Below, piece after piece: positions 1-47,567 of a stretch of DNA of 47,567 bases. Position 1 is the stretch's first letter. The number at the start of each line of letters is the position of its first letter. Under the pieces are notes generated by a model that worked only from the letters and a program-made list of their open reading frames with translations, searched no databases and was not told where the DNA came from. The DNA is taken from the NCBI GenBank assembly GCA_029253965.1, contig JAQWYM010000059.1, forward strand, positions 1 to 47,567, given 5' to 3'. The translations under genes were made by a program, and so were the position numbers. The DNA is from Gammaproteobacteria bacterium (lineage in GTDB: Bacteria; Pseudomonadota; Gammaproteobacteria; UBA4575).

Positions 1-855
<855 letters not shown>

Positions 856-870
856 GAAGACCATGACGTA

Positions 871-2022
871 GTGACCGATAAGCAGGAAGGTACTTTAGAA
901 ATAAGTTTTCATCGCGCAATTGCAGAGATTGGTGCGCATGATTGGAATAGTTTAGCCGGCACGGCAGACCCTTTCATGCGCTATGAATTTCTAGTCGCGC
1001 TGGAAGAACAAGACTGTGTTGGCCCTGATTTTGGTTGGTTGCCCTACCATATTGCTGTGCGCGATGCTGATCAGCAACTCGTTGCTGCCTGCCCTATCTA
1101 TATAAAAACCAATTCCTATGGTGAGTTTGTTTTTGATTGGAATTGGGCCTCAGCCTATGAACAGGCAAAACTTGAATACTATCCGAAGATGGTCAGTTCA
1201 GTACCCTACAATCCAGCCACTGGCATGCGTATTTTAAGCCAGAATGCCGCATTAAAGGCCCTCATTATTCAACAAACTATTGCGGTTGCTGAAAAAATGA
1301 AAATGAGTGGCATGCATTGGCTCTTTACCACTGCTGAAGATACCGCTCTATGTAAGCAACAGGGCCTTATGTTGCGCATGGGCTGCCAATACCACTGGTT
1401 TAACCGCAACTACACATCATTTGATGATTTCACCGCAAGCTTTGTTTCTAGGAAACGAAAAAAAGTTAATCGCGAGCGCCGTATGGTCGCTGAGCAAGGC
1501 ATCGAAATTCGCGTTATTCATGGTAATGAGGCGACTGCAGAGCAGATTGTCCGTGCCCATGAATTCTATGTCAGCACCTTTGATCGAAAATCAGGCGTGC
1601 CTACCCTACAGTTAGCATTCTTTCAGCAGATTTGCCATAGCATGGGGCAGCAGGTGGTTTTCTTTTTTGCCTACAGTGAAGAGCAGGCCATTGCCTGTGC
1701 TATTTGCTTACGCAGTGATGACACCTTGTATGGTCGCTTTTGGGGTTGTGATGAGCAGTACCATAGCCTGCATTTTGAAACTTGCTTCTATCAAGGCATT
1801 GATTATTGTATCAAGCATAAACTGCGACGATTTGAACCTGGCGCACAGGGTGAACATAAAATTGCCAGAGGCTTTACTCCAAGTCAAACCTGGTCAGGGC
1901 ATTGGATTGAAAATGAGCAATTCCGTCCGCTGTTAGAAAACTTTTGTCAGCGTGAACAGCAAGGCATTCAACATCAAATCGATGAACTCTCAAGCATGTT
2001 GCCTTTCCGTGAAGATCCATGA
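871..2022 (+). CDS. FemAB-like / GNAT-fold acyltransferase (COG3146 type)
   Basis: 383-residue predicted N-acyltransferase of the FemAB-like family (PF04339/COG3146), found widely in proteobacteria; the substrate is unknown. I recognise it from its overall pattern: an N-terminal DPFMRYEFLVALE segment, the middle RKRKKVNRERR stretch after FVSRKRKK, and the C-terminal FEPGAQGEHKIARGF motif that is highly conserved in this family. Translation starts at a GTG; an ATG 8 bases upstream runs straight into a stop, and an AAGAAG stretch upstream can serve as ribosome-binding site. Its stop overlaps the aat start (ATGA), and the trxB / this gene / aat order is a frequent gammaproteobacterial arrangement. 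Function beyond acyl transfer is not supported. Confidence 0.85.
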   Translation: MTDKQEGTLEISFHRAIAEIGAHDWNSLAGTADPFMRYEFLVALEEQDCVGPDFGWLPYHIAVRDADQQLVAACPIYIKTNSYGEFVFDWNWASAYEQAKLEYYPKMVSSVPYNPATGMRILSQNAALKALIIQQTIAVAEKMKMSGMHWLFTTAEDTALCKQQGLMLRMGCQYHWFNRNYTSFDDFTASFVSRKRKKVNRERRMVAEQGIEIRVIHGNEATAEQIVRAHEFYVSTFDRKSGVPTLQLAFFQQICHSMGQQVVFFFAYSEEQAIACAICLRSDDTLYGRFWGCDEQYHSLHFETCFYQGIDYCIKHKLRRFEPGAQGEHKIARGFTPSQTWSGHWIENEQFRPLLENFCQREQQGIQHQIDELSSMLPFREDP

Positions 2023-2768
2023 GTGATGATGATCTCCCGTGGTTAGACGCAAACAATGAGTGCGCAGCCTTCCCTCATCCTGAGCAAGCATTAAACGAGC
2101 CCGATGGCTTATTAGCTGTTGGTGGTAAGCTTTCAACAACACGCATCCTAAATGCTTATAAAAATGGCATCTTTCCTTGGTACTCCCAGGATCAACCTAT
2201 TTTGTGGTGGTCTCCTAACCCGCGAGGTGTGCTTTGGCCTCGTGATTTCATCGTCCATAAGAGTTTGAAACGGCTTATTAACAAAGGCTGGAAAGTGACT
2301 TATGACCAAGATTTTGAAGGTGTCATCAGGGCTTGCGCAGAACCAAGAGCGGATAATAATGGCACCTGGGTGACGGAAGATATGATTCAAGCCTACTGCG
2401 AGCTACATCGGCTGCACTCCGCACATTCGATTGAGGTTTGGGATGCTGACAAACTGGTCGGTGGTGTCTATGGCATTGCTTTAGGCAAATTATTTGCTGG
2501 GGAATCGATGTTTTCCCGTCAGACTGGAGGCTCTAAAATAGCTTTATTGTATCTAGCCGCCTATCTCGACAGCTGGGACTATGCATTAATTGATACACAA
2601 ATGCCTACTGAACACCTCAGCAGTTTAGGCGGTTGCAGCATATCCAGAGGCGATTATTTATCTTTATTAGAGGCTAACTGTGATCAACCGGTTGCTGAAC
2701 AGGCTTGGAAAGCTGGACAAGATATTAATATAAAGCAATGGCTTTGTTCTCAATCAAGTCGATCTTAA
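2019..2768 (+). CDS. aat: Leucyl/phenylalanyl-tRNA-protein transferase
   Basis: 249 residues, the normal family length. It transfers Leu or Phe from tRNA to proteins with N-terminal Lys or Arg, marking them for ClpAPS degradation (bacterial N-end rule). Family motifs seen are FPHPEQAL near the N terminus, NGIFPWY, ILWWSPNPRGVL, TWVTEDMIQAY, SIEVWD and GESMFSR, then LIDTQMPTEHLSSLGG. The start codon overlaps the preceding stop as ATGA, indicating translational coupling. In many relatives ate/bpt (arginyl-tRNA-protein transferase) follows aat; here a 766-base gene-poor region follows instead. Confidence 0.97.
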   Translation: MSDDDLPWLDANNECAAFPHPEQALNEPDGLLAVGGKLSTTRILNAYKNGIFPWYSQDQPILWWSPNPRGVLWPRDFIVHKSLKRLINKGWKVTYDQDFEGVIRACAEPRADNNGTWVTEDMIQAYCELHRLHSAHSIEVWDADKLVGGVYGIALGKLFAGESMFSRQTGGSKIALLYLAAYLDSWDYALIDTQMPTEHLSSLGGCSISRGDYLSLLEANCDQPVAEQAWKAGQDINIKQWLCSQSSRS

Positions 2769-3022
2769 ACCAGCCGCTTACAACACCCTTTCTAAACACA
2801 CTGACTAGAAACTCCAGATTAACTCCTAACTCAGCGACCTAGTTAGATCAACGCACTATTTCCAGCTATCTCTCTTTTGAGAAAAAATACAATTAATAGT
2901 TTAATTAAACTATAGTTATTATTTAATATATTCATGATTATTAGACGAATCTTATTAATAATAAGACTAGCCCAGAAATTACAAAGATGATCAATATTCA
3001 GGATAATTAAGTGTAGGAAGAA
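2769..3022. other. AT-rich intergenic region with two perfect palindromes
   Basis: No gene is supported here. The right half is strongly AT-rich and holds two perfect palindromes: an 18-base one at 2896-2913 (ATAGTTTAATTAAACTAT) and a 17-base one at 2950-2966 (arms TCTTATTA and TAATAAGA around a central A). They sit 50-130 bases upstream of the decayed gene described next, where a promoter and operators would be expected. The assignment as regulator-binding sites is inference; AT-rich palindromes can also arise by chance. Confidence 0.5.
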
Positions 3023-3350
3023 ATGAAGACCTGCCTATTCCTAGCATTAAGCCTTATTACATTAACAGCTTTTATCAGGAGAAACGCTTAAGGTTAATGG
3101 CAGTTACAAAACAAAAGGTTATATGATTCGCACTGCTAAAACATAAAATTGCAGTCGTCTGTATATACACATTTAGTAACAGTAATGACGTGACATTAAA
3201 TGGGAGCGGAGTGAATTTTACCTTGAGTGATGTCATTGCTCTTCCAGAACATATGCAAGGTAAAATAAAAGCGAATCTACGTGGCAAGTTTATAAAATGC
3301 ACTACAAGATCATTTTGACTATGACAGTGAAAACTGACGTTACTGCAGGT
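3023..3350 (+). pseudogene. Decayed gene for a small secreted protein (frameshifted)
   Basis: An ATG at 3023 with a good ribosome-binding site (AGGAAG, 3015-3020) opens a convincing signal peptide, MKTCLFLALSLITLTAF, but the frame stops after 22 codons. Coding-like peptide then continues in other frames: from about 3070 a segment reading LLSGETLKVNGSYKTKGYM, and from about 3148 to 3316 a segment containing NDVTLNGSGVNFTLSDVIAL and PEHMQGKIKANLRGKF, then a shift giving ALQDHFDYDSEN. Several frameshifts or indels would be needed to join them, so the gene looks broken. The protein family is not recognised. The end coordinate is approximate. Confidence 0.5.
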
Positions 3351-3487
3351 TAATTATTCGTCTAAAGCACGAGGTTTTTGATACCAAGATCGAGAAATTT
3401 AAATATCTCTTTACGCAATAACCAGTAGAAGATTGTGACTTATTGCCGCAGGCTTTAAGCGACGCCGAGCCACACTTGCTTACCAGA

Positions 3488-3517
3488 CTTTGCGCTATAC
3501 CAGCATACAGCGCAAAG
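3488..3517 (-). terminator. Hairpin behind thrC, possible terminator
   Basis: A perfect 9-base inverted repeat (CTTTGCGCT and AGCGCAAAG) with a 12-base loop lies 17 bases past the thrC stop on the minus strand. There is no run of U after the stem in either direction, so it may be a weak or factor-assisted terminator or an mRNA-stabilising hairpin. Confidence 0.4.
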
Positions 3518-3534
3518 CACGTTCTAAGCCATGC

Positions 3535-4674
3535 TTAATCCATGTTGCTGAGGATGGCATCTTTAACATCAGCAAGCTTGGCATCAATCGTGATCAGCTT
3601 GCTGGTGGCTTGTTTGATGGCTGTATCAGGATCTTTCAGACCATGGCCTGTCAAGGTACAGACAACGGTACTTCCAGCAGGAATTTTGCCACTCTCAATG
3701 TCACGCAAGGCGCCAGCAACGGAGGTTGCTGATGCGGGTTCACAGAAAACCCCTTCGGATCCGGCTAAGAGACGCTGAGCAGCAAGGATTTCATAATCAC
3801 TGCACTCATCAAACCATCCACCTGATTCTTTGTGAACCTTCCAGGCATTATCCCAACTCTGTGGATGACCAATACGGATAGCGGTTGCTAATGTTTCTGG
3901 GGCATCCACCATTTCACCGCGCATAAAGGGGGCACTTCCTGCCGCTTGATAACCAACCATCTGCGGACGTTTGGCACTCTTCATACCCTGTAAGAACTGA
4001 CATTTGCCAGAGCAAAGACTGCAAGACTGGGTGCATTGATTAGCGTATTCTGAATAACCAATCCAATGCGCCGTAATATTGCCCGCATTCCCAACCGGTA
4101 AACAGTGAAAGTCTGGAGCAACACCGAGCTCATCAACAATCTCAAAGGCTGCTGTTTTCTGCCCCTGTAAGCGGTACGGATTAATACTGTTTACAATATC
4201 GACCGGCGCTTCTTTTGCAACCTCTTTAACCAGTCGCATACCATCATCAAAGTTACCTTTAACCTGAATCACAACAGCACCTTGAATCATCGCTTGAGCT
4301 AATTTACCCATGGCGATCCTGCCCTCTGGGATCAATACAAAAGCCGAGATGCCTGCACGTGAGGCGTAGGCTGCAGCAGAAGCTGAGGTGTTACCAGTAG
4401 AGGCACAGATAATTGCACGACTGCCATCTTGTACGGCCTTGGTCACTGCCATAGTCATACCACGATCTTTAAATGAACCGGTGGGATTAAGCCCCTCATA
4501 TTTAAGCAGTAGACGAATATTATACTTTTTTAAGAGCTCAATATTATGGCACTCAATCAGTGGCGTATTGCCTTCACCAAGACTGATAATGCGACCATTA
4601 GGGTCAATTGGCATACGCGAGATATAGTTATTAATAAGCCCGGTATAACGATTTTCAGTTGCGTTTGTAGTCAT
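3535..4674 (-). CDS. thrC: Threonine synthase with a four-cysteine insertion
   Basis: PLP enzyme converting O-phosphohomoserine to threonine, the last step of the pathway. Landmarks in the 379 residues are LGEGNTPL (32-39), the PLP lysine in GSFKDRGM (K69), ASTGNTSASAA (91-101), PVGNAGNI (193-200) and FCEPASATSVAG near the C terminus. It is the short threonine synthase type. Between the SEYAN segment and the PQMVGYQAAGSAPF core there is an extra Cys-rich stretch with C214, C218, C221 and C225 (C-x3-C-x2-C-x3-C, bases about 4000-4035), which I do not recall from other threonine synthases. The gene starts 3 bases after hom in the alaC-hom-thrC operon. Confidence 0.95.
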   Translation of the reverse strand: MTTNATENRYTGLINNYISRMPIDPNGRIISLGEGNTPLIECHNIELLKKYNIRLLLKYEGLNPTGSFKDRGMTMAVTKAVQDGSRAIICASTGNTSASAAAYASRAGISAFVLIPEGRIAMGKLAQAMIQGAVVIQVKGNFDDGMRLVKEVAKEAPVDIVNSINPYRLQGQKTAAFEIVDELGVAPDFHCLPVGNAGNITAHWIGYSEYANQCTQSCSLCSGKCQFLQGMKSAKRPQMVGYQAAGSAPFMRGEMVDAPETLATAIRIGHPQSWDNAWKVHKESGGWFDECSDYEILAAQRLLAGSEGVFCEPASATSVAGALRDIESGKIPAGSTVVCTLTGHGLKDPDTAIKQATSKLITIDAKLADVKDAILSNMD

Positions 4675-4677
4675 AAT

Positions 4678-6009
4678 TTAACCCAAAGATTCCACGCGGA
4701 TACGGACAATGTCAGCATGTACCGCATCTAGTTTGTGCAAGGCATCCAATGCAATTTGCATATTCGACTCTAAGCATACATGGCTAAGCATTACTAAGGA
4801 TACGCAGCCTTGTTCATCTTCTTTATCTTTTTGTACGATCGCCTCTATGCTGATATTACAGTCAGCAAAACAACGCGTTATATCAGCTAATACCCCTGCC
4901 TCATTACTCACCTGAAGTCGCAGATAGAAAGCCGTCATGACCGCTGACATCGGCAGTATCGTTAAGTCTTTAATGGCATCAGGCTGAAAGGCAAGATGGG
5001 GCACACGGTTGCCAGGATCACTGGTAAAGGCACGACAAACATCAACCAGATCAGCAACGACAGCTGATGCTGTAGGTTCAGCACCGGCACCAGGGCCGTA
5101 ATAAAGTGTTGGTCCTACGGCATCAGCATTGACCAAGACAGCATTCATCACGCCATCGACATTAGCAATCAGGCGACGCTCTGGAATCAACGTCGGATGC
5201 ACACGCAACTCAACACCCGCCTCAACTCGACGCGCGATGCCTAGATGTTTTATCCGGTAACCCAATTCTGCAGCATACTCAACATCACTTTTCTGAATCA
5301 CTGAAATACCTTCGGTGTAGACCTTTTCAAATTGCAGTGGCACACCAAAAGCAATCGATGCCAAGATCGTTAACTTATGCGCCGCATCAATACCCTCAAC
5401 ATCAAAGGTCGGATCAGCCTCGGCGTAACCAAGTGCCTGAGCTTCACTGAGTACATCATCAAAGTCACGACCCTTATCACGCATCTCGGTGAGGATGAAG
5501 TTTCCGGTGCCATTTATAATGCCAGCCAGCCATTCGATTTGGTTACCTGCAAGGCCTTCACGAATCGCTTTAATAATTGGGATACCACCGGCAACAGCAG
5601 CTTCAAAGGCAACACTGACGCCTTTTTCCTGGGCTGCGAGAAATATCTCATTACCATGCAAGGCGATTAAGGCCTTGTTGGCGGTCACCACATGCTTACC
5701 GTTGTTGATAGCGCGCAGCACTAGATCTCGAGCGAGATCAGTGCCACCAATCAATTCAAGTACGATATCAATATCAGGATGGTTAACAATTTCATTAGAG
5801 TCTTCAGTTAGCAAGATGCCTTCTATATCGACATCACGTGGCTTCTTAATATCACGCACACTAGCTGCTAGGAGTTTAATCTCTCTACCTGCACGACGTG
5901 CAATCTCTTCAGCATTACGACGCAGTACGGTGGCCGTGCCACCGCCAACGGTACCTAATCCAAGGATGCCGACATTTACTGGCTTGATCTGTTCATCTGA
6001 CTTATTCAT
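4678..6009 (-). CDS. hom: Homoserine dehydrogenase (single-function, ACT domain)
   Basis: 443 residues; reduces aspartate semialdehyde to homoserine, the branch-point to threonine and methionine. The N-terminal NAD(P)-binding motif is [12 protein letters not shown] (about 14-25). The catalytic domain shows [44 protein letters not shown] and the [19 protein letters not shown] signature. A C-terminal ACT domain ([14 protein letters not shown] onward) is the usual site for threonine feedback inhibition. It lacks an aspartokinase part, unlike E. coli ThrA. Its start overlaps the alaC stop (ATGA) and thrC follows after 3 bases. Confidence 0.97.
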
Positions 6010-7190
6010 TCATTATCCGTTTGTCTAAACATTTTCTTAATGCCACGTAAGGCTTGCCTAATGCGATGCTCATTTTCAATCAAACTAAAGCGCACATGAT
6101 CGTCTCCGTAATGGCCAAAGCCGATACCGGGTGATACTGCAACCTTAGCGACTTCCATCATATGCATGGAAAAATCCAACGATCCCATCGCAACAAAAGC
6201 CTCAGGGATTTTAGCCCAGACAAACATAGTTGCCTTTGGAGGCGTCACTGCCCAGCCCAGCTCATTCAAGCCACTGACTAGGACATCACGGCGAGATTTG
6301 TACATATCACGAATCTCATCAACACAATCCTGTGGGCCATCCAATGCTGCGATTGCTGCAATCTGAATCGGTGTGAACATGCCGTAATCTAGATAAGACT
6401 TGAGGCGCGCTAAGGCAGCTACCAAGGTTTTATTACCGCACATGAAGCCAACTCGCCAACCTGGCATATTGTAGGTCTTAGACAGCGAGTAAAATTCTAC
6501 TGCAATATCTTTTGCACCTTCCACCTGTAAGATAGAAGGTGGCTCATAGCCATCAAAGGTGATTTCGCCATAAGCAATATCATTAACAACCCAGATCTTA
6601 TGTTCTTTCGCAATCGCAATAACTCGCTCAAAGAATTTCAGCTCAACACATTCAGTTGTCGGATTACCCGGGAAATTAAGGATCAATAACTTCGGCTTTG
6701 GCCATGCGTTTTTAATCGCTTTTTCTAATTCGGCAAAGAAATCAGTATCCTCACGCGCGGGTACATAGATGACTTCAGCGCCGGCTATAATGCAACCATA
6801 GGGATGAATTGGATAAGCTGGATTAGGCACTAGTACAGCATCACCCGGACCAAGAACAGCCAGTGCCAAATGCGCCAAGCCCTCTTTTGAACCAATCGTG
6901 ACAATGGCTTCATCTTCTGGATCTAGCGCGACATCAAACTTACGCTGATACCAGTCGCAGATTGATTTTCTCAGGCGAGGAATACCGCGTGATAGAGAGT
7001 ATCTATGCGTATCATCACGCATCGCAGCTTCTGCTAATTTATTTTTAATATGCTCAGGTGCACCTTGATCAGGATTACCCATGCCAAAATCAATAATATC
7101 TTCACCCGCGGCTCTAAATTCAGCTTTTCGCTCGTTTACGATATTAAAAACGTAGGGTGGTAATAGCTTAATTCTTGGAAAATCGTCCAT
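6006..7190 (-). CDS. alaC: Alanine-type aminotransferase (AlaC family)
   Basis: 394-residue fold-type I PLP aminotransferase. Typical motifs are [41 protein letters not shown], and the PLP lysine K238 in [15 protein letters not shown]. The AlaC group forms alanine from pyruvate and glutamate. The conserved alaC-hom-thrC arrangement in gammaproteobacteria places it in amino acid synthesis. It is the first gene of this minus-strand operon, with 222 bases of noncoding DNA upstream for a promoter. Exact substrate preference cannot be read from sequence. Confidence 0.92.
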
Positions 7191-7361
7191 GCGTCAGCAC
7201 TTCATTAAAACAAAGGCGATATGATACGCGAATACGCCCGTATAAATAAGTAACTTCCACCGCAAATTTCCTGTTTTAGTAGTCTTGCCAGCGGATGAAA
7301 ACCTAATGATCAGCTAAATAAAGGATCGTTGAATCGATCTCTATCAGCGTTTAAGTCAGTA

Positions 7362-7384
7362 AAAGGCGTTAATTCAACGGCTTT
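7362..7384 (-). terminator. Imperfect palindrome downstream of nlpD, weak terminator
   Basis: An imperfect inverted repeat (arms AAAG-x-CGTT and AACG-x-CTTT) lies 28 bases beyond the nlpD stop. On the minus strand the stem is followed by a short TTTT run, so it may end the surE-pcm-yqaA-nlpD transcript. It could equally be an operator for the alaC promoter. The rest of the 7191-7412 gap shows nothing else clear. Confidence 0.35.
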
Positions 7385-7412
7385 ACCTTAAATTAAGCGT
7401 GCTTTATCGCCT

Positions 7413-8120
7413 TTAACGCGGTAGATAACGCAAAGGATCGACTGGATCACCATTTTTACGGATTTCAAAATGCAGCTTGTTGCGATTGGTCCCAGTACTT
7501 CCCACTTCAGCTATCTTCTGTCCGCGCTTAACGTCATCGCCCTCCACTACCATTAGCTTGCGGCTATGCGCATAGGCACTGAAATAGGTCGCGTTATGTT
7601 TAATGATGAGCAAGTTTCCATAACCACGAATGCCATTGCCGGCATAAACAATACGTCCGGAAGCCGCGGCCTTCACCGCAGTACCCTTGTTGGCAGCAAT
7701 ATCAATGCCATTGCGGTCTGCTGAATACTGACTGATCAACTGACCTTTAAGCGGCCAGCTCCATGAACCTGGTGCCTTGACCTCCGCTACTTTTTTCTTT
7801 GCTTGTGTAGCCTGTTGTTTGCGAGATGACGACTTGCTCGTCTTTGCCGTCTCTGTTTTAGCTTTATTCGACCCTGAATAAGCTAGGCGAAGTCGTTGTC
7901 CCGGTTTAATAACATAGGGGTCTTTTAGATTATTCCAGCGCGCAATACTTTTGGCGTTGAGACGATAACGCCAGGCAATAGCAAATAAGGTATCGCCTTT
8001 TTGCACGATGTAGTAGCGCGTCTGTTTATTGGGCTGAACGACACCGGTGTAACAACCACTTAAACTAAGACCCAGCGCTAGAATTAGACTCAGAAGTATT
8101 TTTGAAAGCATTATATTCAC
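7413..8120 (-). CDS. nlpD: Murein hydrolase activator NlpD (LysM + LytM lipoprotein)
   Basis: Outer-membrane lipoprotein that activates an amidase for cell-wall splitting at division. An N-terminal lipobox LSLSGC (Cys about residue 23) is followed by a LysM domain (YYIVQKGDTLFAIAWRY to LRL), a Lys/Ser-rich linker and a C-terminal LytM/M23 domain. The zinc ligands are degenerate: the HxxxD position reads NGIDIA, so the domain should activate rather than hydrolyse. The start is a GTG sharing bases with the yqaA stop (GTGA); an ATG three codons later (8111) is an alternative. The gene is shorter than E. coli NlpD. rpoS, its classical downstream partner, is absent. Confidence 0.95.
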   Translation of the reverse strand: MNIMLSKILLSLILALGLSLSGCYTGVVQPNKQTRYYIVQKGDTLFAIAWRYRLNAKSIARWNNLKDPYVIKPGQRLRLAYSGSNKAKTETAKTSKSSSRKQQATQAKKKVAEVKAPGSWSWPLKGQLISQYSADRNGIDIAANKGTAVKAAASGRIVYAGNGIRGYGNLLIIKHNATYFSAYAHSRKLMVVEGDDVKRGQKIAEVGSTGTNRNKLHFEIRKNGDPVDPLRYLPR

Positions 8121-8728
8121 TTTGAATTAACCCCAATAATGGCGAGTACAATGAGAACAACCAGCAACCAGCCTATGTACTCAATGTAGCGCAGCAGATG
8201 CCGCTCTATTTTTTGTCCAAACAGCTTAATCAATAAGGCCAGCAAGAAAAATCGACTACCCCTGCCTAAAACTGATGCCAAGATAAAGGCGATCAAGGGC
8301 TGGCCCATGGCACCGGCAGTTACGGTAAATAGTTTATAAGGGATGGGCGAGAAACCAGCTATCAGTACAACCCATAGCCCCCAGCCCTGAAACCATGCCC
8401 TAACCTGCTGATAAAGCGGCCAATAACCATTATCTTGTAATAGTTGCTCGGCAAGATCTAGACTATAGCGGCCGATAAAGTAGCCCATAATGCCGCCAAG
8501 AACAGAAAATACAGTTGTCAGGAAGGCAAAATAAAATGCACGATGCGGCTGCCTTAAGGCCATAGGCGCTAACATCACATCTGGTGGGATAGGAAAAAAT
8601 GAAGATTCTGCAAAGCTCAACACACTGAGATAAAACGTCGCCCTGCGATGCTCTGCCCAAGCCATCACACGCGCATAAAGATTGCCAAAAAGATTCATTT
8701 TTTGCTTGGTCTCAACTTTTGGCTTCAT
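8117..8728 (-). CDS. DedA/SNARE-associated family membrane protein YqaA-type
   Basis: 203-residue inner-membrane protein of the VTT/DedA superfamily (COG1238, YqaA branch). The family signature appears as SFAESSFFPIPPDVMLAPMAL near residue 40 and FSPIPYKLFTVTAGAMG near residue 130, with several hydrophobic helices. DedA-superfamily members are linked to lipid-carrier flipping and membrane homeostasis, but the role of this branch is unknown. It overlaps pcm by 17 bases and nlpD by 4. A second possible start, M11 at 8698, would remove the pcm overlap; neither start has a strong ribosome-binding site. It sits between pcm and nlpD, as in many gammaproteobacteria. Confidence 0.9.
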   Translation of the reverse strand: MKPKVETKQKMNLFGNLYARVMAWAEHRRATFYLSVLSFAESSFFPIPPDVMLAPMALRQPHRAFYFAFLTTVFSVLGGIMGYFIGRYSLDLAEQLLQDNGYWPLYQQVRAWFQGWGLWVVLIAGFSPIPYKLFTVTAGAMGQPLIAFILASVLGRGSRFFLLALLIKLFGQKIERHLLRYIEYIGWLLVVLIVLAIIGVNSK

Positions 8729-9377
8729 TCACGAAGGGCACAAAGACGACGTCTTCGAGTTTGTTTTTTTCGAAACCTGCTGCTGTTCGCGTCAGTGTTA
8801 GTAATTGTTGCTTATCATCTTGTTCACCCACTGGAATGATCATGCGACCATCCATCGCTAACTGCTGCTGCAATGACTCTGGAATCTCACTCGCCGCAGC
8901 CGTTACGATGATAGCGTCATAAGGCGCATAGTTCTGCCATCCCCAGGTACCATCTGATAATTTGCAGTGCACATTATGTAGGTTCATAGAATGCAGAAGC
9001 TTGCGTGTCTGCTGGTATAATTCTGGAATACGCTCCACTGTATAGACGTCTTTAACCAGCGCGGCTAACAAGGCTGATTGATAGCCCGAACCGGTGCCAA
9101 TCTCCAGCACTTTTTGTGGCTTATCATCAGCCAATAAGGCCTCTGTCATGCGTGCAACGGTATACGGTTGAGAGATGGTCTGACGATAGCCTATAGGTAA
9201 GGCATCATCCTCATAAGCGCGGGACGCTAAGGCTTCATCCACAAACAGATGCCGTGGCAAGACACGCATCGCCTGCAACACACGTTCATCTTTAATGCCT
9301 TTATCTCTGAGCCGCGCTATTAATCTATCTCGTGTTCGCTGCGAGGTCATACCAATACCCGCACTGGCATGATTCAT
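8712..9377 (-). CDS. pcm: Protein-L-isoaspartate O-methyltransferase
   Basis: 221 residues; uses S-adenosylmethionine to methylate isoaspartyl residues and start repair of aged proteins. Visible motifs are the RHLFVDEALASRAYEDDALPI region, the substrate segment YRQTISQPYTVARMTE, the SAM-binding VLEIGTGSGYQSALLA, and DGTWGWQNYAPYDAIIVTAAA, then GRMIIPVG. The start overlaps the surE stop (ATGA), giving the familiar surE-pcm pair of stress-survival genes. Confidence 0.97.
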   Translation of the reverse strand: MNHASAGIGMTSQRTRDRLIARLRDKGIKDERVLQAMRVLPRHLFVDEALASRAYEDDALPIGYRQTISQPYTVARMTEALLADDKPQKVLEIGTGSGYQSALLAALVKDVYTVERIPELYQQTRKLLHSMNLHNVHCKLSDGTWGWQNYAPYDAIIVTAAASEIPESLQQQLAMDGRMIIPVGEQDDKQQLLTLTRTAAGFEKNKLEDVVFVPFVNEAKS

Positions 9378-10132
9378 GTGCTTAGTCCTGACTCTTCAAC
9401 CCAAGACTGCAACGTCTCTAGGCTGCGATAGCGAGTCAAATCCACATGGATTGGGCTGATCGAGACATAGCCATGATTAATCGCGTGAAAATCAGTGCCC
9501 GGGCCAGCATCTTGTTCAGGGCCTGCTGCCCCAACCCAATAAATCGGCTTACCTCTAGGGTCCTCTGCTCGAACAGCAGGCTCAGCTTTGTGCCGATTAC
9601 CCAAACGCGTGGTCTTAAATCCTTTTATTTTTTCTAAAGGCAGATCAGGAATATTAACATTCAGGATCATATTCTCCTGAATAGGATTCAATAACAGACT
9701 ACTGATAAGTCGTGCGCTTAAGCTAGCGGCCGCCTTAACATGCTGAGGCCTAAATGAAGTTTGTGATATCGCTACGGCAGGCAGACCCAAAAAACGTCCT
9801 TCCATCGCAGCAGCTACGGTACCTGAATAAATCACATCATCGCCTAGATTAGCTCCCGCATTGATCCCAGAGACCACCATATCTGGCGTCTCCTCTAAAA
9901 GACCAGTCAAACCTAAATGCACACAATCAGTCGGCGTGCCATCAACGGCATAACTGCGTTCTGCATAAGCCTGTGCGCGCAGTGGTCGCTCCAGCGTTAA
10001 GGAGTTACTGGCTGCACTACGGTTACGATTGGGTGCGACGATAGTAATCATCGCTAAATCTTGTAAAGCTGCGGCCAGCTCAATTAATCCTTGGCCTTGA
10101 TAGCCATCATCATTACTTAGCAAAAGGTGCAT
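9374..10132 (-). CDS. surE: 5'-/3'-nucleotidase, survival protein SurE
   Basis: Metal-dependent nucleoside monophosphate phosphatase. The N terminus MHLLLSNDDGYQGQG holds the metal-binding DD pair; further motifs are PNRNRSAASNSLTL, VDGTPTDCVHLGL and VSGINAGANLGDDVIYSGTVAAAMEG. The frame is open upstream to a GTG at 10159, but that adds nine residues absent from the family; I chose the ATG at 10132, which places the start exactly where SurE proteins begin and gives 252 residues. It leads the minus-strand operon and is divergent from smrA with about 120 bases between. Confidence 0.96.
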   Translation of the reverse strand: MHLLLSNDDGYQGQGLIELAAALQDLAMITIVAPNRNRSAASNSLTLERPLRAQAYAERSYAVDGTPTDCVHLGLTGLLEETPDMVVSGINAGANLGDDVIYSGTVAAAMEGRFLGLPAVAISQTSFRPQHVKAAASLSARLISSLLLNPIQENMILNVNIPDLPLEKIKGFKTTRLGNRHKAEPAVRAEDPRGKPIYWVGAAGPEQDAGPGTDFHAINHGYVSISPIHVDLTRYRSLETLQSWVEESGLST

Positions 10133-10251
10133 TCGTTCTTGTTCTCGCAGGCTGTACACTTGGCATGGAATTACTAAAGATTATACTATCAGCTTAGCGC
10201 TAGAAGTACGTAGAATATGCATAAGCAAATAGGTTTAAATGAGGCTTGATT

Positions 10252-10794
10252 ATGGCAAATAGAGATGATGATGAAAATAAGGACGCCAGTTTTGCCGAGA
10301 TGATGGGTGATATCAAACTCATCACCTCTGATCGTGTCATTTCAAACAAGCCAAAACCCTACCCTACCCCACGACAGCGTGATTTAGACGAGCAACGAGT
10401 CCTTGTCGAGTTATCCCATTCAATGATAGAGGATGAGGACATGCAAGCCGGTGATGTACTCAGCTATTGCCAGCCAGGCATTCAAAAACAAGTCTTTCGA
10501 AAACTAAAGCGTGGCCAGTACTCGATCAATACTGAACTTGATCTACATGGTCTGACCCGTGCCGAGGCAGAAGTTGAGTTAATCGACTTTATTGATTACG
10601 CCCTTACTGAGAACATTCGCTGTGTGCGTATTATTCATGGCAAAGGCCTCAGTTCAAATAATAATGGCCCAGTAATAAAGCCATTGGTTAATCGTTGGCT
10701 ACGACGACGTAATGACATTCTTGCTTTCTGCTCAGCAAGGCCCGTTGATGGTGGCACCGGTGCGGTCTATGTATTACTCCGCTCTAAACATTAA
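10252..10794 (+). CDS. smrA: Smr/MutS2-domain endonuclease SmrA-like
   Basis: 180 residues from the ATG at 10252, preceded by GAGG (10241-10244); a TTG two codons upstream is also open but less likely. The C-terminal Smr domain carries the diagnostic LDLHGLT motif, VRIIHGKG, and a final GTGAVYVLLR segment. Stand-alone Smr proteins are nucleases acting on nucleic acid; the physiological target of this group is unsettled. The N-terminal half is acidic and probably disordered. It is transcribed divergently from surE and codirectionally with moeA 127 bases downstream. Confidence 0.92.
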   Translation: MANRDDDENKDASFAEMMGDIKLITSDRVISNKPKPYPTPRQRDLDEQRVLVELSHSMIEDEDMQAGDVLSYCQPGIQKQVFRKLKRGQYSINTELDLHGLTRAEAEVELIDFIDYALTENIRCVRIIHGKGLSSNNNGPVIKPLVNRWLRRRNDILAFCSARPVDGGTGAVYVLLRSKH

Positions 10795-10869
10795 GCTAAT
10801 CATTAACCAGTGCAGTGTTTTGCCAGTTATCATGATTTAATCAAGTAAAAGCCCAATCATCCCCTGATC

Positions 10870-10893
10870 CTAATCAGCAGCAAGTCTGATTAG
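10870..10893 (+). promoter_or_regulatory. Perfect hairpin upstream of moeA
   Basis: An 8-base perfect inverted repeat (CTAATCAG and CTGATTAG) with an 8-base loop lies 28 bases before the moeA start. A run of A, not T, follows on the plus strand, so it is not a simple terminator of smrA. It could be an operator or a leader hairpin controlling moeA. It does not look like the larger, multi-stem molybdenum-cofactor riboswitch. Confidence 0.4.
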
Positions 10894-10921
10894 AAAAAGA
10901 AAAGACCCGAGTAAAGAAGAC

Positions 10922-12190
10922 ATGAGTAAAGAGCCCATTCAATATCAAGCCAGCTGCATGGATGATTATGACCCATCATCAATGGATGCTGCTGTTGCAC
11001 AAAAGCATATCTTAGACAGTGTGCAAGCTATCGAAGATGTCGAAACTGTGACCATCCGTAATGCCTTAGGTCGTATTCTAGCCAGCCCTATCAGCTCTGA
11101 ACTCGATGTCCCCGGGCATACTAATTCAGCCATGGATGGCTATGCCGTTCGCAGTGATGACCTGCCTAGCGCAGGTACGCAACGCTTAAAAGTGATCGGC
11201 ACAGCCTTTGCAGGGAGGCCATTTACCTCAGCTGTTGCTGAGCAAGAATGTGTGCGCATCATGACAGGTGCAGTAATGCCACTGGGCTCTGACAGTGTAG
11301 TTATGCAAGAACATGTGCAACGTGAAGAGGACGAGATTCTTATTGATGATCAACAACAGGCCGGACAAAACGTCCGCCTTACCGGTGAGGATATTGCAAA
11401 AGGTGATTTTGTTTTTCAGTCTGGGCGTCGACTCAGCCCAGCGGATATAGGCTTACTCGCCTCGCTGGGCATTGCTGAAGTCTGTGTCATTCGCAAGCTG
11501 AAAGTCGCCTTCTTTTCTACCGGTGACGAACTAGTATCGATTGGTCAGCCACTAGCCAGCGGTCAGATCTATGATAGTAATCGCTACACTCTCTGGAGCA
11601 TGCTCAGCGAGCTTAATATTGAAGTCATAGACTTAGGTGTGGTGCGTGATGCCCCTGAATTAGTAGAGCAAGCCTTTAAAGAAGCGGCAGCTAAAGCAGA
11701 TGTCATCCTTACCTCAGGCGGTGTTTCTGTTGGGGAAGCTGATTTTGTTAAAGAAACACTGGCTAGCCTCGGTCAGGTTAACTTCTGGAAAGTAGCGATG
11801 AAACCGGGGCGGCCACTTGCCTTTGGTCAAGTAGAACAAGCCTATTTCTTTGGATTACCCGGTAACCCAGTATCGGTGATGGTGACCTTTTATATTTTCG
11901 TACAGGCAGCAATAGAAAAAATGATGGGTGGCGAGCCACGTCCCCGCATTCGTTTGCAAGCGCGTTGCAAGAATCAATTACGTAAACGTGCAGGTCGAGT
12001 TGAATATCAGCGTGGCGTTTTTGAAGTGGATGCTGATGGTGTTTATAGCGTGAGCAAAACAGGCGCCCAAGGGTCCGGTATATTACGTTCCATGTCGGAT
12101 GCTAATTGCTTTATCTTTCTACCAATGGAGAGTGAAGGCGTTGCTGCTGATGCTATGGTTGAGATTTGGCCGTTTGACTCTTTTCGCTAA
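10922..12190 (+). CDS. moeA: Molybdopterin molybdenumtransferase MoeA
   Basis: 422 residues; inserts molybdate into adenylated molybdopterin in the last step of molybdenum cofactor synthesis. Seen are NALGRILASPISS, the family signature GHTNSAMDGYAVRS, RIMTGAVMPLGSDSVVMQE, RLTGEDIAKGD, FSTGDELVS, DSNRYTLWSML, the MoCF motif LTSGGVSVGEADFVKETL, KPGRPLAFG and FGLPGNPVSVMVTF. All four MoeA domains are present. No other Moco gene is nearby in the window, although a tungstate-type binding protein is encoded 9 kb away. Convergent with kdsB. Confidence 0.97.
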   Translation: MSKEPIQYQASCMDDYDPSSMDAAVAQKHILDSVQAIEDVETVTIRNALGRILASPISSELDVPGHTNSAMDGYAVRSDDLPSAGTQRLKVIGTAFAGRPFTSAVAEQECVRIMTGAVMPLGSDSVVMQEHVQREEDEILIDDQQQAGQNVRLTGEDIAKGDFVFQSGRRLSPADIGLLASLGIAEVCVIRKLKVAFFSTGDELVSIGQPLASGQIYDSNRYTLWSMLSELNIEVIDLGVVRDAPELVEQAFKEAAAKADVILTSGGVSVGEADFVKETLASLGQVNFWKVAMKPGRPLAFGQVEQAYFFGLPGNPVSVMVTFYIFVQAAIEKMMGGEPRPRIRLQARCKNQLRKRAGRVEYQRGVFEVDADGVYSVSKTGAQGSGILRSMSDANCFIFLPMESEGVAADAMVEIWPFDSFR

Positions 12191-12218
12191 GAGTAGATTT
12201 CAAGCCCAAGCTCTTAGC
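12186..12218. terminator. Inverted repeat joining the convergent moeA and kdsB stops
   Basis: A perfect 8-base inverted repeat (GCTAAGAG at 12186-12193, CTCTTAGC at 12211-12218) with a 17-base loop contains the stop codons of both convergent genes, which end 23 bases apart. This position suggests a bidirectional terminator. Neither side has a strong T run, so it is weak or works with other factors. Confidence 0.45.
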
Positions 12219-12960
12219 CCTGAGCTTTTAATCGCTGAAGATCTTCTGCGGTATCGATGCCGTGACCACTGTCCTCTTGAGCCACTGCAATAGCAATGGC
12301 ATCACCGGCTTGCAGTGCACGCAGCTGTTCCAAACGTTCGCTGGTTTCTAGGGATGAGGCAGGCTTAGTAACAAAGCTTTGCAGATAGCCAGCACGATAG
12401 GCATACAGCCCAACATGCCGATAAACTGCTAAGCCTGCTAAATTAGTGAGCTGATCAGAGGCTATATGCGGCAAGCCAGACCGGCTAAAATATAAGGCGA
12501 GGTCTTGATCTGTTTTGGTTACCTTGACGACATTTGGATCTTCATAATCACGCAACTCAGAGATAGGCTCACACAGTGTTGAGATCTGAGCATTCGGCAT
12601 ATCCTGCAATAACTGTGCAACCTGCTGAATATTAGCAGAAGGCATTTTGGGCTCATCTCCTTGCAGATTAACGATGATAGTATCATCGTCCCAACCCTGC
12701 ATAGCGGCTGCTTCAGCAATGCGATCAGTACCGGAATGATGTTCAGTAGAAGTCATACAGACTGTCGCACCAAAAGCCTCTGCCACAGTAGCAATACGCG
12801 TATCATCAGTCGCGATTAAGATAGACTGCGGTTGAGCAGCCAAGGCACGCTGGTAAACATGCTCAATCATGCTCGCGCCTTGGAATCTTAGTAAGGGCTT
12901 ACCCGGTAATCGACTCGAGTTAAAGCGTGCGGGAATGACAATATGAAAATCCGCCATCAT
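12214..12960 (-). CDS. kdsB: 3-deoxy-manno-octulosonate (KDO) cytidylyltransferase
   Basis: 248 residues; activates KDO as CMP-KDO for lipopolysaccharide inner core. Motifs are IPARFNSSRLPGKPL at the nucleotide-binding N terminus, IATDD, HHSGTDRIAEA, IVNLQGDEP, YFSRSGLPH, HVGLYAYR and the C-terminal GIDTAEDL. The gene begins with two ATG codons; the first overlaps the ycaR stop (ATGA), favouring that start. Normal length for the family. Confidence 0.97.
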   Translation of the reverse strand: MMADFHIVIPARFNSSRLPGKPLLRFQGASMIEHVYQRALAAQPQSILIATDDTRIATVAEAFGATVCMTSTEHHSGTDRIAEAAAMQGWDDDTIIVNLQGDEPKMPSANIQQVAQLLQDMPNAQISTLCEPISELRDYEDPNVVKVTKTDQDLALYFSRSGLPHIASDQLTNLAGLAVYRHVGLYAYRAGYLQSFVTKPASSLETSERLEQLRALQAGDAIAIAVAQEDSGHGIDTAEDLQRLKAQG

Positions 12961-13154
12961 CGTTGCTTCTGATATTCCTCATATTCAGCAGGACTTAACT
13001 CACGTGCCTGATCTTCGATCATTACTGGAATATCATTCTTAACGGCATAGGCCAAGCGTGCGCTGAGTGAGATCAGTTCAGACTTTTCTTTATCAAAAAT
13101 CAAGGGGCCTTTAGTCACAGGACAGGCTAGGATTTCAAGAATTTTAGTATCCAT
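12957..13154 (-). CDS. ycaR: Trm112/UPF0434 family small protein YcaR
   Basis: 65 residues, family length about 60. The N-terminal ILEILACPVTKGPL and the C-terminal NDIPVMIEDQARELS are characteristic. Trm112 proteins are zinc-finger partners that stabilise methyltransferases; in this branch most zinc cysteines are missing and only C11 remains, which is common for YcaR. It usually lies between lpxK and kdsB; here kdsB follows with a 4-base overlap, but exbD, not lpxK, precedes it. Confidence 0.9.
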   Translation of the reverse strand: MDTKILEILACPVTKGPLIFDKEKSELISLSARLAYAVKNDIPVMIEDQARELSPAEYEEYQKQR

Positions 13155-13218
13155 TTTTTGTCTATAGCATTCGGTTGAAGGTCATCTTAGTGTAGCTCAA
13201 CATGAGGTGACTTGCGCG

Positions 13219-13647
13219 CTATTTAATAGCCTCTAATGGCTTTGTATCAGCAGCAATTGAGATATTCAAAAGACCAACAGCCGCCGCCGCATCTAAAAGC
13301 CACATCAGTGATTGATGACTGCTCTGAGCATCAGCACGTATGACCACGTTAAGATTACCATTTTCAGAACGAAGTGCTTTTAGATGCTCGCGCAAAGCGG
13401 TTGCAGAATGATTTTGAAGTACTTGATTATTGACGGCATAACGCCCTTCTTTATCAATCAACACCTCAATACTAATAAGCCTGTCTTCTTGTTCTAGTGA
13501 ACTCACCTCAGGTAGATCAATGGATAAGGTGGTTTCTTGTTTGAATGTAGTCGTCAGCATAAAGAAAATAAGCAGCAAGAAAACAACATCAATCAGTGGG
13601 GTTAGATTGATCTCGTCATTATCTTCTTCTGCGGCTAAAAATTTCAT
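13219..13647 (-). CDS. exbD: Biopolymer transport protein ExbD/TolR family
   Basis: 142 residues; one N-terminal membrane helix and a periplasmic domain. It forms the proton channel with ExbB that energises TonB-type outer-membrane uptake. The transmembrane segment carries the essential proton-relay aspartate at D20 in INLTPLIDVVFLLLIFFML. The C-terminal domain includes VVIRADAQSSHQSL. It follows exbB by 17 bases. In the common comEC-exbB-exbD-msbA-lpxK-ycaR-kdsB order, msbA and lpxK would come next; they are missing here. Confidence 0.94.
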   Translation of the reverse strand: MKFLAAEEDNDEINLTPLIDVVFLLLIFFMLTTTFKQETTLSIDLPEVSSLEQEDRLISIEVLIDKEGRYAVNNQVLQNHSATALREHLKALRSENGNLNVVIRADAQSSHQSLMWLLDAAAAVGLLNISIAADTKPLEAIK

Positions 13648-13664
13648 GCTTTATGCCTTCTCTA

Positions 13665-14264
13665 TTAGGGAGCTATACGGTCGATGAGTAATATCGCTTG
13701 AGTTTCCATCTGCAGTACTAAGCCTATAACTTTTCGACGAAAATAACGGACAAAAATAAGGCTGGGTATTGCCACCGAAATACCCGCTGCCGTAGTAATC
13801 AATGCCTTAGCAATGCCGCCAGCTAAAGCTTCCGGTTCACTAACAGTCATCGCACTCATCGCCATGAATACATCAATCATGCCTAGCACTGTGCCAAGCA
13901 AACCCAGCAGTGGCGTTATTACCGCAATGGTTCCTAAGGTGGTCAAAAAAAACTGCAGCTGATGCACGATCTGACGACCAACTTCTTCCAGTCGTTCTCG
14001 CGCAATTGCCTTACTAGCCGTTCGTTGCTGTATGGCTACATTAATCATCGCCGCAAAGACTGAATCATCATCAATGCTAGCAATCTCACTATCAACTGTC
14101 ACTAGATGCTGCTTTAGTACGCTTATTTTCTGCAGCAGTTCTGGCGGCATAATACGATCCTGTCGTAGACTCCAAAAGCGCTCAAATATAATACCCATGG
14201 CAATAACCGAAGACAGTAGGATCGGCCATATCATCCAGCCACCAGATTGAATAATCTCTAACAT
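13665..14264 (-). CDS. exbB: Biopolymer transport protein ExbB / MotA-TolQ-ExbB channel
   Basis: 199-residue inner-membrane protein with three helices (about residues 10-30, 105-130 and 150-175). The family motif appears as LGTIAVITPLLGLLGTVLGMIDVF, followed by GGIAKALITTAAGISVAIPSLI. It partners with ExbD to use the proton gradient. The neighbours (comEC upstream, exbD downstream) match the usual gammaproteobacterial order, where this pair is often only distantly related to the siderophore-linked ExbBD. No tonB or receptor gene is in the window. Confidence 0.94.
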   Translation of the reverse strand: MLEIIQSGGWMIWPILLSSVIAMGIIFERFWSLRQDRIMPPELLQKISVLKQHLVTVDSEIASIDDDSVFAAMINVAIQQRTASKAIARERLEEVGRQIVHQLQFFLTTLGTIAVITPLLGLLGTVLGMIDVFMAMSAMTVSEPEALAGGIAKALITTAAGISVAIPSLIFVRYFRRKVIGLVLQMETQAILLIDRIAP

Positions 14265-14285
14265 CTAACCTCATCAGGGGTTCGT

Positions 14286-16631
14286 TTATTTGCAGTGAGC
14301 CAACATCGCTGTCGGCTGCCAATAGCGTCGGCTACGTTCTCGGTAGTTTGCATCTACACTAAGACTGTTAGGCTTCTTACTATCTAAGAGTATGCTTATT
14401 GCACCGGCTTCAGCCGTTGTGATACAAAAAATTCCGAGTTCTTTATAGCGCTCTAGAATAGTAGCATGCGGGAAATCATAGCGGTTATTGTGGCCATAGG
14501 AAAATAAGGCGATCTCTGGCTTAACAGCCTTTAAAAAAGCTGCTGTAGACGAGCTAGCACTACCATGATGTGGCACCTGTAAAATACGACTTCTTAAGGG
14601 CTTTGCTGGATCCCTACGATACCGCCGCAGAAGCTCATATTCAGCACTTTTTTCAATATCGCCAGTCAGTAGTATATGTCCTGCAGGATGATCAATGGAT
14701 AACACGCAGGATCGATCATTATCACTGCCTTGCCAGTCTAAATCAGGATGTAGTATCTGAAAGCGTACCTGCCCCCAACGCCAAGATAAGCCAGAGTAAC
14801 AAAGGGAACGGTTTCTAATATCGTCTTTTGCGAGCTTTTTATCGAGTTGGCTACGCATAACCTCTGCAACCATCTTGCTTTCGACTAAGGCTGCTAAGCC
14901 ACCAACATGATCATTATCATTATGGCTGATAACCACCCGATCGATAACTCTTATACCCTGTTGCAGCAAAAACGGGGCAATTACCGCCTCTCCCATATTG
15001 AATCCTGACTGGTATTTTGCACCACTGTCATACAATAAAACCTTTCTGCCCTGTTCACTCTGCACTTCAACAACGATTGCAGATCCCTGAGCAACATCTA
15101 AGGTCGTTAACCTCAGCTGTCCCGTCTGTAACTTTTGTGGCTGATAAAACCAAGGAGCAAGCAATAGAATTAATGCTAGCAATCGATGTCGACAGGGTAG
15201 CGGAAGAATCTGTAAAAGCAGTCCTATTTCAAAGTAGATCAGTGTTAATAAACTGCTATATCCGAGAAAACTCGCCATCGGTACTGCACTTAATATCTCA
15301 AGAAAGCCGATCAATATTGAGAGACTGGCATCGGTCAAGGTAAACAGATGCTCGTAAAAAGGCAGCGCAAAATACCACAGTAACAGTGCACTAAATAACA
15401 GCGGTAAAACAACAAAGCTAAGCCACGGTATTGCCAGCAGATTTGCCACTGGCGCTAATGCCGAAGCCTGCTCGAAGTAATACAAGCTGATCGGTATCAT
15501 TGCGCTGCTCAATACCACCTGTATATAAATAGCCAAGGCCAGCTTTGATTGCAGCGGTGCTATCCGCAGAATAAGTAAAATAATTAGGACTGCACTGAAC
15601 GACAGGTAGAAGCCAATTTCTAAAAGTAGATACGGTTGAAATAAGAACAGACTAATAAAACTAATAGAAACTACGGTTAGCCCTTCACAACGCCGATTCA
15701 AAGCTAGGAGGCAGGCAGCAACACTCGCCATCATTACTGCACGCTGGGTTGGAATCGAAAAGTTTGCCAGATAAGCATAGCTAAAGATCACAGGAATCAT
15801 CATAAAGGCGGCTAATCGTTGTGCAGCGATTTTGCTGCATAGTCGCGCATTGCAACGCAATAACTGCAGTATTAGAAAGTAACTAAAGGCTGCAATAATG
15901 CTGATATGCAGACCCGATATGGCTAACAGATGGGTTGTTCCAGTACGCCGTAAAGTCTGCCATTGGGCATCGCTTATAGCGTTACGCTGACCAAACACTA
16001 AGGCCTGCATTAACGGCATCTGTGTATAGGGTAATGTCTTAAACTCCTGAAATAACTTTTGCCTGAGCCCGATAACTAGTGGTTTTTGACAGTCGCCCTG
16101 CTGCACAGAGCCAGTCGCCACTATGCCTTGTGAAAATAAATAGCGTTGATAGTCACTACTCCCAGGGTTGGCTAAGCGCCAAGCTTTGCGCAGGCGAAGT
16201 TTTAGTTGGCAGGAGCTGTCTACAATTAACTTCGATGTTGGCTTATACCAACTGACTAATAGTTTATTGCCTGACTTTAACCCGGCATGAGACTGTTCAT
16301 CACTGAGTACGAAGAGAAAACGACTATAGCCCGGTGTGTTAATCTGTACTTGTTGGATAACACCCCGTGCTATATGGCTGCTTTTAGGCCATTCCAAGCC
16401 GGTATCTACGTTAGACGAAAAATGAACCAGTAACAGAGTCCATAGAAAACCAAATAGTAGACAGTACAGCGCCCGAAACTGGGGCAGAAAGAAGCTTGCA
16501 GGTAATAGTGGAATCAGTAAAAAGGTATATTCAATCGGCAACAGCTCTCGGCTGAGCTGAAAAAAACAGCCACCAATGAAAATCAATCCTGCCGTTGTCG
16601 TAATAGTCGTGGGATAATAAGTCACATACAC
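14286..16631 (-). CDS. comEC: ComEC/Rec2 DNA-uptake channel protein
   Basis: 781-residue polytopic protein for moving transforming DNA strands across the inner membrane. Order of parts: N-terminal helices, an OB-fold-like periplasmic DUF4131 region (to about 190), the Competence domain with many helices (HLLAISGLHISIIAAF and SIPTQRAVMMASVAA are signatures), and a C-terminal metallo-beta-lactamase-like domain starting at LTTLDVAQGSAIVVE, with the metal-site motif HNDNDHVGGL at about residue 570 and VPHHGSASSS. The start is a GTG only 19 bases from the divergent DUF2062 start, so it may actually begin a little downstream. The full-length frame suggests the cell may be competent. Confidence 0.94.
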   Translation of the reverse strand: MYVTYYPTTITTTAGLIFIGGCFFQLSRELLPIEYTFLLIPLLPASFFLPQFRALYCLLFGFLWTLLLVHFSSNVDTGLEWPKSSHIARGVIQQVQINTPGYSRFLFVLSDEQSHAGLKSGNKLLVSWYKPTSKLIVDSSCQLKLRLRKAWRLANPGSSDYQRYLFSQGIVATGSVQQGDCQKPLVIGLRQKLFQEFKTLPYTQMPLMQALVFGQRNAISDAQWQTLRRTGTTHLLAISGLHISIIAAFSYFLILQLLRCNARLCSKIAAQRLAAFMMIPVIFSYAYLANFSIPTQRAVMMASVAACLLALNRRCEGLTVVSISFISLFLFQPYLLLEIGFYLSFSAVLIILLILRIAPLQSKLALAIYIQVVLSSAMIPISLYYFEQASALAPVANLLAIPWLSFVVLPLLFSALLLWYFALPFYEHLFTLTDASLSILIGFLEILSAVPMASFLGYSSLLTLIYFEIGLLLQILPLPCRHRLLALILLLAPWFYQPQKLQTGQLRLTTLDVAQGSAIVVEVQSEQGRKVLLYDSGAKYQSGFNMGEAVIAPFLLQQGIRVIDRVVISHNDNDHVGGLAALVESKMVAEVMRSQLDKKLAKDDIRNRSLCYSGLSWRWGQVRFQILHPDLDWQGSDNDRSCVLSIDHPAGHILLTGDIEKSAEYELLRRYRRDPAKPLRSRILQVPHHGSASSSTAAFLKAVKPEIALFSYGHNNRYDFPHATILERYKELGIFCITTAEAGAISILLDSKKPNSLSVDANYRERSRRYWQPTAMLAHCK

Positions 16632-16650
16632 CTAACCCAAAAAGACTGCA

Positions 16651-17181
16651 GTGCCAAAAAAAAAATTTCAACAATGGTTAAGTCATTCCGACCAAGGCCG
16701 ATTCAGGAAAGCTGCCAGCTTCTTTGGTGATTTCTCCCATGATCCCAATATATGGCGCATCAATCGACGTTCTGTTGTGCGCGCTATTGCCATAGGCTTG
16801 TTTACTGCTTTTATGCCCATCCCCGTGCAAATGCTTTTAGCAGCAGCGCTGGCTATTGCTTTTGCCGCTTACTTACCGGTAGCCCTTATCTTGGTCTGGA
16901 TTACCAACCCTGTGACCATGCCTGTGTTTTTCTACTGGGCTTATCACTTAGGTGCCTATTTATTAGATATGCCGGCAGAGCCGATTCAAGTTGAGATGAG
17001 CTTTAATTGGCTATTCACACAGCTGTTGCATCGCTGGCAACCCTTTTTGGTTGGCTGTTTGTGTGCGGGTGCATTGGCTGGTGGGATTGGCGCCACTGTG
17101 GTCAATTTATATTGGCGTTACCATGTCTCAAAGGAATGGAAGAAACGCTCACTATTACGTAAGTTTAAGGGCAAAAAATAA
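16651..17181 (+). CDS. DUF2062 family membrane protein
   Basis: 176 residues from a GTG. The MPKKKFQQWL beginning, HDPNIWRINRRSVVRAIAIGLFTAFMPIPVQM and TNPVTMPVFFYWAYHLG are diagnostic of DUF2062 (PF09835). About three hydrophobic helices and a very basic C-terminal tail are visible. Function is unknown; the family commonly sits near comEC, exbB and lol genes, as here. It is divergent from comEC and its stop lies 2 bases from the convergent lolD stop. Confidence 0.9.
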   Translation: MPKKKFQQWLSHSDQGRFRKAASFFGDFSHDPNIWRINRRSVVRAIAIGLFTAFMPIPVQMLLAAALAIAFAAYLPVALILVWITNPVTMPVFFYWAYHLGAYLLDMPAEPIQVEMSFNWLFTQLLHRWQPFLVGCLCAGALAGGIGATVVNLYWRYHVSKEWKKRSLLRKFKGKK

Positions 17182-17183
17182 CC

Positions 17184-17885
17184 TTAGCCGATGATCTTGC
17201 CGTCACTCAGAGTAATCACTTGATCCATAGTCTTTGCAAGCTCAACATCATGAGTCACCAAGACAATAGCAGTGCCACATTCCTGCTGTAATTCATCCAT
17301 CAGAATAGCGATCTGCGCTGCACTTTTACGATCGAGGTTACCGGTGGGCTCATCCGCTAACAGTACCTGTGGACGCATCACCATAGCGCGTGCAATCGCC
17401 ACACGTTGACGCTCACCGCCGGATAACTCATTCGGCTTGTGTTTGCCACGCTTAGTAAGCGCAACACGCTGTAGGATATCTGCGGCGCGCACCTTGGCCT
17501 GTCGACAGGAATAGCCACTCATTAGTAAAGGCATGCAAATGTTTTCAATAGCGCTAAATTCAGGCAATAAATGATGAAATTGGTAAACAAAGCCAAGACT
17601 ACGATTCCTCAGTTTGGCAGCCTTTTTTTCACTTAACGAGGCAAAGTCATCCCCCTCAAAAAGCACGCGACCACTGCTGACATCATCTAAGCCACCCATG
17701 ATTTGTAAGAGCGTACTTTTGCCACTACCACTGGCACCAACGATAGCAAGTCGCTGCTTTGGCTGTACCTGAAACGAAATCTCAGACAGTACCTTGACAC
17801 TCAGCGCACCATCATTGAAATGCTTGCTGACGGCTTCAACACTGAGCAGAGGTTGAGCAGTTGTAGTTGTAGTCTCAAGACTCAT
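17184..17885 (-). CDS. lolD: Lipoprotein-releasing ABC transporter ATPase LolD
   Basis: 233-residue ATPase powering release of lipoproteins from the inner membrane to LolA. Walker A is GASGSGKST, the Q-loop region is FVYQFHHLLPEFSAIENICMPL (the HHLLPEF stretch is typical of LolD), the ABC signature is LSGGERQRVAIARAM, and Walker B is VLLADEPTGNLD. The start overlaps the permease stop (ATGA), so the two are translated together. Confidence 0.96.
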   Translation of the reverse strand: MSLETTTTTAQPLLSVEAVSKHFNDGALSVKVLSEISFQVQPKQRLAIVGASGSGKSTLLQIMGGLDDVSSGRVLFEGDDFASLSEKKAAKLRNRSLGFVYQFHHLLPEFSAIENICMPLLMSGYSCRQAKVRAADILQRVALTKRGKHKPNELSGGERQRVAIARAMVMRPQVLLADEPTGNLDRKSAAQIAILMDELQQECGTAIVLVTHDVELAKTMDQVITLSDGKIIG

Positions 17886-19129
17886 TCATACCTCAGCGCT
17901 GCAGCGGGTTGTATTTTTGCGGCACGTCTTGCGGGGTATAAAGTAGCAATAACCGTTAAGAAAAAAGAAAGTCCAGCAACCAGTAAGACATCGCTGGCAA
18001 GCACTTTTGAAGGGAGATCGCTGATGTAGTAAACACTGGCATCTAAGAACTGGATATGCAGCAGGCTTTCTAAACCGGCGACCACAGCCTGCAAATTAGT
18101 GGCTAATAAGAGACCACCAGAGACACCAACTATTGTGCCGACTAAACCAATCATGCTGCCCTGTATAATGAAAACCCACATCACACTTCTGGGTGAAAAC
18201 CCCATGGTCCTAAGGATAGCAATGTCAGCCTGCTTATCATTGACAACCATAACCAGCATCGAAACGACATTAAAGGCAGCGACCGCGACGATTAAAATCA
18301 TGATGATAAACATCATCGTTTTTTCCATCTTAATCGCACGGAAGAAATTACGGTTACTACGTGTCCAATCGGTGACCCAGTATTTGCCTTCAAATGCTTG
18401 GTTTAAGGTTCTTGCTAGTAATGGCGCTTGAAACAGATCATCGAGCTTCAATCTAATGCCACTCACTTCATCTTTCATTTGAAATAAGCGTTGAGCATCT
18501 GCGATATGAACCACTGCGGTATTACGATCAATTTGATTCATACCGACTTGATAAATACCCGCTACACGTAGACGTTTTAGCTTAGGCATGATGCCAGCTG
18601 GGGTAACCGAGGCCTGCGGTGTAATCAAGGTAATGCGTTGACCAACAGAGACACCCAGATAAGCCGCTAACTCAGCCCCCATAAAAATATTGAATTGCTT
18701 GTCTTCTAAGCTGCTGATATCGCCTTCGACGATAAATTCATCAAGACTGGAAACATTGGCTTCTAGCGTCGGTTCAATGCCACGCAGCATAACTCCGGTA
18801 ACCTGCTTACCTTTAACCAGCATGACCTGACCTTCAACAAACGGTGCATGCTCTATAATTTCATCATGATCTTTTAGGCGTTCAGCAATATTTGGCCAGT
18901 TAGCCAGTGAACCATCTAATTCTAGCAATGTGGCATGTGCTGTCATCTGCAGCATGCGATCTCTGATCTCGCTTTGGAAACCATTCATCACTGAAAGCAC
19001 GGTTATAAGGACAATAATGCCAAGACTGATACCAATCACTGAGCTCATTGAAATAAACGAGATAAAATGATTTCGGCGTTTTGCGCGCAGGTAACGCAGA
19101 CCAATAAAAAGCTCTAGTGGTTTAAACAT
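17882..19129 (-). CDS. lolC: Lipoprotein-releasing permease, single LolC/LolE (LolF-like)
   Basis: 415 residues with the LolC/E layout: an N-terminal helix (after IGLRYLRAKRRNHFISFIS), a large periplasmic domain of about 200 residues, and three C-terminal FtsX helices (from FFRAIKMEKTMMFIIMILIVAVAAFNVVSML). The periplasmic loop TPQASVTPAGIMPKLKR resembles the LolC hook that recruits LolA. E. coli uses LolC plus LolE; here only one permease is seen beside lolD, so it may be a homodimeric LolF. A second permease elsewhere cannot be excluded. Confidence 0.92.
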   Translation of the reverse strand: MFKPLELFIGLRYLRAKRRNHFISFISMSSVIGISLGIIVLITVLSVMNGFQSEIRDRMLQMTAHATLLELDGSLANWPNIAERLKDHDEIIEHAPFVEGQVMLVKGKQVTGVMLRGIEPTLEANVSSLDEFIVEGDISSLEDKQFNIFMGAELAAYLGVSVGQRITLITPQASVTPAGIMPKLKRLRVAGIYQVGMNQIDRNTAVVHIADAQRLFQMKDEVSGIRLKLDDLFQAPLLARTLNQAFEGKYWVTDWTRSNRNFFRAIKMEKTMMFIIMILIVAVAAFNVVSMLVMVVNDKQADIAILRTMGFSPRSVMWVFIIQGSMIGLVGTIVGVSGGLLLATNLQAVVAGLESLLHIQFLDASVYYISDLPSKVLASDVLLVAGLSFFLTVIATLYPARRAAKIQPAAALRYE

Positions 19130-19234
19130 GGCTACGGCTTAGTTTCGCTCAAAATTAGAGGCCATAAGCTGCTCACAGCCATAGCGCGATGATATGTGGA
19201 TAAGTGCCATCATAAGAGTCTCCTAGTGTACCGC

Positions 19235-19298
19235 AGGCGTGATCGCCTAAGCCAGATCTAGATAATAAAATTTTGACCCTCACTCTCTGTTAGTGAGG
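19235..19298. promoter_or_regulatory. Two short hairpins between divergent lol and agu genes
   Basis: The 228-base gap contains a 5-base GC-rich stem with a four-base loop (AGGCG-TGAT-CGCCT, 19235-19248) and a perfect 7-base inverted repeat (CCTCACT and AGTGAGG, 19278-19298, 7-base loop). Neither has a proper U run. They lie where promoters of both divergent operons must be, so they may be operators; this is inference. Confidence 0.3.
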
Positions 19299-19357
19299 CT
19301 TGCGTTTCCGCAAATAAGGCTAATAATGCAGGTAATTAAAGTCACTCTGACATCAAG

Positions 19358-20425
19358 ATGCCTGCATACCCAAGCGCTGAATGGGCGCCACAAAAAGCCA
19401 CTGTCGTCGTTTGGCCTCATCTACATTCAGACTGGACTCATTATTTAGTTACGGGCGCAGACAATGCGCTTGAAGAGCATTACCGCAAGCTCTGTGAACA
19501 CATAACGGCGCATCAACAGCTCATTATTATTGCCTATGATAGCGCCCATCAGCAGCATATTCAGCGGCAGTGCCATGCTATAGCCGAAGACAAGCGAGTC
19601 ATTTTCATGATTAAAACCAATGACACTTGGGTGCGTGACTTTGGACCGCAGTATTTTGCTCAGCAGGGTTTGGATTTACAGTTTAATGGCTGGGGTAATC
19701 AATACCCCTGCTCTCTGGATGCCGCCTTTGCTGAAAACCTTCATCGCCAACTACTGACACAGCACGCAATAACGATGGCTGCTCATACTATTCAGCACTT
19801 AAGAGCGACGCAATGGGCACTCGAAGGTGGCAATTTAGAGTTCAATGGCAGTGGCGTGCTGCTCTTTAATTACCGTTGTATTGCAAACAATAACCCAACA
19901 TTAAACTTATCTGTAAAAGAAGTAAGACAACAGCTATGTCAGCAGTTTTCACTAGATCACGCCTTAGCTGTCGATGTGCCAGCGCTCGCTGGTGACGATA
20001 CTGGTGGCCACATTGACACCCTCGCCCGTTTTATTGATGAGAAGCATATTGTCTATGCGAGGACGCATCAAACCAAGCATGTCGATGCTATAGCCTTCGC
20101 TAAACTGGAAGAGGACTTACAAGCATTAGCTGCAGTTCATGGCTTTCAATTGACCGCGGTAGAGGCATCGACAAAGCCACTCTACAATCAAGAGAATCAA
20201 ATTGTAGCGGCTAGTTATCTGAATTTTGCATTTATTAATAACGCCTTATTATTACCCCTATATAATCTGGATAGTGATGCCACAGTGCTAAGACAGTTCC
20301 AGAAACTCCTACCAAAGCATAAGATCATTGGTATTGATGCCACTGCCCTAATCGAACAATTTGGTAGCATTCACTGTGCGACACTACACCTCACAGCAGA
20401 CTTTTTTGAAATGGATAGCAAATGA
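19358..20425 (+). CDS. aguA: Agmatine deiminase
   Basis: 355-residue guanidino-group hydrolase of the peptidyl-arginine-deiminase fold (PF04371). It converts agmatine to N-carbamoylputrescine and ammonia. Motifs: AEWAPQKATVVVWPH, NDTWVRDFGP (D94), QWALEGGNLEFNG (E156), DDTGGHIDTLARF (H218, D220) and the catalytic cysteine C340 in GSIHCATLH, which differs slightly from the usual GGNIHC. The next gene overlaps it by ATGA and encodes the following enzyme, which fixes the assignment. Confidence 0.95.
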   Translation: MPAYPSAEWAPQKATVVVWPHLHSDWTHYLVTGADNALEEHYRKLCEHITAHQQLIIIAYDSAHQQHIQRQCHAIAEDKRVIFMIKTNDTWVRDFGPQYFAQQGLDLQFNGWGNQYPCSLDAAFAENLHRQLLTQHAITMAAHTIQHLRATQWALEGGNLEFNGSGVLLFNYRCIANNNPTLNLSVKEVRQQLCQQFSLDHALAVDVPALAGDDTGGHIDTLARFIDEKHIVYARTHQTKHVDAIAFAKLEEDLQALAAVHGFQLTAVEASTKPLYNQENQIVAASYLNFAFINNALLLPLYNLDSDATVLRQFQKLLPKHKIIGIDATALIEQFGSIHCATLHLTADFFEMDSK

Positions 20426-21303
20426 AAATTGGATTTATTCAGCAGGCTAATCAAGCCCAACGCGAGATGAATTTACAACACTCGATAAGTCAAATAGCAA
20501 GGCTTGCTGCAGCGGGTGCAGAATTAATTGTGCTACCCGAATTACACACCTCATTGTATTTTTGCCAACGGCAACAAGCGCAGCACTTTGAGCTTGCCGA
20601 GGCGCTAAAAGGGCCCACTTTTGAGACCTTAGCAGCGACTGCAAAACAGCATCATGTCGTCATACTCGCTTCCATCTTTGAGCGTCGCCACAGTGGTGTC
20701 TATCACAACACCGCCTTAGTCATTGAATCTGACGGCAGTTTGGCGGGGCATTATCGCAAGATGCATATACCGGATGACCCGGGCTATTATGAAAAATACT
20801 ATTTCACACTCGGCGATACTGGTTTTAAACCCATAGAGACCAGCGTTGGTCGTCTCGGCGTCTTAGTCTGTTGGGATCAATGGTTTCCTGAGGCCGCCAG
20901 ACTCATGGCGCTAGCCGGCGCTGAGATTCTCATCTACCCAACAGCTATCGGTTGGGATCCGGCTGATGAGCCAGCTGAAAAGCATCGACAATGTGATGCT
21001 TGGGAGACCATACAGCGTGGCCATGCTATTGCAAATGGTCTGCCACTGATCAGTGTCAACCGTGTCGGTCGCGAGCTAGCCGCCGCTGAGGATGAATCCA
21101 CTGCAATCGACTTTTGGGGAAATAGTTTTGTCTGTGACACCATGGGCCAGGTGTTACTGCGTTGCTCACAAGATAATGAACAGAGTGAAGTGATTAATAT
21201 CAACTTAACTGAGTCGGAGGAAACCCGTCGCATTTGGCCATTTATGCGTGATCGTCGTATTGATGCTTATGGCGCACTGCTGACGCATGGCAAAGAGGAC
21301 TAA
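20422..21303 (+). CDS. aguB: N-carbamoylputrescine amidase
   Basis: 293-residue nitrilase-superfamily enzyme that hydrolyses N-carbamoylputrescine to putrescine, CO2 and ammonia. The catalytic triad is visible as E40 (VLPELHTSLYF), K113 (YRKMHIPDDPGYYEKYYF) and C150 (VLVCWDQWFPEAAR). The YPTAIGW and FWGNSFV segments are typical of AguB. Together with aguA it forms a two-gene putrescine pathway operon. It ends 9 bases from the convergent tupA-like stop. Confidence 0.96.
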   Translation: MKIGFIQQANQAQREMNLQHSISQIARLAAAGAELIVLPELHTSLYFCQRQQAQHFELAEALKGPTFETLAATAKQHHVVILASIFERRHSGVYHNTALVIESDGSLAGHYRKMHIPDDPGYYEKYYFTLGDTGFKPIETSVGRLGVLVCWDQWFPEAARLMALAGAEILIYPTAIGWDPADEPAEKHRQCDAWETIQRGHAIANGLPLISVNRVGRELAAAEDESTAIDFWGNSFVCDTMGQVLLRCSQDNEQSEVININLTESEETRRIWPFMRDRRIDAYGALLTHGKED

Positions 21304-21312
21304 GCGCCTGAA

Positions 21313-22149
21313 CTATTGCGCATTTGGGAAAAACAGTTGATCACCATCAATATGATAATCTGCAATCGCCTGCTGCCCACGGTCTGTCAGTAACCAGTCT
21401 GCAAAACGCTGTGCCAACGCTAACTTAACATGTGTATGTCGTGCTGGATTAACGACGATCACACTGTATTGATTATGCAATGGCGGATCACCCTCAAACA
21501 GCAGACGATAGTCCTGTTTATTACCAAAATTCAACCACGTCGCTCGATCACTCAAGGTGTAGGCCTGTAACGCCACTGAGGCATTCAAGGTTGCCCCCAT
21601 GCCTGCACCCACCTCTTTGTACCAGCCACCGCTGGCACCACTGACTGAGATGCCAGCAGAGCGCCATAATTCTAATTCTTTAGTATGCGTACCACTATCA
21701 TCTCCGCGCGAAACAAAACTGCTACCGACTTTAACAATACGTTGTAACGATTCTTTTACTGTCTCAGACTTAGCCACATCTGCTGGGTCTGAAGCTGGTC
21801 CAACAATAACAAAATCGTTATACATAAACTGATGCCGTTGCAAACCAAAACCCTGAGCAACAAATTTTTCTTCTCGCGCCTTAGCATGCACAACAAGCAC
21901 ATCAGCATCACCATTCTCAGCATTACGTAAGGCTTGGCCAGTACCCACCGCAACGACACGCACATCAATTCCAGTGTCTGTTTTAAACAATGGGATCAGA
22001 TAATCATAGAGACCAGAATTTTTTGTCGAGGTGGTTGATTGCAGTAGAATAAAATCATCATCAGCAAAAAGTGCAGCGCAATAAAAAAAGCTGATTAACA
22101 GCACTAATGAAGGCAGGCGCATAGGTTTAATTTTAGTATTCTTTAGCAT
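21313..22149 (-). CDS. tupA: Tungstate/molybdate-type ABC substrate-binding protein (TupA-like), unaccompanied
   Basis: 278 residues with an N-terminal signal peptide (hydrophobic LPSLVLLISFFYCAALFA). The mature start ILLQSTTSTKNSGLYDYLIPLF, then VVAVGTGQALRNAENGDADVLVVHAK and FVSRGDDSGTHTKE, match the TupA/PBP-like-2 family that binds tungstate. No permease (tupB) or ATPase (tupC) gene is adjacent: aguB converges on one side and ccmI lies 25 bases upstream on the same strand, so it may be read through from the ccm operon. Specificity for tungstate over molybdate is from family only. Confidence 0.87.
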   Translation of the reverse strand: MLKNTKIKPMRLPSLVLLISFFYCAALFADDDFILLQSTTSTKNSGLYDYLIPLFKTDTGIDVRVVAVGTGQALRNAENGDADVLVVHAKAREEKFVAQGFGLQRHQFMYNDFVIVGPASDPADVAKSETVKESLQRIVKVGSSFVSRGDDSGTHTKELELWRSAGISVSGASGGWYKEVGAGMGATLNASVALQAYTLSDRATWLNFGNKQDYRLLFEGDPPLHNQYSVIVVNPARHTHVKLALAQRFADWLLTDRGQQAIADYHIDGDQLFFPNAQ

Positions 22150-22174
22150 TAAATCATGGCTCAGTCAGTAATGG

Positions 22175-23398
22175 CTACTCGACTAGCTGTTGAATAGAGA
22201 GGATCACTTCATGTTCAGCCTGCTGATCAAAGTTAACTGTAGATGCTGCTGAAATAAGATCACCGGCTTGGCTGATCGCCTGTCCACTAGGAGAGATCCT
22301 AGCCAACACTTCAACCTGCTCGAAACTACGCAGAGTCATACTCGGCAACATTGAACTAGCCTCGGTTAGATCGACTTGAATCGGGAGAGCTGACAAGGGA
22401 ACGCGCACCAAAGACAGTGGCATTTTTGGGCCATTTTTTGCGCGTGCATAAATAAATACAGTGTCGCTGGCTTGATAATTTTTAGCTAGCTCTGCAGCAA
22501 CAGTAACTTGCACATGAAGTATCCGCGGTAGACTTCCCTGCACCTCAGGCTCTGTTGTTAATCCAGCTTTTTCACGTGCGTCAGCAACAAACTTATTCAA
22601 TGACTCACGCACATCATCTCTATCTGCAGGCACCAAACTGAGTAGTATCTGCCAATAGTCAACTGCCGCTTGATAATCATCAACACTGTAGGCTGCATAA
22701 CCCGCATACCAAAGCGCTCGCTCATGTTTGGGGTTAACAGCAAGGGCTTGTGTTAATAAGGTATTCTCAACTGAACCAAAGACACCCTCGTTAGCAAATG
22801 AAGAGGTTTCTGCAAGTAAGACTAAGAGGTCGGGATCCGAGTAATTAGCTAAAGCTGCCGCCTGCGAATAGGCCGCTACAGCCTTATCAAACTGCTGCAT
22901 GACGACATAGGATTGGCCGAGTATCTTCCAGCCTTCTATATCATCTGGCTTATTGTCTAAACGTTGCTCAAGATCACTGATTGATTGTTGAATGGTCTGC
23001 GTCTGCTGCGCTAACTTTTGTTGTTCGTTATATTCATCATTAGCGACATAAGTTGTGAATTGCTGATAAAGCAATATTGTAGACAGCGGCAAAGCGATAG
23101 TCAGCAGTATAACCATGCCAAGGTTACTGCGTTTTTGAGTTGAACTAACATTATCCGTAATGGCCACATCTGAGAGTAGACTGCGTTGTAGTTCCTGCTC
23201 ACTCTGCTGGTACTCAGAGGGATCTAATAAACCCTGCTCGAGATCAGCCTGCAGTTCATCAAGCTTACTTTCGTATAACGCTTTATTGACCTGCACACGG
23301 GATACCTGCGCAGATTCCCTTTGTCGTATTAAGGGCAGAATAATAAAGCCTAACCCTATTAGGGTAATCGCGGCTGCAGCCAACCAAAACAATGTCAT
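22175..23398 (-). CDS. ccmI: Cytochrome c maturation protein CcmI (CycH)
   Basis: 407 residues. Two N-terminal membrane helices (about 3-25 and 93-112) flank a leucine-rich cytoplasmic loop (YESKLDELQADLEQGLLDPSEY), followed by periplasmic TPR repeats (from DDIEGWKILGQSYVVMQQFDKAVAAYSQA) and a C-terminal beta domain. CcmI holds apocytochrome c C-termini and hands them to the CcmF/H ligase. It is the last gene of the complete ccmABCDEFGHI operon and starts 3 bases after ccmH. Confidence 0.95.
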   Translation of the reverse strand: MTLFWLAAAAITLIGLGFIILPLIRQRESAQVSRVQVNKALYESKLDELQADLEQGLLDPSEYQQSEQELQRSLLSDVAITDNVSSTQKRSNLGMVILLTIALPLSTILLYQQFTTYVANDEYNEQQKLAQQTQTIQQSISDLEQRLDNKPDDIEGWKILGQSYVVMQQFDKAVAAYSQAAALANYSDPDLLVLLAETSSFANEGVFGSVENTLLTQALAVNPKHERALWYAGYAAYSVDDYQAAVDYWQILLSLVPADRDDVRESLNKFVADAREKAGLTTEPEVQGSLPRILHVQVTVAAELAKNYQASDTVFIYARAKNGPKMPLSLVRVPLSALPIQVDLTEASSMLPSMTLRSFEQVEVLARISPSGQAISQAGDLISAASTVNFDQQAEHEVILSIQQLVE

Positions 23399-23401
23399 CG
23401 T

Positions 23402-23851
23402 TTAATCATCTCTATCTTTTATTACAGCGTTTACTTGTCTTTTCTCGGCATCTGTCAGCGCACTACTTTTAGCCGTTTTATTATTCGACCGCACCACCTG
23501 TCTTATCCCTATGAGTCCAGCTAATAGGAGTATAAAAGGTCCAAACCAAAGCAACCAGGTGCGTGGTTTAACTGGTGGATTGTATAAAACGAAATCACCA
23601 TAGCGATCAGACATAAAGGTATATATTTGTTCATTGCTGCGTCCTTCCTCAAGCATTCGCTTAACCTCAAGCCTGAGGTCATCAGCTAAGCCAGAACCGG
23701 AATCCGCCAGTGTTTGGTTTTGACAAACCAGACAACGCAGTTCATGTAGAAGGCTGTTGTAGCGTTGTTGGTATTCGGGTGCGACCGTGACAATCTGTGC
23801 CTCAGCCAGACCAATCCATAAACCTAGTATTAATATGAAAGCACGACTCAT
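23402..23851 (-). CDS. ccmH: Cytochrome c maturation protein CcmH
   Basis: 149 residues: a signal peptide, a small periplasmic three-helix domain with the redox motif LRCLVCQNQ, a C-terminal membrane helix (TWLLWFGPFILLLAGLIGI) and a short polar tail. The LRCxxCQ thiols reduce apocytochrome CXXCH motifs before heme ligation. Its start overlaps the ccmG stop (ATGA). CcmH and CcmI are separate here, unlike the fused E. coli CcmH. Confidence 0.97.
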   Translation of the reverse strand: MSRAFILILGLWIGLAEAQIVTVAPEYQQRYNSLLHELRCLVCQNQTLADSGSGLADDLRLEVKRMLEEGRSNEQIYTFMSDRYGDFVLYNPPVKPRTWLLWFGPFILLLAGLIGIRQVVRSNNKTAKSSALTDAEKRQVNAVIKDRDD

Positions 23852-24381
23852 AGAGCCTCCCTACGCAGACGCTGAATAATCGGCAAAAAATCGCGTTGCC
23901 AGATTTTATCGTTCATTACACCGACCCGCTTATACCGAATGACACCTTTAGCGTCGATCAGAAAGGTTTCTGGCGCCCCATAGACACCAAAATCAATAGC
24001 AATACGGCCATCATCATCGGCGATAGAGAAGACATAGGGATTGCCTTCATCACGCAACCAAGAGCGTGCCTCAGTTTTATCCGTCTCTTTGTAGTTTAAG
24101 CCATAGATTGGAATATCGGTATTTATGGCTAAGGCGACTAAGTCAGGATGTTCCTGTTTACACGCAGGACACCAGGTAGCCCAGACATTGAGTAAGGCGA
24201 TCTCACCGATTATGTCGGCTTCAGTCACTGTTTTATGCGCATCAAAAAGCGTCGAAGCGCTAAAACTAGGCATTGATTTACCCACCAGCGGTGATGACAC
24301 CAGACTCGGGTCTTTATAGAGACCGACAAAGAGAAAGCCACTAATAATAAAAAATAATAAGGCTGGAATTAAGGACTTCAT
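23848..24381 (-). CDS. ccmG: Thiol:disulfide interchange protein CcmG/DsbE
   Basis: 177-residue membrane-anchored thioredoxin-like protein that keeps the CcmH/apocytochrome thiols reduced. One N-terminal helix (SLIPALLFFIISGFLFVGLY) is followed by a TlpA-like fold with active site WATWCPACKQEHP and the cis-proline region GVYGAPETFLID, both characteristic of DsbE. It overlaps ccmF and ccmH by four bases each. Confidence 0.97.
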   Translation of the reverse strand: MKSLIPALLFFIISGFLFVGLYKDPSLVSSPLVGKSMPSFSASTLFDAHKTVTEADIIGEIALLNVWATWCPACKQEHPDLVALAINTDIPIYGLNYKETDKTEARSWLRDEGNPYVFSIADDDGRIAIDFGVYGAPETFLIDAKGVIRYKRVGVMNDKIWQRDFLPIIQRLRREAL

Positions 24382-26339
24382 GCGTTGACTGGCTTGGTTT
24401 TACGTTGCGCTCGATAACGACGATCTAAAGCGCCAACAATGCCACCTAAGGCCATTAACAAACACCCCACCCAAATCCATTGAATGAAAGGTCGATAATA
24501 GACTCTCAGTCCCCATTCATTACGTGTCACAGGCTCACCAAGAGCAACATATAAGTCTGCAAAGACACCGGTATAGATACTTGCCTCAGTCATAGCGTTT
24601 CGCTGCACGCTGTAGATACGTTTTTCGGGCAGTAGTGTTATCAGTAACTGTTGCTCTTTCTCGACCCGAATGGAGCCACGCATGGCATCATAATTTGGTC
24701 CTTTTACAGGGCCCACACCTTCCAAGATAAAATCGTATCCAGCAACACTAATCTTCTCACCGACTTTCACCGCCTGCTCTGCTTGCTCACTAAAAGCACT
24801 AGTAAAGACCACACCAATTATAAAGATACCCATGCCGAAATGAGCTAGGAGCATGCCATACATAGCTTTGGGTACTTTGGCATAGGCCTTAAGTAGCGAT
24901 GTTTTAGCATCACGCTTATGTGTCAAACGCACTACCGCAAAGATAGAGCTTAAGATCACCCAAGCCGCTGCAGCAATACCAACCGCAGTCATCACCGTGT
25001 TATTGCCATAAATAGCTAATGGCAAGACGACACCGACAACTATGGCTAAGGCAGCCAGCACCTTGAGTCGGTTAAGTAACTCACCGAGCTTTTCACGACG
25101 CCACTTAGCAACCGGACCCAGTGCCATCATGAAAACTAAAGGTAACATCAATGGTACAAAAACTGCTTCAAAGTAAGGTGCGCCTACTGATGACTTTGGC
25201 ATGCCTAAGGCATCTTCGAATAGTGGATATAAGGTGCCAATAAGGATGGTCAACATAGCGACAATCAAAAGCACATTATTCACTAGCAACATGGTTTCTT
25301 TTGAGACAATCTCATATTGACTGGTTGAGGAGAAACGCATCGCACGCCAGGCATAGAGAGTCAGTGAACTACCCACTACGACGGCAAGAAAACCAAGGAT
25401 ATAAACACCACGTGCAGGATCACTAGCGAAGGAATGCACGGATACCAAAACACCTGAGCGCACTAAAAAAGTCCCTAACAAACTTAAGGAGAAGACAATA
25501 ATAGACAGCAGTATTGTCCAGCTTTTAAAGGTAGAACGTTTTTCTGTTACCGCCAATGAATGAATTAAAGCGGTTCCAGCCAGCCATGGCATGAAGGATG
25601 CGTTCTCGACGGGGTCCCAAAACCACCAACCGCCCCAGCCTAGTTCGTGATAAGCCCACCAGCTGCCTAGTGCAATACCGATGGTTAAAAAGACCCAAGC
25701 CAAGTTGGCCCAGGGTCGTGACCAGCGCACCCAAGCTGAGTCCAACTCACCACTGATCAGAGCGGCTATGGCAAAAGCAAAGGCGACCGAGAAACCAACA
25801 TAGCCCATGTATAGCATCGGCGGGTGAATCACTAGGCCAGGGTCTTGTAGTAAGGGGTTTAGATCGCGTCCTTGTAATGCTGCTGGGAACAAGCGATCAA
25901 ACGGATTTGATGTCGCCAAAGTAAAGAGTATAAAACCAATACTGATCATACCCATTACGCTAAGCACACGCGCTAATAGGTCTTGTGGCAGACTGCGGCT
26001 AAAGATAGCAACAGCAAAACTCCATCCAGACAAAGCGAGAACCCAGAGTAATAGAGAACCTTCATGTGCACCCCAGACTGCAGAGATACGGTATTGAATC
26101 GGTAACGCAGTATTTGAATTATTAGCGACATAGAGCACAGAAAAATCATTGACGACAAAACTGTAAGCAAGACAAACAAAGGCTAATAGTAGGAATAAAA
26201 ATTGCCCGATAGCCGTACTTCGCCCGACCGCCATCCAATTAGCATTGTTTGTACTGGCTCCGATCAGTGGAATACTCGACTGCGCAATCGCTAAGCAGAG
26301 CGCCATTACTAGAGCAAAGTGCCCAATTTCTGGAATCAT
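24378..26339 (-). CDS. ccmF: Cytochrome c heme lyase subunit CcmF
   Basis: 653-residue polytopic membrane protein that attaches heme to apocytochrome c. The WWD heme-handling motif is WGGWWFWDPVENASFMPWL; flanking conserved pieces include VWGAHEGSLLLWVL, HPPMLYMGYVGFSVAFAFAIAAL and GTFLVRSGVLVSVHSFASDP, plus four conserved histidines in these loops. A periplasmic domain precedes the last helix (QWIWVGCLLMALGGIVGALDRRYR). Normal family length; ccmE lies 2 bases upstream. Confidence 0.98.
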   Translation of the reverse strand: MIPEIGHFALVMALCLAIAQSSIPLIGASTNNANWMAVGRSTAIGQFLFLLLAFVCLAYSFVVNDFSVLYVANNSNTALPIQYRISAVWGAHEGSLLLWVLALSGWSFAVAIFSRSLPQDLLARVLSVMGMISIGFILFTLATSNPFDRLFPAALQGRDLNPLLQDPGLVIHPPMLYMGYVGFSVAFAFAIAALISGELDSAWVRWSRPWANLAWVFLTIGIALGSWWAYHELGWGGWWFWDPVENASFMPWLAGTALIHSLAVTEKRSTFKSWTILLSIIVFSLSLLGTFLVRSGVLVSVHSFASDPARGVYILGFLAVVVGSSLTLYAWRAMRFSSTSQYEIVSKETMLLVNNVLLIVAMLTILIGTLYPLFEDALGMPKSSVGAPYFEAVFVPLMLPLVFMMALGPVAKWRREKLGELLNRLKVLAALAIVVGVVLPLAIYGNNTVMTAVGIAAAAWVILSSIFAVVRLTHKRDAKTSLLKAYAKVPKAMYGMLLAHFGMGIFIIGVVFTSAFSEQAEQAVKVGEKISVAGYDFILEGVGPVKGPNYDAMRGSIRVEKEQQLLITLLPEKRIYSVQRNAMTEASIYTGVFADLYVALGEPVTRNEWGLRVYYRPFIQWIWVGCLLMALGGIVGALDRRYRAQRKTKPVNA

Positions 26340-26341
26340 GT

Positions 26342-26806
26342 TTATTTTACCGTTGTCTTAGGGATGGAGACTGGATGTTCTCCACCGGCCGCCTTTAATG
26401 CCTCAGCAACTTCTGGTGGCATATAGTTTTCATCGTGTTTAGCCAAAACCTCTTGGGCAACAAACAAGCCGTCTGCATTGAGTTTACCCTGCGCAACAAT
26501 ACCCTGACCTTCACGAAATAAATCAGGTAGTAAGCCGGTGTATTGCACACCCACATGCCCTTGCAAATCAGTTAAAGAAAACTGTGTGGTAATACCATCT
26601 GGCATGCGCACAACGCTCCCTTCAACGACTAAACCACCAAGACGAAATAACTGATCTTGCGTGATTCCCGCCTCAGCTAGTTGTGATGGGCTGTAAAAAT
26701 ATAGTAGGTTTTTTTGGAAAGCGAACAGCGCTAAGGCGGTAGCTGCAGCAAAGCCGCTTATCAGCACAATCACAAAAATCATTCGTTGTTTACGTTTAGT
26801 CGCCAT
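26342..26806 (-). CDS. ccmE: Periplasmic heme chaperone CcmE
   Basis: 154 residues: an N-terminal membrane anchor (about 9-29) and an OB-fold periplasmic domain. The covalent heme-binding site is H124 in VLAKHDENYMPPE, with the conserved Y128. It shuttles heme from CcmC to CcmF. Short spacers (2-3 bases) join it to ccmD and ccmF. Confidence 0.97.
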   Translation of the reverse strand: MATKRKQRMIFVIVLISGFAAATALALFAFQKNLLYFYSPSQLAEAGITQDQLFRLGGLVVEGSVVRMPDGITTQFSLTDLQGHVGVQYTGLLPDLFREGQGIVAQGKLNADGLFVAQEVLAKHDENYMPPEVAEALKAAGGEHPVSIPKTTVK

Positions 26807-26809
26807 TAC

Positions 26810-26962
26810 TTAGTCCTCTTCGCTGAGCTCTTGTATCTGTTGCAAGATACGCTTTCGTCGCATTGTCGCGAAAATTAGGTTCGCAAGTAATACCCCAGCA
26901 GTGAGTCCATAACAGCCCCAAACGTAGAAGGCATAACCACCCATATGGAAGAAGTCGTTCAT
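26810..26962 (-). CDS. ccmD: Heme exporter small membrane protein CcmD
   Basis: A 50-codon gene found by reading the gap between ccmC and ccmE. The product begins MNDFFHMGGYAFYVWGCYG, followed by one membrane helix (to about residue 33), a basic MRRKRILQQI stretch and an acidic end. The FxMGGYAxYVWxxY pattern is the CcmD signature. Its ATG overlaps the ccmC stop (ATGA), and it ends 3 bases before ccmE. CcmD helps release heme-loaded CcmE from CcmABC. Confidence 0.95.
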   Translation of the reverse strand: MNDFFHMGGYAFYVWGCYGLTAGVLLANLIFATMRRKRILQQIQELSEED

Positions 26963-27699
26963 TCTGTGTCCTTCAGCAAGGCCTTAACCCAGCTAGTGTT
27001 TCTTTCTCGTAGCAACAACTCAGCGCGTGCGCGTTTAAATAACAACGCGAAAAAATAAGCTTTAAAGGCTAAGGCCATAATTAGTAGTGGTATTAGCATG
27101 CTTGGGTGAGCTGATGGTGAGTCAAACTTACTCACTGTTGGCCCTTGGTGAAGTGTGTTCCACCACTCCACTGAGTAATGAATAATCGGGATATTAACGA
27201 TGCCAACAACGGTCAAAATTGCTGCAGCCCTTGCTCCAGCACGTTCATCATCAAAGGCACCGGATAAGGCGATGACACCAAAGTAGAGGAACAATAAGAC
27301 TAACTCAGAGGTTAAACGTGCATCCCAAACCCAATAGGCGCCCCACATAGGCTTACCCCAGAGCATTCCTGTTATCAGAGCTAGCGCAGTAAACGAGGCA
27401 CCAATAACGGCACATTGGCCAATCATGATCTCGGCCACCTTGATGCGCCATATCAGAGTGACTATGGCGGCAGATGCCATCACCATATAGCCAAACATGG
27501 AAAGCCATGCGGCTGGTACGTGCACATACATGATGCGCACGGTCTCACCCTGTTGATAGTCAGCAGGAGAGTTCAGTAAGGAGTAGTAGAGTCCAACACT
27601 CATCAGCAGGACGGCAAGAATACTCGACCATTTTTGCCAGCTGGCAGACCATGCATAGAAGTATTGTGGAGATGCGAATTTGTGTAAAAAGGTAAACAT
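26959..27699 (-). CDS. ccmC: Heme exporter membrane protein CcmC
   Basis: 246 residues from the ATG at 27699; the frame stays open upstream to a TTG at 27738 inside ccmB, but the family normally starts at this ATG and ccmB ends 1 base before it. CcmC loads heme onto CcmE. The tryptophan-rich motif is GKPMWGAYWVWDARLTSELVLLFLY, with the conserved MYVHVPAAWLSMFGY and the IIHYSVEWWNTLHQGPT histidine loop on either side. Six membrane helices are expected. Confidence 0.96.
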   Translation of the reverse strand: MFTFLHKFASPQYFYAWSASWQKWSSILAVLLMSVGLYYSLLNSPADYQQGETVRIMYVHVPAAWLSMFGYMVMASAAIVTLIWRIKVAEIMIGQCAVIGASFTALALITGMLWGKPMWGAYWVWDARLTSELVLLFLYFGVIALSGAFDDERAGARAAAILTVVGIVNIPIIHYSVEWWNTLHQGPTVSKFDSPSAHPSMLIPLLIMALAFKAYFFALLFKRARAELLLRERNTSWVKALLKDTE

Positions 27700-27700
27700 C

Positions 27701-28366
27701 TTAGCTATATGAAACTCGTAAGGCCGCAACAACAGCAAACGGCACTAATAATATTGAAACAATTAAAAACGCTGCAAGTAACGCATAATAACCGCTGACC
27801 GGTTGATTTACAGCCGCTGCATTAATCGCCATGGTGGAAAATATCAGTACAGGAATATAGAAAGGAAGGGTGAGTAAGGACGATAGAACCCCTCCACCCC
27901 TCAGGCTTAGGGTTAAAGCCACGCCAACCGCCCCCAATAGGCTCAAAATCGGTGTACTGATCAGCAGAGTAATAATAAGGCTAGGCAGTGCCTGTGTGGG
28001 TAAAAACAATAAAAAAGACATCAATGGCGCAATAATGACGAGGGGGAGACCAATACTGAACCAATGCGCAGCAATTTTCGCAGCAATCAAGACCACCTTA
28101 GACCCTGGCATCAGTAGCAACTGCTCTAATGAGCCATCGTCGTAGTCCGAGCGAAACATATTATCCATCGACATCAGCGCCGCTAGTAACGCGGTAACCC
28201 AAATAACTCCAGCGGCTAATTCGGCTAAAAAAGCATGATCAGGAGTCACCCCTAATGGGAACATGCTGACCACCATGATAAAAAAAACCAAGGGATTAGC
28301 AAGCTCGCGTCGACGCCGAATCGCCAGCAGTATATCGCGCTTAAATATGAATAAAAACAATCGCAT
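27701..28366 (-). CDS. ccmB: Heme exporter membrane protein CcmB
   Basis: 221-residue six-helix permease subunit of CcmAB. FKRDILLAIRRRRELANPLVFFIMVVSMFPLGV at the start and the FRSDYDDGSLEQLLLMP loop are conserved in CcmB. With CcmA it uses ATP to free holo-CcmE from CcmCD. Three bases separate it from ccmA. Confidence 0.96.
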   Translation of the reverse strand: MRLFLFIFKRDILLAIRRRRELANPLVFFIMVVSMFPLGVTPDHAFLAELAAGVIWVTALLAALMSMDNMFRSDYDDGSLEQLLLMPGSKVVLIAAKIAAHWFSIGLPLVIIAPLMSFLLFLPTQALPSLIITLLISTPILSLLGAVGVALTLSLRGGGVLSSLLTLPFYIPVLIFSTMAINAAAVNQPVSGYYALLAAFLIVSILLVPFAVVAALRVSYS

Positions 28367-28369
28367 AGA

Positions 28370-29017
28370 TTACTTTGTTAACCTATTATCTAGATTTAAT
28401 ATACGCACTTTTGCAGACCCAAGATCCAAACTTCTATGCGTGGTTAAGATTAACATACCGCCTCGTGCTAGGTGCGCTTGTATGCGTGCTTCAACGACTG
28501 CGATGAAGTCAACATCTAAGGCCGTTAACGGCTCATCCAGTATCCACAAAGCCTGATCGGACAGAAATAACCGTGCTAATGAGACGCGTCGTTGCTGGCC
28601 TGCTGATAAGCGTGAACAAATAACGCCTAAACGCTGTCGTAGGCCGACCTGCTCTGCCAGTTCAACCATGGTGTCAGCTGCGCAGTTATTAAGCGAATAA
28701 TGCAGGCGCAAGTTTTCACGCACGCTTAACTCTTGCTTTATTGCTGCTTGATGACCGATGAATAAAAGTTCTTGCTGATAAGCGTGCTCATCATCACTAA
28801 TCGATGCGGCATTCCAGAGAACCTCACCTTCTATTGCAGGATTAAGTCCCGTAAGGATACGCAGTAGGCTGGTCTTACCACTGCCGTTAGCGCCTTGAAC
28901 CAGCATAGCCTCACCGGCCTTAAGTTCAAAGGAGACGTTATCGAATAGCAGGCGACCACCACGCTCACATTGAAGTGCGCGGGATTGCAAGTGATTGGAG
29001 TTTTCGTACTTGGACAT
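28370..29017 (-). CDS. ccmA: Heme exporter ATP-binding protein CcmA
   Basis: 215-residue ABC ATPase, first gene of the ccm operon. Walker A is GANGSGKTSLLRIL, the signature is RLSAGQQRRVSLARL (LSAGQ is typical of CcmA), Walker B is LWILDEPLTALD, and the H-loop lies in LTTHRSLDLG. It is divergent from the tetraheme cytochrome gene, with 144 bases between the starts, so c-type cytochrome maturation and c-type cytochrome genes share this control region. Confidence 0.97.
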   Translation of the reverse strand: MSKYENSNHLQSRALQCERGGRLLFDNVSFELKAGEAMLVQGANGSGKTSLLRILTGLNPAIEGEVLWNAASISDDEHAYQQELLFIGHQAAIKQELSVRENLRLHYSLNNCAADTMVELAEQVGLRQRLGVICSRLSAGQQRRVSLARLFLSDQALWILDEPLTALDVDFIAVVEARIQAHLARGGMLILTTHRSLDLGSAKVRILNLDNRLTK

Positions 29018-29161
29018 TAGTGCATTAATACATACACAGGCAGTTGAGCCCTGTATGCTTCTTGTTCACTTTAAAAAAGTTGTGAATTCACGTTGTTACG
29101 TGGCTCAATATTACCTAATATATCGCTTAATTATTCGCATACTAGCACCCAAAGCAAAACA

Positions 29162-29719
29162 ATGTCAGATCGTAAAAAATACACTTTAGGCTTCATCTCC
29201 GTCTTCGGCTTTATCGCCCTCATTGGTCTTGGATTCTTTTCAGCCCTCGGCTCTTCGGTGGCGTTAGAAAAGACCAATACCGTTGAATTCTGTACCTCCT
29301 GCCACTCCATGCAGTGGGTTAAAGAGGAATGGATGGAATCAGTTCACTACAAAAACGCCTCAGGCGTTCGTGCCGGCTGTCCCGATTGCCACGTCCCACA
29401 CTCTCTGGGGCCTAAGTTAATGGCTAAGGTTATGGCAGCAAAAGATGTCTGGGGCGAAATCATGGGCACCATCGATACTGAAGAGAAGTTCGAAGAACAT
29501 CGCTGGACTATGGCTAATCGCGTCTGGGCAACCATGGAAGCTTCTGATTCACGTGAATGCCGTAGTTGTCACGCCTTTGATGCGATGGATCCAAAAGAAC
29601 AAGAAAAAACATCGCGCAAGAAACACCGGAAGGCACAAAAACGTGGGCAGACCTGTATTGAATGCCACAAAGGTGTTGCGCATGAAGAGCCAACCGAACC
29701 CGATACAGATGAAGGCTAA
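29162..29719 (+). CDS. Tetraheme c-type cytochrome, NapC/NirT family
   Basis: 185 residues from the ATG at 29162; an upstream in-frame ATG (29093) would add an untypical extension. One N-terminal membrane anchor (about 8-34) is followed by four heme motifs: CTSCH (44-48), CPDCH (73-77), CRSCH (133-137) and CIECH (165-169), with the acidic tail EPTEPDTDEG. Spacing and the MANRVWATMEASDSRECRSCH segment match NapC/NirT membrane-bound quinol dehydrogenases. Its partner reductase is not here; instead fccA and fccB follow on the same strand. It could pass electrons between the quinone pool and FccAB, but that is inference. Confidence 0.9.
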   Translation: MSDRKKYTLGFISVFGFIALIGLGFFSALGSSVALEKTNTVEFCTSCHSMQWVKEEWMESVHYKNASGVRAGCPDCHVPHSLGPKLMAKVMAAKDVWGEIMGTIDTEEKFEEHRWTMANRVWATMEASDSRECRSCHAFDAMDPKEQEKTSRKKHRKAQKRGQTCIECHKGVAHEEPTEPDTDEG

Positions 29720-29778
29720 TCAGTTTAAAAAAATGAACGCCATCTCAAACCAATAAGGTGCAGAGAAATCATCAAAAT

Positions 29779-29808
29779 AGGCGCTTAAAGTGTTGTTCTT
29801 GAGCGCTT
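29779..29808 (+). promoter_or_regulatory. Hairpin between tetraheme cytochrome and fccA genes
   Basis: A 10-pair RNA stem (arms AGGCGCTTAA and TTGAGCGCTT, two G-U pairs, 10-base loop) lies in the 130-base gap. No T run follows, so it looks more like an mRNA-processing or stabilising element, or a weak attenuator, than a terminator. The following fccA has a strong ribosome-binding site, AGGAG, 8 bases before its ATG. Confidence 0.4.
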
Positions 29809-29849
29809 ATCTACAGCATACTATTGTTCTAACCTGAGGAGTCTTAATA

Positions 29850-30506
29850 ATGAGAATAAAAGCTACTGCAACGGCCCTGCTGTGCATGGCCTCGCTGATG
29901 AGTACGACCGCAACTGCGGATCAGGCTCGCCAAGCGATGCTAGTCAACACCTGTGTCGCCTGCCATGGAGAAAACGGAAACAGCGTTGGTCCCGCGATAC
30001 CAACTCTTGCTGGCCTATCACCGAATTATTTAATGGGCGCAATGCTAGCCTACAAATACCCAGACGCAGACAAACTCGAAGAAGTTATTGATGCGGATAT
30101 AGACTTTGAAGATGTTGAGGCCTTTAACCGTTATGGCACCATCATGAATCGCCTCGCTAGCGGCTATACAGAAGAAGAAATTAAAATGATCGCGGCTTAC
30201 TTCAGCGATCAAGAAATGCACCGTCCAGATCAAGTGTTTGATAGCGCAGCAGCCAAAAAGGGCAAAAAGCTTCATACCAAGCACTGTGAAAAGTGCCATG
30301 AAGATGAAGGTCGTGTCGCCGATGATGATACCGGTGTGCTTGCTGGCCAATGGGCACCTTACTTCCTATACAGCATGGCTGACTTCAATAACGGTGATCG
30401 AGACATGCCGAAGAAGATGAAGATCAAGCTTAAGGAAATCCAAGACAGTGTCGGTCACGCTGGCTTTGAACAACTTGCGCATTACTACGCAAGTATCACT
30501 GACTAG
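29850..30506 (+). CDS. fccA: Diheme cytochrome c subunit of flavocytochrome c sulfide dehydrogenase
   Basis: 218 residues with an N-terminal signal peptide (cleavage likely after TATA). Two class I heme sites are CVACH (35-39) and CEKCH (146-150). Methionine ligands are plausible at YGTIMNRLASGYTEEEI and GDRDMPKK. The c4-like double-domain layout and direct linkage to fccB identify it as the electron-accepting subunit of FCSD in the periplasm. It is somewhat longer than classical FccA. AGGAG at 29837-29841 supports the ATG. Confidence 0.93.
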   Translation: MRIKATATALLCMASLMSTTATADQARQAMLVNTCVACHGENGNSVGPAIPTLAGLSPNYLMGAMLAYKYPDADKLEEVIDADIDFEDVEAFNRYGTIMNRLASGYTEEEIKMIAAYFSDQEMHRPDQVFDSAAAKKGKKLHTKHCEKCHEDEGRVADDDTGVLAGQWAPYFLYSMADFNNGDRDMPKKMKIKLKEIQDSVGHAGFEQLAHYYASITD

Positions 30507-30521
30507 CCGAGGACGCAAACA

Positions 30522-31805
30522 ATGAAAAAATTAAATCGTAGAGATTTTATTAAATACGGTAGCGGCACAGTAGCTGCTGGAGCGATCACTCTAGGCGCAC
30601 CCAATATTGCGCTGGGTTCAACGAAGAAAGTTGTTGTTATCGGCGGTGGTGCCGGTGGTGCGATTGCGGCTAAATACATCAAGAAGGCAGACAGCTCTAT
30701 TGATGTCACACTGATCGAAACCAACAAAGAATATTACACCTGCTTCATGAGTAACGAAGTACTGGGTGGAGATCGAGATATCAGCACCATTCGTCATGGC
30801 TATGAAGGCCTTAAGAAGCATGGCATTCATGTCGTGCATGCCAAGGCGACTGGCGTTGATCATGATACTAAAAAAGTGGTTACTGATGCCGGTGATAATT
30901 TTGCTTACGATCGACTGGTGCTGTCACCGGGTGTTTCGCTTAAGTATGGCGTCATCGAAGGTTATGACGAAGCCGCTGCTGAAATCATGCCGCATGCTTG
31001 GAAAGCCGGTCCACAGACCAGCTTGTTACGCAAGCAATTGGTTGAGATGAAGGATGGAGGCACTGTCATTATCGCGCCTCCAGGCAATCCATTCCGCTGT
31101 CCTCCAGGACCTTATGAGCGTACCTGTCAGATTGCTCATTACCTAAAACATAACAAGCCTAAATCAAAGATCTTAGTGATCGATGCCAAGGATAAGTTTT
31201 CTAAGCAAGGCCTATTCACACAGGGCTGGAAAGCACGTTATGACGGCATGATTGATTGGGTCCCTGCTGCCGATACCGGTGGTGGCGTAACCTCCGTCAA
31301 TGCCGCAGAGATGACGGTTTCTACAGACTTTGATGATATCCAAGGTGACGTTATCAATATCATTCCACCACAACACGCGGGCCATATTGCCCATGTTGCT
31401 GGTGTGACTGATGATTCGGGCTGGTGTCCGGTTGATCTGGGTACTTTTGAATCTAAGATTCATGCCGGTGTTTATGTTATTGGTGATGCCTGTGCAGCAA
31501 AAGGTATGCCAAAGTCAGGCTATGCAGCAAACTCACAGGGTAAAGTCTGTGCCACTGCTGTCATTGCCTCTTTGAATGACATTGAAATGACTGATCCGTC
31601 ATATGTTAATACCTGTTACAGCTTGATTGCACCTGATTATGGTATTTCAGTGGCTGCGGTTTACCGCTTAGCTGAAGATCGTTCGAAGATCGCAAAAGTT
31701 GCTGGCGGACTGACCCCTAGTGATGCCAGTAAAGAAGCCTTACAGCGTGAAGTGCAATACGCCTACAGTTGGTATGACAATATCGTTGCTGATATGTTTA
31801 CCTAA
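30522..31805 (+). CDS. fccB: Flavocytochrome c sulfide dehydrogenase, flavin subunit
   Basis: 427-residue periplasmic flavoprotein oxidising sulfide. A twin-arginine signal ([11 protein letters not shown]) indicates export folded with FAD. GGGAGG (41-46) binds FAD; C74 in [13 protein letters not shown] corresponds to the covalent FAD cysteine; C193 ([12 protein letters not shown]) and C365 (YVNTCYSL) correspond to the redox-active disulfide of Allochromatium FCSD. The second FAD motif is [24 protein letters not shown]. All key residues are present, so the enzyme should be active. It starts 15 bases after fccA and is followed by a strong terminator. Confidence 0.96.
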
Positions 31806-31831
31806 GGCTGTATCGTTCTAGGTTTTAAAAG

Positions 31832-31855
31832 CGGGGCTTAGGCCCCGTTTTTTTT
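31832..31855 (+). terminator. Rho-independent terminator after fccB
   Basis: A GC-only stem (CGGGGC and GCCCCG) with loop TTAG is followed directly by eight T, 26 bases past the fccB stop. This is a textbook intrinsic terminator and separates the sulfide-oxidation genes from mfd. The following 190 bases to mfd show no gene; only a short direct repeat, CCAATAAAT, appears twice. Confidence 0.93.
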
Positions 31856-32046
31856 GCGCTGGTTTTAATGCCAATAAATCTTTAGAAAGACCAATAAATA
31901 AGCGCTAAATATTACAGTTCAAGGCATCCCATGGGCTTATTATTCAATATACTAAGCACTCATTATCTAAGGCACTTGAATAGGCTAACTCTGACTAAAT
32001 ATCAGTATGTCTGTATTTAAGAACAACCGTTACCCCAGATTAAAGC

Positions 32047-35000
32047 ATGCATTATTTAGACACTAAGTTACCTAGCATAAAGAAAGATAAGACCTCATGG
32101 GGGCAGCTCTATGGTTGCTCAAAAAGCCTTGCCATTAGTAATGCTATTAAGCAGCACAAGGGCTTGGTTGTGGTCGTTACTGAAGATTCCTCCAGCAGTC
32201 ATCAGCTGCATACGGAATTACGTTTCATTCATTCAAGTATGGAAAACTTCCTCAGCTTTCCTGAATGGGAAACCCTACCCTATGATGTTTTCTCACCGCA
32301 TGAAGATATTGTTTCTGAGCGTGTAGCGACACTACAGAAACTCCCTAAGATTAAACAGGGTGTTATTGTCTTACCTATTTCAACCTGCATGCAGCGTGTG
32401 CCACCGAAGGAATTTGTTGCCAGTTTTTCAGTCAGTTTGGAAGTCGGTCAGCATATTAAACCAGAAATACTCAAGCGCACTTTAGTCAGTGCTGGCTATA
32501 ACCCAGTCTCACAGGTAATGACACGCGGAGAATTCACCAGTCGCGCCTCGATTATTGACTTCTTTCCCATGGGATCATCCCTACCCTATCGCGTTGAATT
32601 TTTCGATGATGAGATTGATACCATTCGTACTTTTGATATCGAGAAACAGGTTTCATTAGAGAAAGTACAGCGTATTGAAATATTACCTGCACGTGAAATA
32701 CCCACTAATAAAGAAGCCATTAAGGCTTTCCGTCAACGCTATCGTGCCAAGCTAGCGGGTGATCCAAACAAAAGTTTAATCTATCAAGAAGTCAGCAATG
32801 GGCACTTCCCTGCCGGCATTGAGTATTATCAACCTCTGTTTTTTGATCAGACGGTTCGCCTCTTTGACTATTTCCCTGAAAACACCTTATTTGTCATGGT
32901 CGATGAGATCGCACAGGTAGCAGAAGAATTTGAACAGGAGTTATTCAGCCGCTATGAACAACGCCGGCATGACATTGAACGTCCGGTGTTACCTCCTGCA
33001 GATCTCTATCTCAGTGCTGTCGATACCCTTGCTGAATTTCAGCAGAATTTCAGCATTCAAGTACATGGGCATAAAATTGATGAATACCATAAACCTAATA
33101 CTAATTTCCCAATATCAACACTACCGGCTATTCAAATTGATACGCGGCAAGCAAATCCTGCGGGCTTATTAAAAGATTTCCTTGAGCACCGCGTCGATAA
33201 GGCGGTTTTTATTGCTGAATCTTTAGGTCGGCGTGAATTCCTCAACGAGACTCTGCGCAGCTTTGGCATTAAACCTACTGTCGATAGTGATTGGTTTAGC
33301 TTCAGTGAAAGTCCTGAATCCACGCATCTACTGGTTGCACCTTTTGAGGAATCAATCTATCTGCAGAATGAGCGTGTTGCGATTATTTGTGAAAGTGCTT
33401 TATTTGGCAATAAGACGCGACAACGCACACGTAAGCGCCGAACACGTGATGCTGATGCCGTCGTTCAAAACCTCAGTGAACTGACGCCAGGTGCACCTAT
33501 AGTGCATGAAGAACATGGTGTTGGTCGCTATATTGGGCTGCAATCACTCGATATAGACGGCGATGGCACAGAATTCCTGATGATCGAATACTATGGCGGT
33601 GACAAGCTCTACGTTCCTGTCTCTAACCTGCATCTAGTCAGTCGCTACACTGGCAGTGGTTCTGAGAATGCACCCTGGCACAAATTAGGTAACGAACAAT
33701 GGTCACGGGCACGACAAAAGGCTGCTGAAAGAGCACGTGATGTCGCTGCTGAACTTCTCGATGTCTATGCCCGCCGTGAGGCAAAAAAGGGAATCTTCTT
33801 CGACACCAATTTATTGGAATACAACACTTTTGCGAGCAGCTTTGTCTATGAGGAAACCCCTGATCAGCAATCTGCGATTGATGATGTATTAGCCGATATG
33901 GGATCAACCAAACCCATGGATCGGGTTGTCTGTGGTGATGTTGGTTTTGGTAAGACAGAAGTGGCTATGCGCGCCGTCTTTATTGCTGCCAGTAATGGCA
34001 AACAGGCGGCTGTGCTAGCACCCACAACGCTACTGACACAGCAACATTACCAAAGTTTTTGTGATCGTTTTGCCGAGTGGCCATTTCGCATTGAATCCTT
34101 GTCTCGATTTAATTCAGCGAAGAAGCAAAAAGAAATACTGGCTGACCTCAAGGCTGGCAAAGTTGATATCGTCATTGGTACGCATAAATTATTCTCCGCT
34201 GATATTGAGTGGAGAGATCTAGGTTTAATCGTCGTTGATGAAGAGCAACGATTTGGCGTTAGACATAAAGAAAAACTCAAGGCTTTGCGTGCAGAAGTCG
34301 ATATGCTGACACTGACTGCAACTCCTATTCCACGAACCTTGAACATGTCTCTCAGTGGGTTACGTGACCTCTCTATCATCGCTACGCCACCCAGCCATCG
34401 CCATGCGATCAAGACCTTTGTATCAGAGTGGAATGATGCTGCGATCACTGAGGCCTGTGTGCGTGAGCTGAAACGCGGTGGACAAATCTACTTCTTGCAC
34501 AACGAAGTAAAGACCATCGATAAGATCGCAAAACAATTAGAAATCTTGGTACCTCATGCCAAGGTACGTGCTGCCCATGGCCAACTGGCGGAACGTGAAC
34601 TAGAAGAAGTCATGCATGATTTTTATCATGCGCGCTTCAATATTCTTGTTTGCACGACCATTGTTGAGAGTGGCATTGATGTCTCAACGGCAAATACTAT
34701 TATTATCAATCGTGCCGATAAGCTCGGTCTTAGCCAGTTACACCAGCTACGCGGTCGTGTTGGCCGCTCACACCATAGAGCCTATGCCTACCTCTTAGCA
34801 CCACCGCGTAAGTTGATGACAGCAGATGCTGTTAAACGTCTCGATGCCATTGAGTCATTAGAGGAACTAGGCGTTGGTTTCACCTTAGCAACGCATGACC
34901 TAGAAATACGTGGCGCCGGCGAACTATTGGGTGAAGAACAGAGTGGTCAAATACAAGAAGTTGGCTATACCATGTATAACGAATTGCTCGCCAGAGCGGT

Positions 35001-35499
35001 GAAAGCACTGCGTGCTGGCCAATTACCCGAAACTGATAGGCCACTAGACCATGGCTCAGAAGTTGAGTTAGGTGAAGCAGCGCTGTTACCTAACACCTAT
35101 GTGCCGGATGTGCATATGCGTTTAGTGCTATATAAGCGTATTGCCAGTGCGACTTCAGTAGAGCAGTTGAAAGATCTACAAATAGAGCTTATTGATCGCT
35201 TTGGCCTGCTGCCAGATGCCGCCAAAAACCTATTTTCAAGCACCGAGTTGAAACTGTACTGTGCCGGCTTAGGGATTACCAAGATTGCAGCGCATGAGGC
35301 AGGTGGCCGCGTCATCTTTGATAAAGAACCTAAAATTGATGTCACAGCCCTACTCAGCTTATTGCAAAATGAACCAAGCGTATTCAAACTAGTCGGAAAT
35401 GAGAAGTTATACTTCACTCTAGAACTAGATACGGTTGATCAACGCATTGATTATATTTTCAAATTGATTAATAACATCGCCATCCGCGAGGCTGCGTGA
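32047..35499 (+). CDS. mfd: Transcription-repair coupling factor Mfd
   Basis: 1150 residues, very near E. coli length. It displaces RNA polymerase stalled at DNA lesions and recruits UvrA. Order: N-terminal UvrB-like domains (SFPEWETLPYDVFSPHEDI, TRGEFTSRASIIDFFP), the RNA-polymerase-interacting CarD-like domain (GAPIVHEEHGVGRYIGL, EYYGGDKLYVPVSNLHLVSRY), the RecG-like helicase motor with Walker A GDVGFGKTEVAMRA, DEEQRFG box, TATPIPRTL and QLRGRVGRS, and the C-terminal TRCF domain. The stop overlaps the csiV start (GTGA). Confidence 0.98.
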   Translation: MHYLDTKLPSIKKDKTSWGQLYGCSKSLAISNAIKQHKGLVVVVTEDSSSSHQLHTELRFIHSSMENFLSFPEWETLPYDVFSPHEDIVSERVATLQKLPKIKQGVIVLPISTCMQRVPPKEFVASFSVSLEVGQHIKPEILKRTLVSAGYNPVSQVMTRGEFTSRASIIDFFPMGSSLPYRVEFFDDEIDTIRTFDIEKQVSLEKVQRIEILPAREIPTNKEAIKAFRQRYRAKLAGDPNKSLIYQEVSNGHFPAGIEYYQPLFFDQTVRLFDYFPENTLFVMVDEIAQVAEEFEQELFSRYEQRRHDIERPVLPPADLYLSAVDTLAEFQQNFSIQVHGHKIDEYHKPNTNFPISTLPAIQIDTRQANPAGLLKDFLEHRVDKAVFIAESLGRREFLNETLRSFGIKPTVDSDWFSFSESPESTHLLVAPFEESIYLQNERVAIICESALFGNKTRQRTRKRRTRDADAVVQNLSELTPGAPIVHEEHGVGRYIGLQSLDIDGDGTEFLMIEYYGGDKLYVPVSNLHLVSRYTGSGSENAPWHKLGNEQWSRARQKAAERARDVAAELLDVYARREAKKGIFFDTNLLEYNTFASSFVYEETPDQQSAIDDVLADMGSTKPMDRVVCGDVGFGKTEVAMRAVFIAASNGKQAAVLAPTTLLTQQHYQSFCDRFAEWPFRIESLSRFNSAKKQKEILADLKAGKVDIVIGTHKLFSADIEWRDLGLIVVDEEQRFGVRHKEKLKALRAEVDMLTLTATPIPRTLNMSLSGLRDLSIIATPPSHRHAIKTFVSEWNDAAITEACVRELKRGGQIYFLHNEVKTIDKIAKQLEILVPHAKVRAAHGQLAERELEEVMHDFYHARFNILVCTTIVESGIDVSTANTIIINRADKLGLSQLHQLRGRVGRSHHRAYAYLLAPPRKLMTADAVKRLDAIESLEELGVGFTLATHDLEIRGAGELLGEEQSGQIQEVGYTMYNELLARAVKALRAGQLPETDRPLDHGSEVELGEAALLPNTYVPDVHMRLVLYKRIASATSVEQLKDLQIELIDRFGLLPDAAKNLFSSTELKLYCAGLGITKIAAHEAGGRVIFDKEPKIDVTALLSLLQNEPSVFKLVGNEKLYFTLELDTVDQRIDYIFKLINNIAIREAA

Positions 35500-36689
35500 A
35501 TAGAGCATTCTTTTTCATAGCTATGACACTACTTGCTTTCAGTGAGTACGCTTATGCGCAAAAAGACTATATATTTGAGATTATCTTTTTCACACCCAGT
35601 GAAGTTCAACAGCCTTACGAAGAGTTACCCAGTATAGAGCCTATCCCTGCTCTGGCAGAGGGTATTGATTTGGAGGCCTTGCGCGCCCTCTTACTTAAGA
35701 GATCAGAGCAGCAGGTTTTTAAAGATATTAGTGAACTCGAAGATGATTCCAACCCTCCTGAATTTATGCCAGCCGATAACCTTGATGTTACGCACACCGA
35801 GCCTCTGCCAATAGGCTCAGATAATGACGTCAGCGAGCAACAGCTAGCGACTAATAATAGCGATACCAGCGGTCTCATTAGGGAGCCAAAGCAAAGCTTG
35901 ACGATTACCGCCATGAAAGCACCTGTGCAGGCCTTGCGAGCAGAAGTTTCTAGTGCTGTGGTTGCCTCATTACCCAATGATTTAGATGATACTTTTGATG
36001 TTGCCCTGCCAAAACTAGAGGCTGCTGAAGCCTTTACTCAATGGTTGCCACTTGGTCATAATGATTATCAGTTAAAGGATCTACTCGCAGAGTTGGAGAA
36101 AAACAAGGCCTATCGTGTCTTACATCATATGGCTTGGCGACAGCCCGCCAGTAATGCCAGTAACAGTAAATCAATCGCTGTGCAGGCAGGGTTCGATTAC
36201 CAACATAATGTCGGCTGCTCTGACGAGGTTAGACCTGAATTAATATCTGAAGCCAGCTCAGAAACACAGAAGAGTAACCACTCTAAGGTCTTAAGTATTG
36301 CTCTCGAGGCGGTCCAAGTTATCGATTTTGAGGATGAGGAACACAGCGGTTTACTAAGAAAAAGCTTTGCCCAATTAGCTGCGCTAGCCACGCTAAATAC
36401 CAACCCTGATGTGATACATGAATTAGAAGGTAGCTTAAGGGTTGAGGTCGGACGTTACCTGCATCTATATACGGATCTTGTCTTCAGGGTTGAACAGGTG
36501 GAAGATAATAATGCGCAAAAAGCATTATATTGCATGCCGGCTAGAGACGATTTTCGCATTCAAAACCACCATCGCATGCGCAGTAGACAAGTCTATTATA
36601 TCGATCATCCTATGCTTGGAATGTTAGTCCAAGCAACACCGCTTAATGCGCCTAAGCCTGAACAGACAACATTAGAGTTAGCGAATTAA
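35496..36689 (+). CDS. csiV: CsiV-family periplasmic protein
   Basis: 397 residues starting with GTG that overlaps the mfd stop. A clear signal peptide (MNRAFFFIAMTLLAFSEYAYA) precedes YIFEIIFFTPS, the family start. The C-terminal part (LEGSLRVEVGRYLHLYTDLVFR, then RRMRSRQVYYIDHPMLGMLVQATP-like) is the conserved CsiV/PF10972 region. The middle is acidic and low in conservation. In Vibrio this protein regulates peptidoglycan synthesis through a D-amino-acid-sensitive synthase; that role is not shown for this organism. The mfd-csiV order is common in gammaproteobacteria. Confidence 0.87.
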   Translation: MNRAFFFIAMTLLAFSEYAYAQKDYIFEIIFFTPSEVQQPYEELPSIEPIPALAEGIDLEALRALLLKRSEQQVFKDISELEDDSNPPEFMPADNLDVTHTEPLPIGSDNDVSEQQLATNNSDTSGLIREPKQSLTITAMKAPVQALRAEVSSAVVASLPNDLDDTFDVALPKLEAAEAFTQWLPLGHNDYQLKDLLAELEKNKAYRVLHHMAWRQPASNASNSKSIAVQAGFDYQHNVGCSDEVRPELISEASSETQKSNHSKVLSIALEAVQVIDFEDEEHSGLLRKSFAQLAALATLNTNPDVIHELEGSLRVEVGRYLHLYTDLVFRVEQVEDNNAQKALYCMPARDDFRIQNHHRMRSRQVYYIDHPMLGMLVQATPLNAPKPEQTTLELAN

Positions 36690-36711
36690 AAGCCGCTACT
36701 GATAGAGCTAT

Positions 36712-37455
36712 TCAACTGGCTTGCAGTAAGCTTGCTATCAATGTTTGCACCTTCTTAGTTGCAGTCTTTGTCGCCTGCATAATCAGCTCCAAGGTAATCT
36801 CTTCTTGGCTGCGCCCCGCAGCCCAATTGACGGACATAGCACAATGCGCATAAGCCATGTCGAGCTCACGGGCTAAGGCCGCTTCTGGCATACCTGTCAT
36901 ACCGACAATATCGCATCCATCACGCTCTAAACGATCAATCTCAGCAGCCGTTTCTAGTCGTGGACCCTGTGTTGCTGCATAACAGCCACCGTCATAGCAA
37001 TCTAGATCAACACGGGCAGCAGCAGCGAGTAATCGTTGCCGCAGCGTTTCATCATAGGGCTGTGAAAAATCAATGTGCTTTACCTTCTGTAAGTCTTGCT
37101 CAAAAAAGGTATGTGGACGCGCGTAGGTATAGTCAATTATCTGTTTGGGAATAACGATGCGAGTGGGATAAAGTTCAGCGTTAATTGAGCCTACAGCAGC
37201 AACAGCAACAATACATTCAATCCCTTTTTCGCGTAGCGCCCAAAGATTGGCACAGTAGTTGATCATATGCGGTGGAATAGTATGTGCTGAGCCATGACGA
37301 GGAATAAAAATAACTTCACAGTCCGCATATTCACCATAGCTTATAGGGCCGGAAGGTGTGCCATAAGGGGTGCGTACCACTTCTTTCTTAAGCATTTTAA
37401 GCCCAGGAAATGATTTTAAACCGGTGCCACCAATAATTGCGATCTTTGCGCTCAT
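36712..37455 (-). CDS. mtnP: S-methyl-5'-thioinosine phosphorylase (MTIP)
   Basis: 247-residue nucleoside phosphorylase of the MTAP/PNP family. IIGGTGL at the start binds phosphate; further motifs are TPYGTPSGPI, PRHGSAHTIPPHMINYCANLWAL, VAAVGSI, YAATQGPRLETAAEI and DIVGMTGMPEAALARELD. The sequence and the hpt/nagZ neighbourhood resemble Pseudomonas aeruginosa PA3004, which cleaves methylthioinosine to hypoxanthine and methylthioribose-1-phosphate. The usual NYRAN motif reads NYCAN. MTA phosphorylase is the alternative. It overlaps hpt by ATGA. Confidence 0.88.
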   Translation of the reverse strand: MSAKIAIIGGTGLKSFPGLKMLKKEVVRTPYGTPSGPISYGEYADCEVIFIPRHGSAHTIPPHMINYCANLWALREKGIECIVAVAAVGSINAELYPTRIVIPKQIIDYTYARPHTFFEQDLQKVKHIDFSQPYDETLRQRLLAAAARVDLDCYDGGCYAATQGPRLETAAEIDRLERDGCDIVGMTGMPEAALARELDMAYAHCAMSVNWAAGRSQEEITLELIMQATKTATKKVQTLIASLLQAS

Positions 37456-38018
37456 ACTTCTTTCAATGCGTATATATCAGATAAGTCTCTAAAGTAACCT
37501 TGATAATCCATGCCGTAACCATAAACAAATCTATCGGCAACTTCTAAGCCGATAACATCAGGCATCAAATCAAGCTTACGCTGTTGTTTGTTTTTATATA
37601 GTAGCACCGCAGTATAAATCTGTTTAGCTCCCTGCGCCTGACAATAGGCAATCAGTTCCTGAAGTGTCTCACCCTCATCAAAAATGTCATCCACTAAGAG
37701 CACGGTTTCTCCAGCTAAGTCATACTGTGGTTGCTTATGCCAGTACAGCTGTCCACCAACAGTCTTATCCTGATAACGCGCAACTTGCAGATAATCAATA
37801 CGACTATAGGTCTTTAATGCGAGGCTTATTTCAGCTGTCAAAATCATGCCACCATTCATTACTGCCATAATAATGGGGTCAGTCCCAGTCAATAACTGAT
37901 CTGCGGCCCTAGCCATTTGGCCCACGGCAGTTGTTATCTCTGCACGTGAAAAGACAAGATCAGAATCATCCCGTATTTGTTGTAGCTGTGACTGATTCAG
38001 CGGCACTTTTGAACTCAT
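37452..38018 (-). CDS. hpt: Hypoxanthine-guanine phosphoribosyltransferase
   Basis: 188 residues; converts hypoxanthine or guanine plus PRPP to IMP or GMP. The PRPP-binding loop is VLLVDDIFDEGETLQEL; MAVMNGGMILTAEI, the YLQVARYQD flexible loop region and the C-terminal VADRFVYGYGMDYQGYFRDL, where the base is bound, fit the purine (not xanthine-only) group. Overlapping mtnP is functionally sensible, because MTIP releases hypoxanthine that this enzyme salvages. Confidence 0.93.
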   Translation of the reverse strand: MSSKVPLNQSQLQQIRDDSDLVFSRAEITTAVGQMARAADQLLTGTDPIIMAVMNGGMILTAEISLALKTYSRIDYLQVARYQDKTVGGQLYWHKQPQYDLAGETVLLVDDIFDEGETLQELIAYCQAQGAKQIYTAVLLYKNKQQRKLDLMPDVIGLEVADRFVYGYGMDYQGYFRDLSDIYALKEV

Positions 38019-38033
38019 CTCCTGCCCCAGTAT

Positions 38034-39161
38034 TTATGTTTTCTCTGCTGTTTTCGCTACTAATGCTTGAATCGTAACATTATCTTCAACATAGAGTGAG
38101 CGTGACGGAAAGGCCATCTCAGCGTCATGCTGATCAATAATATTCGCAATCTGTAGTAAGACATCTTGCTTAATCTCCTGAAAACGCACCCACTGGGTCG
38201 TCTTCGTAAAGGTATAGACCATAAAATCTACAGAAGACGAACTAAACTCTGTGAAGTTCACAATCAAGGTTTGTGTTTGATCAATTTCCTTATGGCTTCG
38301 TAGCATTTTTGTTACTGCCGCAACAATGGCTTCCATCTGATTAATATCAGCATAACGTAATCCAATATTCTCATAGATGCGACGATGTGACATGCGCGAT
38401 GCGTTTTCTACTGCGATTGAAGCGAAAACTGAATTTGGCACATAGATAGGCCGCTTATCAAAGCTGCGAATAACCGTTAATCGCCAGCCGATGTTCTCAA
38501 TGATGCCTTCAATCTCACGATCTGGGGAACGTATCCAATCACCCTCACTAAAGGGGCGATCAAGATAAATGGTCAAGGCACCAAAAAAGTTCGCCAGTAG
38601 ATCTTTTGCTGCAAAACCAATCGCTATACCACCAATACCACCAAAAGCCATAACACCAGAAACACTAAAGCCAAGCGTTTGCATGACAATCAATACTGTC
38701 GTGATGATTACTGCGGTACGCAGTAATTTAGCAACCGCTCGAATGGTTGTTGCATCAGCCCCCGTGTTATTTTCTTTGGCTAATTGAATGCTGGCATCTT
38801 GAACGCCTGAAATAAAGACAATGAGGCCCCAAGACAAGGTAATGATAATTAAGACATAACGTATAATACTAACAAGATTATTTATATCAGCAGCACTATC
38901 TTGATTAGCAATCTCAATCGCAAATGAGATGCCAGTAATTAAAATAAGATAATTAACGCGGGTCCTTAGTGCACTCACTAAGGCATCATCCCAAGGGTTT
39001 TGGGTGTTTGCTGCACGCACTGCTAACTTTGCAATCACCTGTCGTGCTGCCAATGAGACCGTCAGAACTAATAGAACAATAATGAAGATTTCATAAGCCC
39101 ATAAGCTGATGCCTTCAAAATTGAAAAATTTAATGAGTGGGTCTACTAAGAGTTCTTTCAT
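38034..39161 (-). CDS. MscS-family mechanosensitive channel
   Basis: 375 residues. Four hydrophobic stretches precede the pore helix, which reads VSGVMAFGGIGGIAIGFAAKDLLANFFGALTIYLDRPFSEGDWI, the MscS signature (glycine/alanine packing of TM3 and the beta-domain entry). A cytoplasmic MscS beta and alpha/beta domain follow (RLTVIRSFDKRPIYVPNS). It is larger than E. coli MscS and closer to the YnaI/MscM size class. It protects against hypo-osmotic shock. It sits between nagZ (3 bases) and hpt (15 bases) in one operon. Confidence 0.93.
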   Translation of the reverse strand: MKELLVDPLIKFFNFEGISLWAYEIFIIVLLVLTVSLAARQVIAKLAVRAANTQNPWDDALVSALRTRVNYLILITGISFAIEIANQDSAADINNLVSIIRYVLIIITLSWGLIVFISGVQDASIQLAKENNTGADATTIRAVAKLLRTAVIITTVLIVMQTLGFSVSGVMAFGGIGGIAIGFAAKDLLANFFGALTIYLDRPFSEGDWIRSPDREIEGIIENIGWRLTVIRSFDKRPIYVPNSVFASIAVENASRMSHRRIYENIGLRYADINQMEAIVAAVTKMLRSHKEIDQTQTLIVNFTEFSSSSVDFMVYTFTKTTQWVRFQEIKQDVLLQIANIIDQHDAEMAFPSRSLYVEDNVTIQALVAKTAEKT

Positions 39162-39164
39162 GCC

Positions 39165-40205
39165 TTAAGGCTCCAGATTAAGGGATAGACTCTCGTTTTT
39201 CCCTAGGTCATTTATCCACGTGTTTAAAAGCTGTTGCGCTTCTTCAGTCAATGCTTTGGCCTTTCGTCCATGGTAGCGTGCCAATCGCAACTGCGAAGCC
39301 GGCACATTATAATCAATCAAATAGTCTAGTGCAGCAGGAACATCTTGTGGCCGATTACAGATTAATAACATATCACTGCCCGCCTCTAGAGCTTGCTCTA
39401 GGCGTTGCTCTATCGAACCCTGTGAGAGTGCACCTTGCATACTTAGATCATCACTAAAGATAACGCCTTGGAAAGATAGCTGCTGTCTTAGAACTTTTTG
39501 CAGCCAAATGGGAGACAGGCTTGCCGGCTTACTATCCACCGCCTCATAAATCACATGACTACTCATCACACCGGCTAACTGGTTAGCAATAAGCCGTTGA
39601 AATGGAATAATATCAGCATTCCAAATTTCAGCTTCCGAACGTGTATCAATCGACACTTCGGTATGTGTGTCTGCCTTGACACCACCGTGCCCAGGGAAGT
39701 GTTTTGCTACACTTTCCATACCGCCATCACGTAAACCTGATTGAAAGCTTATAGCCAAACGTGAGAGTGCATCAATATCACTGTGAAAGGCCCGATCACC
39801 AATGACCGTGCTCAGCCCATAATCAATATCCAGCACTGGTGCAAAGCTCAGATCAATACCAATATCACGCAGCTCAAAGGCGAGTTGCTGAGCAAAATAA
39901 TGACTTAACTGAACAGCCTTTGCCGCATCTTGGTCAAAGCTATGCCCCAGATTACGGACAGCAGGAAATGCAGTAAAACCATCGCGTAATCGTTGCACAC
40001 GCCCCCCCTCTTGATCGATAGCTACCAGTAAGCGTGGTGATTTAATGGCATGTATTTCAGCAATTAAATCCTTGAACTGGCTCTTATCAATGAGGTTACG
40101 TGTAAATAAAATAACACCACCGACAGCTGAGTGTTGTAACCAATCACGCTCCTTTGGAGTAATTTCAGTTCCTGCCAAGTCAATCATTAGTGGACCGATC
40201 GTCAT
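39165..40205 (-). CDS. nagZ: Beta-N-acetylhexosaminidase NagZ
   Basis: Glycoside hydrolase family 3 enzyme of cytoplasmic peptidoglycan recycling; removes GlcNAc from anhydro-MurNAc-peptides. Motifs are IGPLMIDLAGTEI, GGVILFTRN, VAIDQEGGRVQRL, the signature VAKHFPGHGGVKADTHTE (catalytic Asp-His pair), and the nucleophile region GVIFSDDLSMQGA. I use the ATG at 40205 (346 residues), since it fits the family start; a GTG at 40214 would add three residues. It leads the nagZ-mscS-hpt-mtnP operon. Confidence 0.96.
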   Translation of the reverse strand: MTIGPLMIDLAGTEITPKERDWLQHSAVGGVILFTRNLIDKSQFKDLIAEIHAIKSPRLLVAIDQEGGRVQRLRDGFTAFPAVRNLGHSFDQDAAKAVQLSHYFAQQLAFELRDIGIDLSFAPVLDIDYGLSTVIGDRAFHSDIDALSRLAISFQSGLRDGGMESVAKHFPGHGGVKADTHTEVSIDTRSEAEIWNADIIPFQRLIANQLAGVMSSHVIYEAVDSKPASLSPIWLQKVLRQQLSFQGVIFSDDLSMQGALSQGSIEQRLEQALEAGSDMLLICNRPQDVPAALDYLIDYNVPASQLRLARYHGRKAKALTEEAQQLLNTWINDLGKNESLSLNLEP

Positions 40206-40248
40206 AATACTCACTCTATGCTGTTGTCATGAATTTGAGTAGGCTGCC

Positions 40249-40268
40249 GCAGTCAAACTATTGACTGC
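40249..40268. promoter_or_regulatory. Perfect hairpin in the nagZ leader region
   Basis: An 8-base perfect inverted repeat (GCAGTCAA and TTGACTGC, loop ACTA) lies 44 bases upstream of the nagZ ATG. On the plus strand it is followed by TTTCATAT, a poor terminator. It could be an operator or a hairpin in the nagZ leader. The rest of 40269-40354 has no recognisable feature. Confidence 0.4.
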
Positions 40269-40354
40269 TTTCATATAAGTCTAATAATGCTACAACAGAA
40301 GACAGTTTTATATTAGTTTATTGCGAATACTAACTGCTAAACGGCGCTGAATTT

Positions 40355-40470
40355 AAAAAAGGGCACTGATTAGTGCCCAATGTAAGTGGAGTCTATGGAG
40401 AATAACAACACCTATGAACTAAATTGATGACACTATGTGTCATCATCATAGGAAATAAATGCAGCATTTA
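40355..40470 (-). ncRNA. Putative small RNA with own terminator (minus strand)
   Basis: No gene is open here, yet the region is strongly structured. On the minus strand there is first an extended hairpin (40411-40452): outer 7-base stem CCTATGA/TCATAGG and inner perfect 8-base stem GATGACAC/GTGTCATC. Then comes an unstructured, pyrimidine-rich linker containing TTCTCC and CTCC, and last a rho-independent terminator: perfect 7-base stem GGGCACT/AGTGCCC (40361-40378) followed by six T. No minus-strand gene lies upstream to need this terminator, since zapE runs away on the plus strand. A possible promoter (TTGTTT with TATGGC 16 bases on) lies near 40472-40502. The 5' end is a guess. Confidence 0.55.
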
Positions 40471-40495
40471 TGCCATAAATTTTTATGCCTATAAA
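40455..40495. repeat. Palindrome plus tandem operator-like repeats
   Basis: A perfect 17-base palindrome (ATAAATGC, A, GCATTTAT; 40455-40471) overlaps the first of two near-identical units, TTTATGCCATAAA (40467-40479) and TTTATGCCTATAAA (40482-40495), spaced 15 bases apart. Their position between the putative small RNA and zapE, at the expected promoter region, suggests binding sites for a regulator. Upstream of zapE, 40496-40654 contains only a short stem (TGTAG and CTACA near 40540-40555). Confidence 0.4.
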
Positions 40496-40654
40496 ACAAT
40501 GACTTAGAAAAAAATCGTCTTATCCAATCAGTTTAAGCTGTAGAAAATGCTACATATCAGCACAAATCATCTATGCTGCTACAGTATTTAGAAGATTAAG
40601 CTATGCACATTCCAGCCGCCATAAAGTAACAGCCAACACATTTATAAAACACCT

Positions 40655-41755
40655 ATGCCAAAGATTCGTTACCAACAAGACTTACAATCGGAAGAGTTCA
40701 ACCTCGATCCCGCTCAAATGATAGTAGTAGAGCATTTGCATGCGCTGGAGCAGGCCTTAATCAATCACCACGAAGGCAGTAACGGTATTGCTTCACGTGT
40801 CATGTCTCTATTCAGTAACAAGGAAAGCCCGAGCACAGCTGTTCGTGGCCTCTATATCTATGGCACGGTAGGCCGTGGTAAGACCTACCTCATGGATCTG
40901 TTTTATGACTGCTTACCCAGTGATAAAAAGATGCGCATGCATTTTCATCGATTCATGCATGAGATTCATCAGCGACTAAAAAACATCAAAAATGAAGAAG
41001 CTCCGCTGAAGTTAGTAGCTGCTCATTTTCGTAAACGTACACGTATACTTTGTTTGGATGAATTCTTTGTCGCCGATATTGCTGATGCCATGCTGCTATC
41101 TGGACTCTTGGCCGCTATGTTTGAGAGTGGCATTACCTTAGTCACCACCAGTAACTGCACGCCTGACGGACTCTATAAAGATGGTTTGCAACGCACGCGA
41201 TTTCTCCCTGCCATCGAATTGCTTAAACAAAACACCAATATCATCGAGCTCGGTGGTAGAACAGATCATCGCCTGCAGTTTTTACAGCAAGCAGACATTT
41301 ATCATTACCCATTAGATGCCAATGCTGAGCAGGTGATGTTAGAAAACTTCAATCATATTGCCCCTGATGCAGGTAAGGAAAACGAGGCACTAGAGATCGA
41401 AGATCGCCGAATTCAAAGTAAACGTAGTGCTGATGGTGTTGTCTGGTTTGAGTTTAATGACTTATGTAATGGACCTCGAAGTGCAGCAGACTACATTGAG
41501 ATTGCACGCTGCTTTAATACAGTATTAATTTCAAATCTCCCTGATTTAACCGACAATAATGATAGTGCCAGACGCTTTATCACAGCAATTGATGAATTCT
41601 ATGACCGTTCTGTGAAGTTGGTCATTTCAGCGCATGCAGAGGTAGACCAGCTCTACAGAGGCAAGAAACTTGCATTTGAGTTCCAACGAACCGTGAGTCG
41701 CTTAATCGAAATGAGATCCAAGGAATACTTAGCAAAAGAACATAAATCCCTGTGA
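40655..41755 (+). CDS. zapE: Cell-division protein ZapE / AFG1-like ATPase
   Basis: 366 residues, AFG1/LACE1-type P-loop ATPase (PF03969). Walker A is GLYIYGTVGRGKTYLMDLFY; MHFHRFMHEIHQRL, Walker B LCLDEFFVADIADAMLL, the sensor TSNCTPDGLYKDGLQRTRFLPAI and the C-terminal LISNLPDL and RFITAIDEFYDRSVKL are typical. In E. coli ZapE binds FtsZ late in division, notably under low oxygen. The mdh gene follows after 53 bases. Confidence 0.95.
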   Translation: MPKIRYQQDLQSEEFNLDPAQMIVVEHLHALEQALINHHEGSNGIASRVMSLFSNKESPSTAVRGLYIYGTVGRGKTYLMDLFYDCLPSDKKMRMHFHRFMHEIHQRLKNIKNEEAPLKLVAAHFRKRTRILCLDEFFVADIADAMLLSGLLAAMFESGITLVTTSNCTPDGLYKDGLQRTRFLPAIELLKQNTNIIELGGRTDHRLQFLQQADIYHYPLDANAEQVMLENFNHIAPDAGKENEALEIEDRRIQSKRSADGVVWFEFNDLCNGPRSAADYIEIARCFNTVLISNLPDLTDNNDSARRFITAIDEFYDRSVKLVISAHAEVDQLYRGKKLAFEFQRTVSRLIEMRSKEYLAKEHKSL

Positions 41756-41808
41756 CATAACATCACTAATTCGCTATGATTAGTCTAGAATATTTACCTT
41801 AGAGAAGT

Positions 41809-42792
41809 ATGAAAAAACCAGTCACAGTTGCGATAACTGGCACCGCTGGCAACATCGGTTATGCCATCGCTTTTCGCATTGCCTCCGGCGGTCTATTTGG
41901 TCCAGAGCAACCCGTAAACTTACATTTGATTGAGATTGAGCCTGCTCTAGGGGCACTCGAGGGTGTCGTTATGGAGCTTCATGACTGCGCCTTCCCGACA
42001 TTAAATAATGTCGTTGCTACAGCAGATTTAGATACTGGCTTTGCAGATGCTGACTATGTCTTTTTGATTGGCTCAAGACCGCGTTCAAAAGGTATGGAGC
42101 GACAAGATTTGCTGCTTGCTAATGGTTCAATATTTAAGCCTCAGGGTGCAGCAATAGATAGAAGTGCAAGCAAGGATGTGCGTGTCTTAGTGGTCGGTAA
42201 TCCGGCTAACACTAATGCATTAATCACCTTACATAATGCACCAAATCTTGAGCCAACACAGGTCTCATCAATGATGCGCTTAGATCATAATCGCGCTATC
42301 AATAAGCTATCTAGACAGTTAGAAGCTAAACCCAATGTGATTAAGAACATCACTGTCTGGGGTAATCATTCGACAACTCAATTCCCAGATATACAACACT
42401 GTACTGTAGACGGTAAGGCAGCAGCCAGTCTAGTTGACCAAGACTGGTACCGCAGTGAATACATTTATAAGATACAACATCGTGGCGCGCAGATTATTGA
42501 AGCCCGTGGTGCCTCATCAGCAGCTTCAGCTGCCTCAGCCGCAATCGATCATATGCGTAACTGGGCCTTAGGCACAGATTCTTCAAGCTGGGTTAGCATG
42601 GGTGTCATGACTGATGGCAGTTACTACAATGTAGGCAAGGACTTGATCTTCTCATTCCCAGTTCATTGTAAGGATCACAGTTTTGAAATTGTTGCGGACC
42701 TAAGCTTAGATGACTACTCGATGAAGATGATTCACGCTTCAGAAAAAGAACTTATCAAAGAACGCGACATGGTGCTTGATCTCCTGCGCTGA
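41809..42792 (+). CDS. mdh: NAD-dependent malate dehydrogenase
   Basis: 327 residues; interconverts malate and oxaloacetate in the TCA cycle. The cofactor motif is AITGTAGNIGYAIAFRIASG, the active-site pieces are IGSRPRSKGMERQDLL (substrate arginines), VGNPANTNALI, MRLDHNRAI and the catalytic histidine in WGNHSTTQFPD. This is the cytosolic-type (mammalian-like) MDH found in many gamma- and betaproteobacteria, not the E. coli Mdh type. SMGVMTDGSYY is well conserved. It converges on the hydrolase gene through a shared terminator region. Confidence 0.96.
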   Translation: MKKPVTVAITGTAGNIGYAIAFRIASGGLFGPEQPVNLHLIEIEPALGALEGVVMELHDCAFPTLNNVVATADLDTGFADADYVFLIGSRPRSKGMERQDLLLANGSIFKPQGAAIDRSASKDVRVLVVGNPANTNALITLHNAPNLEPTQVSSMMRLDHNRAINKLSRQLEAKPNVIKNITVWGNHSTTQFPDIQHCTVDGKAAASLVDQDWYRSEYIYKIQHRGAQIIEARGASSAASAASAAIDHMRNWALGTDSSSWVSMGVMTDGSYYNVGKDLIFSFPVHCKDHSFEIVADLSLDDYSMKMIHASEKELIKERDMVLDLLR

Positions 42793-42803
42793 TTGCCGGC
42801 AGC

Positions 42804-42853
42804 AATTAATCAAAAAAAAACGAGTAGACTCGATTAATTCGTCAACTCGTTTT
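42804..42853. terminator. Bidirectional terminator between mdh and hydrolase
   Basis: Nested inverted repeats lie between the convergent genes: AAAACGAG (42817-42824) with CTCGTTTT (42846-42853), and AATTAATC (42804-42811) with GATTAATT (42832-42839) around a run of nine A. Read on the minus strand, the CTCG arm runs into nine T, giving a good terminator for the hydrolase gene; on the plus strand a TTTT run follows for mdh. Confidence 0.75.
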
Positions 42854-42891
42854 CTCTAGCAGTCCATTAGCGTTTAGCGCAAAGCAACCGC

Positions 42892-43764
42892 TTATACTTT
42901 AGCAATCGTTACGCCAGCCCATTCTGTAACGAAGTCATTAATATATTCGGCAACCACATCAGGACGATCTTCCTGCACATAGTGACCTGCACGTTCAATC
43001 ACCTGAAAACGAACTGGACCGGCAATGGCTTTCTTTAAGCGAATGCCTGCCTCTACCGGCATCCATGCATCATGACGCGCCCAACAAACCATGGTAGGAC
43101 AGATTATTTTTGAGTGATCAACATTCATCGTCTCTTCATTTGTTGGTTCAGCACAGATTTTCACCAAACTTTTAAAGCCTAATAAATCTGGACCTCGCCC
43201 CCAAAACTGTAGATAATTTTGTTTCACATTCTTATCTGTGAAGGCCATTTTGTCATAGCTGCCGGTACGTAATAATCCAGGAAATGCAGCGGCTGCCTGT
43301 CCTAATCCCATCTGTAATGTTGCGTCATCAGCATCAACAAAGGCATTAAAGGCTTCAACTTCCAATACTGGCCAATAGTCGAATGTCACTGGGTTAATTA
43401 AAATTAATCGTGAAATATAGTCGCAGTATTTACTGGCGAAAATCTGGCAGGCACCACCACCATGATCATGTCCAACAAGGATGACTTTACCTTTTAAGTC
43501 GAGTGCATCAATAACACCACGAATAACTTCTGCTTGATTCGTTAAGGTATGTTTAAAGTCATCTAATGGCATATCTGATTGACCATAGCCAACCATATCC
43601 ATTGCCAAACAGGTATAGTCCTCTTTCAAATGTTCTTGCACATGTCGCCACAGACGCGCGTTGGTAGGAATACCATGCACCATCAGCAATGTTGTCTTAC
43701 CCGTACCCACTGCTTCTATATTAATAGTCAGTTCTTGTTGAGCAACTTTTATTAGCTGTTTCAT
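42892..43764 (-). CDS. Alpha/beta hydrolase with aspartate nucleophile
   Basis: 290 residues from the ATG at 43764, which has a strong ribosome-binding site (AAGGAG 9 bases upstream); an earlier in-frame ATG (43791) lacks one. The fold is clear: oxyanion motif HGIPTNARLW, nucleophile elbow VGHDHGGG (D100), acid D232 in WARHDAWMP and H261 in ERAGHYVQEDRPD. An aspartate nucleophile points to the epoxide hydrolase / haloalkane dehalogenase side of the superfamily rather than esterases with serine. The substrate is unknown. It is a single-gene unit with its own promoter gap (43765-43865). Confidence 0.88.
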   Translation of the reverse strand: MKQLIKVAQQELTINIEAVGTGKTTLLMVHGIPTNARLWRHVQEHLKEDYTCLAMDMVGYGQSDMPLDDFKHTLTNQAEVIRGVIDALDLKGKVILVGHDHGGGACQIFASKYCDYISRLILINPVTFDYWPVLEVEAFNAFVDADDATLQMGLGQAAAAFPGLLRTGSYDKMAFTDKNVKQNYLQFWGRGPDLLGFKSLVKICAEPTNEETMNVDHSKIICPTMVCWARHDAWMPVEAGIRLKKAIAGPVRFQVIERAGHYVQEDRPDVVAEYINDFVTEWAGVTIAKV

Positions 43765-43865
43765 TGTTATCCTCTCCTTGTAATTAATCATCTACTCTTT
43801 GTTAGATTGATTGAAAATTCCGTTCTGTATTAACCTCAAAATATTTTAAGACAAGCCTTTATACA

Positions 43866-44309
43866 TCAGTCAAAGCTATGACCACGGCGTAGCAAAAAGC
43901 TTAACCATTTAGATAAAAAACGATTGTCACGCCAACGATGCAGTAAGCGTTTATTTTCAAACTGCGTGCGGCTGTCACTGCCTTTTAGATTGGTTGGTAG
44001 CACCTCAGCCTGCATCGCGTCATGGTAGACACGAACTGTTAACTTCGGGTAATCAGCTGGCATACTGGTGTCATCTTTATTGAAACGATAACTTAAGATC
44101 AGTGTGTAGGTGTAGCGACTTCTCTCTGTAATCTGCATATGCAGGTCTAGATCAGCCGTTGAAACAGATAGATACTGGCCTACATTAGGGTTGATATTAT
44201 CGCATAACTTCCTGATTTTAATATAGTTACCCTCATAGACCTCCATCAAACCAGCGAATGTATTCGGCAATGGAGAGGGGATCATTGAGTTATCTAGAGC
44301 CTCACGCAT
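43866..44309 (-). CDS. DUF1249 family protein (YqiB-like)
   Basis: 147 residues from the ATG at 44309, which has AGGA 7 bases upstream; a longer form from 44327 is possible. The central TERSRYTYTLILSYRF, the TVRVYHDAMQAEVLPT motif and the end KRLLHRWRDNRFLSKWLSFLL match E. coli YqiB (DUF1249, PF06853). No enzymatic function is known. In E. coli this family lies beside nudF and cpdA; here it instead terminates the sdhA-sdhB-sdhE-ygfX-like run and overlaps the preceding gene by 8 bases. Confidence 0.88.
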   Translation of the reverse strand: MREALDNSMIPSPLPNTFAGLMEVYEGNYIKIRKLCDNINPNVGQYLSVSTADLDLHMQITERSRYTYTLILSYRFNKDDTSMPADYPKLTVRVYHDAMQAEVLPTNLKGSDSRTQFENKRLLHRWRDNRFLSKWLSFLLRRGHSFD

Positions 44310-44760
44310 AAGTATTCCTAGTAGCATCTACCCTGGCTAACTCTTGCTTTTGTAGTGCCATACACTGTCGTAAAAAAGGGAGATATTCAGTCTCACTCAA
44401 GCTATTACTGCTGATTAATAAGCCCCAGCCTGATAAGCGAAAAAATTGATTGTCAGCAAGATGACGACGACCACGCAAAAGAATAATTCCAGCAAACAAG
44501 GGGCGAACAGATAAACTTTTAAGCTCTATAGTGCCACCCTGAGGCATGTAAACCGTGAAAGACTGCGGTCCTACCTGTAGCTTATTTAAAGGTTTAAGTT
44601 GCTGAAATATCTCGAGGATTGTAACCAGAGCCAGTAGCAATAAGAGGCCACATTTAACGCTCAGGCTGAAATCAAAATGAAGAATACAAAAGAGCATTAG
44701 TGCTAGATAAGCTAACAACAACAGCCTGAAATGACTTGAATGTTGTAAGCGGTAAAACAT
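44302..44760 (-). CDS. YgfX/CptA-like small membrane protein
   Basis: 152 residues. Two adjacent N-terminal membrane helices (about 12-28 and 33-50) are followed by a soluble beta-rich domain with tryptophan and arginine residues (VRPLFAGIILLRGRRHLA) and an ETEYLPFLRQ end. The layout and position directly after sdhE match YgfX (CptA), partner of YgfY/SdhE in E. coli, but sequence identity by eye is low, so this is a context-supported call. It is 3 bases from sdhE. Confidence 0.6.
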   Translation of the reverse strand: MFYRLQHSSHFRLLLLAYLALMLFCILHFDFSLSVKCGLLLLLALVTILEIFQQLKPLNKLQVGPQSFTVYMPQGGTIELKSLSVRPLFAGIILLRGRRHLADNQFFRLSGWGLLISSNSLSETEYLPFLRQCMALQKQELARVDATRNTYA

Positions 44761-44763
44761 GTA

Positions 44764-45009
44764 TCAGGGCTTAAGTTTAAGAACAATGGCTTCAATCATC
44801 GGGTCATCGAAGCTGGTATAGACAGTTAGAATATCGTACAAGATAGGATCTTGCAGAGTCAGCATATGTTCAAAGGCACGCTGCTCAGCTTCTGTAGCGT
44901 GGGGATAGAACGACTCTAAATATCGCGTCGTTAAAACATCAAGCTCTTTGGTGCCTCTGCGGCAACGCCAGCGTAGTTTTGCGAGTGCTGGCGTATTCTC
45001 AGTCGACAT
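44764..45009 (-). CDS. sdhE: FAD assembly factor SdhE
   Basis: 81 residues with the SdhE/Sdh5 signature: LRWRCRRGTKELDVLTTRYLE contains the RGxxE motif needed to promote covalent FAD attachment to SdhA, and FEHMLTLQDPILYDIL is also conserved. Its ATG immediately follows the sdhB stop (TAAATG), so assembly factor and substrate are made from one mRNA, an arrangement found in several gammaproteobacteria although not in E. coli. Confidence 0.94.
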   Translation of the reverse strand: MSTENTPALAKLRWRCRRGTKELDVLTTRYLESFYPHATEAEQRAFEHMLTLQDPILYDILTVYTSFDDPMIEAIVLKLKP

Positions 45010-45792
45010 TTAGTTTTTACGCTGAACGATTAATTTCTTGATTTCAGTAATCGCCTTTGCAGGATTCAAACCTTTCGGGCATGAATTAGTACAGTTCATA
45101 ATCGTATGACAACGGTATAATTTGAACGGATCTTCTAATTCGTCCAAACGCTCTCCAGTTGCTTCGTCACGACTGTCTGCAATCCAACGATACGCGCTTA
45201 ATAAAGCGGCTGGACCTAAGTAACGATCACTGTTCCACCAATAAGAGGGACAGCTGGTTGAACAACAGGCACACAGAATACACTCTTCTAAGCCTTCTAA
45301 TTGCTCACGATCTTCCTTTGATTGCAGGCGTTCACGATCTGGTGGTGGAGGTGTGTCTGATTGTATCCAAGGTTTTACTGATGCGTATTGCGCATAAAAG
45401 TTAGTCATATCAGGGACTAGATCTTTAATCACTTCCATGTGTGGTAGTGGGTAGACTTTTACATCACCTTTGACGTCAGAAATCGCTTTAATACAGGCTA
45501 ATGTATTACCGCCATCAATATTCATAGAACACGAACCACAAATCCCTTCACGACATGAACGTCTGAAAGTCAGTGTCGGATCAATCTCGCTCTTAATTTT
45601 AATCAGCGCGTCTAAGACCATTGGGCCACAGCTATCGAGGTCAAGATGATAGGTGTCAACACGTGGATTACTGCCACTGTCTGGGTCATAACGATAGATT
45701 TTGAAGCGCTTCACATTGGTCGCGCCGGCTGGGGCTGGAAAATCCTTGCCCTTTTTAACTATCGAGTTTGCTGGAAGATTAAACTGTGCCAT
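45010..45792 (-). CDS. sdhB: Succinate dehydrogenase iron-sulfur subunit
   Basis: 260 residues; carries electrons from SdhA to the quinone site. The [2Fe-2S] ligands are in [21 protein letters not shown]; the [4Fe-4S] and [3Fe-4S] ligands are in [18 protein letters not shown] and [17 protein letters not shown]. The ATG is preceded by AAGGAG with a 7-base spacer. The N-terminal extension of about 20 residues is slightly longer than in E. coli. SdhA lies 28 bases upstream. Confidence 0.98.
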
Positions 45793-45820
45793 TCAATAAC
45801 TCCTTAATATCCTTGCGCGA

Positions 45821-47567
45821 CTAGTAAACGCGAGCTTTTGGTGGGAACACTTCAACTTCGTCACTCATGGTAGTCATGTGCACTGGGCGGTATTCCATTT
45901 TCACCTCACCAGTAGCTGAAACGTTAGCCAGTGAGTGCTTCATCCATTTCTCATCATCACGGTCTTGGAAGTCGTCACGTGCATGTGCACCTCGACTTTC
46001 TTCACGATTCAGTGCCGATGCCACTGTCGCAACCGCCTGTGGTAGTAGATTAGAAAGCTCTAGTGTTTCAATCAAATCTGTATTCCAGATCATTGATTTA
46101 TCTGCAACACTAACATTTGAGAAGTTAGCATTAAGTGCATTCACTTTATCCATACCTGTTCTCAAAGAGTCACCCGTACGGAAAACAGCGGCATGTGATT
46201 GCATAGTCTTCTGAAGCTCTAAGCGAATCTCAGCGGTGCTGGTATCACCACTAGCAAATCTAATACCGTCAAAACGATCTAGCACCTTATCGGTGACATG
46301 ATCAGGTAATGATCGATGTGTGGTGTCTGCTTTTACTAATTCGGTAGCTCGCTTCGCCGCGGCTCTACCAAATACGATCAAATCCAGCAGTGAGTTTGAA
46401 CCTAAACGGTTTGCACCATGAACTGAGACACAGGCTGCTTCTCCGATAGCCATCAAGCCGGGAACGACATGGTCTGGGTTACCATCAACCAAATTAACCA
46501 CTTCACCGTGGTAATTTGTTGGCACTCCACCCATGTTGTAATGCACCGTAGGAATGACCGGAATTGGGTCTTTATTCACATCAATGTCTGCAAAGATGCG
46601 CGCGCTCTCAGCAATACCTGGAAGACGCTCAGCAATGACATCAGCACCTAAGTGTTCTAGATGAAGATGAATATGATCACCCTCAGCACCAACACCCCGC
46701 CCTTCATTGATTTCCATTGTCATAGAGCGACTAACGACATCACGTGAAGCTAAGTCCTTTGCATTAGGCGCATAGCGCTCCATGAAGCGTTCGCCATTAG
46801 AATTAGTTAGATACCCACCCTCGCCTCGTGAGCCCTCAGTAATTAAACAGCCTGAGCCATAGATACCGGTAGGATGAAATTGGACAAACTCCATATCTTG
46901 TAGCGGTAGACCGGCGCGTAATGCCATAGCATTACCGTCACCGGTACAGGTATGTGCTGAGGTACATGAGAAATAAGTACGACCATAACCGCCTGTCGCC
47001 AGTAGTACTTCATGACCACGGAAGCGATGTAGTTTACCGGTGGCGAGATCAATCGCCATAACACCACAACAGCTGCCATCTTCGGCCATCAGTAAATCCA
47101 ATGCGAAATACTCAATAAAGAACTCAGCATTGTGTTTTAAAGACTGTTGATAGAGTGTGTGCAGGATGGCATGACCGGTGCGGTCAGCTGCAGCACAGGT
47201 ACGCTGTGCGATACCTTCACCATAATGAGTGGTCATTCCACCAAACGGGCGTTGGTAAATTTTACCATCATCAGTACGTGAGAAAGGAACACCGTAGTGT
47301 TCTAGCTCAACAATGGCAGGAACGGCTTCACGACACATGTACTCAATGGCATCTTGGTCACCTAACCAATCAGAACCTTTGACTGTGTCATACATATGCC
47401 AGCGCCAATCATCGTCACCCATGTTACCCAATGAGGCACTCATGCCACCCTGGGCGGCAACGGTGTGACTTCGCGTTGGGAAGACTTTAGTAATACATGC
47501 GGTAGATAGACCGCTCGCGGCCATACCTAGGGTCGCACGCAATCCAGCGCCACCGGCGCCGACCACT
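45821..47567 (-). CDS. sdhA: Succinate dehydrogenase flavoprotein subunit, 5' end cut by window
   Basis: At least 582 residues; the reading frame runs off the window, missing only about the first 10-15 residues. [11 protein letters not shown] is the FAD-binding glycine motif, [15 protein letters not shown] contains the histidine that binds FAD covalently, and [21 protein letters not shown] and the catalytic [15 protein letters not shown] and TVHYNMGG segments are intact. C-terminal [18 protein letters not shown] and AHAR are typical of proteobacterial SdhA. sdhC and sdhD presumably lie upstream, outside the window. Confidence 0.98.

Follow-up and report, generated by a model that had tools for sequence, protein, structure and literature searches.

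Few small RNAs transcribed from sigma-54 promoters are known, and those that are, such as Qrr and GlmY/GlmZ, are central to signalling circuits. CrcZ and NrsZ are further small RNAs with promoters of this class. The enterobacterial GlmY/GlmZ RNAs are made from a sigma-54 promoter with a UAS and IHF (PMC6075780). The Qrr RNAs of the Vibrionaceae are small trans-acting RNAs that depend on sigma-54 and an activator protein of the bEBP type, sometimes on two different bEBPs (PMC10162802). Other small RNAs resemble the one described here in their open pyrimidine-rich stretches. The 'toxic small RNA' RF02278 of Betaproteobacteria contains CUCCUCC...GGAUUC followed by a terminator, and its CU-rich open stretches, complementary to ribosome-binding sites, are predicted to mask such sites in the Burkholderia RNAs (PMC5688073). 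The alphaproteobacterial anti-Shine-Dalgarno RNAs MmgR (RF00519, suhB/MmgR) and NfeR1 have open UCCUCC-type seeds, the CU-rich linker of NfeR1 acting as such a seed, and the known members of this kind are under nitrogen or stress control (PMC10746234).

We have analyzed a window of 47,567 nucleotides (the whole stretch of DNA under study), in which a small RNA of 95 nt is predicted on the minus strand, from 40449 to 40355, beginning 12 nt past a -12 promoter element and finishing at the end of a T run. Its downstream neighbour on the same strand is nagZ (beta-N-acetylhexosaminidase; 39165-40214, minus strand; NF003740, 420 bits), which starts about 150 bases from the element, and its divergent neighbour is zapE (40655-41755, plus strand; NF040713, 425 bits). 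The order mscS-type gene, nagZ, small RNA, zapE, malate dehydrogenase is also found in named records, all of which are uncultured gammaproteobacterial assemblies. The locus came to light because a reader working from the sequence alone questioned a terminator that had no gene to serve. This first-pass annotation proposed an undescribed small RNA gene of roughly 100-120 bases, with which the predicted length agrees. It was right that the window has no upstream minus-strand gene that the terminator could serve, but it did not take into account that nagZ follows the terminator on the minus strand.

The RNA would consist of a 5′ hairpin, an open linker and a terminator. The rho-independent terminator (40355-40378, minus strand) has a seven-pair stem, GGGCACTAATCAGTGCCC, followed by TTTTTT, and is present with its six T as first described; the stretch from 39.8 to 41 kb holds five terminator-like sites against 0.9 expected. 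The linker (40379-40414, minus strand) is pyrimidine-rich and contains GTTGTTATTCTCC, with the TTCTCC already remarked upon, and also GACTCC. The hairpin (40425-40445, minus strand) has nine pairs and a loop of ATA, TGATGACAC-ATA-GTGTCATCA. As written in the DNA, the flanking CCTATG/CATAGG (40452-40447/40416-40411) extends it to the 15 pairs originally claimed. That figure is probably overstated, since the predicted start at 40449 falls inside the outer six-pair stem, so that the outer part is probably not transcribed; when the 95-nt RNA is folded to minimum energy, the nine-pair hairpin alone survives. The stretch first noted, which holds all these parts, has a folding energy of −38.7 kcal mol-1, compared with −25.6 (sd 3.2) for shuffled sequences (z = −4.1), and none of 200 dinucleotide shuffles folded as well.

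Is the element conserved? The region upstream of zapE was read in all 19 genomes of the sample for the window's family, which covers six genera and is identical to the sample for the whole order. Fourteen of these genomes, from five of the six genera, carry the element in the interval that separates the divergently oriented zapE and nagZ: three in the genus of the window (g1), four in g2, five in g3, and one each in g4 and g5, including a diverged copy in g3 (G017). These 14 keep hairpin, linker, terminator and T run, so that the outcome which the first-pass annotation named as refuting, relatives without both stems and the T run, was not encountered. In every carrier whose neighbours were read the element points away from zapE and towards nagZ. 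It is absent from all five genomes of g6, where nagZ still adjoins zapE wherever the region was read. A covariance model built from six copies recovers, at E ≤ 0.01, 13 of these 14 and finds one copy per carrier genome; run with stricter filters over 369 genomes drawn from the class at large, it added no carrier, and the phage collection gave no match to the element. One further match, in G019 (84% over 44 bases), was rejected: it lies ahead of a different gene, has neither hairpin nor terminator, and reflects chance similarity of AT-rich DNA. The window copy is the weakest member of the family (model match 40448-40352, with 20.4 bits and a window-wide E of 0.05). Its kinship is taken from its place, promoter and linker and from blastn against congeners, which gave two matches at the same place with E of about 1e-9.

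Conserved intergenic DNA need not encode an RNA, and the element could be a terminator combined with regulatory sites of zapE or nagZ; intergenic DNA of this kind is AT-rich, and short inverted repeats are common in it. The pattern of substitution argues against this. Thirteen distinct copies were aligned by fitting them to the model, which biases the result towards the structure. Standard pairs fill 96% of cells, and seven of 14 pairs show changes on both sides. Cells with both-side changes number 23, compared with 8.3 in shuffled alignments (none of 500 as high), and sliding the pairing partner as a control lowered the paired cells to 35-63%. The bias is countered by the terminator arms, which visibly differ between genera and still pair (AGGGCACUC/GGGUGCCCU, GGCCGUCUU/AAGACGGCC and GGGCGCCU/AGGCGCCC). 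On the question posed by the proposed covariance check, compensatory changes preserve pairing both in the terminator and in the closing part of the hairpin. The foot of the hairpin, CAACA/UGUUG, is near-invariant in the family, and above it the stem has been remade from genus to genus. In the window the hairpin has diverged furthest: its stem is not that of the other copies, most of which close theirs with CAACA/UGUUG. Compensatory change in an oriented hairpin-linker-terminator, a linker of 24 bases near-invariant in most genera, a promoter at a fixed distance, and a terminator with no upstream gene to serve together make DNA without an RNA function an improbable explanation. The predicted length is 90-99 nt across the copies, with the same layout in the 13 other genomes. 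Judged by sequence comparison, we take the element to be a real, conserved and undescribed small RNA gene.

No Rfam family accommodates it. At the gathering cut-off Rfam gave no match in the window, and in evalue mode no family, GlmY/GlmZ and Qrr included, reached its cut-off at any of nine loci of the family. The best relative scored 32.5 bits against RF02278 (gathering cut-off 50), to which the window copy had no match, and the best score for RF00519 was 26.0 bits (gathering cut-off 41). The 5′ hairpin of RF02278 differs from the present one. NfeR1 differs in carrying three CCUCCUCCC motifs and in its control, with LsrB as activator and NtrC as repressor. Qrr RNAs show no sequence match, and unlike them the RNA described here is single copy and lacks a luxO-type neighbour. 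GlmY/GlmZ share a link to the cell wall, represented here by nagZ as neighbour gene, but differ in length, sequence and neighbours, and we know of no open CU-rich anti-Shine-Dalgarno linker in them.

The most informative part of the locus, which the sequence-only reading had missed, is a promoter of the sigma-54 type, TGGCATAAATGCTGC (40461-40475, minus strand). TGGC at -26 to -23, TGC at -14 to -12 and A at -19 are invariant in all 14 copies. The RNA start was placed from the position of this element, and the 12 nt between the -12 element and the start are likewise fixed in 14 of 14; the -24/-12 pattern also served as the anchor for comparing the copies, so this constancy should be read with caution. 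The pattern is not rare, with eight matches in the whole window where three are expected, so the evidence lies in its fixed place in 14 genomes and not in the sequence alone. In these genomes glnA has a promoter of like form, TGGCAC-TGC. In Salmonella the sigma-54 promoters of argT and glmY read TGGCATAAGACCTGC and TGGCACAATTACTGC (PMC3844500), the latter close to the promoter found here. The genome of the window encodes rpoN. An IHF-like site with one mismatch, TAAGTCATTGTTT (40494-40506, minus strand), lies at -57, a position common to other copies. Eight copies (the window, G002, G004, G005, G008, G009, G012 and G015) have such a word at -57 or -58, perfect in three; as shuffling gives a 15-38% chance of one per copy in the stretch scanned, only the common position counts. 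These features indicate that the gene is very probably sigma-54 dependent.

Because the next gene on the minus strand is nagZ, the main rival to an independent RNA is a cis-acting leader, in which the sigma-54 transcript would stop at the terminator unless a signal permitted read-through into nagZ, as in an attenuator or riboswitch. The element does lie upstream of nagZ on its strand in the carriers read, about 150 bases from its start in the window. However, no antiterminator was found: at most 3-6 contiguous bases upstream in the RNA are complementary to the 5′ arm of the terminator, and that arm changes between genera without a matching change in the upstream RNA. The g3 copies share a TACAAT box in the interval from the terminator to nagZ, suggesting that nagZ has its own promoter, and in g6 nagZ adjoins zapE without any element. 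Moreover, conservation is greatest in the linker, rather than in a pocket-like fold. We therefore favour an independent RNA, and consider a nagZ leader rather unlikely. Between the terminator and nagZ, AATAATGCTACAACAGAAGRCAGTTTTRTATTAGTTTATTGCG (window 40280-40325) is near-identical across three congeners, and may serve as a promoter for nagZ or as some other regulatory site.

The linker is the most conserved part of the RNA, reading GUUGUUAUUCUCGACUCCUCCUGG in most genera and GUUGUUAUUCUCCAUAGACUCC in the window; within the family, GTTGTTATTCTC is the stretch that varies least. Some copies have a short frame across the linker, for example ATG/GTG-TTG-TTA-TTC-TCN, as would be expected if it encoded a leader peptide or other very small protein. 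Yet neither start codon nor Shine-Dalgarno sequence is conserved, single-base insertions and early stops break the frames in other copies, third positions of the linker are as identical as the rest, and the paired stems covary; a coding function is very hard to credit.

By analogy with the CU-rich RNAs, action in trans through the linker is plausible. Near-perfect antisense targets of CCAGGAGGAGTCGAG (at most two mismatches) were not found in eight genomes; its matches outside the small RNA gene in these genomes numbered five, compared with three for the reversed control, and none resembled a ribosome-binding site before an ATG. In duplex energies the window linker showed no preference for ribosome-binding windows over gene interiors, and the family linker showed a weak one (84 genes; 10 of 200 shuffles as good). 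The target evidence being poor, the anti-Shine-Dalgarno step is one that we infer. The start of an alpha/beta hydrolase gene (window 42892-43791, minus strand; GGAGAGGATAACAATG) can pair over 11 bases with UUGUUAUUCUC of the small RNA. It was rejected as a target, as relatives keep just the Shine-Dalgarno sequence and lose the match beyond it. Hfq is encoded in 18 of the 19 family genomes, and was not found in the window's own assembly, which is 83% complete.

What might activate such a promoter? Upstream of the window copy lies a palindrome, TGTAGCATTTTCTACA (40539-40554, minus strand; centre -97), as a candidate activator site. Most copies have palindromes between -97 and -140, at about -97, -109, -120 and -140, steps of some 11 bp that are near helical turns. 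Their sequence is genus-specific, the types including TTGGCAA-N3-TTGCCA, TTGTCAC-N4-GTGCCAA and TGT-N10-ACA; the candidate sites thus vary between genera (L031-L044) while promoter and RNA are kept. They depart from the QseF (GlrR) consensus TGTN12ACA of GlmY/GlmZ, and no bEBP could be matched to them. The UAS of sigma-54 promoters usually lies 70-150 bp upstream (PMC3844500), and glmY employs a UAS together with IHF (PMC6075780); the positions of the palindromes and of the IHF-like site fit known sigma-54 promoters.

The genome of the window encodes two bEBPs, NtrC (with NtrB) and one orphan. Apart from NtrC, no bEBP is common to the carriers examined. NtrC was rejected as the activator: its sites, GCAC-N7-GTGC, are clear at glnA and were not found upstream of the small RNA, and four of the five genomes of g6, a genus without the RNA, encode NtrC as well. 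In most family genomes the region upstream of glnA (for example L123, L126, L133) has textbook NtrC double sites, GCACYNNNNTRGTGC, with a sigma-54 promoter; the sites are partly degenerate in several g3 copies. A single common activator other than NtrC was also discarded, as the second bEBP differs among the carriers examined. In g1 it is an orphan regulator, in G009 an orphan beside a transporter-type gene and in G005 PilR-like; G017 has none.

The orphan of the window's genus is a response-regulator bEBP of 462 aa. At its locus (G000 contig C13, L052:741-2129 and 2154-2258) the bEBP gene is followed, ahead of a small secreted pilin-like gene, by the sigma-54-like promoter TGGCACGAAGAATGC. 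The UAS of this promoter, TGTCACATAGTAGACA, is conserved in a congener as TGTCACATCTAGGACA (L153). The TGT-N10-ACA form is common to the g1 small RNA site TGTAGCATTTTCTACA and to these pilin-gene sites, a likeness that offers a lead connecting the orphan bEBP to the g1 small RNA. The family might then be a lineage-specific, sigma-54-controlled anti-Shine-Dalgarno RNA in which the activator site is exchanged between genera and the RNA body, the core promoter and the IHF site persist, a riboregulator rewired to different signals and perhaps answering, in g1, to the orphan bEBP. We offer this tentatively, as possible but on balance doubtful.

The likely explanation of the locus as a whole is an independent small RNA gene of a family outside Rfam, driven by sigma-54, a bEBP and IHF, whose 95-nt product represses targets through its linker, probably with Hfq. 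It draws on conservation, covariation, a -24/-12 element constant in position and distance, the presence of rpoN and the failure to find an antiterminator; transcription itself, the activator, dependence on Hfq, the targets and the direction of regulation are inferred. Under some signal a bEBP would bind the upstream palindromes, IHF would bend the DNA of the promoter region, and RNA polymerase with RpoN would start at about 40449. The product would be an RNA with a 5′ hairpin, an open CU-rich linker and a terminator with a U tail. The linker would pair with ribosome-binding sites of target messages, leading to repression, and Hfq would probably assist this pairing. Since the hallmarks of the promoter demand an activator protein, the RNA probably answers to a signal and regulates its targets by blocking their translation. 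The element supplies a defined predicted start site, a candidate activator region and a putative seed. If this reading is correct, it would add one more sigma-54 small RNA family, in a lineage represented here by metagenome assemblies only.
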